64,000 bases of DNA from Bacteroidota bacterium. GTDB taxonomy: Bacteria; Bacteroidota; Bacteroidia; B-17B0; Aurantibacillaceae. The notes under the pieces are model-generated. The model saw nothing but the letters and a program-made list of their open reading frames with translations. It had not been told where the DNA came from and made no database searches. Of the stretch, positions 1-64,000 are shown piece by piece. Position 1 is the first letter of the stretch. Each line of letters opens with the position of its first letter. Location of the stretch: contig JAFLBH010000002.1 in assembly GCA_017303905.1 (NCBI GenBank), positions 558,001 to 622,000 of the forward strand. Reading direction: 5' to 3'. Both the position numbers and the translations under genes were made by a program.

Positions 1-3000
1 TTCTTAGTGACAACACTGTTTTCATAAAGTGAAGTTCCTGAATTATACACCCTCATATTGTAAGTATTCTTATAGGTTATTGTTTTCTCACCAATAAGAT
101 ATCCGGTGTTGTTTAAAGGTGACTCCTTCGCAGTTTTAATTTTACTAGGCAACAATAATTGATTTCTATTATTCTCATTTAAACACTTAAAACCTAAAGA
201 GGAATTGTTTACAAATTCGCGCTCAATTTCGTTAACCTTACTCAAATCCGTTCCAGATTCATTTACAGTTTTATAAATTTCGCCAAGATCAGTATTGTAC
301 CCATAACTAATAGCAGTTGTGATTTGATCAAGAGTTTTAATCACTTTAATCAACCTTGGGCAATGATGTGAGTTATGCATATAATACCTATACCATTCTT
401 TATCACTACAGTTTATATAATAGGGTTGATTGTTATTCCAATTTGGATGCTGACACATAATAGTCATTGGCAATGAAATATAACTTTCTAGTTCATGCGG
501 ATAAGTTTCCTTGATTTCTGCACGATTATCATATACATACTCTGACTTAGAAATCAGATTATTATTTACATCAAAGTTTTCTACCTTCTCAACTTTACCT
601 TGCATTGATAAATCTTTGTTACTATACCACGATGTAATATTATATATTTGAGCCCTCATAGTGGGTGAAGGATTATTCGTATTATTATAGCAAAACGAAG
701 GAGCTGAACAATTTGTTGGATTAATGATATTATTAAACTGATAAGAAGCGGTAGTAATCAACGGATTATTTACTGTATTATTAATAAAACTATACTTGGT
801 GTACCCGTTAGAGGTATTAAACTTGCTTACACTTTTTGCTGTTACCTTACTATATCCAACATTACCTCCTCCTCCATCTGGCAATAACATATTCACATTA
901 TCCCATAATAGATACTGAGTAAATTCCGTTTGAGCAGCTAGCATAAATGGCATAGGCGGAACTTTGCAATATCCATCTTCATAGGTATAGTTTCTCATAT
1001 AGCTTTCTTGAGTCAATGGATCCTTTCGAATAATATTCTTTACCCTGATTCCACCACCAAATAATCTAGAAAACTTCATAAGTAAATAACCCATTGCATT
1101 AAATTTCCAATAACCATGAGGATTATAGCTTCCATAAGGATTGCAACTGGTATATAAATCTGGGTATTCTACCGTTCCAGGGGAAAGATTGGATCCGTTT
1201 ACGTGATTAAATCCATTAGGATATATTAACTCATTATCACCGTGAGGCAATCCATAAAATCCGGGTAATAAATTACCTTGTAAATACGTTAGCAACCATG
1301 AGTAATTAGGGGGAGGATTACTAGCCCATGTTGTACAACCTTTTGCTATTGGAACAACAAGATAGTTTAGCTTAATATTAGTAGAACTATAATTGCTATA
1401 ATCGAGCGCAAAAAGATCAATATCCTTATACATTAATGTAAACCTCCCATTGGATAAATCAAAAGTATTTAAAGGCCAAATAATCTTTGGCATTTCCATT
1501 GTTGGGTTTGGAATATTATACCAACCGTTATGCGGATCTTTCAGATATCCTTCTCGTACATAGTCATCACCTTCATACTCAATCTTTATATTTTCACCAA
1601 TAGGGGTTACAATTTCTTTCAACGACCAGGCATCTGCATTATTTGAAGATGTTGGTGTAGTAAAGTGACTATCCCCAAGACCTGTATAATCAGATTTATA
1701 ATATCCCCAAATGTCCGTTTTATCACCATCATAGTCAGGATTATCTTGACTTTGACTTTTGTAATAATTAAATTGATAAGTAGGGAAAACTTTAGTTGAG
1801 TTGTCCTCGTAAAACATTATATCATTTAAAGTCAACTTACCACTATTCGACAAGTCTGTTGTAGAAAAACTTGACTTATTAACTAATGAATAGAGAAGGT
1901 TCGATGAGGAATTCAATACATAGAATGCTGTTTGATTTGCAGGATTAACATTTGGAAAATAATTTACATTGGTTGATGTATATGTATTATTGATATTATT
2001 ATATAGCTTCTTACATAACGAGTAATCGGTGCTTAAATCAACCGATTTTATACTTCTAAAATCTATTAGTGCTTTGTTAACGTTGTACTTTCCAATATGT
2101 ATCAAGCTTGCACTAAATGGTGACGAGAATAATGATGTATTAAACCTACTATCAATTGATGAAAGATTCCAATTCGTGTTGTTTTCAATTAAACTCTTAT
2201 TTTCATTCCTTAATAAAACAACTCTTTTTAGTTTTAACAAGGGCTTCGGCGAATTACCTTTAAGCACATTATCATAGCTATGCCCATCTAACTTAACATC
2301 CTTTATAAAATATGCTGTATGCGTTGCTGTGCGAATATAATCTAGATAATATACTTGACTTATTGATTGTGCAGTACTAAAAGTTTTTTTATGTGTTGAA
2401 GGTATGTATCCACCAAAGCCGTCAGCCCTTCTTAAACTAGTTGTTTGCTTAACAAAGCCATCATTATAATTATAAATATTTGACGCAGTTAAAAAACTAT
2501 TATCCCATAATGAATAATTATAAGCAATCCAATACCCTGTATCTCCTTCGTCCGCTAATTTATTGTTGTTTTTATCTTCGTAGTCGGGTCCTGTTACCGC
2601 TGTAAGTTTCCATGAATTAGCAAATTTATGGGGCTTGCAGAATATATTAGTTGATGCAAGATTATTACTCTTCAATGTGATATCATCCTTAGCAGGAGTA
2701 GTTAAATTAAAAGACTTTCCAACCTCAGACTGTGTATAAACAGGTAATGAATAATGGTAGGTTATTCCATTGGGATTAGTTACCTGTATTGCTCCAATAC
2801 CAGTTGCATCAAATTCGGTATTAGGTCTCCTAACGTTTGTACCAGTTATTAATCTATAATCAAGAAAAACTGAAGATCCGCTATTTATATTATTAATTTC
2901 TGTATTTGTCAAATACTTGATAAAATAACTAGACTTAATTCTATTATTAGGCGCATCAGCCTGATAAACATTTTTCATTGATGAACCTTCAAAATAAAAT

Positions 3001-3812
3001 TGTGTCTTACCCTTAGTAGTATAATAACTATTATACGACATCGCCTTCCCATTAACGAGTAACGCATCTTTAAAAATATAAGGTCTCAATTTACCACCTA
3101 TGCCCGGACCTGATATACTATAATGATCATAGGCGGGTGCCTGATAAGGAGCAGTGGGCTTCTTAAAATACCTAAGAGGAAAACCTGATGAAGAATAGGC
3201 GCTTGTAGTTGTATTTGATGCCATTGCAATAGCATCATAGTTATCAATCTTGTTCTCAAATGCAACTAAATCACACGATTTAGTAAGAGCATTGTAAGTA
3301 TATGAATGTGTAAAATCATTAAGATAATTTGCATATGTTGAGTTAAAAGTATTTATATTTTCATAATTGAATGGTCCGTAAATAAACTCTGGATTCAAGA
3401 CGTTAGTTGGTATATATTGGGTTATTTTCCCATTGTACACTGGCTGCCCATTATAATCATCAGGTGAACCAACTACTTGTCTTGAAATTTCACCCGGATT
3501 GTAATCCCAACCCAATCCAATCCATGATGAAGCTTGATTCATCCGAATTCCTCCTTGATAACCTAAAGTAATATCAACGTTCTCCCCATTTGGTCCAGGA
3601 ACAGACATTAAAGGAACTGAGTATTTAAAATCACCAGTGTATAAGTCAACCATACCGTCAGCAGCATCAGCTACTCCACTAGAGGATGATGATGTAAGAA
3701 TTAAATTTGAATTTATTATTTCATTAGCCAATACTGTTGGATAAACAACATTGGTGAGCAAAGAAAAAATACACGTAAATGCGAATGTCTTTTTAATAAT
3801 TTGAATATTCAT
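1..3812 (-). CDS. RHS-repeat-family secreted protein, N-terminal part (cut by left edge)
   Basis: An uninterrupted minus-strand reading frame of about 1270 codons begins at ATG 3812 and runs off the left edge. The first 29 residues form a Sec signal peptide (Lys-Lys, then a hydrophobic stretch ending VLA). Around residues 55-100 the protein shows the segment typical of Bacteroidetes RHS/YD-repeat proteins: a GGIRMNQASSWIGLGWDYNPGEISR-like stretch, conserved in the form GIRVxxxASWVGLGWxLNxGG. The rest is rich in Asn, Tyr, Ser and Thr, as expected for a large beta-rich surface protein. YD repeats and any C-terminal toxin or cargo domain would lie outside the window. It is divergent from the type II secretion-like operon that starts 283 bp away. 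A secretion link between the two is only inferred. Confidence 0.7.
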   Translation of the reverse strand, partial: MNIQIIKKTFAFTCIFSLLTNVVYPTVLANEIINSNLILTSSSSSGVADAADGMVDLYTGDFKYSVPLMSVPGPNGENVDITLGYQGGIRMNQASSWIGLGWDYNPGEISRQVVGSPDDYNGQPVYNGKITQYIPTNVLNPEFIYGPFNYENINTFNSTYANYLNDFTHSYTYNALTKSCDLVAFENKIDNYDAIAMASNTTTSAYSSSGFPLRYFKKPTAPYQAPAYDHYSISGPGIGGKLRPYIFKDALLVNGKAMSYNSYYTTKGKTQFYFEGSSMKNVYQADAPNNRIKSSYFIKYLTNTEINNINSGSSVFLDYRLITGTNVRRPNTEFDATGIGAIQVTNPNGITYHYSLPVYTQSEVGKSFNLTTPAKDDITLKSNNLASTNIFCKPHKFANSWKLTAVTGPDYEDKNNNKLADEGDTGYWIAYNYSLWDNSFLTASNIYNYNDGFVKQTTSLRRADGFGGYIPSTHKKTFSTAQSISQVYYLDYIRTATHTAYFIKDVKLDGHSYDNVLKGNSPKPLLKLKRVVLLRNENKSLIENNTNWNLSSIDSRFNTSLFSSPFSASLIHIGKYNVNKALIDFRSIKSVDLSTDYSLCKKLYNNINNTYTSTNVNYFPNVNPANQTAFYVLNSSSNLLYSLVNKSSFSTTDLSNSGKLTLNDIMFYEDNSTKVFPTYQFNYYKSQSQDNPDYDGDKTDIWGYYKSDYTGLGDSHFTTPTSSNNADAWSLKEIVTPIGENIKIEYEGDDYVREGYLKDPHNGWYNIPNPTMEMPKIIWPLNTFDLSNGRFTLMYKDIDLFALDYSNYSSTNIKLNYLVVPIAKGCTTWASNPPPNYSWLLTYLQGNLLPGFYGLPHGDNELIYPNGFNHVNGSNLSPGTVEYPDLYTSCNPYGSYNPHGYWKFNAMGYLLMKFSRLFGGGIRVKNIIRKDPLTQESYMRNYTYEDGYCKVPPMPFMLAAQTEFTQYLLWDNVNMLLPDGGGGNVGYSKVTAKSVSKFNTSNGYTKYSFINNTVNNPLITTASYQFNNIINPTNCSAPSFCYNNTNNPSPTMRAQIYNITSWYSNKDLSMQGKVEKVENFDVNNNLISKSEYVYDNRAEIKETYPHELESYISLPMTIMCQHPNWNNNQPYYINCSDKEWYRYYMHNSHHCPRLIKVIKTLDQITTAISYGYNTDLGEIYKTVNESGTDLSKVNEIEREFVNNSSLGFKCLNENNRNQLLLPSKIKTAKESPLNNTGYLIGEKTITYKNTYNMRVYNSGTSLYENSVVTK

Positions 3813-3955
3813 AGAAATTAATTTTATTTCTTTTAAAACACCGCTATATTATTATTTATTTAAACCACCTTTTTAGCGTGTTTATTTTTCATTCTTGCTT
3901 GAAATGATTTATTAATACACTGAATTACTCAGTTATAATAGTTTATAATATTTAC

Positions 3956-3999
3956 TGCGCAAAACACGGATACAAACTGCGTAAAACACGGATATAAAA
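3956..3999. repeat. Two-copy 22-bp tandem direct repeat in the divergent intergenic region
   Basis: Copies 3956-3977 and 3978-3999 abut exactly and differ at only three positions. The core is TGCGYAAAACACGGATAYAAA. They lie between the divergent RHS gene (start 3812) and the gspE-like gene (start 4096). Two copies are too few and have no spacers, so this is not CRISPR. A tandem binding site for a regulator acting on one or both flanking genes is possible but unproven. The rest of 3813-4095 is AT-rich and shows no convincing TAnnTTTG element. Confidence 0.6.
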
Positions 4000-4095
4000 A
4001 ACCGTAATTCACCCCTAAGCATTTTTTGGAAATACGAACAGGTAAAAAAGCGCTTATTTATTGCGCTAACTTAACGCGTGCATTAATACTATTAC

Positions 4096-5535
4096 GTGGA
4101 AAGCATTACACTTCATACCGAAATAAAAAACCTAATTACCGTCGATCAGGCCTGGTATTATAGAATCATTCCGCTTTCCTTAAATCAAAACACACTCGAA
4201 CTATTAATCGCAAAAGATTCGATTAACCAAAGCATAGCCACCGAACTGGAAGTTATTACCGGTTACAAAATACATTTGCAGGAAACTGAAACGTCAAATA
4301 TTGAATCGCTTTTATTCAAACATTACCCAAAATCTTCCGGCTCTCATCAAAACAACTTACTAGCTGACGATAACTTTAAACTTAATATTCAGTCCGATTC
4401 TTTCATCAACACTTTGGTGAAAGAGGCGAAAAGTCTGGGCAGCTCTGATATTCACATCGAGATTTATGATGAAAAATGCCGTATTCGCTTTCGCATTGAC
4501 GGTGTATTGGTAGATCGCCATAAACTCAATAAAAGCGAATATCCAACTGTTATCAATAAAATAAAAATTTCAGCTTCCTGCGATATCGCGGAAAAACGCT
4601 TGCCGCAAGACGGACGTATACGCTTACAAGTGAATAATTCTAAAGTTGAAATTCGTGTTTCCATCTTACCTACCCTCTATGGTGAAAAAATAGTTTTACG
4701 TATTCTGGGAAGTGATGCTAATCATTTGGATCTGGAAAAACTCGGCTTTACTAATGATGAAAAAAACCATTTCAAAAACGCTATTCAAAAAACACATGGC
4801 ATCATTCTCATTAGCGGTCCTACAGGTTCCGGTAAAACAACAACACTATATGCTACTTTAAAAGAGTTAAACAAACCAACACTTAATATTTCCACCATTG
4901 AAGACCCAATTGAGTACACACTTGATGGTGTAAATCAAGTTCAATTAAAAGAAGACATTGGATTAACGTATACAGAAGCTTTGCGTTCCTTCTTGCGCCA
5001 GGATCCTGATATTATCATGCTCGGTGAAATACGTGATGCGCAAACAGCACAAATGGCCATTCGCGCCGCATTAACCGGACATTTAGTTCTTTCTACCATC
5101 CATACAAATTCTGCCTGGGGAACTATATCGCGTTTAATTGACATGGGTATTCCCGCTTATTTACTTTCAGGCACTCTTAACTTGTCGGTAGCTCAACGAT
5201 TGGTACGCACTCTCTGCCCTTCGTGCAAAACAAAAAATCCACTTGATGCTAATGAATTACCTGAACAATTTCGCAACTACAATCTAAAAGAACATTATAT
5301 AGCCAAAGGTTGCAATAGCTGCTATCACACAGGTTATAAAGGACGAAAAGCCATTTACGAAGTAATACCTATTACCAAGGAATTAAGCGAACATATCAAA
5401 TCAAACACAACTCAGATTGACGAGTACTGCAAGCGTCATCATATTAACAAGCTTTCGGAGAATGCCTTTTCACTCCTGATGAATGGAGAAACAAGTCTGG
5501 AAGAAATTTATCCATATCTACTCAATGAAAATTAA
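4096..5535 (+). CDS. gspE: GspE/PilB-family type II secretion ATPase
   Basis: This is a cytoplasmic hexameric ATPase that drives pseudopilus assembly. An N-terminal GspE/MshEN-like region (about residues 1-85) precedes the ATPase core. Walker A is GPTGSGKTTT near residue 240, followed by an Asp box (STIEDPIEY), a Walker B region (DPDIIMLGEIRD) and a His box (GHLVLSTIHTN). A zinc tetracysteine pair (CPSC near residue 373, CNSC near 405) is typical of the GspE branch. The 479-residue length fits the family. The start is GTG. The next gene begins inside its last codons, so they are translationally coupled. It could equally be called a PilB-like pilus ATPase; the neighbours favour a type II-like system. 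Confidence 0.88.
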   Translation: MESITLHTEIKNLITVDQAWYYRIIPLSLNQNTLELLIAKDSINQSIATELEVITGYKIHLQETETSNIESLLFKHYPKSSGSHQNNLLADDNFKLNIQSDSFINTLVKEAKSLGSSDIHIEIYDEKCRIRFRIDGVLVDRHKLNKSEYPTVINKIKISASCDIAEKRLPQDGRIRLQVNNSKVEIRVSILPTLYGEKIVLRILGSDANHLDLEKLGFTNDEKNHFKNAIQKTHGIILISGPTGSGKTTTLYATLKELNKPTLNISTIEDPIEYTLDGVNQVQLKEDIGLTYTEALRSFLRQDPDIIMLGEIRDAQTAQMAIRAALTGHLVLSTIHTNSAWGTISRLIDMGIPAYLLSGTLNLSVAQRLVRTLCPSCKTKNPLDANELPEQFRNYNLKEHYIAKGCNSCYHTGYKGRKAIYEVIPITKELSEHIKSNTTQIDEYCKRHHINKLSENAFSLLMNGETSLEEIYPYLLNEN

Positions 5536-7438
5536 ACTTAGCATACTCATTTTATTCTTTGCGTTTAGCTTGGCTTATTCGCAGGATCGTTTTGAGCTTT
5601 TAGAAGAAAAGCTCACACAGTTATCCAAAAATTATCCCGGCCTTAATGATAATGTTGAGTTATCGGTGAATAATGTTTCGATTCAGGACTTTGTGCGGGC
5701 TATCGGAACAAACAACAATCTCAACGTGAATGTAGAACCAACTCTTGACATTAAAGTAGCCAACAATTTTAAAAATGTGAGTGCAAAAGATGTATTTATG
5801 TTCCTTTGCCGTAAACATGATCTGGATATTACTTTCGTTGGCCCGATTATGTCATTCTCAAAATATGTTCCTCCTATTACACCGGTAAAAATTCCAACGA
5901 AAAAATCTTTAAACATCAAATACGAAAGCACCGCCGATTTACTTAGCTTCGATTTAAACGCTGACACATTAACACAGGTAACAAAAGAAATTACTAAGCT
6001 AAGCGGGAAAAATATTATTTTTTCGCCCGAAGTCACAGGTAAACTCGTTAGTGGCTTCGTACAAAGTGCTCCATTTAATAATGCTCTGGAAAAATTAGCT
6101 TTCGCCAATGATTTAAAAATCAGTATTAGTCCCGATAATTTTTACATCATTGAGAAAAAACCATTATTGACAGAAAATAAAAACAATACTAATTCAAACA
6201 CACTGGGAACACTTGGTCAAAACCAAAGTAAAAATGACGGAACAGAAAATAAAACACAATTTACGGATGGATTAATAACATTAGACGTGCAAAACCAATC
6301 CATTTCAGAGATTGTAAATCAAGTTTCAAAAGGTTTAAATAAAAATTATTTCTTGTTTTCAGAATTAAAAGGTAATACCACCATAAAAATTGAAAATGAA
6401 ACCTATGACAATTTTTTGAAGCTTCTCTTTAATGGTACAGACTTTACATTTAAAAAAGAAGGAGAAATTTATTTGTTTGGTGACAGAAATCTCGAAGGCT
6501 TACGTGCAAGCAAGCTCATCACACTTAAAAACCGGACCATCGAAAAAATAATGGATTTTATTCCTGCTGAGCTTAAAAAAGGTGTTGACTTAAAATTATT
6601 TGAAGATTTAAATGGGATTATTGCCAGTGGATCACAGCCCCGTATCAATGAATTGGAAGCATTCCTTCGTCAAATTGATTTAGTAGTACCGCTTGTACAC
6701 ATAGAGGTTATTATAGCTGATGTTAGAAAAAGCAATACTTTATCAGCAGGGATTTCCGCCGGTATTGGCACAAAACCTGCGAATCAAAGTAATGGCGGTG
6801 TTCTCCCTCAAGTTGATTTGTCTTTTAATGCTACGTCCATTAACAACTTAATTAGCGGCATTAATGGATTAGGCATTATTAATCTAGGAGCTGTTACTCC
6901 AAATTTCTATCTTACATTAAAAGCCCTGGAACAACAAGGTGTTTTAAAATTGCGCTCAACACCTCAAATTGCAACACTTAATGGACACGAAGCTAAACTA
7001 AGCATTGGTAAAACCGAATATTATCTCGAAGTACAAAATCAATTGGTTAATAACACCACTGTCCAGCAGAATTTATTGCAATCTCAACAATACAAACCGG
7101 TAAACGCGGATTTATCACTTACCATCGATCCGCAGGTGTCGGGTGACGAACAAATCACCATGACCGTTAATGTGAAACAATCTTCCTTTACAGAGAGAAT
7201 TTCTAATACGGCGCCTCCGGGTACTATCAACCGCAACTTTGAATCATTAATACGAATTAAAAACGGAGAGATGATTATGTTAGGCGGTCTTGAAGAAAAT
7301 TCCACCTCTCATTCGGGAAAAGGCTTACCTGGAATTTCAAGAATACCTGTGTTACGTTGGATTTTCGGAGACAGAACTAAAACAAAATCTGAAAATAAAC
7401 TCACCATATTTATTAAACCAACTATTATTTACGGCTAA
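5525..7438 (+). CDS. gspD: GspD/PilQ-family secretin
   Basis: This is the outer-membrane secretin forming the exit channel of the type II-like system. ATG 5525 is chosen because it begins a clear signal peptide (Lys-rich start, hydrophobic core, cleavage near AYSQ); an upstream in-frame ATG at 5483 would add 14 residues and bury that signal. The order is a short STN/N0-like domain (NVSIQDFVRAIGTNNNLNVNV), N1-type repeats (about residues 150-215 and 255-320), then the C-terminal secretin domain with RSTPQIATLNGHEAKLSIG, IDPQVSGDEQITMTV and the EMIMLGGLEEN motif. About 637 residues is normal. It overlaps gspE by 11 bp and shares one base (TAATG) with the next gene. Confidence 0.88.
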   Translation: MKIKLSILILFFAFSLAYSQDRFELLEEKLTQLSKNYPGLNDNVELSVNNVSIQDFVRAIGTNNNLNVNVEPTLDIKVANNFKNVSAKDVFMFLCRKHDLDITFVGPIMSFSKYVPPITPVKIPTKKSLNIKYESTADLLSFDLNADTLTQVTKEITKLSGKNIIFSPEVTGKLVSGFVQSAPFNNALEKLAFANDLKISISPDNFYIIEKKPLLTENKNNTNSNTLGTLGQNQSKNDGTENKTQFTDGLITLDVQNQSISEIVNQVSKGLNKNYFLFSELKGNTTIKIENETYDNFLKLLFNGTDFTFKKEGEIYLFGDRNLEGLRASKLITLKNRTIEKIMDFIPAELKKGVDLKLFEDLNGIIASGSQPRINELEAFLRQIDLVVPLVHIEVIIADVRKSNTLSAGISAGIGTKPANQSNGGVLPQVDLSFNATSINNLISGINGLGIINLGAVTPNFYLTLKALEQQGVLKLRSTPQIATLNGHEAKLSIGKTEYYLEVQNQLVNNTTVQQNLLQSQQYKPVNADLSLTIDPQVSGDEQITMTVNVKQSSFTERISNTAPPGTINRNFESLIRIKNGEMIMLGGLEENSTSHSGKGLPGISRIPVLRWIFGDRTKTKSENKLTIFIKPTIIYG

Positions 7439-8664
7439 TGCTATTGAATAAGTGGATATCTGAAAAATGGCTGCTCAATTCATCTGTTTGTGGGCTTGAA
7501 TTAGTTTTAACTGATGAATCTATAATTTATCATTATACTATACTTAAAACGAAAAACGAACAAATCACTTTGTCAGAGGCCGGAACTTGTCACGCATTAT
7601 CCGATTTACCGCAGCATATCGTAAAAAATAAAATTCCGCTTGTTATTATTCTCACCGGAAAAGGTATAATTACACGTCGCTTAAAAATAAACAATGAAAC
7701 AGAATTGTTAAGAGAAGATTTTCTCTCACAAAACTTACCGGCCTTTAGTGCACCTGAATTCTTTTGTCAATCTTACGTGCAAACGAATAACTCTGTTGTT
7801 TGCTCGATTATAAGAAATGTGCAAATTCAAAAATTAACCGGTGATTTCGAAAAAAATAAATTTGACCTTGCTGAAGTACTCATTGGTCCGGCCGCCCTTA
7901 TCGGAATAACTTCTTTGCTTCCGTCTAACACTTCCTTACAGTCTGCTTGTTATAAAATCAACATAAATAACAATTGTATTGATGCTATTGAAATGGTTTC
8001 GAATGACACGATAGAAAACCATCACTTAAATGTAGCCGGAATAAATATTAGCCGACAGAATTTATTGAGTTTTGCCGGAGCTTTCTTGTATCTCACACAA
8101 CAAAACATTCATTTCAATCATCAAATCTTAACCTACAAACAAACACACCTTGAAAAACAAAAAATAAAGCTTTTGAGTTACTGTTTAGTAGGATTAACTT
8201 TCTTTTTATGCCTTCTTAATTTTTTTGCCTTTTCACACTACTTTAATACTTCCAAAGAATTACAAGGAGAACTAGAGGTTTATGAAGGCAAGCATGAAAT
8301 AATTAACGAGCTCCTTAACAGTTACGAAAAAAAGAAAGGTCTGCTGGATAAAGCAGGCGTGAGTGATTTAAATCCTGTTGCTAAATACGCCGATAAAATT
8401 GCTAAAACCATTCCTAAAGAAGTGGTGCTAACGGAACTAATTTTTAGTCCGCCTTTAAATAAAGATGAGGAACCTGATAGTTTGGCGGGATTTGAAAAAG
8501 ATGTACTAATTATTAAGGGTAATTGCAGAAAAAGCCTGATGGTAAATGAATGGGTTAATATTTTAAAGTCCTTAGACTTTATTAAAAATGTGAACCTGGA
8601 AGTTTTTCGGTTTAATAATGAGGGTAACCTTCCAAATTTTGAATTAAAAATAATTACCGAGTAA
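7438..8664 (+). CDS. GspL/PilM-like inner-membrane assembly protein
   Basis: A protein of 408 residues with a long cytoplasmic N-terminal domain, one transmembrane helix at about residues 243-262 (LLSYCLVGLTFFLCLLNFFAF) and a periplasmic tail with a short coiled coil followed by a ferredoxin-like region. This is the layout of GspL or of a PilM-PilN fusion, whose cytoplasmic part docks the ATPase. No sequence motif makes the assignment certain; it rests on topology, size and position directly after the secretin. The start overlaps the gspD stop in TAATG, and the stop overlaps the next start in the same way. Confidence 0.6.
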   Translation: MLLNKWISEKWLLNSSVCGLELVLTDESIIYHYTILKTKNEQITLSEAGTCHALSDLPQHIVKNKIPLVIILTGKGIITRRLKINNETELLREDFLSQNLPAFSAPEFFCQSYVQTNNSVVCSIIRNVQIQKLTGDFEKNKFDLAEVLIGPAALIGITSLLPSNTSLQSACYKININNNCIDAIEMVSNDTIENHHLNVAGINISRQNLLSFAGAFLYLTQQNIHFNHQILTYKQTHLEKQKIKLLSYCLVGLTFFLCLLNFFAFSHYFNTSKELQGELEVYEGKHEIINELLNSYEKKKGLLDKAGVSDLNPVAKYADKIAKTIPKEVVLTELIFSPPLNKDEEPDSLAGFEKDVLIIKGNCRKSLMVNEWVNILKSLDFIKNVNLEVFRFNNEGNLPNFELKIITE

Positions 8665-9209
8665 TGTGGGGCAAACTAACATACAAAAATAAGTGTATCG
8701 TACTATGTGCGGGTTTTCTTGCTTTTTTGCTTATCGGGTATCGGGTATCGTTCTCAAAAACCTTCGAACTAAAATCGGAAATCCAAGAGAAAGAAACGAA
8801 ACTGTCATGGCTAAAAGAAAAAGAGAAGGAGATTCCTTTTCTTCAATCAGGATTAGATATGATCGAAGAAGTATGCGGTAATGATACCGGTTCAGTGCGC
8901 GATAAACTTACTTCATTTATATCCGATTTCTCAGAACAAAATGCCTGCATTGTAACTGAAATTCCGGTGAATAGCTTTTATACGAATGAAGGCCTTGCCA
9001 TACAAACTAACAGCTTTATTATTAAAGGCAATTTTCACAATTTACTCACCTTAATATTTGAATTAGAAAACACGCATAAATACAATGCCAGAATTATGTC
9101 GGCTCAATTTTACAGCAACAAAGATTTTCAAACCAAAAGAAAACAACTCTATTTAAAACTCATTACACAATCATTTAAAGAAATTGAACCTAATACCAAT
9201 CCATCATGA
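8664..9209 (+). CDS. GspM/PilO-like inner-membrane protein
   Basis: A 181-residue bitopic protein with a short cytoplasmic N terminus, a transmembrane helix at about residues 10-28 (KCIVLCAGFLAFLLIGYRVSF), a coiled coil at about 34-70 and a ferredoxin-like periplasmic domain that includes FIIKGNFHNLLTLIFELE. That last stretch resembles the PilO/GspM pattern in which a strand is followed by a Phe/Leu-rich helix. It would pair with the GspL-like protein encoded just upstream (one-base overlap). Its end overlaps the lipoprotein gene by four bases (ATGA). The assignment rests on topology and synteny. Confidence 0.6.
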   Translation: MWGKLTYKNKCIVLCAGFLAFLLIGYRVSFSKTFELKSEIQEKETKLSWLKEKEKEIPFLQSGLDMIEEVCGNDTGSVRDKLTSFISDFSEQNACIVTEIPVNSFYTNEGLAIQTNSFIIKGNFHNLLTLIFELENTHKYNARIMSAQFYSNKDFQTKRKQLYLKLITQSFKEIEPNTNPS

Positions 9210-10156
9210 AATCATTCAAAATACTAAGCTTAATTTTAATAACGCTATTGATTGCCTGCAGCAAAGATTTTATTGTAAAAGATATAAAAAACGAAACGGT
9301 AAGCATATTAGCTCCTGCCAACAATTTAAGCACTTCCACAAACGCGGTAACATTCTGGTGGGAGGAAATTGACGGAGCAGAGAAATATAACATTCAGATT
9401 GTAAAACCTAATTTCAGCGCTATCCAACAATTAATAGTAGATACAAATGTAACAGGAGATAAATTTAATTACACATTAAATCCCGGTACTTACCAATGGA
9501 GAATAAAAGCCAAAAATTCGGCAGGGAGCACCGGGTATACAACGTATAATTTAACGATTGACACCACCAGTAATTTGAGCAATCAGCTTGTTCAGGCTAC
9601 CAATCCAATTAATAATTTCATTACCGGAAATAGCACTATTACATTTAACTGGAACCCTTTATCTTCAGCTACACTCTATCAATTACAAATAATAAACGCG
9701 TCAAGTGCCATCATTAAAGATACAACCACTACTAACACTAGCTACTATTGGTCAAACGTAAATGGCGGTAGCTACACATGGAAAGTAAGAGCTTTGAATG
9801 GTTTCAGCATTTCACAGTATAACAGTTCGCAGAATTTCACGATTGATATTACTCCCCCAACCGTTTCAGTACTTACATCGCCCGCTCATGGCAGTTTTGT
9901 AAAAGACACCGTTGATTTAAAATGGACAAGAAGCTCAACCGACACAAGATACGATAGTTTATATGTAAGCATCGATTCGGCATTCACCTCGGTTGTAAGT
10001 AAGGCAAGAGTATATCAAACGCAAATAAAAATAAATGCGTTGAGTCCTAACTTACCTGTAGTATCCAATTATTATTGGTGGAGAGTTAAATCAATCGACA
10101 CGGTAGGTAATAAATCAGGATTTAGTAATCAATTAAAGTTTAAACTGGTACCTTAA
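9206..10156 (+). CDS. Lipoprotein with three fibronectin-III-like repeats, secretion operon
   Basis: The N terminus is a lipoprotein signal with lipobox LIAC (Cys near residue 18). After it come three beta-sandwich repeats of about 95 residues, each with a Trp pair (VTFWWEEIDGAEKYNIQI...YQWRIKAKN; ITFNWNPLSSATLYQLQI...YTWKVRALN; VDLKWTRSSTDTRYDSLYV...WWRVKSID). This matches Fn3/SusE-like folds. It lies inside the operon between the GspM-like and GspC-like genes, with four-base and one-base overlaps, so it is very probably part of the apparatus. A pilotin, a secretin-stabilising role or a substrate-docking role would each fit. No classical Gsp component has this architecture. Confidence 0.65.
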   Translation: MKSFKILSLILITLLIACSKDFIVKDIKNETVSILAPANNLSTSTNAVTFWWEEIDGAEKYNIQIVKPNFSAIQQLIVDTNVTGDKFNYTLNPGTYQWRIKAKNSAGSTGYTTYNLTIDTTSNLSNQLVQATNPINNFITGNSTITFNWNPLSSATLYQLQIINASSAIIKDTTTTNTSYYWSNVNGGSYTWKVRALNGFSISQYNSSQNFTIDITPPTVSVLTSPAHGSFVKDTVDLKWTRSSTDTRYDSLYVSIDSAFTSVVSKARVYQTQIKINALSPNLPVVSNYYWWRVKSIDTVGNKSGFSNQLKFKLVP

Positions 10157-10665
10157 TGTTAAAAGGTAAGAAAAGCATATACATTTTACTGCCGGTCAAT
10201 TTATTGATATGGGGATTTATTGGCTATAAAATTTACTCTGTTTTAAATGAAGATGAAGGCGTTTTGCCACAAGATCTAAAAGTTACAAAAACGAAAATCA
10301 ACAAGACTGATTCTATTGAATACACTTTATCTTTAAATTATGATGATCCATTCTTAAAAAAAGAAATTGAAACAAAACAATTTCATAAGGAACCAAGGTC
10401 AGTACCTAAAAACGACAAAAGCAATTCGCAAACCCTCAAACCACAAAAGCCGGTTGACATAACACCTCCAAAAGAAATCAAATATCTGGGACTCATTCAA
10501 AATAAAACAAGCGGAATTTCGACTGCCATGCTAAGCATTAATGGCCGCTCTTACATTGTAAAAAAATCAGAGACAGTGGAAGGTGTTACCATTAAATCCA
10601 TAGAAAACGAATCCATTTGCGTAAAGGACGGAAAAAAAACATTGACGATTGGAAAGCTGCAGTAA
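10156..10665 (+). CDS. GspC/PilP-like secretin-linking protein
   Basis: A 169-residue protein with one N-terminal transmembrane helix (about residues 8-27), a Lys/Pro-rich linker and a small beta domain at about 110-169: IKYLGLIQNKTSGISTAMLSINGRSYIVKKSETVEGVTIKSIENESICVKDGKKTLTIG. That is the pattern of the homology region of GspC and of PilP (a YxGxI strand, then a strand carrying ...V.G...VxxGE). It should connect the inner-membrane platform to the secretin. No PDZ domain is present. It is the last gene of the operon and shares one base with the lipoprotein gene. No strong terminator is visible after it. Confidence 0.62.
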   Translation: MLKGKKSIYILLPVNLLIWGFIGYKIYSVLNEDEGVLPQDLKVTKTKINKTDSIEYTLSLNYDDPFLKKEIETKQFHKEPRSVPKNDKSNSQTLKPQKPVDITPPKEIKYLGLIQNKTSGISTAMLSINGRSYIVKKSETVEGVTIKSIENESICVKDGKKTLTIGKLQ

Positions 10666-10912
10666 TTGCCGGTATAGATATTCTATAAAGCATTTTGAAC
10701 TTATTATAACAGGATTCCTAAATTAGTAGCCTCATTTAATTTCATAAACCATCGAATTGCTTAGTTAGTTATTTAAATGATTAGCTGAATGTTACCCTTC
10801 TGTGTCAACAAACTTTTAATCTTCCGTTTTAACGTATAAAGTATAAACAAAAGTAAAACTAACCCTTCGGATACACTTTTTTAGTCTATAAATATTATCT
10901 CAAAAATAATTC

Positions 10913-10920
10913 TACATTTG
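10913..10920 (+). promoter_or_regulatory. Promoter -7 element for the PhnA-like gene
   Basis: TACATTTG is a perfect TAnnTTTG match 20 bp upstream of the ATG at 10940. It gives an expected short leader of roughly 13 nt. No clear -33 TTTG is present. Nothing else is seen in 10666-10939. Confidence 0.55.
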
Positions 10921-10939
10921 TCGCTCCTAATTTAATCTT

Positions 10940-11494
10940 ATGTCAATCTCTCCATCTCTAAAAGAACGCAACCAAGGTCAATGTGAATTATGTAATAGCG
11001 AAGCCGCTACAACTGCTTATACGGTTAGTCCGAAAAATGACGACTCCATTGCCAATCAAGTAGCTTTATGCCCGAAATGTTTAGAGAACCTGGATAAAGA
11101 CGATGCTTTTTACTGGCGCGTATTGGAAGGCAGCATTTGGAGTACGGAGCCCAGCGTGCAAGCTTTAAGTTATCGATTATTACAGAAATTCAAGAATGAA
11201 GATTGGGCAAACGATTTAATTTCCTCTATCGACTTAGACGAAAAAACAGTTTCATGGGCCATGAGTGCTTTGGCCGTGAAAGAAATTCACAAGGATGCAT
11301 TTGGAAACGTTCTAGAAAATGGCGACAATGTTGTATTAACACAAGCATTGGATGTTAAAGGCACCAACTTTACCGCGTCTAAAGGAACGGTGGTTAAGCG
11401 TATTAAATTAATCGCTGACAATCACGAACAAATTGAAGGTAAAATCAACGAGCAGTCGATTGTAATTCTAACTAAGTTTGTAAAGAAAAATTGA
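10940..11494 (+). CDS. PhnA/YjdM-like zinc-ribbon protein
   Basis: 184 residues. The N-terminal zinc ribbon has CELC (near residue 15) and CPKC (near 47), and the C-terminal beta-barrel is the PhnA domain (DAFGNVLENGDNVVLTQALDVKGTNFTASKGTVVKRIKL...IEGKINEQSIVILTKFVKK), typical of the YjdM/PhnA family. Despite the historical name, the family is not the phosphonoacetate hydrolase, and its cellular role is not settled. The gene stands alone with its own -7 element and is not part of the secretion operon. The region 11495-11723 downstream shows no gene or clear terminator. Confidence 0.8.
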   Translation: MSISPSLKERNQGQCELCNSEAATTAYTVSPKNDDSIANQVALCPKCLENLDKDDAFYWRVLEGSIWSTEPSVQALSYRLLQKFKNEDWANDLISSIDLDEKTVSWAMSALAVKEIHKDAFGNVLENGDNVVLTQALDVKGTNFTASKGTVVKRIKLIADNHEQIEGKINEQSIVILTKFVKKN

Positions 11495-11723
11495 TGGATT
11501 AATTCAGGTATGACAAGGCTTCCTGCAGAATAAGCGAATATTCGCTGAGACTTCAAACACTTTTATTAATCTCCTCCTATCATTTTCTATACTCCAACAT
11601 TACTATAAATCTGTGCGTTATATTATGGACAGAGATACGAAATATACAACGCTGCGTCTCCCTACCTTCACTGCCAAGAAAATATCTTTCTGTTATTCCA
11701 TAAAACCAGGCCGAAGAAGACCA

Positions 11724-12047
11724 TTAACGTATAAAAGGCTTATTCAACTCTTCAACTAAATGATCTTTAAAATATAAGCGGGTTTGCTTTAATTTACCTG
11801 ACTGATCATATATTCTAAATTCACCCTCTTTCTTACCCTCCTTATACCACCCCGAACACCAAAGTATACCATTATCATAATAGGATTTGTAAAACCCATG
11901 TCTAAATCCATTCGCATAATGCTCTTCAATAATAATTGTTCCATATCGGCTATACTCAATCCATAATCCAGATTTTAATCCTCCTGAATCAAATTGACCT
12001 TCCAGTAAAAGCTCACCGTTTTCAGAATATTCTTTATATAACGACAT
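11724..12047 (-). CDS. MORN-variant repeat protein
   Basis: 107 residues built almost entirely from four tandem MORN_2-type repeats (YSENGELLLEGQF, YSRYGTIIIEEHYANGFRHG, YYDNGILWCSGWYKEGKKEG, YDQSGKLKQTRLYFKDHL). Related repeats occur in YwqK-type antitoxins and in many Bacteroidetes proteins of unknown role. There is no signal peptide. It starts 3 bp after the stop of the 4-helix membrane protein gene and probably ends a three-gene operon. The function is not known. Confidence 0.7.
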   Translation of the reverse strand: MSLYKEYSENGELLLEGQFDSGGLKSGLWIEYSRYGTIIIEEHYANGFRHGFYKSYYDNGILWCSGWYKEGKKEGEFRIYDQSGKLKQTRLYFKDHLVEELNKPFIR

Positions 12048-12050
12048 ATA

Positions 12051-12692
12051 CTAATTCATAAATTCATTCTGATTAACTTTTGGGTATGCAGAGCCGGATG
12101 AAAATACAATCATCTGAATAATCAGCCCAATAACAATAATTAATGCCCAATTTAACTGGCTAATTGTACCGGCAAATGAAACTATTTTAACAGATTCATT
12201 ATTAATTTTATTGCTACGACTCAATTGAATTTTATTCAATTCCTCCAAATCTGCTAATACTATATCAGCTTGCCTTAAACAAGTTTGTTTATCTAATAAG
12301 GTATCTCTTTCTTTCACATAATTAACAGCCAATAACTCGAACTCCCTTACATTCTTCTTGAAATTTGTCAGAACAACCTTTTCATTATCTGTTAACTTTG
12401 TTAACTCATACTGATTAATTAAATCTTCAATCGCTTTTTCATCGCGCAAAATCAATTCTAGGTTATTAGAATCCTCACTCATCAAACCATATTTTTGCAC
12501 GTGTATCTTTTCAGACATTGAATAAATATAGTCCTGTACTATCAAACGGTCGGCATACACTTCCTTAAATGCGTTTTCTAACTGCAAAAAATTATTACTC
12601 TGACTGCTATTATTAAACACTTCAATAACAATAAGCATCAGCAACAAAAAAGCAATTCTGCCTTTGTGTCTAATCGCATAAAACCCTTTCAT
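12051..12692 (-). CDS. Two-helix membrane protein resembling a 4HB_MCP sensor domain without output module
   Basis: 213 residues. One transmembrane helix lies near the N terminus (about residues 12-26) and a second near the C terminus (about 180-200). Between them is an all-helical periplasmic region of about 150 residues (LENAFKEVYADRLIVQDYIYSMSEKIH...) resembling the four-helix-bundle ligand domain of chemoreceptors and histidine kinases. Only about 12 residues follow the second helix, so there is no HAMP, kinase or methyl-accepting domain. It may signal through a partner, or be a stand-alone remnant. It is preceded by the Rnk-like gene (7-bp gap) and followed by the MORN gene (3-bp gap). 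Confidence 0.6.
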   Translation of the reverse strand: MKGFYAIRHKGRIAFLLLMLIVIEVFNNSSQSNNFLQLENAFKEVYADRLIVQDYIYSMSEKIHVQKYGLMSEDSNNLELILRDEKAIEDLINQYELTKLTDNEKVVLTNFKKNVREFELLAVNYVKERDTLLDKQTCLRQADIVLADLEELNKIQLSRSNKINNESVKIVSFAGTISQLNWALIIVIGLIIQMIVFSSGSAYPKVNQNEFMN

Positions 12693-12699
12693 TATACAA

Positions 12700-13062
12700 C
12701 TATTCGTTAATAACTCTAATTATCTTTAACCGCTTGGTTCCTGAAGGCAAAAGCCATTTAAATGAATAAGATTCCCTGAATCCGATTAAAGCAATACTTA
12801 TTGGCGCGAAAATTGAAATTTTACGTTTAGATAAATCAGCCTCGTCAGGTAAAACAATTTGTAAACGGATAGGCTTAGCCATAGAGTCTTCTATAAACTC
12901 CACGGTTGAATTTAAACTTACAATATCCTTCCTTAATTCATCATCCTTTACAACCTGGGCTTTGGACAGCTCCACGCCTAATTGTTTTCCTTCAGGCGAT
13001 TTAAATTTCCTAAGCAAGTTTAATAACCTGCGATAAACTGTTTCTGAAATAATTGGTTTCAT
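12700..13062 (-). CDS. Rnk/GreA-C-terminal-domain protein
   Basis: 120 residues. The C-terminal half matches the GreA/GreB C-terminal FKBP-like domain as found in Rnk (VSLNSTVEFIED...RLQIVLPDEADLSKRKISIFAPISIALIGF...KWLLPSGTKRLKIIRVI). The N-terminal half is a short helical segment rather than the long GreA coiled coil, as in Rnk-type RNA-polymerase-binding regulators. Many Bacteroidetes carry such short proteins in stress-linked operons. It is the first gene of the minus-strand trio. The likely promoter lies in 13063-13200, where the minus strand reads GTACTTTG (one base short of TAnnTTTG) near 13170. Confidence 0.75.
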   Translation of the reverse strand: MKPIISETVYRRLLNLLRKFKSPEGKQLGVELSKAQVVKDDELRKDIVSLNSTVEFIEDSMAKPIRLQIVLPDEADLSKRKISIFAPISIALIGFRESYSFKWLLPSGTKRLKIIRVINE

Positions 13063-13453
13063 ACGATTAGTGTTTTAAAATTTTGGATTTAATTTTTTTA
13101 ATGGCATTAATACGTGAAATTCTCTTTTTTCTTATCTCACTGTGCTTTTTTATAATTTTCAGAAGAGACAAAGTACAGGCGTCCTACCTGAAATAACAAC
13201 ACACTTCATAGCTTAAAAAATTAAGAAGTTAAATTATAATACCGTTAAATAATTACTGGGATCTTCCCCGCCCTTAAAGCGCGCGGGGCTTAAATCACAA
13301 AGGCCTTGTTATTGGAAGTAAAAATGAACTTCTCAACATTAATAACACGCTTTGGTGTTAAAGATTTTAATATATAAGCAATATTGTTCATTTTTGTTAT
13401 TACAAATATATGAAACTAATTTGCATCTAATCGTTAAGATTTGTTATTTATAA
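13063..13453. other. 391-bp divergent intergenic region with one GC-rich hairpin
   Basis: No gene is seen. The one notable element is a GC-rich inverted repeat at 13266-13288 (CCCCGC, 11-nt loop, GCGGGG), standing out in an otherwise AT-rich stretch. It has no adjacent T-tract on either strand. A degenerate plus-strand -7 element (TAATTTG, one base short) lies near 13420, about 30 bp before hemD. Confidence 0.4.
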
Positions 13454-14143
13454 ATGTATACTGATATTCTTAAAAACAAAAGCATTTTCATCTCAAGAAA
13501 AATTGAAAACACAAGCATTTTTAACAAACTTATTACAGAATATGATGTAAGTTTAAATGCTACTTCACTCATTAGCATAGTTCGAATTCCTTTTTCGTAT
13601 ACACCAAAAACTGATTGGATTTTTTTCACAAGCAAGAATGCTATCAATTTTTTCTTTGCTCAAAATCCTGACATAAATGACTCAATTAAATATGGCGTTA
13701 TCAGTAATTCATCAGCCAATGAGCTTAAATTACATAAAAAAGAAGCTCATTTTATTGGTCAGGGTACGGATCTTTTAAAAATCGCGAAAACATTCAGAGA
13801 AACACTAGGAAATGCAAGTGTACTTTTTCCACAAGCCATGGATTCCATGCAAACCATTCAAAAACAATTGGCATTTAGTAACACTGTTTACAATTTATAC
13901 ACTTACAAAACAATTATCCAAACCAATATCAACGTTCCTTATGCCGACATCTTAGTATTTACCAGTCCTTCTAACGTAACTGCATACTATAATCAATACA
14001 AACCGGATAGCAGGCAAATTATTATAGGTATGGGAAACTCAACTAAATATAGGCTTTCGGAATTTGGAGTTAAAAATGTTTTGGTTCCTGCGGAGTTTAG
14101 TGAAAACGGTTTATACAAGTGTATTATTGACATTTGTCAATAA
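13454..14143 (+). CDS. hemD: Uroporphyrinogen-III synthase (HemD-like)
   Basis: 229 residues with the two-lobed Rossmann-like layout of HemD. The first lobe has DWIFFTSKNAINFFFAQ. The linker reads VLFPQAMDSMQTIQKQL, and the second lobe has YADILVFTSPSNVTAYYNQY followed by IIIGMGNSTKYRLSEFGV, matching the family's FTSxxxV and IG..T...L...G motifs. It would cyclise hydroxymethylbilane to uroporphyrinogen III in haem synthesis. The family diverges strongly in sequence, so the call rests on pattern and size. No other haem gene is adjacent. Confidence 0.8.
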   Translation: MYTDILKNKSIFISRKIENTSIFNKLITEYDVSLNATSLISIVRIPFSYTPKTDWIFFTSKNAINFFFAQNPDINDSIKYGVISNSSANELKLHKKEAHFIGQGTDLLKIAKTFRETLGNASVLFPQAMDSMQTIQKQLAFSNTVYNLYTYKTIIQTNINVPYADILVFTSPSNVTAYYNQYKPDSRQIIIGMGNSTKYRLSEFGVKNVLVPAEFSENGLYKCIIDICQ

Positions 14144-14241
14144 GGAATTTGGTTGTCTTTGTGAAAAAATCTAAAAAAACTACTTTTTATTTTATTTCAT
14201 ATAGCATTTGTATAAATAAGATATATTTTTGCATAACTGAT

Positions 14242-14565
14242 ATGCCTGTAATTAATAACATAGTTAGATTTTCCGGACATATACTTGTTATACTTATTTT
14301 ATTAGGCACATTATCTGCGTTAAGCTTGTCTTCAGTTAAATGGATTGAAAGCAAATCCAAACAAACTGAGATAAATTTAAATCAAGATGCCAAATCCGAC
14401 GCATCTGAAGAAAAATCAAATTATGAATTAGAAGAATCCCTTTTGCATTCAATAGAACTTGAACATAAATTTAATTTGTGTTATTCTCAAATTTATTACA
14501 AGTACCAAAATGTATCTTTAATTGACGGCTTATCAGGCCTCAATACTCCTCCTCCCAGGAGTTGA
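14242..14565 (+). CDS. Small single-pass membrane protein, unknown function
   Basis: 107 residues from ATG 14242. An upstream in-frame ATG at 14134, inside the hemD end, would add 36 residues unlike a normal N terminus. The protein has a hydrophobic helix at about residues 9-30 (SGHILVILILLGTLSALSL), then a charged region and a C-terminal block SLIDGLSGLNTPPPRS. It is not recognised. It ends just before a terminator-like hairpin and the RND efflux operon, so it is probably an independent unit. Confidence 0.5.
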   Translation: MPVINNIVRFSGHILVILILLGTLSALSLSSVKWIESKSKQTEINLNQDAKSDASEEKSNYELEESLLHSIELEHKFNLCYSQIYYKYQNVSLIDGLSGLNTPPPRS

Positions 14566-14599
14566 TAATATTGTTGCTGTTTTTTTTTGTTGTATTTAG

Positions 14600-14618
14600 C
14601 AAAGCCTTAATGGCTTTG
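14600..14618 (+). terminator. Rho-independent terminator-like hairpin
   Basis: A 7-bp stem CAAAGCC / GGCTTTG with a 5-nt loop, followed by TTTAATTAATTA. It lies 34 bp after the small membrane protein and 20 bp before the RND adaptor start. The T-tract is interrupted, so termination may be partial. Confidence 0.5.
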
Positions 14619-14638
14619 TTTAATTAATTATTCTTATT

Positions 14639-15763
14639 GTGAAAACAAACATTATTGCGCTATACATAGTGAGCCATCTTTTATTAGCTGGTTGCCGAAG
14701 TAAAGAAAATGAAAGTGAAATCAGAGAAACATTCCCCGTTACTCATGTAATTAAATCAGATACTTCTACATTTACCGATTATGTAGCCGAAGTTCACGCC
14801 ATTCAAAATGTAGAAATGCGTGCACGTGTTACAGGTTATCTTGAAAAAATTCATGTTGATGAGGGAACATATGTAATAGAAAATCAGCTTCTTTTTACTA
14901 TTAATAATCGTGAGTATTTAGAAGAGCTGGCTAAAGCAAAAGCACTTTATAAAAGCGCGGTTGCAGATATGGATGCTGCTGAATTAGAACTCAAAAATGT
15001 TCAGCACCTCGCCGAGAAAAAAATTGTTTCGTCGACTGAACTCGCACTTGCTAAAAACAAACTGGAAGCACAAAAAGCAAAAATGGAGGAAGCATCAGCT
15101 CACCAGTCGTACGCGCAGATCCGCTTATCTAATACAGAAATCCGTGCACCATTCAATGGTATAATCAATCGAATACCTCACAAAACAGGAAGTTTGATTG
15201 ATGAAGGAACATTGCTTACTACCATTTCACATAACGACGATGTGTATGCCTATTTTGATGTATCGGAAAAGGAATACCTCGGTTATGCCCGCAATCTTCA
15301 ATCAGACAGCGTTGAATCAAAAGTGGTTTCACTTATTCTTGCCGATGGCAGCGAACATCCTTACAAGGGGAAAATCGAAACTATAGAAAGTATCATAAAT
15401 GAAAAAACCGGCACGATTGCCTTCAGGGCTCGCTTCAGTAATCCAGGTAAAATAATTAAACACGGAGCAAGTGGACGAGTGCGATTACGAAAAAAATTTA
15501 ACGACGCTCTTTTAATACCGCAAAAATCAACCTTCGAGATTCAGGATAAACATTATGTATACATTTTAGATAATACCAATAAGGTTAATATCAGAAACAT
15601 TACCATCAAACACCGATTACCTCATCTTTACATTATTAACCAAGGGTTAAAAGAAGGCGATAAAATTATTTATGAAGGTATTCAAAATGTAAAAACTGAC
15701 ATGATTATCCAACCTTCAGAAATAAGCATGACTCAAATCATTAAAGAATTAGCCTCCAAATAA
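14639..15763 (+). CDS. RND efflux periplasmic adaptor lipoprotein (AcrA/MexA-like)
   Basis: 374 residues from a GTG start; the codons after it form a lipoprotein signal with lipobox LLAGC (Cys near residue 19). It has the membrane-fusion layout. A lipoyl half-motif (VEMRARVTGYLEKIHVDEGTYVIENQLLFTI) is followed by an alpha-hairpin coiled coil at about 95-160 and the second lipoyl half (NTEIRAPFNGIINRIPHKTGSLIDEGTLL). A beta-barrel and a membrane-proximal domain ending in LKEGDKIIYEGIQNV complete it. It bridges the inner-membrane pump and the outer-membrane channel encoded directly downstream (9-bp gap to the pump gene). Confidence 0.9.
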   Translation: MKTNIIALYIVSHLLLAGCRSKENESEIRETFPVTHVIKSDTSTFTDYVAEVHAIQNVEMRARVTGYLEKIHVDEGTYVIENQLLFTINNREYLEELAKAKALYKSAVADMDAAELELKNVQHLAEKKIVSSTELALAKNKLEAQKAKMEEASAHQSYAQIRLSNTEIRAPFNGIINRIPHKTGSLIDEGTLLTTISHNDDVYAYFDVSEKEYLGYARNLQSDSVESKVVSLILADGSEHPYKGKIETIESIINEKTGTIAFRARFSNPGKIIKHGASGRVRLRKKFNDALLIPQKSTFEIQDKHYVYILDNTNKVNIRNITIKHRLPHLYIINQGLKEGDKIIYEGIQNVKTDMIIQPSEISMTQIIKELASK

Positions 15764-15772
15764 TCAACAATT

Positions 15773-18700
15773 ATGTTCAAGAAATTTATACAAAGGCCGG
15801 TTCTATCCCTTGTTATCTCCGTATTTATTACACTTTTGGGATTATTGGCAATGACACAGCTGCCGGTAACGCAATATCCCGACATTGCTCCACCCGCTGT
15901 ATCTGTTACAACAAAATATACGGGGGCAAACGCGGAGGTGTGTGCCAAAGCTGTGGTTACACCTTTAGAACGAGCAATTAATGGTGTGCCGGGAATGGCA
16001 TATATGACTTCCGTATCAGGTAATGATGGAACAAGTATTATTCAGGTCTATTTTAAAGTAGGCACCGATCCTGATTTAGCAGCTGTAAATGTACAGAACC
16101 GTGTTGCCACTGTACTGGATGAATTACCCGAAGAAGTAATTAAAGCAGGTGTATCTACCGAAAAAGAAGTGAACAGTATGCTGATGTATTTAAATCTTGT
16201 GAGCAGCGATACAACATTAGATGAAAAGTTTATTTACAATTTTGCGGATATTAATGTATTGGCAGAATTAAAACGGATTGACGGTGTAGGGTTTGCTGAT
16301 ATTATGGGGTCGCGAGAATATGCAATGAGAGTTTGGCTTAAACCCGCAAAACTTGATGCCTACGAAATCTCATCGGAAGATATTGTTACAGCTTTGCGTT
16401 CTCAAAACATTGAAGCTGCGCCCGGAAAAATTGGCGAAAGTTCCGGCAGAAAATCACAGTCGCTACAGTATGTATTACGTTATACCGGAAAACTCACACA
16501 AAAAGAACAATATGAAAATCTGGTTGTAAAAGTTGGTGAAGGAGGCGAAATATTAAGGCTTAAAGATGTAGCCGATATCGAATTCGGCTCACTGGATTAT
16601 GATGTATTATCAAAAGAAAACGGTCGGCCTTCTGCGGCAATTGTTTTAAAGCAACGACCCGGATCCAACGCTGCCGAAGTAATTAGTAACATAAAAGAAA
16701 GAATGTCTTTCTTAAAAGAAACTACATTTCCGCCAGGAATGGATTACACAATTAGCTATGACGTGTCGCGATTTCTTGATGCGTCTATTCACGAGGTTAT
16801 AAAAACATTACTAGAAGCTTTTCTTCTGGTAGCTTTAGTTGTATTTATTTTTCTTCAGGACTGGCGATCAACTTTAATTCCGGTTTTAGCGGTACCTGTT
16901 TCTCTTATTGGAACCTTTGCCTTTATGCAACTATTTGGCTTCTCCATTAATCTCCTAACATTATTTGCACTTGTGCTCGCTATTGGTATTGTGGTTGATA
17001 ATGCCATTGTAGTGGTTGAAGCTGTGCATGCCAAAATGGAAGAAACCAATTCCGATCCTAAAACAGCCAGCATGAAAGCAATGAGTGAAATCGGAGGAGC
17101 AATCATAGCCATAACTCTTGTTATGTCGGCTGTTTTTATTCCTGTTGCATTTTTAGACGGACCGGTAGGTGTTTTCTATAGGCAATTCTCTATTACAATG
17201 GCCATTTCAATTATCATTTCCGGTATAAACGCTTTAACCTTAACACCTGCATTGTGTGCTATACTACTAAAAAATCCTCATCATCACCATAAACAAAAAA
17301 ACAGACTAACACGCTTCTTCGATTGGTTTAACCGCAAATATGATGCGATATCGCTTCGTTATAAGAAAACACTAAGTCTATTCATCAACAGGCGTTCAAT
17401 AACTATTGGAGTTTTACTCATTTTTAGTTTAGGTACTTGGGGCGTTGGAAAATTATTGCCCACAGGCTTTATTCCTACCGAAGACCAAGGAACTATTTAT
17501 GTAAATGTTACTACTCCCGTTGGCGCAACCCTTGAAAGAACTGAAGAAGTAATGGCCGAAATAGATGATGTTGCAAAAACATTAAAGGAAATAGAGTCAA
17601 CATCGTCCTTAGCCGGCTTTAGTATGATGACCGACGGATCCGGTGCTTCTTTCGGCATGAGCACTATTAGTTTAAAACCATGGAAAGACAGAGACAAAAC
17701 CGCAAGTGAATTGATCACAGAAATGGAAGAAAAAACAAAACACATTAAAGACGCCGAAATACAATTTTTCCCGCCTCCCGCAGTTCCGGGATTTGGTAAC
17801 GCGGGAGGTTTTGAATTGCGTTTATTAGACAAAACAGGTTCCGGTAACCTTCATAACACTTATGAGGTTACTCAAAAATTTATGGACGCGGTTAAAAAGC
17901 GAAAAGAAATCAAAAACATTTTCACCAGTTTTAATCCAACTTTTCCCCAATACTTAATCCACATCGATCAGGATGTGGCAGCAAAAAAAGGTATCACTGT
18001 TGATAATGCTATGAGTAATCTTCAAACCTTGATGGGAAGTTATTACGCTACCAATTTCATCCGGTTCGGTCAGCTTTATAAAGTAATGTTACAATCCGAT
18101 CCAAAATTCAGAGCACAACCCGAAGACATTTTAAAACTCCGTGTTAAAAATAAAGATGGTGAAATGGTGCCCTACTCGCTTTTCAGCAAAATTGAACGTA
18201 TTTACGGACCCGAACAATTAACCCGTTACAACATGTATACTTCAGCAATGCTAAATGGTGAAGCGGCCGATGGTTATAGCAGTGGTGATGCGATTAAAGC
18301 AATTGAAGAAATTGCAAAAACAATTTTACCAAGAGGATATTCATATGAGTGGTCGGGAATGACACGTGAAGAAATACTTTCAGGTAATCAGGTTATTTAT
18401 ATTTTCGCTCTATGTCTGATATTTGTATATCTCCTACTCAGTGCGCAATATGAGAGCTTTTTGTTACCACTACCTGTAATCTTATCTCTGCCCGTAGGGA
18501 TTTTCGGATCATTGTTTTTGTTGCTAATTACCGGATTGGAAAACAACATCTACGCACAGGTTGCCATGGTAATGTTGATTGGACTTCTAGGCAAAAATGC
18601 CATTTTAATTGTTGAATATGCTATTTTAAAACAAAAACTCGGCCTTAGTGCGACTGAAGCCGCTATGCAAGGCGCAGTTGCACGTTTGAGACCAATTCTT

Positions 18701-18931
18701 ATGACCTCTTTCGCATTTATTGCCGGATTAATTCCGCTGATGATGGCATCAGGAGCAGGCTCAATAGGTAATCGAACGATTGGTACCGCCGCTGCAGGCG
18801 GAATGTTATTAGGAACTGTATTTGGTATTTTAGTTGTGCCGGGGCTTTACATAATTTTTTCAAAAAAAGAAATCAAACATAAAAAGTCAAAACCTTCAGA
18901 AGAAATCGCAGAAACTCATGTTGAAATTTAA
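15773..18931 (+). CDS. RND multidrug efflux transporter, HAE1 family (AcrB-like)
   Basis: 1052 residues, the usual length of AcrB-type pumps. Family marks are FIQRPVLSLVISVFITLLG at the N terminus and VNVQNRVATVLDELPEEV in the porter domain. Further on come SINLLTLFALVLAIGIVVDNAIVVVE in TM4 with the proton-relay Asp, GFIPTEDQGTIYVNV in the second half, and LRPILMTSFAFIAGLIPL near the end. It is a proton-driven inner-membrane exporter of hydrophobic compounds; the substrate cannot be read from sequence. The outer-membrane factor gene begins inside its last codons (14-bp overlap), so adaptor, pump and channel form one operon. Confidence 0.93.
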   Translation: MFKKFIQRPVLSLVISVFITLLGLLAMTQLPVTQYPDIAPPAVSVTTKYTGANAEVCAKAVVTPLERAINGVPGMAYMTSVSGNDGTSIIQVYFKVGTDPDLAAVNVQNRVATVLDELPEEVIKAGVSTEKEVNSMLMYLNLVSSDTTLDEKFIYNFADINVLAELKRIDGVGFADIMGSREYAMRVWLKPAKLDAYEISSEDIVTALRSQNIEAAPGKIGESSGRKSQSLQYVLRYTGKLTQKEQYENLVVKVGEGGEILRLKDVADIEFGSLDYDVLSKENGRPSAAIVLKQRPGSNAAEVISNIKERMSFLKETTFPPGMDYTISYDVSRFLDASIHEVIKTLLEAFLLVALVVFIFLQDWRSTLIPVLAVPVSLIGTFAFMQLFGFSINLLTLFALVLAIGIVVDNAIVVVEAVHAKMEETNSDPKTASMKAMSEIGGAIIAITLVMSAVFIPVAFLDGPVGVFYRQFSITMAISIIISGINALTLTPALCAILLKNPHHHHKQKNRLTRFFDWFNRKYDAISLRYKKTLSLFINRRSITIGVLLIFSLGTWGVGKLLPTGFIPTEDQGTIYVNVTTPVGATLERTEEVMAEIDDVAKTLKEIESTSSLAGFSMMTDGSGASFGMSTISLKPWKDRDKTASELITEMEEKTKHIKDAEIQFFPPPAVPGFGNAGGFELRLLDKTGSGNLHNTYEVTQKFMDAVKKRKEIKNIFTSFNPTFPQYLIHIDQDVAAKKGITVDNAMSNLQTLMGSYYATNFIRFGQLYKVMLQSDPKFRAQPEDILKLRVKNKDGEMVPYSLFSKIERIYGPEQLTRYNMYTSAMLNGEAADGYSSGDAIKAIEEIAKTILPRGYSYEWSGMTREEILSGNQVIYIFALCLIFVYLLLSAQYESFLLPLPVILSLPVGIFGSLFLLLITGLENNIYAQVAMVMLIGLLGKNAILIVEYAILKQKLGLSATEAAMQGAVARLRPILMTSFAFIAGLIPLMMASGAGSIGNRTIGTAAAGGMLLGTVFGILVVPGLYIIFSKKEIKHKKSKPSEEIAETHVEI

Positions 18932-20366
18932 GTCTATATTTTTATTTAACAGTATTGTCTTCCTGATATTAGTTTCAGGATGCAAAACAACGCAATTAGA
19001 TACGGTATCAATCAAGAAACATTTACCGACTATGTTTTCTAAAGATTCTGACACTGTTTCAAATCAACCCCAAAAATGGCAATTGATTTTTTTTAACTCA
19101 GATTTGAAAAATCTAATAGATACAGCATTGAAAAATAATTTTGATTTAAGAATGGCCTTACAAAAAATTGAGATGTATAAAGCCGGCCTTACTCTAAATA
19201 AAGGGATTCGCTTACCTGAGGTGGGAGCTAATGCTTCTATCGGACAAAGAAAATTTGGCGACTACACAATGGATGGAGTTGGAAATTACGACACTCAATT
19301 CTCGCCAAACATTAATGACAAACAGCAAATCCCTAATCCACTGCCGGATTATTACGTTGGTTTTGCGGCTTCCTGGGAAATTGATCTGTGGGGCAAACTA
19401 AAAAACAAGAAAAAAGCAGCTGCAGCTAGATTTATTGCGTCTCAGCATGGAAGAGATTTAATTATAACAAACTTGATTTCTGAAATTGCTTCTAATTACT
19501 TCCGCTTACTTGCACTTGACAATGAAGCAAAAATTTTGGCAGACAATATTGAACTTCAGCAAGCCGCTTTAGATCTTGTTATTGCTCAAAAGGAAGCCGG
19601 AAAATCAAATGAACTTGCCGTTGAGATGATGAAAGCTCAGTTGCTAAGCTCAAAAGTTATTCAAACTGAAGTAGAGCAATTGATTCTTGAAACAGAAAGC
19701 ACTATTAATTTCCTTTGTGGAACATATCCTAAATCTGTTAACCGGGACACTTCTTACTTTTCGCAACATTTAACCACTACAATTAACACAGGTATACCTT
19801 CGGATTTACTTAAAAATCGTCCTGATATTAAGCAAGCAGAAGCAGAACTCAATGCATCCAATGCTGATGTAAAATCGGCTCAGGCCGCTTTTTATCCAAG
19901 CCTAAGCATTAATTCTGCAATGGGATTGCAAGCATTTAATTCATTACTTTTATTGGAAACTCCGGCTTCATTAGCTTACAATTTAGCAGGCGGACTTACT
20001 GCTCCTCTAATTAACAGACGTCGATTAAAATCGGAATTACTGGCTGCGAAAGCAGAACAAAAGCAAGCCTATATCAATTACGAAAAAACTGTTACAAACA
20101 GTTTTTCAGAAGTATACGTTGCGCTTAAGAACATAAAAAACATTAAGACTATGTATGATTTAAAAAAAGAAGAGGTTGACATACTAAAAAAATCAATTGC
20201 AACTTCAGGGGAACTTTATAAAGCCGGCAGGGCTAATTATCTTGAAGTGATAACTTCTCAGAAAAATGCGCTACAGTCACAATTAGAATTAATAAATTTA
20301 TATAACCGCCAAAACATTGCCCTTGTAGATTTGTACAGATCGATAGGTGGAGGTTGGAATAATTAA
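18918..20366 (+). CDS. Outer-membrane efflux lipoprotein, NodT/OprM family
   Basis: 482 residues with lipobox LVSGC (Cys near residue 22). It shows two homologous halves of the TolC fold: ALKNNFDLRMALQKIEMYKAGL in the first, LLKNRPDIKQAEAELNASNADVKSAQAAFYPSLSINSAMG in the second, each followed by long helices. PDYYVGFAASWEIDLWGKLKNKKKAAAARF is the NodT-family signature. It is the exit duct for the RND pump encoded upstream and overlaps that gene by 14 bp. Confidence 0.92.
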   Translation: MLKFKSIFLFNSIVFLILVSGCKTTQLDTVSIKKHLPTMFSKDSDTVSNQPQKWQLIFFNSDLKNLIDTALKNNFDLRMALQKIEMYKAGLTLNKGIRLPEVGANASIGQRKFGDYTMDGVGNYDTQFSPNINDKQQIPNPLPDYYVGFAASWEIDLWGKLKNKKKAAAARFIASQHGRDLIITNLISEIASNYFRLLALDNEAKILADNIELQQAALDLVIAQKEAGKSNELAVEMMKAQLLSSKVIQTEVEQLILETESTINFLCGTYPKSVNRDTSYFSQHLTTTINTGIPSDLLKNRPDIKQAEAELNASNADVKSAQAAFYPSLSINSAMGLQAFNSLLLLETPASLAYNLAGGLTAPLINRRRLKSELLAAKAEQKQAYINYEKTVTNSFSEVYVALKNIKNIKTMYDLKKEEVDILKKSIATSGELYKAGRANYLEVITSQKNALQSQLELINLYNRQNIALVDLYRSIGGGWNN

Positions 20367-20369
20367 AAC

Positions 20370-21065
20370 ATGATAGCAGAAACAATAATCCCTTTAATAT
20401 CACTTATTTCACTAGAAGTAATTTTAGGAATTGATAATATTATTTTCATATCCATCTTATCAGATAAATTACCCGCTGAACAAAGAGATAAATTACGCTT
20501 TTGGGGATTAGGACTGGCTATGCTAATAAGGCTTTTACTCTTAACAGTAATAGCATGGATTTTAAAATTGGACAATGTACTGTTTACTTTGTTTGATGTG
20601 GATTTTTCGGGAAAAGGATTGATTTTATTGGCAGGAGGGTTATTTCTTATTTATAAGAGTACGAAAGAGATCTTACACAAAACAGAAGGTGATGAGAAGG
20701 GAGAATTAAACAAAACGAAAACAGGTAACTATAAAAAACTCCTAACGGAAGTTATTATTCTTGATTTAGTTTTTTCGGTTGATTCGATTATTACCGCTGT
20801 TGGAATGGTTCAGGAATTGTGGATTATGTATGCATCCGTGATAAGTGCTGTATTAATTATGCTTTTTGCTTCTAAACCAATAAGCAACTTCATTCAGAAA
20901 CACCCTTCTTTTAAAATTCTTGCATTATGTTTTTTAATGATGATTGGAGTATCGCTTATAGCAGAAGGTTTGCATTTTGTAATACCAAAAGGTTATATAT
21001 ATTTCTCAATGGCTTTTGCCTTTATTGTAGATGTAATACAAATGAAAAAGCTAAACAAGATTTAA
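20370..21065 (+). CDS. TerC-family integral membrane protein
   Basis: 231 residues with about seven hydrophobic helices and the two family motifs that carry membrane-embedded acids: LEVILGIDNIIFI (about residues 15-27) and LDLVFSVDSIITAVGM (about 130-145). TerC/Alx proteins have been linked to tellurite resistance and to manganese efflux or metalation of exported proteins. It starts only 3 bp after the outer-membrane efflux gene, so it is probably cotranscribed with the pump. It is a poor match for a pump subunit, so this is likely functional grouping. It converges on the next gene with 3 bp between stops. Confidence 0.88.
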   Translation: MIAETIIPLISLISLEVILGIDNIIFISILSDKLPAEQRDKLRFWGLGLAMLIRLLLLTVIAWILKLDNVLFTLFDVDFSGKGLILLAGGLFLIYKSTKEILHKTEGDEKGELNKTKTGNYKKLLTEVIILDLVFSVDSIITAVGMVQELWIMYASVISAVLIMLFASKPISNFIQKHPSFKILALCFLMMIGVSLIAEGLHFVIPKGYIYFSMAFAFIVDVIQMKKLNKI

Positions 21066-21068
21066 ATG

Positions 21069-21884
21069 TTATACAGCCGATTTTTTTACAATACAAACAC
21101 AACGAAAGCCTAACCAAGCTGTAGGTTTTTCATAAGGAATATCCTTCCCTACTCTGCATTCTTCCAGTAAATTTCTCCAACTTCCGCCTTTACTTATACC
21201 CTTTTCTAATACCATTTCGGAAGCATTTCCAATCATATTATATAATTTGAAATAATTTGGCCAATAAGAATATACCGGTGCTAACACTTCCATACCAACT
21301 CTACTTTTATCGCCACCACTACTCACCCATTCTGCAGAATCTTTTGCCCAACGATGATTAAAAGTCACCAAGCCTTTTTCATTCCTTCCACCTCTCGAGA
21401 ATACCGAATAACCATCGCTATAACTTCCATTATTGCTTAAAAACTCCCATTCTGATTTTGATGGTAACCTATATTCGAAATTAATGTCCTGATATTTTTT
21501 TGAAATAATCATAAACTCCTTCACTCTTTCAGTACGCCATTTACAAAATGCTAAAGCTTGCTCGTAACTTATGCCTACAACGGGATAATCCCTATAAGCG
21601 GGATGACGGTAATAATATTTCACATATGGTTCATTTGTCGCATATTTTTCTCTCCATACCAAAGTATCCGGTAAAACAGCTTTATGCTCTGTAGAATTGA
21701 CTCCATATTTTCTCGCTATCCATAACTCATATTGAACCCATGAAAAATTACTTATTTCAGTTTCATCTACAAATAAGGTATCACAAATCTTAACCGTACC
21801 GGGCGGTGTAAATTCTTTTTTCTTTCTTTCAATAAATGAAAAAGAGATTGCTGTAAGAATGATAAGTAGTAATAGTTTTTTCAT
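21069..21884 (-). CDS. Formylglycine-generating-enzyme (SUMF1) fold protein, exported
   Basis: 271 residues with an N-terminal signal-like helix (LLLLIILTAISFSFI). The body matches the FGE-sulfatase fold: VDETEISNFSWVQYELW, YPVVGISYEQALAFCKWRTERV, YRLPSKSEWEFLS, MIGNASEMV, SKGGSWRNLLEECRVG and AWLGFRCVCI. In Bacteroidetes such proteins include gliding and T9SS lipoproteins GldJ/GldK, but this copy has no lipobox and no recognisable gld neighbours. The active-site Cys pair of true FGE is not clearly conserved, so a structural rather than sulfatase-activating role is more likely. Confidence 0.78.
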   Translation of the reverse strand: MKKLLLLIILTAISFSFIERKKKEFTPPGTVKICDTLFVDETEISNFSWVQYELWIARKYGVNSTEHKAVLPDTLVWREKYATNEPYVKYYYRHPAYRDYPVVGISYEQALAFCKWRTERVKEFMIISKKYQDINFEYRLPSKSEWEFLSNNGSYSDGYSVFSRGGRNEKGLVTFNHRWAKDSAEWVSSGGDKSRVGMEVLAPVYSYWPNYFKLYNMIGNASEMVLEKGISKGGSWRNLLEECRVGKDIPYEKPTAWLGFRCVCIVKKSAV

Positions 21885-22050
21885 ATTTAATATTGGTTGT
21901 TGCGTAATTTTTAAATTAACACATCTTGCTGCAAATAAACGCGGATGTTTTAACTAGATTCCTCCCTATATTCGAAATGACAATGCGTGTAACACAAGTG
22001 TATTTTTTCGCACTAACTCCTGAATCCTATATCCTTAAATCACTTCTTCT

Positions 22051-23817
22051 CTAAATTTGCAGGGCCTTTCTTAAATCGGCCACATCGCTGATATGTTCAG
22101 GCAATGGTGTAAGAATAAGTTTCTTTTTCTTTTCACCGGCTATTGCACTGAATTGCTCTTTCGAATAAACATAGAGTTGTCCGTTTACCACGGCACACAA
22201 ACTATATTCTGTTCCGGGATTATACTTTAAATTATAAATGGTAGCTCCATCATAAGTATACACCTGGTTTTTGCCATGCTCAATCACATAAACCAAACGT
22301 GGTGACAACAATGTACTGTTTTCATTGAGTGCATAACTTACATTGATGTCTGCTCCGGTTGGCAAAGTTTTTGGACAATCCGAATTATAAATCCCGAAAT
22401 TATTTACTTGAAATATGCGGGTTGCCTTTTGAATATTATTGAGGCTACCGGCTTGCGAAGCTAATAATGCTTCTTGCTGTTGCTGAAAACGAATCCTCTC
22501 CTTAACTAATTCAGCGCTTAATTTCTTTTGCTCCTCCATGCAAGCTTTCTGCTTAGCTTCCATTTCTTGCTTTAATTTTAATTCTTCCGCCTCTTTCTTC
22601 TCCACTAATTTATTGTACTCCGTAAATTTCTTTTCGTAACCTGCTATGGCGGTTTCGTAATCATCTTCACTCAACACCGGATATACAACCAACTTCTCTA
22701 CTCTGTTGCGAGATTTTAATGTAAGTAAATAGTTTTTGCCTTTTTGCGGACCTTCGGAAACAACCGCGCTATTCCAGGTGATTTGATGTAACTCTTTGGT
22801 GTAATTTTTATTTTCTGCGCCAACTTCAAAAACAGCATTTTTAAAGGCGCTGAGTTCAGGAAACTCTTTGTAATCCACTTCCAGTTCAAACTGAGGTTTA
22901 CCGGAAGCTTTAGCCGGCTTATTAGGTTGGGATGGTGCCGGCAGTTTATTAATTTTTTTGGTGTAAACAGTTTTTACGCTGTCTACTTGAACGGGAATGT
23001 GTTCAATTTTCTTTTCAAGGTTTACTATTTGCTTTGGTTCCTGGGCTTTATGTGCTGAATTATTTTCAGGCGGTTTGCGTTTATCGGCGATTGGGGTATC
23101 GTGTTTAATAACCACCCAGTTTTGTGCTACCGTATCTAAATAATACTGATTATAACTGTCGGCAGCTTGCCTCGAAATCATATCTACGGTAATTTGTTTG
23201 CCGTGCTTTAAAAATACTTGTTCACCATTTTGTGAGGCTTTGATATCAAACATACCGGCACTCTCAAAATGATATTTTGTACCGGCGCTATCGTAGGTCA
23301 TTGGTATTCCACTGGCGATAATATCTGCCTGGTCATGCATTTCACGATACTGAATTTCTACATCACCAATAATATCTTGTCCGGCTTTATTTACAAAAGC
23401 ATTTTGCGGTACTTTAATTTTTGATTTGGTGTGATGCGCAATTTCACCTCCTTTAGATGTATTTACTTTATAGGTACTGTAAGGAACATTCAGTTTTTTA
23501 GCAGGTGGCGCTACGAATGGTTTTTTAACAGTGGTATTTTCGGCAACTTTGTTTTCTTTTAAAGTAGTGGTTTTATCATTGGCAATTTTGGTGTTTTGGT
23601 TTTTAAATACAGTAAAATAAGTAACGGTACAGATAACAGCGATTCCGGCGATTACCGTAGCGTATGTTGCTTTTTTATTCTTTAAAAAATTAACATCACT
23701 ACGGGCCTTTTGAATGCTCTGTTCTTTAAACTGTTTCACAAGGTTATTAAAATCCTTGTGCTTGTTTATTTCATCGTCACTTACCTTCGGGCGATCCAAA
23801 TTAAATTTTGGTTCCAT
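22051..23817 (-). CDS. Membrane protein paired with the ECF sigma factor (candidate anti-sigma partner)
   Basis: 588 residues. A cytoplasmic N-terminal stretch of about 50 residues rich in Lys/Asp is followed by one transmembrane helix (about 52-71, YATVIAGIAVICTVTYFTVF). The exported part holds a beta domain at about 110-235 (KVNTSKGGEIAHHTKSKIKVPQNAFV...ESAGMFDIKASQNGEQVFL) resembling ZU5-type domains of Bacteroidetes. Then come a low-complexity Lys/Pro/Gln linker and a Glu/Lys/Gln coiled coil (about 400-455). It starts one base after the sigma factor stop, and its topology fits a membrane-bound regulator of that sigma. No ZAS or FecR anti-sigma motif is recognisable, so the role is inferred from position. 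Confidence 0.55.
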   Translation of the reverse strand: MEPKFNLDRPKVSDDEINKHKDFNNLVKQFKEQSIQKARSDVNFLKNKKATYATVIAGIAVICTVTYFTVFKNQNTKIANDKTTTLKENKVAENTTVKKPFVAPPAKKLNVPYSTYKVNTSKGGEIAHHTKSKIKVPQNAFVNKAGQDIIGDVEIQYREMHDQADIIASGIPMTYDSAGTKYHFESAGMFDIKASQNGEQVFLKHGKQITVDMISRQAADSYNQYYLDTVAQNWVVIKHDTPIADKRKPPENNSAHKAQEPKQIVNLEKKIEHIPVQVDSVKTVYTKKINKLPAPSQPNKPAKASGKPQFELEVDYKEFPELSAFKNAVFEVGAENKNYTKELHQITWNSAVVSEGPQKGKNYLLTLKSRNRVEKLVVYPVLSEDDYETAIAGYEKKFTEYNKLVEKKEAEELKLKQEMEAKQKACMEEQKKLSAELVKERIRFQQQQEALLASQAGSLNNIQKATRIFQVNNFGIYNSDCPKTLPTGADINVSYALNENSTLLSPRLVYVIEHGKNQVYTYDGATIYNLKYNPGTEYSLCAVVNGQLYVYSKEQFSAIAGEKKKKLILTPLPEHISDVADLRKALQI

Positions 23818-23818
23818 A

Positions 23819-24415
23819 CTATACTTTAATATTCGTTATACTCTTTTTCAATCTCTCTAATATGCGGTACATTCTCACTTTGGCGTTGTTCTCGGTGATG
23901 TTTAAAATTTCGGCGATTTCCTTAAATGGTCTTTGCTCAAAAAAACGCATCTCTACTAATTGTAAATCTTCATCGGGCAATTGCTTTATCAAAACCTGAA
24001 TGTGCGGTAAATACTCTTCAAAAAACGGCTCCTGAACTTCTTCACAAATATTTCTCAAATCGCCCACATCAGCATTAATGGCGCGTTTGTTTTTTTGATC
24101 GCGAAACAATTGCATGACTTCACTGTGTGCAATGCGGAATAACCAGCTTGCAAAAGGCACACCTTTAAATTCGTAACGGTGCAAATTAGTTAAGGCTTTT
24201 AAAAATACCTGAGCTGTGATATCGAATGCCGATTCCTTGTCGTCCATACGTTGATACACATAGCCAAAAATTTGCTTGTAGTATTTATCGTATAACGGTC
24301 CGAAGTACTCCGGATTCTCCTTTGCAGCTTCAATAATCAATTGCTCGTCGTGCAATTGTGCGGTGGTGTGATGGTATCGCGGGTTAAAACTCATATCAGC
24401 TGCGTTGAGTAGCAT
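23819..24415 (-). CDS. ECF-type RNA polymerase sigma factor
   Basis: 198 residues from ATG 24415; ATG 24394 is an alternative start (M8). Region 2 is YKQIFGYVYQRMDDKESAFDITAQVFLKALTNLHRYEFKGVPFASWLFRIAHSEVMQLFRDQ. Region 4 is LPDEDLQLVEMRFFEQRPFKEIAEILNITENNAKVRMYRILERLKK, a clear helix-turn-helix. It directs RNA polymerase to a small regulon, probably under control of the membrane protein encoded next to it (1 bp apart). No clear consensus promoter is visible in 24416-24575. Confidence 0.9.
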   Translation of the reverse strand: MLLNAADMSFNPRYHHTTAQLHDEQLIIEAAKENPEYFGPLYDKYYKQIFGYVYQRMDDKESAFDITAQVFLKALTNLHRYEFKGVPFASWLFRIAHSEVMQLFRDQKNKRAINADVGDLRNICEEVQEPFFEEYLPHIQVLIKQLPDEDLQLVEMRFFEQRPFKEIAEILNITENNAKVRMYRILERLKKSITNIKV

Positions 24416-24575
24416 TATATCTTTATAATGACTAACGCACCTTGGGGTTACGCCAAAATTTCAAAAAACTATACATATATAACTAAGTTGCTGAGTATCA
24501 GTTACAGAAATTATCAAAATAATGAGTGAAACATTGTTAAAGGAGGGTGAAACGTTATTTTGAATGAGTGAATGG

Positions 24576-26579
24576 TTATGCTTTTAAACCCATAATACAC
24601 ACATCATCTACCTGTTCTAAGCCTTTTTTCCAATTCATTAATACAGTTTCGAGTTTTTCTTTTTGAGAACTTGTCGATTCAGAATGAATATTCAATAATA
24701 GCTCGTTGAGTTGCTTATACTTGAATTTTTTTCCTTTAGGTCCGCCAAATTGATCGGCATACCCGTCGGTATATAAGTACAAAGTATCGGAAGGCGCTAA
24801 CTTAACACCATACAGATTAAATTTATTTTCATGTACGCCTTTTCCAACCGGCATTTTATCAAATGGTAATTCGCTGATCGTATTTGAACTTATTAAAACA
24901 GGGGCATTATTAGCCGCGGCATAGGTAAGCTGACCGTTAGATTTATCGAGACAAAGCAATACGCCATCCATTCCGTCTTGTTGCTCTTCTCTACTTACGC
25001 TTTCGATTAATCGTTGACGTACATAGTTAAATATTTCGTTTGGTTGAGAAATGCTTTTTTCATTGATAGCTTCGTTCAAAAAACCAATGTTTAACAAACT
25101 CATAAAAGCTCCCGGCACACCGTGCCCTGTACAATCACAAACGGCCATGTAAAATTTATCTCCTTTCAATGTAGCCCAATAAAAATCGCCGCTTACAATA
25201 TCTTTCGGTTTAAATAAAACAAAATAATCACTCAAATTATTCTTTAATAACTCTTCATTTGCCAATAAAGTCAATTGAATTTTACGTGCATAATTAATGG
25301 AATCAAGAATTTCCTTGTTTTTGGTTTCGATAAGTTCCTTTTGATTTGTCACCTCCCTCTTTTGCGCTTCAATTAACTGATTTTTTTCGTTTAATTGATT
25401 ATTCACCCGTTTCCTTATTTGATTGGATTTATAAAGTGTGATGACGGCGATTATTACAATCAACAACACAATTACGGACGCAATTAAAAAGTATCTCTGA
25501 CGATTTAACTGAACTTGTTTTTCTTTTTGAATCAAATTCAAATCTTTGATTTGCGCTTCTTTTCGAGCCGACTCATACTTCTGATTTAACTCTGCAATCA
25601 TTTTCTCATTACCTACAATGGTTAAACTGTCATTTAATTCAGCATAACGTAACGCGTGATCAGAACTTAATTTGTATTCTCCCATCTGATTATAAGCATA
25701 GGCTTTTTCGTATACCACTTCTTCTACCAGCTCCATATCAGAAAGAGAAATAGCAAATTGATAGGCTGTATCCAGAAATCGTATCGCTATGCGTGCCGTT
25801 CTTTCTTTACCTTGTCCAACAAAGCAACGTCCTAATTGATAATATGTATACCCGACCATTTCAGAATCTTCCAGTTGTTTATTTAACTGTAGTGATTTAT
25901 TAAGAGCCCGCTCCGCATCAGAAAAATTCCTCAAATCTGTTTCTAACAGACCTAAAGTTTGGTAGGCCGACTGTAAATGAGCTTTATCGCCAAATTCATT
26001 AGCAATCGCAATTGACTTTCCTAAGTAAACTCTGGTACTATCAAAATAGTTTCTCGAAGCATGCCCCATTTTATACAATAAGCCGGCAAAATTGGAATAT
26101 ATAACCGCTAATTTTTCTTGTTTATTCTCTTTTTGCAAAATCGCTATGCTTTCATAAAAACATTTAACTCCTTCTGAGTATAATTTCAACTCCCCATATA
26201 AATTTCCGAGCATGTTATAAATAACACCCTTTGCTGAAACTTGTTTGTAAGAATCAGCTGTTTTCAATGAGGCTAATGCCAATTCTTGCGCTTCATCATA
26301 TTCCAGATTATCCGAAAAAACATCAGCAGTAACTACCAATAAGAAATATTGAGGTTCAAAATCACTAAAATTAGACAAGATACTATCCTTATTCTTGAGA
26401 ATGTGCTTTTGTAATTCATGTTTAGTTATAAAGTCATAGATTTTTTGTTGCGGCCATTTTGACTTAAGTCCACTCATCAACTCCTTTGTGTGAACATCCG
26501 TTGAATCTACTAGATTGAAGTTTTGTCCACTTACAGAAAAAACAATAAGCGTTAAAAATATGGATAGAATTTTCTTCAA
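24576..26579 (-). CDS. TPR sensor with PP2C/SpoIIE serine phosphatase domain
   Basis: 667 residues in this order: signal peptide (about 1-18), TPR repeats over about 30-320 (AVIYSNFAGLLYKMGHA, SAYQTLGLLETDLRNFSDAERALNKSLQL), one transmembrane helix near 362-384, a coiled coil with LIETKNKEILDSINYARKIQ, then the SpoIIE domain (about 445-667). Metal-binding positions are visible in KPKDIVSGDFYW, VCDCTGHGVPGAFM, DGMDG and the closing EQVDDVCIMG. A Ser/Thr phosphatase acting in the cytoplasm with an exported TPR input is likely. The same architecture recurs in the array at 56.6-64 kb, but this copy is more diverged. A perfect minus-strand -7 element (TATATTTG, 26599-26606) lies 20 bp upstream. 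Confidence 0.87.
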   Translation of the reverse strand: MKKILSIFLTLIVFSVSGQNFNLVDSTDVHTKELMSGLKSKWPQQKIYDFITKHELQKHILKNKDSILSNFSDFEPQYFLLVVTADVFSDNLEYDEAQELALASLKTADSYKQVSAKGVIYNMLGNLYGELKLYSEGVKCFYESIAILQKENKQEKLAVIYSNFAGLLYKMGHASRNYFDSTRVYLGKSIAIANEFGDKAHLQSAYQTLGLLETDLRNFSDAERALNKSLQLNKQLEDSEMVGYTYYQLGRCFVGQGKERTARIAIRFLDTAYQFAISLSDMELVEEVVYEKAYAYNQMGEYKLSSDHALRYAELNDSLTIVGNEKMIAELNQKYESARKEAQIKDLNLIQKEKQVQLNRQRYFLIASVIVLLIVIIAVITLYKSNQIRKRVNNQLNEKNQLIEAQKREVTNQKELIETKNKEILDSINYARKIQLTLLANEELLKNNLSDYFVLFKPKDIVSGDFYWATLKGDKFYMAVCDCTGHGVPGAFMSLLNIGFLNEAINEKSISQPNEIFNYVRQRLIESVSREEQQDGMDGVLLCLDKSNGQLTYAAANNAPVLISSNTISELPFDKMPVGKGVHENKFNLYGVKLAPSDTLYLYTDGYADQFGGPKGKKFKYKQLNELLLNIHSESTSSQKEKLETVLMNWKKGLEQVDDVCIMGLKA

Positions 26580-26598
26580 TACAACTTATAGATTTAAC

Positions 26599-26606
26599 CA
26601 AATATA
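26599..26606 (-). promoter_or_regulatory. Promoter -7 element for the TPR/PP2C gene
   Basis: The minus strand reads TATATTTG, a perfect TAnnTTTG match, 20 bp upstream of the ATG at 26579. The region 26607-26736 also holds a plus-strand near-match (TATATTTA at 26712-26719) that may serve the carboxylase gene starting at 26737. Confidence 0.55.
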
Positions 26607-26736
26607 GCACTATTCAGCCTTTTTTGCCAAAACTTTACAAATCAGCTATTTCCAGTCATAACACAAGATGAAAAAACCACCACTATGAAAGAAAAAAAAG
26701 AAACTAAATGCTATATTTACGATTCTAATTTATATT

Positions 26737-28365
26737 ATGAATTTGGAATTCAATAAAAACGACGACAAAATGCGATTGCTGATTTCACAAATGGAACAGC
26801 GTTTAGCTAAAATATATTTAGGTGGCGGAAAATCGCGCATCGAAAAATTGCACGAACAAGGAAAAATGACTGCGCGCGAGCGTATTGATTTTCTTTTGGA
26901 TAAAGACAGTCCTCGTGTTGAAGTTGGCGCTTTTGCCGGATATGAAATGTATCCCGAACATGGTGGTTGTCCTGCCGGAGGTGTGGTAATCATTATAGGT
27001 TATGTAAGCGGCAAGCAATGTATTGTTGTTGCCAATGACGCTACTGTAAAAGCCGGAGCTTGGTTTCCGATTACGGGTAAAAAGAATCTACGTGCTCAGG
27101 AAATCGCCATGGAAAACCGTTTACCAATTATATATTTGGTTGATAGTGCCGGCGTTTATTTACCAATGCAAGATGAAATATTCCCTGATAAAGAACATTT
27201 CGGGAGAATTTTCAGAAATAATGCAGTGATGAGCAGCATGGGGATTTTACAAATTTCTGCAGTGATGGGCAGCTGTGTGGCCGGTGGAGCTTATTTACCT
27301 ATCATGAGCGATGAAGCCATGATTGTAGATAAAACAGGTTCTATCTTTTTAGCCGGAAGCTATTTAGTAAAAGCCGCTATCGGCGAAAATATTGATAACG
27401 AAACTTTAGGTGGAGCAACAACACATTGTGAAATTAGCGGGGTAACAGATTATAAATGCAAGGATGATGCCGATTGTTTAACCCGCATTCGTAACATCAT
27501 GAGTAAAATTGGTGATTATGAAAAAGCCGGCTTTAACCGTGAAACGCCCGCTCTTCCTAAAAAGGATCCAAAAGAAATTTACGGCATCATTCCTGATACA
27601 CGCGACAAACAATTTGATATGCACGAGGTGATCGAACGCCTGGTGGATAATAGTGAGTTTGAAGAATACAAAGAATTGTACGGACAAAGCATTATTTGTG
27701 CTTATGCGCGCATTGATGGTTGGGCTGTAGGTATTGTTGCCAATCAACGCAAAGTAGTAAAAAGCAAAAAAGGTGAAATGCAATTTGGTGGCGTAATTTA
27801 TAGTGACAGTGCTGATAAAGCAGCACGTTTCATAATGAATTGTAATCAAAAGAAAATTCCATTGGTGTTTTTACAAGATGCTACCGGGTTTATGGTGGGT
27901 TCGCGCAGTGAACATGGCGGAATTATTAAAGATGGTGCCAAATTGGTAAACGCCATGAGTAATTCAGTAGTACCTAAGTTTACTATTATCCTTGGTAACA
28001 GTTATGGCGCAGCTAATTATGCAATGTGTGGAAAAGCATACGACCCACGTTTAATTGTAGGTTGGCCAACAGCTCAGGTGGCGGTAATGGGTGGCGCGCA
28101 AGCGGCAAAAGTTTTAGTACAAATTGAAGTGGCCAGTTTAAAAGCCAAAGGCGAAGAAATCACTCCTGAAAAAGAAGCAGAATTATTTAATAAAATTAAA
28201 GACCGTTACGATTCTCAAACCACACCGTATTACGCGGCATCGCGTTTGTGGCTAGATGCAATCATCGATCCATTGGAAACACGAAAAGTGATCAGTATGG
28301 GAATTGAGATGGCAAACCATTCACCAATTACAAAACAGTACAATGTGGGGGTGCTTCAAACATAA
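26737..28365 (+). CDS. Acyl-CoA carboxylase carboxyltransferase (beta) subunit, MCC-beta-like
   Basis: 542 residues of the biotin-dependent carboxyltransferase fold (two crotonase-like halves). Signatures are KMTARERIDFLLD, PAGGVVIIIGYVSGKQCIVVANDATVKAGAWFP, YLVDSAGVYLPMQDEIFPDKEHFGRIFRNNAVMSSMGILQISAVMGSCVAGGAYLPIMSDEAMIV and GGAQAAKVL. The ...LPxQxExFPDxxHFGRIF block is closest to the 3-methylcrotonyl-CoA carboxylase beta chain, though propionyl- and geranyl-CoA carboxylases share much of it. A biotin carboxylase (alpha) subunit is needed but not encoded here. The STAS-like gene follows after 2 bp, suggesting an operon. Confidence 0.85.
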   Translation: MNLEFNKNDDKMRLLISQMEQRLAKIYLGGGKSRIEKLHEQGKMTARERIDFLLDKDSPRVEVGAFAGYEMYPEHGGCPAGGVVIIIGYVSGKQCIVVANDATVKAGAWFPITGKKNLRAQEIAMENRLPIIYLVDSAGVYLPMQDEIFPDKEHFGRIFRNNAVMSSMGILQISAVMGSCVAGGAYLPIMSDEAMIVDKTGSIFLAGSYLVKAAIGENIDNETLGGATTHCEISGVTDYKCKDDADCLTRIRNIMSKIGDYEKAGFNRETPALPKKDPKEIYGIIPDTRDKQFDMHEVIERLVDNSEFEEYKELYGQSIICAYARIDGWAVGIVANQRKVVKSKKGEMQFGGVIYSDSADKAARFIMNCNQKKIPLVFLQDATGFMVGSRSEHGGIIKDGAKLVNAMSNSVVPKFTIILGNSYGAANYAMCGKAYDPRLIVGWPTAQVAVMGGAQAAKVLVQIEVASLKAKGEEITPEKEAELFNKIKDRYDSQTTPYYAASRLWLDAIIDPLETRKVISMGIEMANHSPITKQYNVGVLQT

Positions 28366-28367
28366 TT

Positions 28368-28781
28368 ATGGTTAAAGCATCTGATTTTAAAATCATAAAA
28401 CAAATTAAACACCCGGAAGCAACTTTAAGTTTATGGGAAAATGGTATTGTACATGTATATTATCATGACAATACTGTTTTGGATGTAGAGTTGCAATTAA
28501 AAATGGCTGATTCATTTAATGAAATCACGAATAAACAACGCTCTCTGTTTATATTTGAAGCAGGCGACGGTGTTACCATTACAAAAGAAGCGCGAGATAA
28601 TGCACTTAAACTGGAAGACTCTACTCCTATTCTGGCATCTGCTGTAATTGCGCCCAATTTAGCTTATCGAATAATTGCGAATTTCTTTTTAAAAGTGCAA
28701 AAACCAAAAGGACAATATCAAGTTGTTGCTGATGTGAACGCAGCAATAGATTGGTTTAAAAAAATTAATTTACTTTCCTGA
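28368..28781 (+). CDS. STAS/SEC14-like small cytoplasmic protein
   Basis: 137 residues, no signal peptide. The pattern ATLSLWENGIVHVYYHDNTVLDVELQLKMADSFNEITNKQRSLFIFEAGDGVTITKEARDNAL...APNLAYRIIANFFLKVQKPKGQYQVVADVNAAIDWFKK resembles the alpha/beta STAS/SpoIIAA-like fold found as short stand-alone proteins in Bacteroidetes. Such proteins can act as lipid- or partner-binding regulators; the role here is unknown. It lies 2 bp after the carboxylase gene and overlaps the convergent glycosyltransferase gene end by 17 bp. Confidence 0.6.
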   Translation: MVKASDFKIIKQIKHPEATLSLWENGIVHVYYHDNTVLDVELQLKMADSFNEITNKQRSLFIFEAGDGVTITKEARDNALKLEDSTPILASAVIAPNLAYRIIANFFLKVQKPKGQYQVVADVNAAIDWFKKINLLS

Positions 28782-29913
28782 TTTTTTCAAGCAATTGCGG
28801 TATCAAGTGCTCCCAGGTCAATGCACTTTTTATTAAGCTTAACGCATTCTTCTTTTTCTCGTCAACTATTTCAGTTTTTACTTCCAAAACTTCTTTCATG
28901 CAATTTTTTATGGCGACAGAAGCGCCTGCTTTTAATAACCAGCCCGTTTGATGGTTCACTAAAATATTGGTGGCTCCTACATCCGTTGCTATTACGCATA
29001 ATCCATTACTCATGGCTTCTAAAATCACGTTTGGCATACCCTCGCTATGACTCGGACATATCAACACATCACAAGTGCGTAATAAATTATTCAGTGTCTC
29101 CTTCTCTCTTATTTCGCCATGATAAACGATTCGATGATCAATTATTTTTTTATCATTGGGGATAGGGCCAATAAAATGAAATTTAAATGATGAATTTTTA
29201 TCGAGTGACTTCAGTGCTTCATTTAACTCTTCTACTCCTTTTCGTCTTTCGTACCGTCCTAAAAATACAAATTCAATTATTTTACCGGTTGGCTTAATGA
29301 ATTCAACGAGTGTATTCTCTTCAACACCGGAAGGCATTTCAATAATCCTTTCCGAAGAAACACCTAATTGTTTAACGATATCTGTAATTTTACCACCGTA
29401 AGAAAAAACAACATCCGCCATTAATGTGATTTGCCTTACAGGTTTTCTTAACAATAGTAATTGCTGTAAATAAATTTTGAAATCAGGTGCCTTTTGAAAC
29501 ATTTCATACCCATGAAATTTCACACCTATTTTACAACACTCAATATTTCCTTTACGCTTTTCTTCTATTAACTTCCACCCTGAAAAACCTTTGGTATAAA
29601 TAAAGTCATAAGTTGCTAAATGTGGTTTAATGACTTCGTAAACTAGTTCTGAATAGCTTCTTGAATTCTTTAAATAATGTCCGAAACCCTTTTTCTCATT
29701 TGGAAATTTCAGAATGAAAGAATGAATATACTTTCTTTCTTCTTCGGTAAAAACTTTTAATTCATTTATGTCGAATTCGCTTTGATTAAAGTGATACAAA
29801 TCGACTTCAATTTTGTTTTGCGCGAAATATTTACAGAGGTAATAAGAATGCTTCTGCATTCCCCCTAACACATAAGGCCAAATCCCATCCGTTATCAGTG
29901 CAATTTTTTTCAT
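28765..29913 (-). CDS. Glycosyltransferase, GT4 family
   Basis: 382 residues from ATG 29913. A longer reading frame to 30024 lacks a plausible N terminus and would overlap the upstream gene, whereas ATG 29913 forms a TAATG overlap with the upstream stop. The N-terminal Rossmann domain starts MKKIALITDGIWPYVLGGMQKHSYYL. The C-terminal nucleotide-sugar domain has EFVFLGRYERRKGVEELNEAL, LLRTCDVLICPSHSEGMPNVILEAMSNGLCVIATDVGATNILV, with the EGMPNVILEA motif of retaining GT4 enzymes. It probably acts in surface polysaccharide synthesis with the coupled upstream transferase. Confidence 0.88.
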   Translation of the reverse strand: MKKIALITDGIWPYVLGGMQKHSYYLCKYFAQNKIEVDLYHFNQSEFDINELKVFTEEERKYIHSFILKFPNEKKGFGHYLKNSRSYSELVYEVIKPHLATYDFIYTKGFSGWKLIEEKRKGNIECCKIGVKFHGYEMFQKAPDFKIYLQQLLLLRKPVRQITLMADVVFSYGGKITDIVKQLGVSSERIIEMPSGVEENTLVEFIKPTGKIIEFVFLGRYERRKGVEELNEALKSLDKNSSFKFHFIGPIPNDKKIIDHRIVYHGEIREKETLNNLLRTCDVLICPSHSEGMPNVILEAMSNGLCVIATDVGATNILVNHQTGWLLKAGASVAIKNCMKEVLEVKTEIVDEKKKNALSLIKSALTWEHLIPQLLEKIRKVN

Positions 29914-31028
29914 TAAGCCAAAAGGGAAAGGTATTGTTCTGTGAAATTTTGTTTTGTCAGATATTTCATGGCCAGACCATGATTTTTTATTTTCTGTTCG
30001 TAATTTACCGGTTGTAAATCCCATTCAGCCTCACCTGACTGTCCGCATCCCTGCTCTTTTACAAATTCACTAAAATCACCCAAATTATCGCTGACCAACA
30101 CATTCAATCCGCAACTTAAATACTCTGCAAACTTTACAGGTGAAGCTACCAGGTTAGTTATTGAGTTTTCCCTGTATAAAATTCCATAATCGGCTGCCAA
30201 TAAATATTTGCGCACGTCTTTTGGTTGTAACCAATTGGTGATGATTCTATCTCCAAATCGTTTAACAAAAGCCGAGTTGCGATCATAATCATGGGTTAGC
30301 CAAAGCAGTTTTACTTTATCATTCTTCTCCATCACCTCGGTCATTTTTCTTTCTACTAACGAGAAAGACTGCCAACCTGCTGATGAACCGGAATAAACCA
30401 TGACTATGTCATCCTCACTAAATCCAATTTCCTTTTTGTAATTCAATAACTCATAGGAAGGCGGGAATTCAAAAATAAAATCATTACTGAGAGTACAAGG
30501 TATTACAACATGCTTCTGCGAATCGAAATTGTAATCCGTCTTCCAATACTTCACTAAAGCCTTCGATACCGATAATATTGCATCACTCCTTCTTAAAATA
30601 TCTTGTTCAATTCCCGCAATTTCACTTTTAAGTATTTCATCATTCACCACATTGTATTCATTCAACTCAGCTTTATAGGCACCCCTAGCATCAAAAATCA
30701 CTTTTTTAGTTTGACCATTCTGTTTGAGTTTTAACGCTAATGCCGTTGCAAATGGTCCGCGTGCCATAATTTTTTCTTTCCCCGAAACAGAATTTAATTG
30801 AAACAAATTCCATTTCCATCGGGAAGCTCCCGGTGCCATAGGCAACACAACAGCATCCGGCAAACGTGTCTTGATTTTTTTCCGGTTTTCGAAGAAATTA
30901 CGAATGGAAATAAGTGCTACCAGTTTAACCTTTTCTTTGGATTGAATGCTATTTAAATAGTTCACTACGTCAATTACCTGACTGTAATAAATTCCATTAG
31001 GCTGATCGTTATAGGTTAAATAAATCAC
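29913..31028 (-). CDS. Glycosyltransferase-like protein (GT-B fold)
   Basis: 371 residues from a GTG start at 31028. The second half is GT-B-like: DDIVMVYSGSSAGWQSFSLVERKM, VKLLWLTHDYDRN, ITNWLQPKDVRKYLLAADYGILYRENSITNLVASPVKFAEYLSCGLNVLVSDNLGDFSEFV. The first half contains KVIFDARGAYKAELNEYNV and RRSDAILSVSKALVKYW, as in transferases acting on surface glycans. It is translationally coupled (TAATG) with the following GT4 gene; the two probably add successive sugars to one glycan. Donor and acceptor cannot be told. Confidence 0.8.
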   Translation of the reverse strand: MIYLTYNDQPNGIYYSQVIDVVNYLNSIQSKEKVKLVALISIRNFFENRKKIKTRLPDAVVLPMAPGASRWKWNLFQLNSVSGKEKIMARGPFATALALKLKQNGQTKKVIFDARGAYKAELNEYNVVNDEILKSEIAGIEQDILRRSDAILSVSKALVKYWKTDYNFDSQKHVVIPCTLSNDFIFEFPPSYELLNYKKEIGFSEDDIVMVYSGSSAGWQSFSLVERKMTEVMEKNDKVKLLWLTHDYDRNSAFVKRFGDRIITNWLQPKDVRKYLLAADYGILYRENSITNLVASPVKFAEYLSCGLNVLVSDNLGDFSEFVKEQGCGQSGEAEWDLQPVNYEQKIKNHGLAMKYLTKQNFTEQYLSLLA

Positions 31029-31045
31029 TTCCTAAAAATAACAAA

Positions 31046-31069
31046 AAAAGCCGCAATAATGCGGCTTTT
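31046..31069 (-). terminator. Rho-independent terminator after the CstB-like gene
   Basis: A 9- to 10-bp stem (AAAAGCCGC / GCGGCTTTT, with one more A-T pair) and a tight loop, with a long A-tract on the left in plus-strand terms. That gives a U-tract for minus-strand transcripts. It lies 20 bp after the stop of the CstB-like gene at 31089. Confidence 0.8.
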
Positions 31070-31088
31070 ATAAGTGAGTTTTTAGCTA

Positions 31089-32510
31089 TTAAAGCATGGT
31101 AGTCGGACAAACATAATCGCTAACTTTAAATAAGCCGCTATTTTTAATTGCCGTAAATCCTCCTTTAATATCAATCAGATTACGGTAGCCTCGCGCCTGT
31201 AAAATGGAAATGAAGGTCATGGAACGATAACCCGCCGCGCAATGCACGTAATAGGTTTTATTTTTATCCACCTTCGTCATACTATCGTTTACATAATCTA
31301 ACGGAGCATTGATTGCATCTAAAACATGTTCACTGTAATATTCGCTGGCTTTACGCACATCCAAAATATTTACTGCTTCCGTTTTCAACTTTTGAGCTAA
31401 TTCTTCTGCGGTAATCTGTTGAACTGAATCAGTTTCCTTTTTTGCCCTGATCCACTCTTCTACTCCTCCTTTTAAATAACCCAAGGCATTATCGTATCCA
31501 ACACGTGCAAGACGCGTGATGATTTCTTCCTCGCGGCCGGCATCAGACACAATTAATAATGCTTGTTTAACATCCGGAATTAATGTACCTGCCCATACTG
31601 CAAAACTACCATCAATTCCAATATTTACTGAATTAGGAATATACGCCTTACGAAAATCATCCGCCTTACGGGCGTCGATGATGAGCGCGCCGGTTTCTTC
31701 TGCGGCCGCTTCAAATTCTGTTACGCTTAATGCGCGTGTACCCTTCTTTAATACATTATCGAAACTTTCGTAACCGCCAATATTCATTAGCACATTTTGC
31801 GGGAAATATCCCGGAGGAGGCGTTAATCCAGTTAACACTTGCTTAATAAACTCTTCTTTGCTAAGATTTGGGTTCAATGCATAATTCACCTGTTTCTGAT
31901 GTCCGAGTGTATCTGTTGTTTCCTTGCTCATATTTTTACCGCAAGCGCTTCCTGCACCGTGTCCGGGATATACAATTAACTCATCACTTAACGGCATAAT
32001 TTTATTGCGTAACGAATCGAACAAATGAGCGGCCAACTTTTCTTGCGTTAACTCAGCAATTACTTTTTGAGCTAAATCCGGACGACCAACATCGCCGATA
32101 AACAAAGTATCACCTGTAAAAATCGCCTTCTCCTTTCCATTTTCATCTTTCAATAAAAAGCAAGAGCTCTCCATGGTATGGCCGGGAGTATGAATCAATT
32201 TTATGGAAATATTTCCCAATTTAAACTCTTCACCATCATGACCCACTAACATATCAAAACCGGTTTTCATAGTGGTTGGACCATACACAATTACGGCACC
32301 TGTTTTCTTAGATAAATCAATATGTCCACTTACGAAATCAGCATGAAAATGTGTTTCGAATACATATTTAATTTTCGCGTTACGGGATTTAGCCTTTTGA
32401 ATATAAGGTTCTACCTCACGCAAAGGATCGATGATAGCAGCTTCTCCATTACTTTCAATGTAGTACGCTGCTTCGGCTAAACAGCCTGTGTAAATTTGCT
32501 CTATGATCAT
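31089..32510 (-). CDS. CstB-like persulfide dioxygenase/rhodanese fusion, copy 1
   Basis: 473 residues. The N-terminal metallo-beta-lactamase domain (about 1-245) is of the ETHE1 type: ETHFHADFVSGH, HTPGHTMESSCFLL, FTGDTLFIGDVGRPDLAQ and YPGHGAGSACG. The usual HxHxDH ends in Phe, as expected for a mononuclear iron site in which the last His is dispensable. Two rhodanese domains follow. The first (about 265-355) has lost its Cys (LLIVSDAGREEE), while the second (about 370-465) has HCAAGYRS with the catalytic Cys. This order is that of CstB, which oxidises persulfides to sulfite and transfers sulfane sulfur. It has its own regulated promoter at 32645-32689 and a terminator, and is closely similar to copy 2 at 42879. 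Confidence 0.85.
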   Translation of the reverse strand: MIIEQIYTGCLAEAAYYIESNGEAAIIDPLREVEPYIQKAKSRNAKIKYVFETHFHADFVSGHIDLSKKTGAVIVYGPTTMKTGFDMLVGHDGEEFKLGNISIKLIHTPGHTMESSCFLLKDENGKEKAIFTGDTLFIGDVGRPDLAQKVIAELTQEKLAAHLFDSLRNKIMPLSDELIVYPGHGAGSACGKNMSKETTDTLGHQKQVNYALNPNLSKEEFIKQVLTGLTPPPGYFPQNVLMNIGGYESFDNVLKKGTRALSVTEFEAAAEETGALIIDARKADDFRKAYIPNSVNIGIDGSFAVWAGTLIPDVKQALLIVSDAGREEEIITRLARVGYDNALGYLKGGVEEWIRAKKETDSVQQITAEELAQKLKTEAVNILDVRKASEYYSEHVLDAINAPLDYVNDSMTKVDKNKTYYVHCAAGYRSMTFISILQARGYRNLIDIKGGFTAIKNSGLFKVSDYVCPTTML

Positions 32511-32644
32511 GAATTTTTCTTTAAGAGTTAATTTTACTTATTGCAAATTTCATAAAGCATCTCCATTCTACCTATGATTTAAGTCAGGTAAAACACTACT
32601 TCTAACTATTAGAGGGAGAAGTCTTTTACGAAATAAGTTAAAAC

Positions 32645-32689
32645 AAAATTAGATTCAGAATTTCCCTGTCTTAGTAACAACTGTTACAG
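32645..32689 (-). promoter_or_regulatory. Sulfur-regulon promoter: TGTAAC dyad plus -7 element (CstB-like copy 1)
   Basis: The minus strand carries TGTAAC-AGTT-GTTACT (32674-32689, 11 of 12 dyad bases) and TAATTTTG (32645-32652), a perfect TAnnTTTG. Centre-to-centre spacing is 33 bp, placing the dyad near -41 as for a class II Crp/Fnr activator. It lies immediately after the stop of the Crp-family gene and 130-180 bp upstream of the CstB-like ATG, giving a leader of roughly 125 nt. Confidence 0.7.
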
Positions 32690-32706
32690 ATGGAAGATGA
32701 TAAAAA

Positions 32707-33339
32707 TCAGAAATCGCTGAGGAGTTTGATTTCGTTGCGGTACAAGACTAATTTTTTCTCGTTTTCGAGTTGCTTTAACAAGCGAGAAATAACTACGCGG
32801 CTCGTTCCTAATTCTTCCGCAATTTGATTATGGGAAAGCTGAATAGCGGATTTACCGGTAACTTTAGATTTATTCTTTAAATATTTTATTAAACGCTGAT
32901 CGAGCTTATGAAACGCGATACTTTCCAATGAGCGTAATAATTCATTAAAACGTTGCGTGAAGCTATTGAAAATATAACTTTTCCAGCTTGGATATTTAGT
33001 TAACCACTCATCAAGTTTTTCATGAGGGATGGCTACTAATTCAACATTATCTTCAGCAATGGCCTTAATTTCACTTTTGCGCGCTTCCATGCAACAGGTA
33101 TAAGCCATGGCGCAACTTTCATTCGAACTTAAATAATACAATAGGATTTCATTATCCTCCTCATCTTTTCGCATCACACGAATCGTTCCGCTTATAATTA
33201 AAGGCATGAACTTGATGTTTTTATTGTAATCAATAATTACATCGCCTTCCTTAAAAGACATGAATTTGCCTTCTTTCTCAATTTCTTCAATGAGTTTTAA
33301 CTCCAGAAAATTGCGCAATCTTTCTTTTAGATCTTTCAT
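32707..33339 (-). CDS. Crp/Fnr-family regulator with Cys cluster, end of sulfur operon
   Basis: 210 residues with an N-terminal cyclic-nucleotide-binding-like barrel, a dimerisation helix near 110-140 and a C-terminal winged helix with AIQLSHNQIAEELGTSRVVISRLLKQLENEKKL. The recognition helix has Val-Val-Ile-Ser-Arg in place of the Glu-based FNR/CRP reading residues. The barrel lacks the cAMP-phosphate Arg-Ala signature. Instead a loop carries Cys76, Cys82 and Cys83 (ESCAMAYTCCM), a plausible thiol/persulfide or metal switch. It is the ninth gene of the sulfur operon (40-bp gap after soxB-like). It is the best candidate to bind the TGTAAC dyads upstream of this and four other units; this is inference. 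Confidence 0.85.
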   Translation of the reverse strand: MKDLKERLRNFLELKLIEEIEKEGKFMSFKEGDVIIDYNKNIKFMPLIISGTIRVMRKDEEDNEILLYYLSSNESCAMAYTCCMEARKSEIKAIAEDNVELVAIPHEKLDEWLTKYPSWKSYIFNSFTQRFNELLRSLESIAFHKLDQRLIKYLKNKSKVTGKSAIQLSHNQIAEELGTSRVVISRLLKQLENEKKLVLYRNEIKLLSDF

Positions 33340-33379
33340 CCTTATAAAGATATTTATTAATTAAGAATGAGCAAAATTA

Positions 33380-35101
33380 TTATCTGAATTCGTAGGTGGT
33401 TCCTTTAAGTTGTGTTAGCAATGTAGCAGGTTCGTCGGTAGCAATTGCTCTGCCTTCCAGCTTTGGCTCAACCGGGGAGTTTGCCTTTAAATATTCCATG
33501 ATGACATCGTGTAGCAAATACGGCGTCTTCTTAGGATTTTTTACATGTTCAATTCTGCATAATGTATCATCCGGATCACCTTCACGTTCACAAGCTACAA
33601 TTGAATACTCTTTATTTAAATCAATTGGTTGCCCTCCTACTTTCACAGAATTTACGCGCTTTCCAAATTCATTTCCTACGGTAAAATTCACTTCCATTCC
33701 ATTGTAACGAACGAACCAGCCACCAAATCGCTTGGAAGGATCTTTAGCAAATGCGTTTTGTAATTCCTTTTCTAACCAATCCCACAATTGTTTTCCGGTA
33801 ACAATACCTGTTTTTGCTTCGCTATTAACAGGTAACATATTCCATAAAAACTCCTTCGTTATACTGGCTAAACCTGTTTTAGGATCAACTGCTAAAGGCT
33901 GACAAAAGCGAAAACCATTGGATAAAGCAATATCCGGTTTAAATTTCCACTTTACGGCATCCGTAATAAGATTATCCATTGGAGTCTCCAATACAAAGTA
34001 ACGCACCAATGGCGTTTTACTGGTTCCTATTACCGTTTGCAAATCATTTTTAAATGGTTCGTACGCTTTATCAACCAATGCTTGCATTTCTTTATCGGCA
34101 GAGTATTTAAGAGGATCTACATCCAGTAATTGATATTTTGTATTGATCAATTTACCATTTTCAATTTCCAAATCCAGCTTACCTAAAAATGAACCGAAAG
34201 CTCCGCACTCAATAACTTTGGTGTACTTTGCCTGAATAGGTTCACGTACTCGCTCATGTGTATCCGCACCCATAATTATATCTACACCTTCTGCAACGGG
34301 ATTATTGGCTAGTCCAACTTGTTGCGCAAGCCCCATATGCGTGGCTACAATTACAACCGCGCAACCTTCTACCTCACGCAATAATTTTACATACTTGGCT
34401 AAATTATTTTCTGCATGCTCAAAGCGTAAACCTTCGCTGTAAGCCGGTGATTGTCGTTTCGGAATTAAATGATCGGTATAACCGATAAATCCAATTTTTA
34501 CGCCTGCCACATACTTTATCCAATAAGGAGGGTAAACGAGCTCACCGTTATAATTATCGTCGCTTTTATGCCACATGTTCGCGCAGATTTTAGCAGCGTT
34601 GGCATGTCCCATATCAAACAACATTTTTTTCTTTTTATAAACAACTTCCCAATTGCCGGGTAACATTAAATCGTAACCCAATTTATTAAAAATGGGGATG
34701 AGTGCCTCGCCTTCTGTTAGTGAGGCAACCGCATGACCGTGAAAATAATCACCGCCATCATAAAGAATTGTATTAGCCGGATTTTTCTTACGAAACGACT
34801 CAATCATCGTTTTTAAAACTGCCATGCCGCCACGCTTTTTATAAACAGCCTTGCCATTCTCCCAGAAAAATTCATCATGGGTATTTAATTGAGAATGTAT
34901 ATCTGTTGTGATTAATACTGTAACAGTTTGTTTACCGGTAGGCGGAAGTTCAATACTCTCCAATGTAGCTTCTTTCTCCAGAGTAGACGCTACCACATTC
35001 GTAACCGGACTGAGTATAGTGCCCAATCCCACCAACGCTGATTTTTTCAAAAAATCACGACGATTATCGGCTTTAATTTCTTTTTCGCTTTTATTTTCCA
35101 T
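33380..35101 (-). CDS. SoxB-like dinuclear-metal sulfur hydrolase, Tat-exported
   Basis: 573 residues, the length of SoxB. A twin-arginine signal (RRDFLKKSALVGLG, Arg14-Arg15) indicates folded export. The calcineurin-like domain has TTDIHSQ, YDGGDYFHG, LMLPGNWEVVYKKK, VIVATHMGLAQ and IIMGADTHER. Trp-Glu in place of the GNHE/D of ordinary 5'-nucleotidases recalls the HWEFTYG block of SoxB. The C-terminal 5'-nucleotidase domain follows (about 355-545). In the Sox pathway SoxB releases sulfate from a SoxY-bound thiosulfonate. No soxYZ or soxAX gene is in the window, so the carrier and exact substrate are open. A UshA-like nucleotidase is the alternative; the operon argues against it. Confidence 0.75.
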   Translation of the reverse strand: MENKSEKEIKADNRRDFLKKSALVGLGTILSPVTNVVASTLEKEATLESIELPPTGKQTVTVLITTDIHSQLNTHDEFFWENGKAVYKKRGGMAVLKTMIESFRKKNPANTILYDGGDYFHGHAVASLTEGEALIPIFNKLGYDLMLPGNWEVVYKKKKMLFDMGHANAAKICANMWHKSDDNYNGELVYPPYWIKYVAGVKIGFIGYTDHLIPKRQSPAYSEGLRFEHAENNLAKYVKLLREVEGCAVVIVATHMGLAQQVGLANNPVAEGVDIIMGADTHERVREPIQAKYTKVIECGAFGSFLGKLDLEIENGKLINTKYQLLDVDPLKYSADKEMQALVDKAYEPFKNDLQTVIGTSKTPLVRYFVLETPMDNLITDAVKWKFKPDIALSNGFRFCQPLAVDPKTGLASITKEFLWNMLPVNSEAKTGIVTGKQLWDWLEKELQNAFAKDPSKRFGGWFVRYNGMEVNFTVGNEFGKRVNSVKVGGQPIDLNKEYSIVACEREGDPDDTLCRIEHVKNPKKTPYLLHDVIMEYLKANSPVEPKLEGRAIATDEPATLLTQLKGTTYEFR

Positions 35102-35109
35102 AATGAGTT

Positions 35110-36525
35110 TTAAATTTTAAAGTCGACAATTAAATTCAAGTTTACCATATTTACCTTATTGTAAACATACCTTAAATTATCATAAGTTTCACCGGCTTTT
35201 AGTTTATACACTGCTAAAAACTTTATTTCCAATCCCCTTAAAAATTTGTCAAATGAATAACCTAAGTCCAGATTCATTTGATGATAAGAAGGCATTCCGT
35301 ATTTATTCAAACGATAATCCTTTACATCCGGCAATAAATAGTATCCGTAAGCTAAACCTGCTTTGAATTTATTTTTAAACGCGTTGAGTGTTGTTTTAGC
35401 CATAATAGCATGGACGTTACCTAATCCCTCATTTCTTTCGCGCGGCATGAAGGTGTAGAATGGTTCTTTTCCCCACTCGCGCGGCATTAAATAACGACCA
35501 TCACCTGTAATATGGGTATAATTTAATGAAGTATTGCTTTTCTTACTTCTTACTCCAATTTGCGCACTGATTACATTTGACTGAGCGCCTCTGTTTATAT
35601 ACGTTTCCCTTTGATTCTCGTTACCGCCATCATTTACTGCATCCTGATGAATATACATTATACCTTGATACAATTTTGAATTTTCACTTAGTGATTGAGT
35701 GGTATTTACTTCAATCATCGCTGAGTTCATCACATTATCGAGATAAGAGTTCCACAAATTGATTTTTAAGTTCTCATTTGGCTTAATATACACATTTGCA
35801 ATAGCCATCCCTTCACTTTTAATATGGTCATGATAATCTGATTTGGTACCATCCACATTAACACCCATTGGATTTATGCCCATCGAATTTGCCATCGTAA
35901 ACCATTGTACTGTGGAACGAGGTGAAATCTCCCATATCCAACCACCATTAAACCCGATTTTTTTCGACTCGTTAATTTGCAGCCATACACCTTCCTCAAT
36001 AGTGGGACGCATACGTCCATCCTGTGGATTTAAAAATGGTGTATTGATGTTAATTTTCCCAACCGTAATAGCACTTTTGGATAAATTATATTTGATGTAA
36101 AGCTCTTCCAATCTATCAAGGTCATTTTTATTCGTATGATTTTCCACATCAAATAAGCCAACTTCATATCGATTCGGAAGTTTAGTAAGTGAATCTATGT
36201 TATGAATATCGCTCGACCATAAATTGTAAATAAAAAATCCGCTTACCCCTACCTGAAACCCATACACCGGTTGTGTTAATACTCCGATACCGGCACCTGA
36301 TGCCAAAGCATAATCGTCTTTTAAATTACCTTCATTAATCGTATGCATTAAAAAAGTTCGCGAATGCGCTTCCCAATGTGCTTTCAGAAAACAATCTTTT
36401 AAGCAGGTAGAGTCTTTTGGCTTCAAAGAAATATGATGGTTATCGGTAGAATGGTGCTGACCGTTATCCTGCGCAATAGAATAAAACGAAATGATAAAAA
36501 ATAAATATGAGAGGCCTTTTTTCAT
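35110..36525 (-). CDS. Outer-membrane beta-barrel porin (OprD-like)
   Basis: 471 residues with a signal peptide (about 1-18, ending SIAQ) and a His-rich segment after it. The rest alternates in barrel fashion, with many aromatic girdle residues and a C-terminal strand ending in MVNLNLIVDFKI. Patterns such as HTINEGNLKDDYALASGAGIGVLTQPVYGFQVGVSGFF and GDGRYLMPREWGKEPFYTFMPRERNEGLGNVHAI fit OprD-type specific porins. It sits 8 bp before soxB-like and 14 bp after the DsrE-like gene, so it may admit thiosulfate or another sulfur anion across the outer membrane; that substrate is inferred from context. Confidence 0.7.
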   Translation of the reverse strand: MKKGLSYLFFIISFYSIAQDNGQHHSTDNHHISLKPKDSTCLKDCFLKAHWEAHSRTFLMHTINEGNLKDDYALASGAGIGVLTQPVYGFQVGVSGFFIYNLWSSDIHNIDSLTKLPNRYEVGLFDVENHTNKNDLDRLEELYIKYNLSKSAITVGKININTPFLNPQDGRMRPTIEEGVWLQINESKKIGFNGGWIWEISPRSTVQWFTMANSMGINPMGVNVDGTKSDYHDHIKSEGMAIANVYIKPNENLKINLWNSYLDNVMNSAMIEVNTTQSLSENSKLYQGIMYIHQDAVNDGGNENQRETYINRGAQSNVISAQIGVRSKKSNTSLNYTHITGDGRYLMPREWGKEPFYTFMPRERNEGLGNVHAIMAKTTLNAFKNKFKAGLAYGYYLLPDVKDYRLNKYGMPSYHQMNLDLGYSFDKFLRGLEIKFLAVYKLKAGETYDNLRYVYNKVNMVNLNLIVDFKI

Positions 36526-36539
36526 TTAAGTACTAATTT

Positions 36540-36983
36540 TTAATTTCCTGCTTTAATATAACTCCAACCTTGTTCCTGTTTACTTACAATTTCTACAATT
36601 CCCGCGGCTACAAATCCGGCACTTTCAATAATTTTCTCTTTTTCCACTTTTCTTTCCTTCATCGAGAATTCACATGCTTTAAATGCAACGCCCTTTTCGG
36701 CCATTAATTTAATTTTATCACCCACAATAGTTTTCCCAGCAACTAACATATCTAAGCCCGGACCATGACACACCACTTCTATTTGCGTAGTTGGAGAAAC
36801 GGAGAGTATATTACTAAACTGTTTCATTAATTGCTTATGCGAAGTAGTATCGCCGGTAGTTAATTGAAAGATAATTTTATGTTCGGGCTTTGAACTTGTA
36901 ACCGGAGACTGTTGTGCTGAAGTTATATTCCACGACACAATCATCAAGATTACAACTGTGATTTTTTTAATTGAATTTTTCAT
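36540..36983 (-). CDS. Exported DsrE-family protein
   Basis: 147 residues with an N-terminal signal peptide (about 1-23, ending TSAQ) and the DsrE/DsrF-like fold: HKIIFQLTTGDTTSHKQLMKQFSNILSV, IEVVCHGPGLDMLV, MAEKGVAFKACEFSMKERKVEKEKII, and a C-terminal EIVSKQEQGWSYIKAG. Two cysteines are visible, in EVVCHGPG and ACEFSMKER; the latter is the position commonly conserved in exported DsrE-like proteins and could carry a persulfide. It lies between the dihaem cytochrome and the porin with 11- and 14-bp gaps and probably binds or relays sulfane sulfur in the periplasm. Confidence 0.8.
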   Translation of the reverse strand: MKNSIKKITVVILMIVSWNITSAQQSPVTSSKPEHKIIFQLTTGDTTSHKQLMKQFSNILSVSPTTQIEVVCHGPGLDMLVAGKTIVGDKIKLMAEKGVAFKACEFSMKERKVEKEKIIESAGFVAAGIVEIVSKQEQGWSYIKAGN

Positions 36984-36994
36984 AGTAAAAATAA

Positions 36995-38098
36995 TTACGC
37001 TTTAGATTTTTTATTTTTCTTCATCGCCTCTTGCTTTTCCTTGATAGGCTTAAATGGTCCAAACTTGTGTTGCTTCTCACTGAACCCATCCGCGAAGGGA
37101 CCAAATGGATGATCAAAAGGTTTTTCTTCTATCTTCGGCCAATCCTTACTTATATCCTTTTTAGGGCGCGGTTGCGAATTCACAAATGCTGCCACATCCC
37201 AAGCTTCTTCGTCGGTTAATTGTACCATATCATGCGAAGCACCCAATGGCATATTATACTTTACAAACTTCGCGAAGTTGGATAAGCGGTATAAACCTGC
37301 GCCATCGTTATAGCTTTTATCTCCCCATAGAGGCGGATAAGTATAAGCCGTTTTATCACCATTCATCATTCCTTCTCCATTAGCCTGATGACAACTTTGA
37401 CATTTCGCTACATAAACACTTTTTCCGCCCTCAGGATCGGCTGCTCTATCCAGAAAAGCTAAGTCCTTGAACCCGGAACCTTCCGGTTTTTTTCCTTTTG
37501 CCACATCTTTACCTAACCAGTTAATGTATTCTACAATGGCTTGCATTTCTTTCGATGTTGTATCCAATGCTTTTCCATTTAAACTTCTTTCGAAACAATC
37601 ATTTACACGTTTGTAAATATTTTCGATAGCGCCTGAACGAGCACGGTATTTTGGATAGGTTGAAGTAACGGCGCTGTAATTGTTACCAAACACTTTAGTT
37701 CCTGCATCCAGATGACAATTTTGACAATTCATTCCATTAGTAGAATTGTATATTTTACCATTCTCACCAAAATAAACAGAAGTATGTGCAATTAAATCTT
37801 TACCATATAAAATAGATTCTTTTTTCGAATTTCCTTCCAGTGTAGATTCATCAGGTGCCTTCCAATAATTGATAGTATCCTTTAATCTTTGTTCAGTAGA
37901 TTGCTTTCCTGCTTCTGTAAAATTTCCATAAGCATCCGGCACCGGGGTTTCCACAACAGGCTCCGGTTTAGGCGCGGGAATAAATTTTGCCAATGCAATC
38001 ACAAGAGCTATAATAAATACAACGAGAACAATTATTATTTGCGTCAGGCGTATGACAATCGCCGCAAGGTCTCTATCAGGTTTATTTGAATTGCTCAT
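36995..38098 (-). CDS. Membrane-anchored dihaem c-type cytochrome, TsdA-like (thiosulfate dehydrogenase)
   Basis: 367 residues. One N-terminal helix (about 17-38) anchors it; the rest is periplasmic with two haem sites, CQNCH (125-129) and CQSCH (233-237). Between them is NDCFERSLNGKAL...EMQAIVEYINWLGK, matching the block of TsdA that supplies a Cys as distal ligand of the first haem (here Cys168 is the candidate). After the second haem, YNMPLGASH supplies Met283 as a candidate distal ligand. TsdA joins two thiosulfates into tetrathionate and passes two electrons on. The anchor is unlike soluble TsdA and may keep electrons near the quinol/oxidase chain. It lies 11 bp after the YeeE half-transporter gene. 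Confidence 0.8.
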   Translation of the reverse strand: MSNSNKPDRDLAAIVIRLTQIIIVLVVFIIALVIALAKFIPAPKPEPVVETPVPDAYGNFTEAGKQSTEQRLKDTINYWKAPDESTLEGNSKKESILYGKDLIAHTSVYFGENGKIYNSTNGMNCQNCHLDAGTKVFGNNYSAVTSTYPKYRARSGAIENIYKRVNDCFERSLNGKALDTTSKEMQAIVEYINWLGKDVAKGKKPEGSGFKDLAFLDRAADPEGGKSVYVAKCQSCHQANGEGMMNGDKTAYTYPPLWGDKSYNDGAGLYRLSNFAKFVKYNMPLGASHDMVQLTDEEAWDVAAFVNSQPRPKKDISKDWPKIEEKPFDHPFGPFADGFSEKQHKFGPFKPIKEKQEAMKKNKKSKA

Positions 38099-38109
38099 AA
38101 GTAAATATT

Positions 38110-38523
38110 TTAATGAGGTAATTTATCTTTTATGGCTCCGTATAAGAAAGTACCAAGTATAGCAAAAAGAAACACAACAATCATAGCTAAATATCCATAA
38201 CCAATATTCACCACCATCGGACCCGGACACGCACCGCTCAACGCCCAACCTAAACCGAAAATGGTTCCTCCTATTAAGTATCTTGCAATTGATTTATCTT
38301 TTGGATAAAACATGATTGGGTTACCATTCATATCGCGCATTTTATATTTTTTGATCAGGAATACACCAATTACTCCGAGTATAACCGCTGTGCCAATTAT
38401 TCCATACATATGAAATGATTGAAAACGGAACATTTCTTGTATGCGAAACCATGAAAATGCTTCTGATTTGGCCATAACAATACCGAAAACAATTCCGGCT
38501 AGTAAGAATTTAAGAAATTTCAT
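38110..38523 (-). CDS. YeeE/YedE half-size transporter, second half
   Basis: 137 residues with four hydrophobic helices and the family signature YLIGGTIFGLGWALSGACPGPMVVNIGYGY, in which the Cys of GACPGP corresponds to a substrate-relay Cys in the thiosulfate transporter TsuA/YeeE. It pairs with the preceding half (stop and start 3 bp apart), together equalling one full-length YeeE. It may carry thiosulfate or another sulfur species across the inner membrane. It is cotranscribed with the cytochrome (11-bp gap). Confidence 0.85.
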   Translation of the reverse strand: MKFLKFLLAGIVFGIVMAKSEAFSWFRIQEMFRFQSFHMYGIIGTAVILGVIGVFLIKKYKMRDMNGNPIMFYPKDKSIARYLIGGTIFGLGWALSGACPGPMVVNIGYGYLAMIVVFLFAILGTFLYGAIKDKLPH

Positions 38524-38526
38524 TTT

Positions 38527-39084
38527 TTATAGAATTAAAGGTAATAAAACAAAAGTCATTAATAATCCACCTGCAAAAAAACCAATTACAGCTATAAGAG
38601 ATGGTACTTGTAAATCAGATAAACCACTGATGGCGTGGCCCGAGGTACATCCGCCGGCATAACGCGAACCGAAACCAACCATAATTCCACCTAAAGCAAG
38701 AATTAAAAAGTCCTTCAAAGAAAACACAGCGTCTAAACTAAAGAGCTCGTTTGGTTGTGCCGAAGTTGGAGCAGCAATTCCCAACTTAGCTAGATCACTA
38801 ATCGTATTTTCAGAAATTTTTACCGGTTCGCCATTGGAAAGAAACTGAGCGGCAATAAATCCGCCAATTATGGCACCAATTAAAAATACCAGATTCCATA
38901 ATTGACTTTTCCAATTGAAATCGAAAAACTTTACTTTTTTTCCCCCTCCCGCTGCTGCGCATATGGTTCGAAGATTTGCAGAAAAACCGAATGATTGTCC
39001 GAAAAAAATCAGAACAAACATGATTGCTGCTATTATTGTACCCGACACGTACCATGGCCAGGGTTGTTGAATGAGTTCTAACAT
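38527..39084 (-). CDS. YeeE/YedE half-size transporter, first half
   Basis: 185 residues with five hydrophobic helices. The signature GFGSRYAGGCTSGHAISGLSDLQVPSLIAVIGFFAGG holds the conserved Cys of the first YeeE repeat. An extra segment of about 40 residues (about 85-125) sits between helices. It is adjacent to the second half and to the universal stress protein gene (5-bp gap), within the nine-gene sulfur operon. Transport of thiosulfate or sulfane sulfur is likely; direction is unknown. Confidence 0.85.
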   Translation of the reverse strand: MLELIQQPWPWYVSGTIIAAIMFVLIFFGQSFGFSANLRTICAAAGGGKKVKFFDFNWKSQLWNLVFLIGAIIGGFIAAQFLSNGEPVKISENTISDLAKLGIAAPTSAQPNELFSLDAVFSLKDFLILALGGIMVGFGSRYAGGCTSGHAISGLSDLQVPSLIAVIGFFAGGLLMTFVLLPLIL

Positions 39085-39089
39085 GGTTC

Positions 39090-39917
39090 CTATTTTAAAT
39101 GAAATGAAATAATTGGTTTAAATAAATGATTTACTAATTTTTCGGTGGCACTGGTATGAAACAAACCGCCTTTTCCGTGCGTACCGATACATATCACATC
39201 CATCTCATGCATTTGATTAAAATGAACCACACCATTCTCAACATCCTTATCAATTAAAAAATGTTTTTCGTAATTAACAATGCTATTTTCACTGGCAAAT
39301 TTATCCATACCTGCTATCACAGTATCTCTCTCACTTTCCTTCGTTAGAATATGTAATAAATGAGTTTTAGTATTGAAAGCTTTAATGAGTTTATGTAATA
39401 AATTGAGATTTTCATTTTTTGATTTTGTAAAATCGTGTACTAATAAAACATTTTCAATAACTAAGTCAGATCGGTCGCACATGAGTGATAAAAGCGGGAT
39501 TTGCGATTGGCGCGCTATCATTTGTGTTTCAGAACCGGATAATTTTTCTTTAATTCCCCAAGCGCCTTTTGTACCCATTACTATTAAATCAAAATTATTA
39601 TCCTTAGCATAGGAAACAATTTTATCGGTTAGTTTTCCCAGTTCCAAATGAACATTCACTTGATTACCATAAATAGTTTTCAAATTATTGAGTTTACGTG
39701 TTGCTATGTCTTTTTGTGATACAACATAATCTACACTGATTTCGCCGCATGTTTGAATGTTACCGTTCTTATCCATGGTTACTGTATCAGGAACAGATAA
39801 AACGTGAATGAAATGAATTTCAACCGGAATTTTTTCTTCCAATTTTTTCACCATCAGATAAGCATATTCAGCCTGAACTGAAAAATCGGTTGGGATTAAA
39901 ACTTTTAATGATTCCAT
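39090..39917 (-). CDS. Universal stress protein, tandem UspA domains
   Basis: 275 residues comprising two UspA domains. The first (about 1-147) has VLIPTDFSVQAEYAYLMV and FDLIVMGTKGAWGIKEKLSGSETQMIARQSQIPLL, close to the ATP-binding GxxG...GS motif. The second (about 150-275) is less complete but keeps MDVICIGTHGKGGLFHTSATEKLVNHLFKPIISF. The protein is cytoplasmic. It is the second gene of the sulfur operon, between a rhodanese and the YeeE halves (4- and 5-bp gaps). A regulatory or protective role under sulfur or redox stress is inferred. Confidence 0.85.
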   Translation of the reverse strand: MESLKVLIPTDFSVQAEYAYLMVKKLEEKIPVEIHFIHVLSVPDTVTMDKNGNIQTCGEISVDYVVSQKDIATRKLNNLKTIYGNQVNVHLELGKLTDKIVSYAKDNNFDLIVMGTKGAWGIKEKLSGSETQMIARQSQIPLLSLMCDRSDLVIENVLLVHDFTKSKNENLNLLHKLIKAFNTKTHLLHILTKESERDTVIAGMDKFASENSIVNYEKHFLIDKDVENGVVHFNQMHEMDVICIGTHGKGGLFHTSATEKLVNHLFKPIISFHLK

Positions 39918-39921
39918 ATAA

Positions 39922-40230
39922 TTATAGGTATTGATTTACATTTTGCCAACTACCACCGTTAACAACATTGGTTAGTCCTTTTGATTCTAAAACGCGTTGT
40001 GCCATTCCACTGCGGTTTCCGCTTCGGCAACAAACAATCACATGTTTGTGTTTTTTTAAAGTTTCGGCACTATTACCGATTAGTTCGAGAGGAATATTCT
40101 TTGAGCCTTTTACATGTCCGTCTGCAAATTCAGCTTTACTTCTAACATCAACAATCAATGCGCCTTCTTTGATAAGTGTAGCTAAATCAACTTTCTTTGA
40201 TGAGAATAGTTTTTTAAATAGTGATAACAT
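39922..40230 (-). CDS. Single-domain rhodanese, first gene of sulfur operon
   Basis: 102 residues from ATG 40230. A GTG at 40248 extends the frame by six codons but overlaps the promoter -7 element at 40248-40255, so it cannot lie in the transcript. The single rhodanese domain has VDVRSKAEFADGHVKGSKNIPLELI and active loop CCRSGNRSGMAQ. It lacks a signal peptide, so it is cytoplasmic. A sulfurtransferase moving sulfane sulfur to or from small thiols is expected. Eight genes follow with gaps of 3-40 bp. Confidence 0.88.
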   Translation of the reverse strand: MLSLFKKLFSSKKVDLATLIKEGALIVDVRSKAEFADGHVKGSKNIPLELIGNSAETLKKHKHVIVCCRSGNRSGMAQRVLESKGLTNVVNGGSWQNVNQYL

Positions 40231-40247
40231 AATTTCTTTATTTATCA

Positions 40248-40293
40248 CAAAAGTATGACATAAGTCAGGGCTTAAACGGTTACAAAAGTTACA
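40248..40293 (-). promoter_or_regulatory. Sulfur-regulon promoter: dyad plus -7 element (nine-gene operon)
   Basis: On the minus strand the dyad TGTAAC-TTTT-GTAACC (40278-40293, 10 of 12 bases of the TGTAAC-N4-GTTACA palindrome) is centred 34 bp from TACTTTTG (40248-40255), a perfect TAnnTTTG. The bases after the dyad (GTAACCGTT...CCCT) also match the promoter at 45257-45301. The expected start near 40241 gives a leader of about 11 nt. Confidence 0.7.
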
Positions 40294-40338
40294 TTGTGGA
40301 AGGCTTAACTTAAATAGCTAAGAGATTAACAAATTTTA

Positions 40339-40659
40339 TTAAACTTCGTCTTCGTGTAGGTATTCGTCTTTATAACCGCCCACATGTCTTTCACTTTCCT
40401 TAATTATCCTGTTTTGGCGGAAATAATTAAAAACACCAATGATAAATATGATTACGGCGGTAATAAAAAACAAAATTTCAAACAGCAAGCCATTTTCGAG
40501 TTTTAATAAACTTCTGATGCTTAATCCTGCTACAATAAAATAAAGTGAAGTACGAATAAACGACAATAAAGTAGTTTGATTAGCTAAACGCGTGCGCTGC
40601 AATGCCAGGCGCTCTCTTAAAATTAGTTCTTTGTTTATCTTCGTTGACTCTCCGGCCAT
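40339..40659 (-). CDS. DUF202/YidH-family small membrane protein
   Basis: 106 residues. The family mark LILRERLALQRTRLANQTTLLSFIRTSLYFIVAGLSI (about 11-48) is followed by a second transmembrane helix (LLFEILFFITAVIIFIIGVFNYF) and a charged tail. DUF202 proteins are short inner-membrane proteins of uncertain role. It begins 2 bp after the multicopper oxidase gene and is probably cotranscribed with it. Confidence 0.85.
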   Translation of the reverse strand: MAGESTKINKELILRERLALQRTRLANQTTLLSFIRTSLYFIVAGLSIRSLLKLENGLLFEILFFITAVIIFIIGVFNYFRQNRIIKESERHVGGYKDEYLHEDEV

Positions 40660-40661
40660 AA

Positions 40662-42395
40662 TTAATTCTTAATTAATTTTAAAGTCGCTATACCCTTAGA
40701 TGTATTAACTTTGAGATGGTAAACTCCCGATGATAAATTATTGTTATTAATAGAAATTGTTCCGTCATAATTAGTAACAATTTTCACTGACTCCACTTTT
40801 TGTCCAATTGCATTCGATAATTCTACAGTCTTAACCAAATTAACATCCTCCACAATAATACTCCAAGAAATATCGGCTGGATTAGGATAAGCTTTGGCAA
40901 AAACAGTATTGTACGTATTCTCCTTAATACCGGCAAAATAATCATAAACCAAAAACTGGCCCATCATTCCATCGTCTTCATGAGCCAGCATATGACAATG
41001 ATACATATACGGCATCATTGGATCAGCGAAATTCTCAAACTTAGTTATGAATCTAACGGTTTGCTGAGAAGGTACAACCACCACATCTTTACGTCCGGCC
41101 ATATTAGCCGGAGGTGCCACACCATTAATGTCAATAATATAAAACTGCACATCGTGAATATGAAATGGGTGTGCGATGGCCGTATTGTTTGTTAAATTCC
41201 AAATTTCAACGTTGTTAAAAGGTATAGTATCGTTTATCACCATCATATTGAAGCTTTGTCCGTTTATTACAAATGGACCATTTAATCCTGCGCCTCCACC
41301 CATAGTTTTGGGCGTAAACGTTTTTGTTCTTGTAAAGTTAGCCGCCGACTGAGGAATTGGTGTAACCACAGTAAGTGATGAAGGAATGGTTGTAACAGGA
41401 GAAGACGTTGGTGCTGCTACATTAATTTGCATTAGATTTTTATCGGTACCATTTAATCCATTACTACTATATCCTGGAATTGTTGCCATTCCCATAGCGG
41501 CAGGATTTGGAGCACCATAGTAACCGTTAGGAAGCTGACTTCCATAATTCGTTAAATAAATGGTTTGTCCTTGCATACCTGTTAAATCGAGTAATACCTC
41601 TGCTCTTTCGCCCGGAGCCAAACGAAGACGTGTCATGGAAACAGGTGCAGCAAGCAAACCTCCATCTGTTCCGATTTGATAAAACGTTGCGTTATTGCTA
41701 AAACCGAAATTAAACAAACGCATAGTTGCCGCATTTATTAATCGTAAACGCACCACCTGCGCAGGTAAATTTACAAAGGCGTCTTTTGTGCCGTTTATGA
41801 GTACTACGCTATCTATAGCCGACATTGCATCAAATTGTTTGGTCGCATCGAAAGCGCGCGTTTGAACAACAAGAGGAATATCATCCGTTCCATAGTTACG
41901 AGGTAATGTTAAAGCTGCTTCTATTGGGTCTTTCACAATCACTAAGCCCGATTCACCTTTCGTAACTTGCTCGGCGGTGAGCATGTGAAGATGCGAGTGA
42001 TACCAATACATCGCAGCATCATCACGAACTTTAAATTTTGGTGACCAGGTAGTTCCGGGAGGTATAACGGTATGCGGACCTCCGTCGTTTTTTGGAGACA
42101 CATGCATTCCATGCCAATGTACAGTAGTTGTATCTGCCATGGTATTGCTTACATTAATATGAACCGAATCACCTTTGTTCAACATCAGCGTTGGTCCGAG
42201 ATAATTATACGCGTTAAAGCCAATTGTGTTTGTATTAAAGCCGGGATAAAATGAAACAGTTCCGGTATGAATGGAGAGATTAATATTTGTTCCTGTTAAA
42301 ACAGATGGAATTGCCAGAGAATTTGTAAACGACTGCGAAAAAGCAGCTGTTATAAGACCTGCATTTAAGAATAACGAGAATAGAACTTTTTTCAT
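40662..42395 (-). CDS. Multicopper oxidase with T9SS C-terminal sorting domain
   Basis: 577 residues: signal peptide (about 1-20), three cupredoxin domains, then a type A T9SS sorting domain of about 75 residues (YPNPADISWSIIVEDV...GVYHLKVNTSKGIATLKLIKN). Copper ligands are all present in HWHGMHVS, WYHSHLHML, HPFHIHDVQF and YHCHMLAHEDDGMMGQF, giving type 1 and trinuclear sites as in CueO/FtsP-like oxidases. The Met-rich patch (AAMGMATI, MMPYMYHCHMLAHEDDGMMG) fits metal oxidation. It is secreted to the cell surface by T9SS. Its promoter carries the sulfur-regulon dyad. Confidence 0.92.
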   Translation of the reverse strand: MKKVLFSLFLNAGLITAAFSQSFTNSLAIPSVLTGTNINLSIHTGTVSFYPGFNTNTIGFNAYNYLGPTLMLNKGDSVHINVSNTMADTTTVHWHGMHVSPKNDGGPHTVIPPGTTWSPKFKVRDDAAMYWYHSHLHMLTAEQVTKGESGLVIVKDPIEAALTLPRNYGTDDIPLVVQTRAFDATKQFDAMSAIDSVVLINGTKDAFVNLPAQVVRLRLINAATMRLFNFGFSNNATFYQIGTDGGLLAAPVSMTRLRLAPGERAEVLLDLTGMQGQTIYLTNYGSQLPNGYYGAPNPAAMGMATIPGYSSNGLNGTDKNLMQINVAAPTSSPVTTIPSSLTVVTPIPQSAANFTRTKTFTPKTMGGGAGLNGPFVINGQSFNMMVINDTIPFNNVEIWNLTNNTAIAHPFHIHDVQFYIIDINGVAPPANMAGRKDVVVVPSQQTVRFITKFENFADPMMPYMYHCHMLAHEDDGMMGQFLVYDYFAGIKENTYNTVFAKAYPNPADISWSIIVEDVNLVKTVELSNAIGQKVESVKIVTNYDGTISINNNNLSSGVYHLKVNTSKGIATLKLIKN

Positions 42396-42413
42396 GATAA
42401 GTTGAATATAAAA

Positions 42414-42458
42414 CTAAAATAAGGAGAATAAAAAAGGCGTAATGTAACATTTGTCACA
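42414..42458 (-). promoter_or_regulatory. Sulfur-regulon promoter: dyad plus -7 element (multicopper oxidase)
   Basis: The minus strand has TGTGAC-AAAT-GTTACA (42443-42458, 11 of 12 dyad bases) centred 33 bp from TATTTTAG (42414-42421), which differs from TAnnTTTG at one position. The start would fall near 42407, 12 nt before the ATG at 42395. The dyad lies inside the terminator hairpin of the upstream rhodanese gene. Confidence 0.6.
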
Positions 42459-42466
42459 TTACGCCT
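42435..42466 (-). terminator. Terminator of the rhodanese lipoprotein gene, overlapping an operator
   Basis: An 11-bp perfect stem (AGGCGTAATGT / ACATTACGCCT) with a 10-nt loop, followed for minus-strand transcripts by a U-tract. It lies 19 bp after the rhodanese stop at 42485. The stem and loop contain the TGTGAC-N4-GTTACA dyad of the multicopper oxidase promoter. Confidence 0.75.
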
Positions 42467-42484
42467 CAAACCACTAACAACTAA

Positions 42485-42868
42485 TTACTTAACGACACCA
42501 ACTGCATTCTGCCAAGGCCCCATGTTTTCCACATTTTTTATGCCCGCTTGCTCAAGTATGTTTTTAGCAATACCGGCGCGATTTCCGCTGCGGCACACTA
42601 AAATGATGTGGTCGTACTTCTTTAAATCTTCAATCTTGTTTTGAATCTGATCTAAAGGATAGTTAACTGAACCTTCGGCATGACCATCCATTTCGAATTC
42701 CTCTTCGGTTCTTACATCTACGATTATTTCTTTACTATTTTTCATGATATTCTCTTTTTTGGGTTCAACTTTTGTTTTGTTTTCTGTTTGCGACTGACAG
42801 TTTGTTAATACAATGAATGAAAACACCATCGTTAACATCAGCGCCCATTTTCCATTCAGTAGTTTCAT
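42485..42868 (-). CDS. Lipoprotein rhodanese
   Basis: 127 residues from ATG 42868, chosen because it begins a lipoprotein signal (MKLLNGKWALMLTMVFSFIVLTNC, with Cys near residue 24); the longer frame to 42952 overlaps the CstB-like gene and lacks a signal. The rhodanese domain follows a short linker: VDVRTEEEFEMDGHAEGSVNYPLDQI and active loop VCRSGNRAGIAKNIL. It is therefore a membrane-tethered periplasmic sulfurtransferase, the exported counterpart of the cytoplasmic one at 39922. It lies 10 bp after CstB-like copy 2 in the same operon and ends before a strong terminator. Confidence 0.85.
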   Translation of the reverse strand: MKLLNGKWALMLTMVFSFIVLTNCQSQTENKTKVEPKKENIMKNSKEIIVDVRTEEEFEMDGHAEGSVNYPLDQIQNKIEDLKKYDHIILVCRSGNRAGIAKNILEQAGIKNVENMGPWQNAVGVVK

Positions 42869-42878
42869 CGCTCTTGAT

Positions 42879-44291
42879 TTATTTTTGTAATTTACTTTGA
42901 CATACATAATCGGTTTTTGAAACACCCGCTTCTGCGATGGCTTTAAAACCACCTTCTACCTCTTTAAAATTGTGGATACCACGTGATTTTAAAATACTGG
43001 CCGCAATCATACTGCGATATCCGCCAGCACAGTGAATGTAAAACGGTTTGTTAGTATCGATTTCAGCAAACCAGTTGTTGATTTGATCAAGAGGTTTGTT
43101 GTATGCTTCCTCAACATGCTCTGCACGATATTCGCTTTCACGACGCACGTCAAATACATTACCGGCTTTTACATCAAATTCTTTTGCAAATTGTGTGGCA
43201 GGAATACGATTAACGGTATCTGTTTCTTTGCCACTTGCTTTCCATGCTTCAAATCCACCTTCCAAATGTCCGATTACATTATCAAATCCTACACGGCTTA
43301 AGCGAGTCACAACTTCTTCTTCCATTCCTACAGGTGTAATCAATAATAAAGGTTGCTTTACATCTTTAATTAAAGCACCTACCCATGGTGCGAAATCGCC
43401 ATTGATTCCAATACTGATTGAGCGCGGAATAAAACCTTTAGCGAATTCAGCAGCCGGACGAGTATCCAATACTAAAGCATCGGTAACTTCAGCAGCCGCT
43501 TCAAAAGCATCCGGACTTAAAGCACGCATTCCCATACTTAATACTTTATCAAAGCTCTCGTAACCTTTTTTATTCATAGCTACATTCATTGGGAAATAAG
43601 CCGGAGGAGGTAATAAACCATCCGTTACCGCTTTAATGAATGCTTCTTTGCTTGGTTGATTTAAAGCGTAATTCATTTTCTTTTGATTACCTAAAGTATC
43701 AACAGTTTCTTTCATCATGTTTTTACCGCAAGCACTTCCGGCACCATGTGCAGGATAGACAGTAATATCATCCGACAAAGGCATGATCTTTTTTGTTAGA
43801 GATTCATACAATAAGCCCGCCAACTCTTCTTGTGTCATGGAAGCTGCTTTTTGTGCTAAGTCAGGGCGACCAACATCACCTAAAAACAAGGTGTCTCCAC
43901 TAAACAACGCAGTATCCTTTCCATTTTCGTCTCTTAATAAGAAACAAGAACTCTCCATGGTGTGACCCGGCGTATGTAATACCTTAATGGTTACATTACC
44001 TAATTTAAACTCTTCGCCATCCTGAGCAATGATGGATTCAAACTCCGGTTTAGCAGTTGGACCGTATACAATCGGTGCATTTGTTTTTTTACTTAAATCA
44101 AGATGCCCGGAAACGAAATCGGCATGAAAATGCGTTTCGAAAATGTACTTTATTTTTACACCATCTTTCGCAGCGCGATCGATATATGGTTGTACCTCAC
44201 GTAACGGGTCAATAATTGCTGCTTCACCGTTTGAAGTGATGTAGTAGGCGCCTTGTGCCAAACATCCGGTATATATTTGCTCTACTTTCAT
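42879..44291 (-). CDS. CstB-like persulfide dioxygenase/rhodanese fusion, copy 2
   Basis: 470 residues with the same architecture as the protein at 31089: ETHE1-type metallo-beta-lactamase domain (ETHFHADFVSGH, HTPGHTMESSCFLL, FSGDTLFLGDVGRPDLAQ, YPAHGAGSACG), a Cys-less rhodanese (LLLITPVGMEEE) and an active one (HCAGGYRS). The two copies are collinear throughout, so they are in-paralogues. It heads an operon with the lipoprotein rhodanese, and its promoter has two perfect TGTAAC-N4-GTTACA dyads, the strongest in the island. Confidence 0.85.
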   Translation of the reverse strand: MKVEQIYTGCLAQGAYYITSNGEAAIIDPLREVQPYIDRAAKDGVKIKYIFETHFHADFVSGHLDLSKKTNAPIVYGPTAKPEFESIIAQDGEEFKLGNVTIKVLHTPGHTMESSCFLLRDENGKDTALFSGDTLFLGDVGRPDLAQKAASMTQEELAGLLYESLTKKIMPLSDDITVYPAHGAGSACGKNMMKETVDTLGNQKKMNYALNQPSKEAFIKAVTDGLLPPPAYFPMNVAMNKKGYESFDKVLSMGMRALSPDAFEAAAEVTDALVLDTRPAAEFAKGFIPRSISIGINGDFAPWVGALIKDVKQPLLLITPVGMEEEVVTRLSRVGFDNVIGHLEGGFEAWKASGKETDTVNRIPATQFAKEFDVKAGNVFDVRRESEYRAEHVEEAYNKPLDQINNWFAEIDTNKPFYIHCAGGYRSMIAASILKSRGIHNFKEVEGGFKAIAEAGVSKTDYVCQSKLQK

Positions 44292-44341
44292 ATTGTTGTT
44301 TGTTTTATTTGTTATTATTTATTTGGATTAATTTTATGATA

Positions 44342-44386
44342 CAAAGTTAGGGCGATAAAATCCCATAGAGTGTAACAGTAGTTACA
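44342..44386 (-). promoter_or_regulatory. Sulfur-regulon promoter: perfect dyad plus perfect -7 element (CstB-like copy 2)
   Basis: The dyad TGTAAC-N4-GTTACA is perfect (44371-44386) and centred 33 bp from the minus-strand TAACTTTG (44342-44349), a perfect TAnnTTTG. The transcript should start near 44335, about 44 nt before the ATG at 44291. Confidence 0.75.
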
Positions 44387-44399
44387 AGCGAAATTAAAA

Positions 44400-44415
44400 T
44401 GTAACAAGAGTTACA
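44400..44415. promoter_or_regulatory. Second perfect TGTAAC-N4-GTTACA dyad
   Basis: A second perfect 12-of-12 palindrome, centred 29 bp upstream of the first. It ends one base before the stop codon of the TauE gene. Tandem occupancy by two regulator dimers is possible. Confidence 0.6.
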
Positions 44416-45237
44416 TTAGTGGCCGCCGCCGGTTTTCAGAAATAATTCGTTAACGATAATGTAGATTCCCATTATCAACACAAACCAACCAAACCCTTTT
44501 TTGAGTTTGTTGCCGTCGATTTTTTTAGAAAGTGTGTTACCAACAAAGATGCCACCGATGGCAAGAGCTGTTACTGACATTAGTAAAGTCCAATCCATGT
44601 TGGCGGCATTGGTAGACAAATCGCCAATGAATCCTATTAAAGATTTTGCTGCAATAATGAGCAAAGAAGTACCTACAGCCATTTTCATTGGGAGTTTACT
44701 CAACATTACTAAAGCAGGAATGATTAAAAAACCTCCACCGGCTCCAACTAATCCGGTTAACACCCCAACCACGGTACCTTCCAGGATAATCATTGGATAA
44801 TTAAATTTTTGTTCAGAAGACTCTTCCGTATTTGTTTTGTTTTTCTTTTCACGAATCATGGAAACAGAAGCGGCCACCATTAAAACAGCGAAAAGAATCA
44901 TCATTAAAATGGATTTTGTAACTACGAAATCGCCCAAAGTAAATACTTGCGCAGGAATAGCCGGAACGATAAACTTACGTGTGGCAAATACAGCCGCGAT
45001 AGACGGTATTCCGAAAACGACAGCCGTTTTAAGACTGATTAATCCTTGTTTATACTTTGGGAAGGCTCCAACTAAACTACTGGTACCAACGATAAAAAGT
45101 GAATAGGCTGTAGCCATCATAGGCTCAACACCAAATAAGTAAACTAATACAGGGACAGTAAGAATAGAACCACCGCCACCAATTAAACCTAAAGATATAC
45201 CGATAATGATTGAAGATATGTAACCAAAAATTTCCAT
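44416..45237 (-). CDS. TauE/SafE-family anion exporter
   Basis: 273 residues with about eight hydrophobic helices in two repeats, each starting with the family glycine motif: IIGISLGLIGGGGSILTVPVLVYLFG and VVGVLTGLVGAGGGFLIIPALVML. TauE/SafE members export sulfite, sulfoacetate or related organosulfur anions. Here it could remove the sulfite produced by the CstB-like dioxygenases. It is a single-gene unit with its own regulon promoter. Confidence 0.88.
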   Translation of the reverse strand: MEIFGYISSIIIGISLGLIGGGGSILTVPVLVYLFGVEPMMATAYSLFIVGTSSLVGAFPKYKQGLISLKTAVVFGIPSIAAVFATRKFIVPAIPAQVFTLGDFVVTKSILMMILFAVLMVAASVSMIREKKNKTNTEESSEQKFNYPMIILEGTVVGVLTGLVGAGGGFLIIPALVMLSKLPMKMAVGTSLLIIAAKSLIGFIGDLSTNAANMDWTLLMSVTALAIGGIFVGNTLSKKIDGNKLKKGFGWFVLIMGIYIIVNELFLKTGGGH

Positions 45238-45256
45238 GTTTATTATTTTATGGGCA

Positions 45257-45301
45257 CAAAGTTCGGATACGGTTGAGGGATTAACGGTTACAATTGTTAC
45301 A
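45257..45301 (-). promoter_or_regulatory. Sulfur-regulon promoter: dyad plus -7 element (TauE)
   Basis: The minus strand has TGTAAC-AATT-GTAACC (45286-45301, 10 of 12 dyad bases) centred 33 bp from GAACTTTG (45257-45264), one base off TAnnTTTG. The dyad variant and the bases after it are almost the same as at the nine-gene operon promoter. Confidence 0.65.
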
Positions 45302-45342
45302 AAGCTTCATTAGAATTACGAATATAGCATAAATTATAGCAA

Positions 45343-47121
45343 TTAAGCCATCGCCATTAATTGATTCCTATACTTATCAAGTATACTGGATTTGGAAAGA
45401 AAACCAATGTATAAACCATTTTCAACTACAGGCAGATTCCATTGTCCGGATTCCTCGAACTTTCTCATAATTGTAAAGATATCTTCATTCAACTCAATAA
45501 TTGTAGATGGCTTTTGCATCATTTCGCGTGCAATAATTTTGTCGTATAATTCAGGATTAAACATTTCTTCGCGTATACTATCGAGGTAGATAATGCCAAT
45601 CAATTTATTATTTTTCTTTACTACGGGAAATGTATTGCGCTTTGAGTGTTTTATTACTTCTACAATTTCACGTAGAGTTAATTTGAAATGAATAACGGAA
45701 AAATCGGTTTCAATTACTTCCTTAATCGAAATTTTACTTAGAATGCTTGCATCCTTATCCTCTGAAACAATAGCTCCCATCTTCTTTAGCCGCTTTATTT
45801 CAAGCGAATCGGGTTGGAAATATTTTGCAATAACATAACTAAAGGAAGAAACAATCATGAGAGGGATAATTAATTCATATCCCCCGGTTATTTCTGCAAT
45901 TAAAAAAATACCTGTTAAAGGTGCATGAAAAACTCCACTTAAAATTCCGGCCATTGCCACAATAGTGAAGTTTACCAAAGGAATATTATCAAACCCAAGC
46001 AAACGCAGAAAAAAAGCAAATGCAAAACCAAGATAAGCTCCAACAAACAAGGATGGCGCAAAGTTACCGCCATTACCTCCACTCCCCAGTGTGATAGCGG
46101 CAGCAACCGATTTTAACAACATAACTGAAAGAATAAAAATCAAAACAATCCATTGATTATTTATCGATTCAAATAAAACGCTATTATGATACAATTGCTC
46201 TACATTCATTTCCGACAAGGATTTGATACTTTCATAACCCTCTCCGAACAAGGAAGGAAACAAGGCAAAAAGCAAAGCCAAAGCCGAACTCCCAATCACC
46301 CATTTTGTAATGCGCGAATTAACTCTTGAAAAAAACTGATCTACCCTTTCAAAAAAGTTAACATAGTAAAGGGAAATGATTCCTGACAACAAGCCCAATA
46401 AAATATAAAATAACACATTGTGGTAATCGAAGGGTTGTTTAAGTTTAAAAAAAAGCAAACTGCTTTCGTGCAAAATAATTTTAGACAGTAATGCTCCGGA
46501 AGCGCTTGCAATTAATAAAGGAATGAAAGCACTTATACTAATATCCACCAAAATCACTTCGAGAGCAAACAATACACCGGCTATTGGTGCATTAAAAGCG
46601 CCTGCAATTCCACCGGCGGCTCCTGCAGCGAGTAACATTGTTCTATCCTTATAATTAAGTTTATAGGTACGCGCGAAATTAGAACCAATGGCTGAACCTG
46701 TGCTCACAATAGGCGACTCTAAACCAGCAGAACCTCCAAATCCGATGGTAAGTCCACTCGTAATTATATGAGAATACATTTGATGGAATGGTAAAAAACT
46801 ACTGCGCTTAGCAATCGCATACAAAATATAAGAGGCCCCTTTATGAATTTGGTTACGAAAAAAGTACGAAACAATTACAACAGTTACACCAATACCAATT
46901 AATGGCAGCAGCAAATAAATATACTTGAAATCTATTTTTAAAAGATAGCCTTCGACTAAGTAGTGCTTTATCGCCGAAACAAATAACTTAAGAATAACCG
47001 CAGCCAACCCCGCGCTTAATCCAACTAAAATACTGGCGAATATCAAAAATTGCTTTTCGCTGGTTTTCTCATGAATCCAGTTAATGAGTTTTTCAACAAT
47101 ATTATGCTTCTTTAAGTTCAT
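45343..47121 (-). CDS. ClC-family chloride channel/transporter with CBS pair
   Basis: 592 residues: about ten hydrophobic helices (about 20-440) then two CBS domains (about 455-590). Selectivity motifs are GFGGSAGLESPIVSTGSAIGSN, with the gating Glu in GLESP, and LGSGGNGGNFAPSLFVGAYLG. The retained gating Glu fits either a proton-coupled antiporter or a channel. The C-terminal CBS pair (KRNTFPVVKKNNKLIGIIYLDSI and QWNLPVVENGLYIGFLSKSSIL) would sense nucleotides. It has its own perfect -7 element and no sulfur-regulon dyad at the expected position, so it is probably not in that regulon. Confidence 0.92.
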   Translation of the reverse strand: MNLKKHNIVEKLINWIHEKTSEKQFLIFASILVGLSAGLAAVILKLFVSAIKHYLVEGYLLKIDFKYIYLLLPLIGIGVTVVIVSYFFRNQIHKGASYILYAIAKRSSFLPFHQMYSHIITSGLTIGFGGSAGLESPIVSTGSAIGSNFARTYKLNYKDRTMLLAAGAAGGIAGAFNAPIAGVLFALEVILVDISISAFIPLLIASASGALLSKIILHESSLLFFKLKQPFDYHNVLFYILLGLLSGIISLYYVNFFERVDQFFSRVNSRITKWVIGSSALALLFALFPSLFGEGYESIKSLSEMNVEQLYHNSVLFESINNQWIVLIFILSVMLLKSVAAAITLGSGGNGGNFAPSLFVGAYLGFAFAFFLRLLGFDNIPLVNFTIVAMAGILSGVFHAPLTGIFLIAEITGGYELIIPLMIVSSFSYVIAKYFQPDSLEIKRLKKMGAIVSEDKDASILSKISIKEVIETDFSVIHFKLTLREIVEVIKHSKRNTFPVVKKNNKLIGIIYLDSIREEMFNPELYDKIIAREMMQKPSTIIELNEDIFTIMRKFEESGQWNLPVVENGLYIGFLSKSSILDKYRNQLMAMA

Positions 47122-47160
47122 TTGTCGGGCCTATAACACATCAAACAAGATTTCCCGACC

Positions 47161-47168
47161 CAAATATA
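47161..47168 (-). promoter_or_regulatory. Promoter -7 element for the ClC gene
   Basis: Minus-strand TATATTTG, a perfect TAnnTTTG, 40 bp upstream of the ATG at 47121. The leader contains a short inverted repeat (GTCGGG ... CCCGAC, within 47125-47160). Confidence 0.5.
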
Positions 47169-47181
47169 GCATTTAATAAAA

Positions 47182-48516
47182 TTATGCCGCTTCTTCTTCT
47201 GATTTTGATTTAAAGAGTTGTATTAAACTATTCCCTTCATCTTCAAAGAAAAACTTTTTTTGCCCGAATGCCGGCTTTAAATCGTCCATCCATATCGCAT
47301 TTTTGTCATATTCGGCGAAAAATGGTCTAGCCGCCCAATCAGGATTGCGTCCTTGCAACATTCTTAAAACAAAATATTTCTTCCCGTTAATTTGAGTGAT
47401 GCCTAATACCTGAACTTTACCGGGCTGACAAGACATACTTGGTCCGCGTACAGTTCTGCAAACTCCACTTACCGATTGGTAAGCTTTTCGGAAAACCTCC
47501 CAAGCATTTTCCAAAGTTACTGCAAAATATTCCTGTGCACCGGTATCACGTGGTATGAACATATAATAAGGAATGCAATTTAAATTCACTTGCTTTCGCC
47601 ACATTTCAGCCCATACTTCGGGTGAATTATTAATATGATTTAAAATTGGGGATTGGGTTCTTATTTGAACACCTATAGCACGTAAACGTTTTATGGCTTC
47701 TTTCACAATTGGTGTGTCTAACTCCACCGGATGTGAAAAATGAGCCATGATGGATAAATTAATTCCCTTTTTTATTACTGATTCAAAGAGAGCCAACATT
47801 TCATCGGCATCATCATCTGTTACAAATTTATAAGGCCAATAAGACAATGCTTTTGTTCCGATTCTGATGGTTTGTAAATTTTTTATGTCAGAATTAATGA
47901 GTGGTTCAATGTAAGTTGCCAAAATTTTCGCTTTCATTATCATTGGATCGCCACCTGTAAACAACACATCCGTAACTTCAGTATGTTCAGTTAAATATGT
48001 TTGAAGTAGCGACGCTTCCTTGCTTGCAAATTTCAATTCGTTCATACCAACAAATTGTGGCCACCGAAAACAAAAAGTGCAATAAGCATGGCAGGTTTGT
48101 CCCTGACTCGGAAAAAATAAAACAGTTTCACGGTATTTATGTTGCATGCCTTCAATTTTTTCGCCATTAATTTCCGGTACGTTATGTTCTAATTGTCCGG
48201 CCGGGTGTGGATTTAACTCATTTCTAATTTTATTGGCGCAGGCTTTTATCGCGTCTTTTGATGAATTTGTCAATATACAATTTTTCATCATTTCATAATG
48301 TGTTTCTGAAAGCATTCCTTTTTGAGGGAATGTCAATTTAAAAATCGGATCATTATCGAGATTATCCCAATTTATTAATTGCTCAATAACATAATTATTT
48401 ACCTTAAATGGTAAAACATTACCAACTACTTCAATTGCTTCCAGTTGCTGCGAATTAAGTTTATTAATCTGTGGGATACTTTTGTAATTGTGTAAAGAAT
48501 AAGCTTGCATTTTCAT
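47182..48516 (-). CDS. KamA-family radical SAM enzyme (lysine 2,3-aminomutase-like)
   Basis: About 444 residues from ATG 48516; a TTG two codons upstream (48522) is a weaker alternative. The radical SAM cluster motif is TCHAYCTFCFRW (CxxxCxxC). KamA-family features include HPAGQLEHNVPEING near the start, VTDVLFTGGDPMIMK, IRIGTKALSYWP, RTQSPILNHINNSPEVWAEMWRKQVNLNCIPYYMFIPRDTGAQEYFAV and a final C-rich SGVCRTVRGPSMSCQPG. The residues after the cluster (FRWPQF) differ from classical lysine 2,3-aminomutase, so the substrate is uncertain. Its upstream region holds an FNR-type box (48575-48588), suggesting low-oxygen or NO control by the divergent Crp-family protein. Confidence 0.8.
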   Translation of the reverse strand: MKMQAYSLHNYKSIPQINKLNSQQLEAIEVVGNVLPFKVNNYVIEQLINWDNLDNDPIFKLTFPQKGMLSETHYEMMKNCILTNSSKDAIKACANKIRNELNPHPAGQLEHNVPEINGEKIEGMQHKYRETVLFFPSQGQTCHAYCTFCFRWPQFVGMNELKFASKEASLLQTYLTEHTEVTDVLFTGGDPMIMKAKILATYIEPLINSDIKNLQTIRIGTKALSYWPYKFVTDDDADEMLALFESVIKKGINLSIMAHFSHPVELDTPIVKEAIKRLRAIGVQIRTQSPILNHINNSPEVWAEMWRKQVNLNCIPYYMFIPRDTGAQEYFAVTLENAWEVFRKAYQSVSGVCRTVRGPSMSCQPGKVQVLGITQINGKKYFVLRMLQGRNPDWAARPFFAEYDKNAIWMDDLKPAFGQKKFFFEDEGNSLIQLFKSKSEEEAA

Positions 48517-48574
48517 AATCAACAGATTTAAAAGTTAATAAGATGCAAGTAACAAAACAACAAATGGAAAGTCA

Positions 48575-48588
48575 TTGACAATCATCAA
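48575..48588. promoter_or_regulatory. FNR-type box upstream of the KamA-like gene
   Basis: TTGAC-AATC-ATCAA matches TTGAY-N4-RTCAA exactly. It is centred about 33 bp from a degenerate minus-strand -7 element (TACTTGC near 48545-48551) and about 65 bp from the kamA-like ATG. Confidence 0.5.
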
Positions 48589-48648
48589 TTAAATATCTGT
48601 GTTTGATTTTCATTCGTTAAAAAATCAAAACAAGAACTACTTATAAAT

Positions 48649-48710
48649 AAAAAAAGCCCGTTAACAATTGAATCGTTAACAGGCTTAACTAAAACAGAAC
48701 TCTTATTCGA
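48649..48710 (-). ncRNA. Candidate small RNA of about 60 nt between the KamA-like and Crp-like genes
   Basis: Three signals line up on the minus strand. A perfect FNR-type box is at 48745-48758 and a perfect -7 element TAACTTTG at 48716-48723 (centres 32 bp apart). A strong terminator follows at 48654-48686 (12-bp stem, 9-nt loop, then seven U). No gene precedes this terminator. One stem pair is G-U on the minus-strand RNA but would be C-A on a plus-strand RNA, which fixes the direction. The product would run from about 48709 to 48649. No plausible open frame is seen. It resembles the FNR-controlled small RNA idea but has no recognised family. Confidence 0.45.
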
Positions 48711-48715
48711 ATGGA

Positions 48716-48758
48716 CAAAGTTACAAAATCAATTATTGTTAAAATTGACAATTGTCAA
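48716..48758 (-). promoter_or_regulatory. FNR-type box and -7 element driving the candidate small RNA
   Basis: TTGAC-AATT-GTCAA (48745-48758) is a perfect 14-bp palindrome. The minus strand reads TAACTTTG at 48716-48723, a perfect TAnnTTTG. On the plus strand the same box lies 35 bp before the Crp-like ATG and 33 bp from a degenerate TATACTTA, so autoregulation is also possible. Confidence 0.55.
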
Positions 48759-48792
48759 TCCATGAAACAAATAAAAACATTATACTTAAAAT

Positions 48793-49488
48793 ATGGAATT
48801 TAATATAGAGAACTATCACTTAAAATCAACGGCACTACTTGATTACTTATCGGTAACTGAAAAGAATTTTATTAAAAATAAAATTCAGAGAAAAGAATTT
48901 AACAAAGGAGCTTATTTATTTAGAGAAAAAAGTTATCCTAAAGGTATTTACGTAATAAGAAAGGGAAAGGTTAAAATTTTTCAAACCAACAGTGAGGGTA
49001 AACAGAGCATTGTTTACATATATAAGAAGGGAGATTATTTTGGATACCGGCCAATTTTAGCCGGTGAAGCACAACCTGTTTCTGCGGTAGCCATGGATAA
49101 TGTTGTAATAAGCTTCATACCAAAAGAAACTTTTATGGAGCTGCTCGAATTTTCAGGTAATCTTGCCAATAAACTACTCGTTTCATTATCGAAAGAATTT
49201 TCGGTTTGGATTAATAAGATGACCGTGTTTTCGCAATTTGGTGTAAAAGAAAGAGTAGCATTAAGTCTATTAATCCTCAATGAAGTTTATCGTGTATCCA
49301 ATGATAACAATAAAAAAGTAATCATTAATATAAGCAGAAATGATTTTGCGGGATTTGTCGGAACGGCCAAAGAAACACTCGTTAGAATGCTTCGTTTTTA
49401 TAAAGATGAAAACATGATTGTATCAAAAGGAACAAAAATCATTCTTCAAGATGAAGAAGCTATTCGTCATCTGGTAGATGGATTCTAA
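48793..49488 (+). CDS. Second Crp/Fnr-family transcription regulator
   Basis: 231 residues. The N-terminal cyclic-nucleotide-like barrel (FNKGAYLFREKSYPKGIYVIRKGKVKIFQTNSEGKQSIVYIYKKGDYFGYRPILAGE) is followed by a dimer helix (NKLLVSLSKEFSVWINKMTVFSQFGVKERVALSLLIL) and a winged helix with VIINISRNDFAGFVGTAKETLVRMLRFYKDENMI. The recognition helix keeps Glu and Arg (KETLVR) as in proteins that read TTGAC/TGTGA half sites, which fits the two adjacent TTGAY-N4-RTCAA boxes. There is no N-terminal Cys cluster, so it is not a 4Fe-4S FNR; haem- or NO-sensing DNR/HcpR-type behaviour is possible. Confidence 0.85.
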   Translation: MEFNIENYHLKSTALLDYLSVTEKNFIKNKIQRKEFNKGAYLFREKSYPKGIYVIRKGKVKIFQTNSEGKQSIVYIYKKGDYFGYRPILAGEAQPVSAVAMDNVVISFIPKETFMELLEFSGNLANKLLVSLSKEFSVWINKMTVFSQFGVKERVALSLLILNEVYRVSNDNNKKVIINISRNDFAGFVGTAKETLVRMLRFYKDENMIVSKGTKIILQDEEAIRHLVDGF

Positions 49489-49511
49489 ATAAACAATCCG
49501 AGAAATTACAT

Positions 49512-49823
49512 TTAGGCCTGAGCTGTTGGTCCGCCAAAGTTTAATGGGAGTGCTCCCGCTTCCAAGTCCTTTATCTTACCATGAGCGGCTTCAAAACGAT
49601 TCACATTATCCGCTAGGGCCTTTACCAAACGCTTGGCGTGTTGAGGGGTAAGCACAATGCGTGATTTAACTTTTGCCTTTGGCACACCCGGCATCATTTT
49701 TATAAAATCAAGAACAAACTCGCTTTGTGAATGGGTTATAATCGCTAAGTTTGAATAAATTCCTTCAGCAATTTCTTCGCTTAATTCTATATCAATTTGG
49801 TTGGGATTTTTATTTTCTTCCAT
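49512..49823 (-). CDS. DUF3467 family protein
   Basis: 103 residues without signal or membrane segment. The family pattern is IDIELSEEIAEGIYSNLAIITHSQSEFVLDFIKMMPGVPKAKVKSRIVLTPQHAKRLVKALADNVNRFEAAHGKI, a small beta-alpha protein widespread in Bacteroidetes and often near the RNA polymerase genes. Function is unknown. It follows pyrF after 6 bp. Confidence 0.88.
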   Translation of the reverse strand: MEENKNPNQIDIELSEEIAEGIYSNLAIITHSQSEFVLDFIKMMPGVPKAKVKSRIVLTPQHAKRLVKALADNVNRFEAAHGKIKDLEAGALPLNFGGPTAQA

Positions 49824-49829
49824 TGTATT

Positions 49830-50642
49830 TTATTTTATGTACATACTCATTTGTGAACTTAATTTTTTGGCTTCTTCAGCTGCTTTCTCCGCAAAATCCT
49901 CTCCATTACTCGCGTAAATAATGTTTCGCGATGCGTTGACTAATAATCCAATATCTTTATTTAAACCGTATTTGCAAACTTCTTCCAACGAACCGCCTTG
50001 CGCGCCTACTCCGGGTACTAAGAAAAAATGATCAGGTACTACTGCACGAATAGGTTCCATCATCTCTGCTTTGGTAGCGCCGATAACAAACATCATGTTT
50101 TCTGAAGTTCCCCACGTGGCACAGGTTTTAATCACATTCATAAATAAAGGTTCATTGTTAACCGCTTTCATTTGAAAGTCAGCCGAACCTTCATTGCTTG
50201 TCAACCCCAATATAATGGCCCATTTGTTTTCAAAATCCAAAAATGGTTTTACGGAATCACTTCCCATGTAAGGTGCAATGGTAATAGCATCCGCATTTAA
50301 ACGTTTAAAGAATGCTTTCGCGTACATCATCGAGGTATTTCCGATGTCACCACGCTTTGCATCCGCAATTACAAAGTGATCCGGATAATTTGCTTTGATG
50401 TACTTAATGGTTTTTTCCAAACTCTCCATGCCTGTTAAACCATAAGCTTCATAAAAAGCTGTGTTCGGTTTAAAGGCTACGCAATAGTCGGCAGTAGCAT
50501 CAATGATGGCCATGTTAAATTCGAAGATGGGATCTTCTTCGTCCAAAAACTGTTTTGGCATTTTATCTACGTCGGGGTCGAGTCCAACGCATAAAAAACT
50601 TTTTTTCTTTTTAATTTCTTCAATTAATTTTTTGCGGTTCAT
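49830..50642 (-). CDS. pyrF: Orotidine-5'-phosphate decarboxylase
   Basis: 270 residues, the length of the longer (type 2) PyrF family. The first strand is [16 protein letters not shown], and the catalytic strand [25 protein letters not shown] contains the DAKRGDIG Lys-Asp network. [13 protein letters not shown] and VPGVGAQGG complete the phosphate site. It makes UMP from OMP. It begins inside the stop of the class IV aminotransferase gene (ATGA overlap). Confidence 0.93.
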
Positions 50643-51496
50643 AACTGTTCGTGTCGTGTAAGTTCGTTTAATTTATCAGTAAAAAATGTGGCCATTCGAT
50701 TAGTATAAAATTTATTTTTATACTGTCCAACCCACTCAATTCCTCTTATAGAATTGGTTAAAAACAATTCGTCGCCATTCATGAGTGAGTTAATCGTAAT
50801 CGGCATTTCAAAAGTCAATATTTTATTGGCAGTTGCCAGTCGCATGATTTGTTTACGCATGATACCATCTACACAACCTTCATTTAAAGGCGGTGTATAT
50901 AGTGCGCCATTTTTAACTACAAAAATATTTGAACTGATAGCTTCGCAAATAGTTCCGTTTTCGTTTATCAGCAAACAATCATCGAGCTTCATCGACGTTT
51001 TTGCCAATCCTGCCATCACGTAAAAAAGCGCGTTACCGTGTTTTAAATTACAGAGTTTATTTAACTGCTTTTTTATGTCGGTATAAATATCTACCCACAA
51101 TCCTTTTTGATTCAACACATACCCCTCATTCTCTATTGCTTCTGCTTCAATTAAGAAAGAGATATCGTTTGTTTCGGGAGTATAAAAACCGCCTTCATTT
51201 CTAAAAACAGTGAATCGAACTCTTGCGTCCCTGCCTAAATGATTCTTCACCAATAGGAGTTTAATTAATGCTTCGATATTCTCCGTATTAAATTCAGCCG
51301 GAAGATTCATGCGCATCACCGTCATACCCAATTTCAAGCGGGTAATATGGTCTTTTAAAAACATGATTTTCCCGTTAGCTACGCGTATGCTTTCAAAAAT
51401 AGAATCACCGTACCTGAACGCACGATTACTGAAAGTTACCGCCGGTTCGTAGATACTGATGATATGTCCGTTATATATGCAGTGCGTATCAAGCAT
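50639..51496 (-). CDS. PLP-dependent class IV aminotransferase
   Basis: 285 residues from ATG 51496; an upstream ATG at 51553 adds 19 residues unlike the family start, whereas [10 protein letters not shown] fits. Features are [50 protein letters not shown] with the PLP Lys in LKH, and [43 protein letters not shown]. Candidates are branched-chain aminotransferase, aminodeoxychorismate lyase (PabC) and D-amino-acid aminotransferase; the size is nearest to PabC. It is coupled to pyrF by a four-base overlap. Confidence 0.85.
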
Positions 51497-51608
51497 AAGT
51501 TCCAAAGTTAAGGATATGCCTCCAAAGTAGCGTGAATGTTGATAATTGAACAATAAAGTACCTCTCTAACTCAGGGTCTTAAGCCTATGAAAATCCATTA
51601 AAAATGCC

Positions 51609-51616
51609 TACTTTTG
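51609..51616 (+). promoter_or_regulatory. Promoter -7 element for serine palmitoyltransferase
   Basis: TACTTTTG, a perfect TAnnTTTG, lies 23 bp before the ATG at 51639, giving a leader of about 15 nt. No sulfur-regulon or FNR-type dyad occurs 33 bp upstream. Confidence 0.6.
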
Positions 51617-51638
51617 TGCATCTTAATCTACACACATT

Positions 51639-52895
51639 ATGAAAGATATATTCGAAAAAGTTGTAAAAAATATGGGACCTCTTGGTATGCATGCCGAAAG
51701 TGGTCATGGCTATTTCTTTTTTCCTAAACTAGTAGGAGAAATCGGTCCTCATATGGAGTATCGTGGCAAAAAAATGTTGAACTGGAGTTTAAATAATTAT
51801 TTAGGTTTAGCAAACCATCCTGAAGTAAGAAAAACAGACGCGGAAGCTGCACAACAGTACGGTTTGGGCTTACCTATGGGTGCAAGGATGATGAGTGGAA
51901 ACTCGGACAATCACGAATTACTTGAAAAAGGTCTTTCGCAATTAGTAGAAAAAGAAGATACTATTCTTTGCAACTTTGGTTACCAGGCTATGGTTAGCGC
52001 AATTGATGCTTTGGTTGACCGTCATGATGTAATTGTTTACGATTCTGAAAGTCATGCTTGTATTTTAGATGGAGTTCGTCTTCACATGGGTAAACGTTAT
52101 GTTTATAAGCATAACGACATGGTTGACTTTGAAAAGCAAATGGAGCGCGCCACTAAATTAGCCAATGAAACAGGTGGTGCCATTTTAGTAATTACAGAAG
52201 GTGTTTTTGGAATGCGTGGCGACCAAGGTAAATTAAAAGAGATTGTTGCATTAAAGAAAAAATACAATTTCCGTTTATTTGTTGATGATGCGCACGGTAT
52301 CGGAACATTAGGCGCTAAAGGTGGAGGAACCGGACAAGAACAAGGCTGTCAGGATGGTATTGATGTTTACTTCGGAACCTTTGCAAAATCATTTGCGTTA
52401 ATTGGTGGATTCATCAGCTCGAAAAAAGAAATCATTACCTATTTACGTTATAACATGCGCTCGCAGATTTATGCTAAATCAATGCCAATGCCATTGGTAG
52501 TTGGCGCGTTAAAACGTCTTGAATTAATCAACAAACACCCTGAATACAAAGCGAAATTATGGGAAATCACTAATGCTTTACAAAAAGGATTAAGAGATGC
52601 CGGCTTTAATTTAGGAGATACTAATAGTTGCGTAACGCCTGTTTATTTAAGTGGAGAAGTTGCTGAAGCAACCAATATTATTCACGATTTACGTGAAAAT
52701 TACGGCATCTTCTGTTCGGTGGTAACCTACCCTGTTATTCCGAAAGGAATGATTATTATTCGCGTTATTCCAACTGCAACACACACTTTAGAAGATGTGA
52801 AATACACAGTAGACACTTTCTCTAAAATCGTACATAAGTTGAAGAGCGGTGAATATGCTAAGGCAGGATTCGCGAAAGTAAAAGTGGATTTGTAA
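51639..52895 (+). CDS. spt: Serine palmitoyltransferase (alpha-oxoamine synthase family)
   Basis: 418 residues. It carries the fold-type I PLP motifs SLNNYLGLANHPEVRKTDAEAAQQYGLGLPMGARMMSGN, VIVYDSESHACILDG, DDAHGIGTLG and GTFAKSFALIGGF with the Schiff-base Lys. The sequence closely follows Bacteroidetes serine palmitoyltransferase, including NMRSQIYAKSMPMPLVVGALKRLELI and NSCVTPVYLSGEVAEATNIIHDLRENYGIFCSVVTYPVIPKGM. It condenses serine with a fatty acyl-CoA to begin sphingolipid synthesis, a hallmark of the phylum. 2-amino-3-ketobutyrate CoA ligase is the main alternative. Confidence 0.87.
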   Translation: MKDIFEKVVKNMGPLGMHAESGHGYFFFPKLVGEIGPHMEYRGKKMLNWSLNNYLGLANHPEVRKTDAEAAQQYGLGLPMGARMMSGNSDNHELLEKGLSQLVEKEDTILCNFGYQAMVSAIDALVDRHDVIVYDSESHACILDGVRLHMGKRYVYKHNDMVDFEKQMERATKLANETGGAILVITEGVFGMRGDQGKLKEIVALKKKYNFRLFVDDAHGIGTLGAKGGGTGQEQGCQDGIDVYFGTFAKSFALIGGFISSKKEIITYLRYNMRSQIYAKSMPMPLVVGALKRLELINKHPEYKAKLWEITNALQKGLRDAGFNLGDTNSCVTPVYLSGEVAEATNIIHDLRENYGIFCSVVTYPVIPKGMIIIRVIPTATHTLEDVKYTVDTFSKIVHKLKSGEYAKAGFAKVKVDL

Positions 52896-52917
52896 TCAAA
52901 TTATAATCATTGTAATA

Positions 52918-52945
52918 AAAAGCCTCCTGAACTAAGGGGGCTTTT
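52918..52945 (+). terminator. Rho-independent terminator after spt
   Basis: A 10-bp stem AAAAGCCTCC / GGGGGCTTTT (one G-T pair), 8-nt loop, followed by a T-tract. It lies 23 bp after the spt stop. Confidence 0.85.
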
Positions 52946-53018
52946 TTATGCCATAAAGTCGGGTTTTGCCATTTGGCACAATAATGGTAACTTACACTAA
53001 GCATTTAACATTTTACGT

Positions 53019-55448
53019 ATGAATTTTTTTAGTGATAGCGACAGAATGCCCTTTAACCCTGGGATTGACGAGGATACTGACTTTATTCCCCTCTTGTCTA
53101 TAGAGGATGAAGATAACATGCAGGCTGAGAAATTGCCTGATGTTCTGCCAATTTTACCGCTCCGTAATACAGTTTTATTTCCGGGTGTGGTTATTCCCAT
53201 TACTGTTGGTCGTGATAAATCCATAGCTCTTATAAAAGAAAGCTATAAAGGTGATAGAACTATTGGCGTGGTTTCTCAAAAAAGCGATGCCGTTGAAGAA
53301 CCCAATTATGAGGACTTAAACAATATTGGAACTGTAGCACACATCATAAAAATGTTGCGTATGCCCGATGGTAATACAACCGTTATTATTCAGGGTAAAA
53401 AGCGTTTTAAAATAAAAGAATTTATTCAGAGCGAGCCATTTCATAAAGCCGCTGTGGAAGCTTTTGATGAAATTAAACCGCCTAAAAACGATAAAGAGTT
53501 TCAGGCCATTATTTCTAACCTGAAAGAAATCTCTCATCAAATCATTAAGCAATCACCAAACATTCCGACCGAAGCAGGTTTTGCACTTAATAATATAGAG
53601 AGTACAACTTTCTTAATCAATTTCATTTCTTCCAACATGAATGCCAGCACGCAGGATAAACAAAGCATGCTGGAGGTGCCGGATTTGAAACAACGCTCGA
53701 TGTTGGTGTTGGCTAATCTGAATAAGGAATTACAAATGCTTGAATTAAAAAATCAGATTCAAAATAAAACCAAACATGATTTAGATAAACAGCAGCGCGA
53801 ATACTTTCTTCACCAACAAATGAAAACCATTCAGGAAGAATTGGGCGGAAATAATTTCGAACAAGAATTGAATGAGTTTAAAGAAAAAGCGAAAAGCAAA
53901 AAATGGAGTAAGGAAGTTCAGGCGGTATTCGATAAAAATTTCAGCAAATTACAACGCATGAATCCAAATGCGGCCGAATACGCTGTACAAACAAATTATA
54001 TTGAGTTAATGTTGGAATTACCTTGGGGCGATTATACTAAAGATAATTTCGACATCAAGCATGCGGAGAAAATTCTGAACGAAGATCATTATGGTTTAGA
54101 GAAAGTAAAAGAACGCATTTTAGAGCATTTAGCTGTTATTAAACTTAAAGGTGATTTAAAAGCGCCGATTATTTGTTTATACGGACCTCCGGGCGTAGGA
54201 AAGACCTCTTTAGGAAAAAGTATTGCTAAGGCTTTAGGCAGAAAATACGTTCGAATGAGTTTGGGTGGATTAAAAGACGAGAGTGAAATTCGCGGTCACC
54301 GCAAAACTTACATTGGTGCTATGCCCGGACGTGTGTTACAAAATTTAAAAAAGGTGCAAAGCTCCAATCCTGTTTTTGTATTGGACGAAATTGATAAAGT
54401 AGGTAGTGATTTTCATGGCGACCCTTCCTCTGCTCTATTAGAAGTGTTAGATCCTGAGCAAAACTCTACTTTCTATGATAATTTTTTAGAATTGGATTTC
54501 GACTTAAGTAAAGTGATGTTCATTGCTACCTGCAATAATTTAAACACCATTCAGCCTGCGCTTCGCGACCGTATGGAGATTATTGAAGTAAATGGCTACA
54601 CCATTGAGGAAAAACTGGAAATCGCCAAGCGTCATTTAGTACCGAAGCAAATAGAAGAAAACGGATTAAAGAAATCGCAATTAAAATTAAGCGATAAAGT
54701 TATTGAACATGTGATTGAAAATTACACAGCAGAAAGCGGTGTGCGTAATCTGGAAAAGAAAATTTCGAAAATTGCACGCTATGTAGCTGTACATATTGCC
54801 GGTGAAAAACCGGAACCAAAAATCACAGAAGAAGAATTAATTAAGATATTAGGGCCTGCTCATATCAAAGATAAATATCAAGGAAATGACACTCCCGGTG
54901 TGGTGACAGGTTTGGCCTGGACACAAGTGGGCGGCGATATATTATTTATTGAAACCAGTTTAAGCAAAGGGAAATCTCAAAAATTAACCTTAACAGGTAA
55001 TTTAGGAGAGGTGATGAAAGAAAGCGCTACTTTAGCTTTGGAATTTTTGAAAGCACATCCGGATGTGTTGAATTTGGATCACGAGATTTTTGATAATTAT
55101 AATATTCACCTACACGTTCCGGAAGGCGCTACACCTAAAGATGGTCCGAGTGCCGGGATTGCCATGTTAACTTCCATTGCCAGCGCTTTAACGCACCGTA
55201 AAGTAAAGAAAAGCATCGCAATGACAGGAGAAATAACGTTACGCGGAAAAGTATTACCTGTGGGAGGTATCAAAGAAAAAATACTGGCAGCTAAACGTGC
55301 AGGTATTAAAGAAATTATTTTATGTGCCGACAATAAAAAAGACGTGGATGAAATTAAAGCCGATTACTTAAAAGGTTTAAAATTCACGTATGTAACACAA
55401 ATGAGTGAGGTACTGGAACAGGCTTTACTCAAAGAAAAAGCAAAATAA
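53019..55448 (+). CDS. lon: ATP-dependent protease Lon
   Basis: 809 residues with the full LonA layout. The N-terminal substrate domain (about 40-240: LPDVLPILPLRNTVLFPGVVIPITVGR) and a coiled coil come first. The AAA+ domain has Walker A GPPGVGKTSLGKSIAKALGRKYVRMSLGGLKDESEIRGHRKTYIGAMPGR near residue 389, Walker B VFVLDEIDKVG and sensor residues. The protease domain has catalytic Ser in PKDGPSAGIAM (near 710) and Lys in LRGKVLPVGGIKEKILAAKRAG. It degrades damaged and regulatory proteins. Confidence 0.97.
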   Translation: MNFFSDSDRMPFNPGIDEDTDFIPLLSIEDEDNMQAEKLPDVLPILPLRNTVLFPGVVIPITVGRDKSIALIKESYKGDRTIGVVSQKSDAVEEPNYEDLNNIGTVAHIIKMLRMPDGNTTVIIQGKKRFKIKEFIQSEPFHKAAVEAFDEIKPPKNDKEFQAIISNLKEISHQIIKQSPNIPTEAGFALNNIESTTFLINFISSNMNASTQDKQSMLEVPDLKQRSMLVLANLNKELQMLELKNQIQNKTKHDLDKQQREYFLHQQMKTIQEELGGNNFEQELNEFKEKAKSKKWSKEVQAVFDKNFSKLQRMNPNAAEYAVQTNYIELMLELPWGDYTKDNFDIKHAEKILNEDHYGLEKVKERILEHLAVIKLKGDLKAPIICLYGPPGVGKTSLGKSIAKALGRKYVRMSLGGLKDESEIRGHRKTYIGAMPGRVLQNLKKVQSSNPVFVLDEIDKVGSDFHGDPSSALLEVLDPEQNSTFYDNFLELDFDLSKVMFIATCNNLNTIQPALRDRMEIIEVNGYTIEEKLEIAKRHLVPKQIEENGLKKSQLKLSDKVIEHVIENYTAESGVRNLEKKISKIARYVAVHIAGEKPEPKITEEELIKILGPAHIKDKYQGNDTPGVVTGLAWTQVGGDILFIETSLSKGKSQKLTLTGNLGEVMKESATLALEFLKAHPDVLNLDHEIFDNYNIHLHVPEGATPKDGPSAGIAMLTSIASALTHRKVKKSIAMTGEITLRGKVLPVGGIKEKILAAKRAGIKEIILCADNKKDVDEIKADYLKGLKFTYVTQMSEVLEQALLKEKAK

Positions 55449-55468
55449 TTATTTACGGATTAAATCAG

Positions 55469-55494
55469 AAACCCCGCTATAAAAAGTGGGGTTT
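55469..55494 (+). terminator. Rho-independent terminator after lon
   Basis: A 10-bp stem AAACCCCGCT / AGTGGGGTTT with one G-T pair and a 6-nt loop, then TGTTTT. It lies 20 bp after the lon stop. Confidence 0.85.
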
Positions 55495-55532
55495 TGTTTT
55501 ATTGAAACGGATTAAGTACATTCATTATACCA

Positions 55533-56534
55533 ATGAAATACATTCCGCAATTAACCGGTTTACGTGGATTAACAGCCCTTATGATTTTTGTTGTTCACGC
55601 CGTAAAAGATGGTTTTCTTCCGAAAGCTTTCTTAGAAGGCGCCTATAACAAACCTGCCATCATTGCCTTTTTTATTTTAAGTGGTTATCTCATTACACGC
55701 ATCTACTTAAACCGGGATTTTAACCGTGAAAATTTAAAATCATACTTTATCGCGCGTTCGGCTCGAATACTCCCCTTGTATTTCTTTGTTCTTTTTATTT
55801 CAGTTCTCATTACGCTAACTATTTATCCGGATTTTCATTACGATTTTACAGCACCAATCAAATTTGTTACTACACTGTTTTTAATCAATTCACCTTACGA
55901 GCCCTGGACGATTCCTGTAGAATTTCAACTATACATCTTTTTTATTTTACTCTGGTACCTTAGCAAAAAAACAAAAATATCACCTTATGTTATTGCGGTA
56001 GGAATAGGTATTTCACTTTTGATAGTATCTATTAGCATTGCTCTTTACATCCATAAAATTCCTCATATCATGCCCTCCATGGCTATTTTTTATTTTGGAG
56101 GAAGTATGGTAGCCATAGGCGAAGAAAACAACAGTTTATCCTTTTTCAAAAGACCGGTAATGATGTGGATAGGACGCATTTGTTTACTGTTATTTTTACT
56201 TATGCCATTCACAAAAACATACTTAAACTTTTTATTTCTTGGTGGTTGGTATGATCCATTTCAATTGGCACTGCTATTTTTATTCTTTACGTCACTCATC
56301 GCCAATAGTGAATATTTTTTTATTCTAGGTACTAAACCGGTTGTTCTGTTTGGAGAAATTTCCTATGGATTTTACATGGCGCACCGTCCGATTCTAAAAA
56401 TAACACAAACACATTTCGGCTCTAGTTCAATAAATTTAGTTGCAGCCTTCGTACTAACAATTTTTCTTGCTTTTCTAAGTTATAAGATGATTGAGGAACC
56501 AAGCCGAAAATGGCTGGTAAAAAAATTTAAGTAA
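55533..56534 (+). CDS. Acyltransferase 3 family membrane protein (OafA-like)
   Basis: 333 residues with about ten transmembrane helices. Family marks are YIPQLTGLRGLTALMIFVVHA with the catalytic-type His at the N terminus, IIAFFILSGYLITRIYL, ARSARILPLYFFVLF, and a late FGEISYGFYMAHRPILK. Such enzymes O-acylate cell-surface or secreted glycans using acyl-CoA. There is no SGNH domain. It converges on the PP2C array, 23 bp from the stop of the first member. Confidence 0.88.
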   Translation: MKYIPQLTGLRGLTALMIFVVHAVKDGFLPKAFLEGAYNKPAIIAFFILSGYLITRIYLNRDFNRENLKSYFIARSARILPLYFFVLFISVLITLTIYPDFHYDFTAPIKFVTTLFLINSPYEPWTIPVEFQLYIFFILLWYLSKKTKISPYVIAVGIGISLLIVSISIALYIHKIPHIMPSMAIFYFGGSMVAIGEENNSLSFFKRPVMMWIGRICLLLFLLMPFTKTYLNFLFLGGWYDPFQLALLFLFFTSLIANSEYFFILGTKPVVLFGEISYGFYMAHRPILKITQTHFGSSSINLVAAFVLTIFLAFLSYKMIEEPSRKWLVKKFK

Positions 56535-56557
56535 TTCCTGAAAGAATAAAACTTAAT

Positions 56558-58834
56558 TTACAATCTTAAGCCAATTACACACACATCGTCAATTTGCTCG
56601 AGATTTCCTTTCCAGGAATCAAAAGTGACGCTTAAAGTGTTCTTTTGTTCATCCGGATTTCTATTTGAATTTTCAATTAATAATTCGGCCAGATGCTTGT
56701 ATTTAAATTTCTTTCCTTTCGGTCCGCCAAACTGATCGGCAAATCCATCCGTGAAAATGTAAATAGAATCTCCACTTTGTAAATTAACAGTATGATTGGT
56801 ATATGGTTTTTCATCCGCGTATTTTCCGATGGGTTGCTTATCCGCCTTATACTCCAACAATTCCCTATTTCTTACCAGCCACAATGGATTATTGGCGCCC
56901 GCCCACTCCATTTCCATGGATTTTAAATTCAAAGCGCATAAAGAAATATCCATACCGTCTTTCACTTCACTTTCGCTTCTTTCAAAAGTTTCTATAACCA
57001 ACTCACGCGTTTTATCCAAAATTTTTGAAGGAGACTTAATTCCAAATTCCTTCACCGCACGATTTAAGGCATTACTACAAACCACGCTTACCATCGCACC
57101 TGGAACACCATGACCTGTACAATCTGCAGCGGCAAAGAACACCACCTCATTCACTCGCTCCATCCAATAAAAATCTCCTGCGATAATATCCTTGGGTTTA
57201 TAGTAAATAAAGCTGTTTGGCAAAGTAGCTCTAAATAAATTAGTAGGAGGCATAATAGCTTCCTGCAATCGTTTGGCATAGGTAATCGAATCCAAAATTT
57301 CCTTTTGTTTCTCCTCTACTATTATCTTTTGCTGCTGAATAGTTTTATTATCCTTCTTCTTTTGGTTATAACCCCTTACAGCGAAAAACAATAAACCTGC
57401 TACCAGTAATCCCCCAGAACTAACTGCATAATTGACTATGCGCTGCTTATTTAATTCTTCTTCCTTTTGTTTAGCTTCTATTTCCTTAAGTTGTTTGTCT
57501 TGCGCCAATAATTGTAATTGCTTCTTTTGATTTTCGGTTTCAGTTGCCTTTTGTTTTAGTTCAAGTTCAGATTTAGCAAGATCCATTTCTTTGAGTTTAC
57601 TTTCCTGCTCCAAAATCAAATACATTTGCTTATTTCTTTCGAGCATGGCTTGCTTACGGGCCAACTCGGCTGAAGACAGTGCTTCCTTCTTATCAAATTC
57701 AGCTTTTAAAATGGCTTCATTTTTTTCTACATCCTTTTTAAATTCAGCTAACACAATTTGTTGTTGTGCCTGATCCTGATTATTAGCTGTTTTAATGCTA
57801 TCGTACTTATTAAAACAATAAAGTGCTTGCTGATAGTCGCCATTCTTAAAATAAATCCGCTTACCCATTTGATAATAGAACATCCAGACAATCCCTTCAA
57901 TTTTATCGTTTAATTGCATTTTAACCGTATCTAATGCACGAATAGCTTCCTTTGTATTATTTATACTGTCATATACCCTTACCTTATATTCATACAGTAA
58001 CAATTCACGTCCCTTCCATTTCGCCTTAGCGAAGTATTCAATTGATTTTTCATAATCATTTAATGCTAAATCATACTGACGTTTCACTAAATAAACATCA
58101 CCACGATAACGATATGCTTCCGCTATACCTGATATATTGGTTGTTGTTAAATAATAATTCAATACCTGATCGCGGTAATAAAGGGCTGAATCGAACATTT
58201 TTAAAGCGCTGTAATTCTGACCAAGCCACCCTAATGCATTAAAATAACTCTGATTATCTTTCAGTGTCTTATAAAGTGCGGCCGATCTGTGTAAATCATC
58301 CACTCCACGATTAAACACTTTTCCATTAAACGCATGCCAACCTGCCAACCACAACATTCGAGCTTCTCTTTGTTTATCTTTTTTAACTCGGTAGATAGCC
58401 GCCATTCTCTCTCTAATATCAACACATTTAGGAAGCATTTGTAAATCTTGCATTAAACTATTGCGCGTATCAAGAGATCGCAAAAGAATGAGTGTATCTT
58501 TTGTTTCATCATACAAAGACTCCATCTGAATCAGATAATTATAGCCTTCGCTTAACTTTTTTATGGTAAAATAAAAATTAGCGTATGATTCAAGAGATAA
58601 TGCCTTTAAATAATTACTATTTGCCAAACCACTCCTTAAAAGAGCCTTATTAGAATATTCTAAAGCCTTTTCATTTTTTTCCTTTCTATAAAGATCTGCG
58701 ATTCTTAAAGCTAGCCGAATGCTATTTGTATCGGAAGGCGAACTATTAAACACTCTAACAAGTGAATCCACTTTTTGGGATTTTACCTGCAAGGATAAAA
58801 GAAAAAATAAAAAAATAAACTTTAAAAATCTCAT
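56558..58834 (-). CDS. TPR sensor with PP2C/SpoIIE phosphatase domain, array member 1
   Basis: 758 residues: signal peptide (about 1-19), TPR-like repeats to about 350, a long charged coiled coil (about 365-465, rich in Lys/Glu/Gln), a transmembrane helix near 470-487 (YAVSSGGLLVAGLLFFAV), the linker EEKQKEILDSITYAKRLQEAIMPP and a SpoIIE domain with KPKDIIAGDFYW, AADCTGHGVPGAMVSVVCSNAL, VKDGMDISL and EQIDDVCVIGL. In this family the phosphatase acts on partner Ser/Thr phosphoproteins, often anti-sigma antagonists. It has four-base overlap with the next gene upstream (58831). Confidence 0.87.
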   Translation of the reverse strand: MRFLKFIFLFFLLSLQVKSQKVDSLVRVFNSSPSDTNSIRLALRIADLYRKEKNEKALEYSNKALLRSGLANSNYLKALSLESYANFYFTIKKLSEGYNYLIQMESLYDETKDTLILLRSLDTRNSLMQDLQMLPKCVDIRERMAAIYRVKKDKQREARMLWLAGWHAFNGKVFNRGVDDLHRSAALYKTLKDNQSYFNALGWLGQNYSALKMFDSALYYRDQVLNYYLTTTNISGIAEAYRYRGDVYLVKRQYDLALNDYEKSIEYFAKAKWKGRELLLYEYKVRVYDSINNTKEAIRALDTVKMQLNDKIEGIVWMFYYQMGKRIYFKNGDYQQALYCFNKYDSIKTANNQDQAQQQIVLAEFKKDVEKNEAILKAEFDKKEALSSAELARKQAMLERNKQMYLILEQESKLKEMDLAKSELELKQKATETENQKKQLQLLAQDKQLKEIEAKQKEEELNKQRIVNYAVSSGGLLVAGLLFFAVRGYNQKKKDNKTIQQQKIIVEEKQKEILDSITYAKRLQEAIMPPTNLFRATLPNSFIYYKPKDIIAGDFYWMERVNEVVFFAAADCTGHGVPGAMVSVVCSNALNRAVKEFGIKSPSKILDKTRELVIETFERSESEVKDGMDISLCALNLKSMEMEWAGANNPLWLVRNRELLEYKADKQPIGKYADEKPYTNHTVNLQSGDSIYIFTDGFADQFGGPKGKKFKYKHLAELLIENSNRNPDEQKNTLSVTFDSWKGNLEQIDDVCVIGLRL

Positions 58835-60999
58835 ACTCTAATTCCAACTATGGTTACGTCATCTATTTGCTCTAAATTCCCTTTCCAATCATGGAATTTG
58901 TTTTCTAAATTTTGTTTCTGCTCCAATAATGATAATTGTGCTGATTGAAGCAACACTTCTTCCAATTGCTTATACTTAAATTTTTTTCCCTTCACTCCAC
59001 CAAACTGATCAGCGTAGCCATCCGTAAATAAAAACAATTCATCACCCTTGCTTAACTCCAATGAATGGGTTGGGAATGGCGTTGCTTGCTCAGTTTTACC
59101 AATCGGTTGCTTGTGTGCTTTTATTTCGTGAATGGTTCCTTGAGAATAATACCAAAGCGGATTATTCGCTCCTGCCCATTCAATTTTATACTTGGTTTGA
59201 GAACTCATCACTTCTTTCAAGGTTTGTCCCTTTGGTATGACCAATCGTCCGGGCACTGACTTCTCGGCAGGTAATTCTGTTATTTTCACCAAACTTATAT
59301 CCATTCCGTCCTTCACATCCTTATCACTCTTGGCAAATGTTTCTAAAACTAATTCACGGGTTTTATCTAAAATTTCTCCCGGAACTCTTAACCCAAATTC
59401 ATGCACTGCACGATTCAACGCGTTACTGCACACCACGCTCACCATCGCACCCGGTACGCCATGACCGGTACTGTCAGCTGCCGCAATATATGAACCGTTA
59501 TCTAAATGTTCGAACCAATAAAAATCACCCGCTACAATATCCTTTGGTAAATACAAAATAAAATTATCGGGTAAATATTTTGTAACAATGTTTTGAGGCG
59601 GTAAAATAGCTTCTTGCAATCGTTTGGCATAGGCGATGGAATCTAAAATCTCCTTTTGTTTTTCTTCTACTAAATGTTTTTGTTCTGTTATTATTAAATT
59701 ATCTTTTTGCTTTTGCTTATAACTTCTATAAACAAAAAACACAATTATCAGCATGAACAAAAATCCAATAGCGAAAAATATCTTTTGCTGATTTTGCTTT
59801 TTAATTTCAGAGAACTGTTTATCCAGTTCCACTTTACTAAGCGCCTCTTTTGTTTTTAAATTTTCTATCTCGAGTGTCTTTTTGTCATTTTGATACTGCG
59901 CCTCTAATTCTTGAAATTTATTCGTGGTTTCTAAATCAAAAATACTATCCTTTAGATTTTTAAAATCTACAAAATAATTATAGGCCTTTTCAAACTGCTT
60001 TTTTTTGGCATAAATTTCACTTAAAGACCTTAATACGCCCGGCAAATGGCTGACAGCTTTAATCTCCATAGCTAATTTGTAGGTCTTATTCAACCAAGTT
60101 AACGCCTCGGCGTCATTTCCCTGATCATGATAAACTGAGGCAATAGCATAACCACATCGTACTAATCCATCCTTATGATTAAGTCGTGAATAAATATCGT
60201 AAGCTTGATGCGTATAAAATATGGCCTTATTAAAATCCTTTAAATTCTTATAAGTACTTCCTATATTTTGTAACGAGCGAGCTTTAGCAGCCTCATCACC
60301 AATTGATTCATAAAGTTTAACCGCTTTTTCTAATTGAATAATCGCTTTATCATATTCATCTGAAAAATTATAAAATGAACCTAAATTATTGGCAGAATAA
60401 GCTGAAACAAGCACATAGCCAATTGAATCAGCAAGTTCTTGCGCAAGTAACACGTATTTAAAAGCCATTTGTTTTTGCTTAAGTTGCCAAAACATTTCTC
60501 CGATATTATTATACGAATAGGCCATTCCTTTCTTATCATTATTTTTTTCAAACACCTTAACTGCGCGCATTTGCAAATCAATGGCTTCATTAAATTTCCC
60601 TTTCCGCTGGTTTATTGAAGCAAGATTATTTAAAAGTACCGGATAAGTCTCTTCATCTTTTACCTCGATGCAATACTCAACAGCTTTGTTATAATATGCA
60701 AACGAACTATCTAATTCACCTAATGCGTCCTTAATATACCCCATATACCCCATCGTTTCTGCCTGAAGGTATTTGGATTTAATTCTTTTACTGGCTGATA
60801 TTGCTTTATGGATTGTAGATTCTGCCTTTTTTAAATCTTGTTGTAAATATATATCCGTGATTGCAATGAGTGTTTTAATCCTTAAACTATCATTTTTTAT
60901 AGACGCATATATTTTATTTAAGGAGTCTAATGCCGGTACTTGTGAATAACTTCGACCCAAACAAATAAACAAACAAAATATTAGTAATCTTTCTATCAT
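58831..60999 (-). CDS. TPR sensor with PP2C/SpoIIE phosphatase domain, array member 2
   Basis: 722 residues. A signal peptide (about 1-19) is followed by TPR repeats to about 340 (SYNNIGEMFWQLKQKQMAFKYV, SAYSANNLGSFYNFSDEYDKAI, ARSLQNIGSTYKNLKDFNKAI), a coiled coil, a transmembrane helix near 405-422 and a SpoIIE domain with LPKDIVAGDFYW, AADSTGHGVPGAMVSVVCSNALNRAVHEFGL and VKDGMDISL. The domain has an insertion of about 28 residues (PAEKSVPGRLVIPKGQTLKEVMSS) absent from member 1 and from the copy at 24576. Its first 560 nt of phosphatase-coding sequence are nearly identical to those of member 3. Confidence 0.88.
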   Translation of the reverse strand: MIERLLIFCLFICLGRSYSQVPALDSLNKIYASIKNDSLRIKTLIAITDIYLQQDLKKAESTIHKAISASKRIKSKYLQAETMGYMGYIKDALGELDSSFAYYNKAVEYCIEVKDEETYPVLLNNLASINQRKGKFNEAIDLQMRAVKVFEKNNDKKGMAYSYNNIGEMFWQLKQKQMAFKYVLLAQELADSIGYVLVSAYSANNLGSFYNFSDEYDKAIIQLEKAVKLYESIGDEAAKARSLQNIGSTYKNLKDFNKAIFYTHQAYDIYSRLNHKDGLVRCGYAIASVYHDQGNDAEALTWLNKTYKLAMEIKAVSHLPGVLRSLSEIYAKKKQFEKAYNYFVDFKNLKDSIFDLETTNKFQELEAQYQNDKKTLEIENLKTKEALSKVELDKQFSEIKKQNQQKIFFAIGFLFMLIIVFFVYRSYKQKQKDNLIITEQKHLVEEKQKEILDSIAYAKRLQEAILPPQNIVTKYLPDNFILYLPKDIVAGDFYWFEHLDNGSYIAAADSTGHGVPGAMVSVVCSNALNRAVHEFGLRVPGEILDKTRELVLETFAKSDKDVKDGMDISLVKITELPAEKSVPGRLVIPKGQTLKEVMSSQTKYKIEWAGANNPLWYYSQGTIHEIKAHKQPIGKTEQATPFPTHSLELSKGDELFLFTDGYADQFGGVKGKKFKYKQLEEVLLQSAQLSLLEQKQNLENKFHDWKGNLEQIDDVTIVGIRV
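59117..59676 (-). repeat. 560-bp segment nearly identical to 61378-61937
   Basis: Alignment by eye against 61378-61937 at a constant offset of 2261 shows no gaps and about ten differences, most in one 12-base cluster near 59385. Similarity drops sharply outside. It covers most of the SpoIIE domain, pointing to recent gene conversion or duplication. Confidence 0.85.
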
Positions 61000-61076
61000 T
61001 ATATGTTAATATTTAAACTTACAAGTTAATATGAAAGTACCAGAGTATACGTATAAAATTTCATTACAAAATAAAT

Positions 61077-63368
61077 TCAAAAGAATACTTCTCCCAATCT
61101 TATTCCAATTATTGTTACGTCATCCACTTGCTCCAAATTACCCTTCCATTCATTAAACGAAGTGTTCAAAATTTCCTTTTGTTGAACAAGTGCCTTATCA
61201 CTACAAGATACTAAAATCTCCTCAAGTTGTTTATACTTAAACTTCTTTCCTTTCGGACCACCAAACTGATCGGCAAAACCATCTGTAAACAAAAACAATT
61301 CATCACCTTTCATTAATTCATAAGTATGAGTCGGAAAAGATGTAGGTTGCTCCGTCTTCCCGATTGGTTGTTTATGCGCTTTTATTTCGTGAATGGTTCC
61401 GTTAGAATAATACCAAAGCGGATTATTCGCTCCTGCCCATTCAATTTTATACTTGGTTTGAGAACTCATCACTTCTTTCAAGGTTTGTCCCTTTGGTATG
61501 ATCAATCGTCCGGGCACTGACTTCTCGGCAGGTAATTCCGTTATTTTCACCAAACTTATATCCATTCCGTCCTTCACATCCTTATCACTCTTGGCAAATG
61601 TTTCTAAAACTAATTCACGGGTTTTATCTAAAATTTCTCCCGGACTTCTCAATCCGAATTCATGCACTGCACGATTCAACGCGTTACTGCACACCACGCT
61701 CACCATCGCACCCGGTACGCCATGACCGGTACTGTCAGCTGCCGCAATATATGAACCGTTATCTAAATGTTCGAACCAATAAAAATCACCCGCTACAATA
61801 TCCTTTGGTAAATACAAAATAAAATTATCGGGTAAATATTTTGTAACAATGTTTTGAGGCGGTAAAATAGCTTCTTGCAATCGTTTGGCATAGGCGATGG
61901 AATCTAAAATCTCCTTTTGTTTCTCTTCTACTAAATGCTTTTGTGTTTCTACAATTTGCTTTTGTTCGGTAATTAAAACATTTGCCTTTTGCTTATCCTT
62001 ATAGGCTTTAAACGATACACCCGCTACTACCAACATCAATGCTAATCCTATAAATCCACCGTAGGTATATAACTTCTGTTGTCCGATAGCTTGCTCATGA
62101 CGGAATTTTTCTTCAATTAGTTTATTGGCATTGCTTACACTATCTTTTACTGCTTGTGATTTATATTCATACTCAAATTGCTTCTTAATGTTTTCCTTTC
62201 TGGTGTTTATGTTGTTGACACTATCGCGCATTTGAACAAATAAAATCCGCATGTCAAGCGCTTTGTCAAATAATCCGCTTTTTTTATAGTATGCACTTAA
62301 TTCTTCTGATGAATTCTCTATTAATTCCGGAAAACCTAATTCCAAGGCTAAACTGTGCGATTTTTGCGCAAAATCTATCGCAGCCTTCATGTCACCTTTT
62401 CTTGCGTAATAGGAAGAAAGCGCCGAATAGGATTGAGCCAAACCTGGTTTATCTCCCATTTTCTCTCGTATACTAAGTGCTTCCAGATACAACTCATACG
62501 CGCGCTTTTTAGAATGTATCGTACACTTCAATGAATCATCTTTGCATTGGGGATCACCATACGCTTCTATTAAGCTTGCCAACACATTTAAAGTCCCGGA
62601 TAATTTTTCGGTATCATTAATTTCTGTTTGTAATTGACGGGCTTTTTCCAACAAGCTAATTCCAACAACGACACCTTCTTTTAACCCTCCTTTTAATTTA
62701 ATATTACCCGAATAATATAACTTAGCTTTGTTTGCCAAATAATTTCCAAGACTGCTTTTGTCATTCAATTTTTCAACAATAGCAATCGCCTTATCATATA
62801 ATCCCTCGGCTTTTAAATACTCGCCTTGGGATACATTTACATAGGCAATATTATTGTAGCAAGCTGCCATATTATTTTGATCACCTGCCTTCTCGAACAT
62901 TTTTAAAGCCTCATAATAATGATTTAATGCCATTGGTATATTACCTTGCATCCGATAGATATAACCAATGTTATTGAGTGTACCCCCCGCGCCCTCATAG
63001 TTTTCTAATCCCTTCTGAAATTTTTGAGCGAAATTATAATACTTCAATGCGTTTTGGTAGTCACCTCTTATATTGTATAGATAACCAACATTTGAAATGT
63101 AGATAGAATAATAAAAAAGATAATACGACCTGATATGCCCTTTTTGTTTTCTGAAATTTTCTAATGCAAGGGCGCCTAACTTATCATTGTATGGCGACCA
63201 AACAGCAGGATCATAATCACTTTCCATCAAATAATACAAAATCTGACACTTCAGAGAATCATCATGAGTTGAATTAAACGCGCGATTAAGTGAATCAGCC
63301 ATCCGATTTTGGCCATTCACAATAACAGAATGCAAGCTTAGTATGATAAACAAATAGAGAAGTCTCAT
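61077..63368 (-). CDS. TPR sensor with PP2C/SpoIIE phosphatase domain, array member 3
   Basis: 763 residues with signal peptide (about 1-19) and TPR repeats to about 380 (GYLYNIRGDYQNALKYYNFAQKF, GTLNNIGYIYRMQGNIPMALNHYYEAL, ACYNNIAYVNVSQGEYLKAEGLYDKA). A coiled coil, a transmembrane helix near 440-457 (YTYGGFIGLALMLVVAGVSF), the KEILDSIAYAKRLQEAILPP linker and the SpoIIE domain follow. Input domains differ from member 2 while the phosphatase part is nearly identical, so different signals may feed the same output. The gap 61000-61076 before member 2 shows no clear promoter. It overlaps the next upstream gene by four bases (ATGA). Confidence 0.88.
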   Translation of the reverse strand: MRLLYLFIILSLHSVIVNGQNRMADSLNRAFNSTHDDSLKCQILYYLMESDYDPAVWSPYNDKLGALALENFRKQKGHIRSYYLFYYSIYISNVGYLYNIRGDYQNALKYYNFAQKFQKGLENYEGAGGTLNNIGYIYRMQGNIPMALNHYYEALKMFEKAGDQNNMAACYNNIAYVNVSQGEYLKAEGLYDKAIAIVEKLNDKSSLGNYLANKAKLYYSGNIKLKGGLKEGVVVGISLLEKARQLQTEINDTEKLSGTLNVLASLIEAYGDPQCKDDSLKCTIHSKKRAYELYLEALSIREKMGDKPGLAQSYSALSSYYARKGDMKAAIDFAQKSHSLALELGFPELIENSSEELSAYYKKSGLFDKALDMRILFVQMRDSVNNINTRKENIKKQFEYEYKSQAVKDSVSNANKLIEEKFRHEQAIGQQKLYTYGGFIGLALMLVVAGVSFKAYKDKQKANVLITEQKQIVETQKHLVEEKQKEILDSIAYAKRLQEAILPPQNIVTKYLPDNFILYLPKDIVAGDFYWFEHLDNGSYIAAADSTGHGVPGAMVSVVCSNALNRAVHEFGLRSPGEILDKTRELVLETFAKSDKDVKDGMDISLVKITELPAEKSVPGRLIIPKGQTLKEVMSSQTKYKIEWAGANNPLWYYSNGTIHEIKAHKQPIGKTEQPTSFPTHTYELMKGDELFLFTDGFADQFGGPKGKKFKYKQLEEILVSCSDKALVQQKEILNTSFNEWKGNLEQVDDVTIIGIRLGEVFF
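61378..61937 (-). repeat. 560-bp segment nearly identical to 59117-59676
   Basis: Partner of the repeat at 59117-59676; same orientation, constant offset 2261, about ten mismatches by eye. The fourth array member (63365 onward) is clearly related but visibly more diverged over the same span. Confidence 0.85.
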
Positions 63369-64000
63369 ATCCGAATTCCAATTATTGTTACATCATCCAC
63401 TTGCTCTAAATTAGCCTTCCAATTATTAAAAACACTCGCTAAATGTTGCTTTTGCTCTAATAATGGTAATGTGGATGATTGAAGCAATACTTCTTCTAAT
63501 TGCTTATACTTAAACTTCTTTCCTTTCGTACCACCAAACTGATCGGCAAAACCATCTGTAAACAAAAACAATTCATCACCTTTTATTAATTCAAACGAAT
63601 GAGTCGGAAAAGATGTGGGTTGTTCTGTCTTCCCGATAGGTTGTTTGTGCGCTTTTATTTCGTGTATTTGTCCTTCTGAATAATACCAAAGCGGATTATT
63701 CGCTCCTGCCCACTCAATTTTATATTTAGTTTGAGAACTCATCACATCTTTCAATGTCTGTCCTTTTGGTATCACTAATCTTCCGGGAATATCTTTCTCG
63801 GCAGGTAATTCCGTTATTTTCACTAAACTGATATCCATTCCGTCCTTCACATCTTTATCACTCTTGGCAAATGTTTCCAATACCAATTCACGTGTCTTAT
63901 CCAATATTTCGCCGGGAACTCTTAACCCAAATTCATGCACTGCACGATTCAACGCGTTACTGCACACCACACTCACCATCGCGCCCGGTACGCCATGACC
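63365..64000 (-). CDS. PP2C/SpoIIE phosphatase, array member 4 (N-terminal part beyond right edge)
   Basis: Only the C-terminal part is in the window: GHGVPGAMVSVVCSNALNRAVHEFGL, VKDGMDISL, the same 28-residue insertion (PAEKDIPGRLVIPKGQTLKDVMSS), HKQPIGKTEQPTSFPTHSF and the closing EQVDDVTIIGIRI. The frame is open to base 64000; the TPR input, membrane helix and start lie outside. The stop overlaps the start of member 3 by four bases, so all of these genes are probably read as one transcript. Confidence 0.85.
   Translation of the reverse strand, partial: GHGVPGAMVSVVCSNALNRAVHEFGLRVPGEILDKTRELVLETFAKSDKDVKDGMDISLVKITELPAEKDIPGRLVIPKGQTLKDVMSSQTKYKIEWAGANNPLWYYSEGQIHEIKAHKQPIGKTEQPTSFPTHSFELIKGDELFLFTDGFADQFGGTKGKKFKYKQLEEVLLQSSTLPLLEQKQHLASVFNNWKANLEQVDDVTIIGIRI

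Follow-up and report, generated by a model that had tools for sequence, protein, structure and literature searches.

A predicted small-RNA gene sharing one Crp/Fnr-type box with the adjacent regulator gene in Bacteroidota

Within the stretch of Bacteroidota DNA analysed here (64,000 nucleotides, termed the window), a Crp/Fnr-family regulator gene and a kamA-like gene flank a short interval in which a sequence-only reading had placed a candidate small RNA on the minus strand. The locus raises the question of whether this interval encodes a regulatory RNA, which protein and signal would control it, and on what it would act. The features on which our answer is built are as follows.

48793..49488, plus strand: Crp/Fnr-family regulator (crp), 231 aa, no cysteine
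48781..48788, plus strand: TATACTTA, -7-like element of crp, 22 bp from the shared box and at the same position in orthologs
48744..48759, no strand assigned: 16-bp perfect palindrome ATTGACAATTGTCAAT, the Crp/Fnr-type box common to two divergent promoters
48716..48723, minus strand: TAACTTTG, 21 bp from the box, assigned to the small-RNA promoter as its -7 element (sigma-ABfr type, TAnnTTTG)
48647..48712, minus strand: putative small-RNA gene, about 60-66 nt, noncoding, start and end predicted
48687..48712, minus strand: 5' region that stays single-stranded in the centroid fold, presumably the seed (...GAGUUCUGUUUUAGUU)
48654..48686, minus strand: intrinsic-terminator hairpin, from fold and covariation
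48647..48653, minus strand: terminator U-tract
48575..48588, minus strand: second box, TTGATGATTGTCAA, before kamA
48545..48552, minus strand: TTACTTGC, -7-like element of a separate kamA promoter, kept in the kamA promoters of relatives
47182..48516, minus strand: kamA-like radical SAM gene, starting with ATG at 48516 and preceded by a box and promoter of its own

The divergent promoters and the predicted RNA

The core of the box, TTGACAATTGTCAA, occupies 48745-48758 within the 16-bp perfect palindrome. The 14-bp FNR-type palindrome, TAACTTTG, their centres exactly 32 bp apart, and the terminator had all been pointed out from the sequence alone, and all are in place in the window; the short geneless interval that had been put at about 60 nt is likewise real, comprising about 65 nt of noncoding DNA that holds no ORF of at least 60 aa. 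If the start of the RNA is placed, by inference, 4-7 nt past the -7 element, the centre of the box lies about 40-41.5 bp from it in the window and in orthologs. This is the position of a class II activator, the site of which is centred near -41. On the plus strand the AUG of crp is 41 nt from the centre of the box, as in most orthologs, and since the distance is that of class II on both strands, one dimer would fit both promoters. The position of the -7-like element of crp implies that its mRNA is leaderless or has a very short leader; in Bacteroides such leaders are known but uncommon, with about 3.7% of 5' UTRs shorter than 10 nt (PMC7366714).

In this phylum, TAnnTTTG is established as the -7 element (PMC6847099). 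The combination of box and TAnnTTTG at 20-24 bp is found three times in the 3.95-Mb genome and the reversed pattern zero times, against a chance expectation of about 0.2 per 3.95-Mb genome in a Markov simulation trained on the window. Only the crp-adjacent pair among the three is followed by a terminator.

The other two such promoters in this genome, which lack a terminator (L035 and L037, on contigs C1 and C3), precede acyl-CoA-synthetase-like and YiaA-like genes, named by eye from their sequence, and a similar YiaA-like gene with the same promoter is located near crp in G070 (L136:208). Besides the site at crp, only one further site in the genome matches the strict palindrome TTGAYADHTRTCAA, making two in all. 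It reads TTGACATTTGTCAA, occupies 14127-14140 of the window, where two ORFs meet a short way ahead of an RND efflux operon, and has no -7 element at the right spacing.

The predicted transcript folds with -19.6 kcal/mol (z = -4.57), a stability reached by none of 200 shuffled sequences. Its terminator hairpin has 15 pairs and a 3-nt loop and is followed by TTTTTTT. The hairpin contains a U-G pair that is possible only in the minus-strand RNA and is C-G in the sister species, and the U-tract points in the same direction, so that the strand assignment of the sequence-only reading is upheld. A scan of the whole window against Rfam 15 gave no match to FnrS or any other family. The predicted RNA has its own promoter and terminator, is noncoding and is conserved independently of its neighbours, as expected of a trans-acting small RNA. 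Its retention in at least 15 related species makes it very probable that this is a genuine regulatory RNA, hitherto undescribed, and its gene would be of a known kind, a small RNA activated by a transcription factor, belonging to a new family. A literature search, with most subscription papers outside its reach, found no paper on a Crp/Fnr-controlled small RNA in Bacteroidota.

Conservation of the unit and constraint on the RNA

Orthologs of crp were gathered from whole genomes and named contigs, all from uncultured Bacteroidota, and 26 close orthologs (at least 48% identity) were kept after redundancy was removed. Nearly all have a box of the same type upstream of crp, centred 40-44 nt before the ATG in most. 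On the RNA side, 16 of the 26 loci keep the box, a spacing of 21-22 bp, TAnnTTTG (5 or 6 of 6 positions) and, after a short unpaired segment, a terminator with a stability of at least 10 kcal/mol, and in at least 12 orthologs the -7 element matches at 6 of 6 positions 21-22 bp from the box. Box, -7 element and hairpin, which had been expected to persist in syntenic relatives, are accordingly present in 15 other species. Variants include the use of a second nearby box (L050, L087), longer hairpins (L053, L056) and an off-spacing copy of the unit (L043). The adjacent box-plus-terminator unit is absent from the close orthologs L048, L052, L054, L091, L092, and L098, of which L052 has copies farther off, and the paralogous Crp clade (37-43% identity) shows none of the box, -7 element and terminator arrangement. 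The hairpin evolves by compensatory substitutions: 98.2% of its pairs are standard, compared with at most 59% in slid controls, and double changes are found at six of ten pairs.

A covariance model built from promoter plus RNA was used to find further copies. All 12 genomes of the family with matches (E of about 0.001 or better) carry a crp ortholog, a co-occurrence that is partly by construction as the model was built beside crp, although this does not apply to the distant copies. Outside the family, true matches among 395 genomes of the class were limited to G306 and G331 (the loci L042 and L040, respectively), both crp-adjacent and from one other family; two matches in G196, with neither box nor crp, were rejected as false. 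As far as we have searched, the RNA is confined to one clade of Crp-type regulator.

The window genome has one copy of the RNA, and several are present in G085, G067, and G070, where the extra copies lie 1-4 kb from crp, and in G076, where they are on another contig. In three of these genomes the copy before kamA has a near-identical RNA, CGAUAWACUUUUCCAUWAUAA followed by the CCCGCUGA stem, and the same three show drift in the spacer that separates the box from the -7 element. When 23 RNAs from different loci were compared, the 5' region gave a mean similarity z of 0.81 with 18% of pairs above 2, the spacer a mean of 0.28 with 5.5% of pairs above 2, and the region after the terminator a mean of -0.10. 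Among all 7-mers the best is UUUUCAU, which 7 of 21 RNAs contain (P = 0.002 against the best 7-mer of shuffled sets), and UUUCAU is found in 9 of 21, where 1.6 are expected. The 5' region of the window RNA (GAGUUCUGUUUUAGUU) lacks UUUUCAU and is shared only with the sister species; stretches similar to it are seen in G076:C46 and L055. A second pair of related RNAs, with a conserved UUUCUYYUUGGGUGAUUAAAUCUG (L136:9125 on the plus strand and G085:C149:24857-24972), has the same promoter type and stands in front of a GNAT/nitrilase gene.

These comparisons bear on whether the RNA has a function at all, given that a symmetrical site might simply fire both ways, with the terminator merely guarding kamA or other genes against the product. 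The box is indeed symmetrical and needed by crp, the hairpin is the best conserved part beside crp, and the 5' sequences are unlike between most crp-adjacent copies. However, the -7 element on the RNA side is usually a perfect TAnnTTTG and better than that of crp, the copies at L135:9128 and L136:9125 have their own box and are not divergent from a gene start, and the RNA is constrained where the spacer drifts and is enriched in UUUUCAU. We therefore regard insulated divergent noise as an unlikely explanation.

Neighbouring genes and the signal of the regulator

The RNA and kamA are on the same strand, and the hairpin could be a conditional terminator 5' of kamA or of a small ORF with read-through dependent on a signal. 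In L040 and L042, an ORF of 65-75 aa with a DSDD motif begins a few nucleotides past the U-tract, leaving no room for another promoter, and in these two the RNA might also be a leader. Against attenuation in general, the window and three other genomes have the kamA box and the conserved TTACTTGC promoter downstream of the terminator, no alternative antiterminator fold was seen, and in most species there is no ORF next to the RNA or the gene there is unrelated or convergent, as with the aspartate decarboxylase in L049. In many species the RNA is followed by kamA, in others by a gene for a ClC channel, a GNAT/nitrilase, a trehalase or an MscS channel. Because the unit adjoins crp whichever gene comes next, the RNA is not a kamA leader, and that candidate was rejected on account of the separate kamA promoter and the variable downstream gene; the wider attenuator reading we consider quite improbable. 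Four species have small ORFs with the DSDD motif (65-90 aa, minus strand) between crp and the gene that follows, at L042:3633-3857, L040:3656-3850, L054:3600-3794, and L057:3626-3892.

Genes of the kamA-like, ClC, GNAT/nitrilase, MscS, Na+/H+ exchanger and trehalose types recur around crp (45343-48516 in the window, and in orthologs), which suggests that Bacteroidota have a so far uncharacterised regulon for ion or osmotic stress. From these neighbours, the signal would be ion, turgor or osmotic stress and not respiration, with ion or osmotic stress favoured over oxygen. The regulator itself has no cysteine in the window, nor in nearly all close orthologs, and so cannot carry the iron-sulfur cluster of FNR. 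The residues that contact cAMP look absent when the pocket is aligned, the nearest solved relative, 2gau, is of the Crp/Fnr family and gives no ligand, and haem or NO may be the ligand.

These data also bear on the proposal, made from the sequence alone, that the RNA responds to oxygen or nitric oxide in the manner of FnrS. In its favour are an FNR-like box (TTGAC-N4-GTCAA) in class II geometry and the small size of the RNA, with its unpaired 5' part and its terminator, and the short RNA with an activator-dependent promoter is retained here. The control by oxygen or NO and the analogy to FnrS are not, since the adjacent regulator lacks cysteine and hence a [4Fe-4S] cluster, the box-bearing neighbours are not respiratory genes, and Rfam gave no match; we consider such a response highly improbable. 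The promoter geometry had in addition been likened to that of sulfur promoters, but these do not carry this box: a search for TTGAYN4RTCAA within one mismatch before sox-type genes gave nothing convincing, with no more matches than in shuffled sequences. A second Crp-family gene (32707-33339 of the window) is part of a sulfur-oxidation cluster with a SoxA-type cytochrome and a rhodanese, and this cluster contains no strict copy of the crp box.

Proposed circuit, candidate targets and known systems

To our knowledge, few Bacteroidota small RNAs have a known regulator. From synteny it is plausible that the adjacent regulator is the activator of the RNA, and we propose, as the probable reading of the locus, that the small-RNA gene is activated by the adjacent Crp-family protein and that its product acts in trans by base-pairing to block translation starts. 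In this mechanism a dimer would bind the palindrome about 41 bp upstream of two divergent starts, in the class II position, and probably switches crp and the RNA together. On the plus side, the regulator would turn on its own gene, probably as a leaderless mRNA, while on the minus side the same dimer would activate the terminated RNA of about 65 nt. The U-rich single-stranded 5' region of this RNA would most likely pair in trans at the translation starts of mRNAs and so repress their translation, and in this way the RNA would widen the output of a regulator with very few direct sites. Pairing at starts is suggested by two considerations, namely that Bacteroidota mRNAs have no Shine-Dalgarno sites (PMC6847099), and the analogy with FopS of B. 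thetaiotaomicron, which has a 5' seed and a terminator and represses translation by pairing at start regions (PMC11697453).

The complement of UUUUCAU is AUGAAAA, which reads as a start codon with A-rich codons, those for lysine for example, behind it. This raises the more specific, and to us rather doubtful, idea of an anti-start-codon family of small RNAs in which UUUUCAU seeds pair with AUGAAAA starts and damp many mRNAs at once, the single symmetrical site of the regulator switching both its own gene and the RNA. If that were true, the affected mRNAs would begin with Met-Lys, which is common in exported proteins. An alternative use of the motif, in which ATGAAAA would open a reading frame on the other strand, was rejected because the peptides, read by eye, differ in length and sequence.

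Individual targets were also sought. In G000 and G006 the seed pairs at 13 of 14 positions with the 5' UTR of ftn just before the AUG, but this pairing, which had looked promising in the window genome, was rejected as evidence for ferritin as a target: other species do not conserve it, and an equally good match is reached by 6% of random 60-mers from the window. Against the starts of kamA or crp the RNA pairs no better than shuffled RNAs do, and for UUUUCCAU, searched in three genomes, the numbers of matches equal those of controls, with no start-codon target in common.

The essence of the proposed circuit is that, with one box for both, the regulator would never be made apart from the RNA, by which few direct sites could control many genes. 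With a likely activator adjacent, a defined promoter and many species, the whole circuit is testable in one locus, and the enrichment of UUUUCAU suggests how small RNAs might choose their targets in a phylum without Shine-Dalgarno sites.

FnrS of Escherichia coli, which is activated by FNR, is likewise a short intergenic RNA that is unpaired in its 5' part and ends in an intrinsic terminator, and its promoter carries an FNR-type palindrome placed as in class II. It is about 120 nt long, compared with about 65 nt here. Unlike FnrS, the present RNA has no Rfam homology and no link to oxygen, its promoter is of the sigma-ABfr type, and its regulator is without cysteine, adjacent, and under the same box. 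CyaR and Spot 42 are CRP-controlled small RNAs of enterobacteria, and there too a Crp-family protein widens its regulon through a small RNA; CRP, however, is a global cAMP sensor encoded elsewhere, whereas here a local, self-controlled regulator shares one box with the RNA. FopS and GibS, as far as the accessible part of their description goes (PMC11697453), differ from the present RNA in sequence, FopS being deposited in Rfam, where our RNA has no match, and FopS comes from another lineage and has no Crp-family box described for it there. Yet in that same account they are also Bacteroidota RNAs with several copies, a 5' seed directly before the terminator hairpin and sigma-ABfr promoters, and the single-stranded 5' region followed by a terminator, in several copies in relatives, gives the RNA described here the same build.
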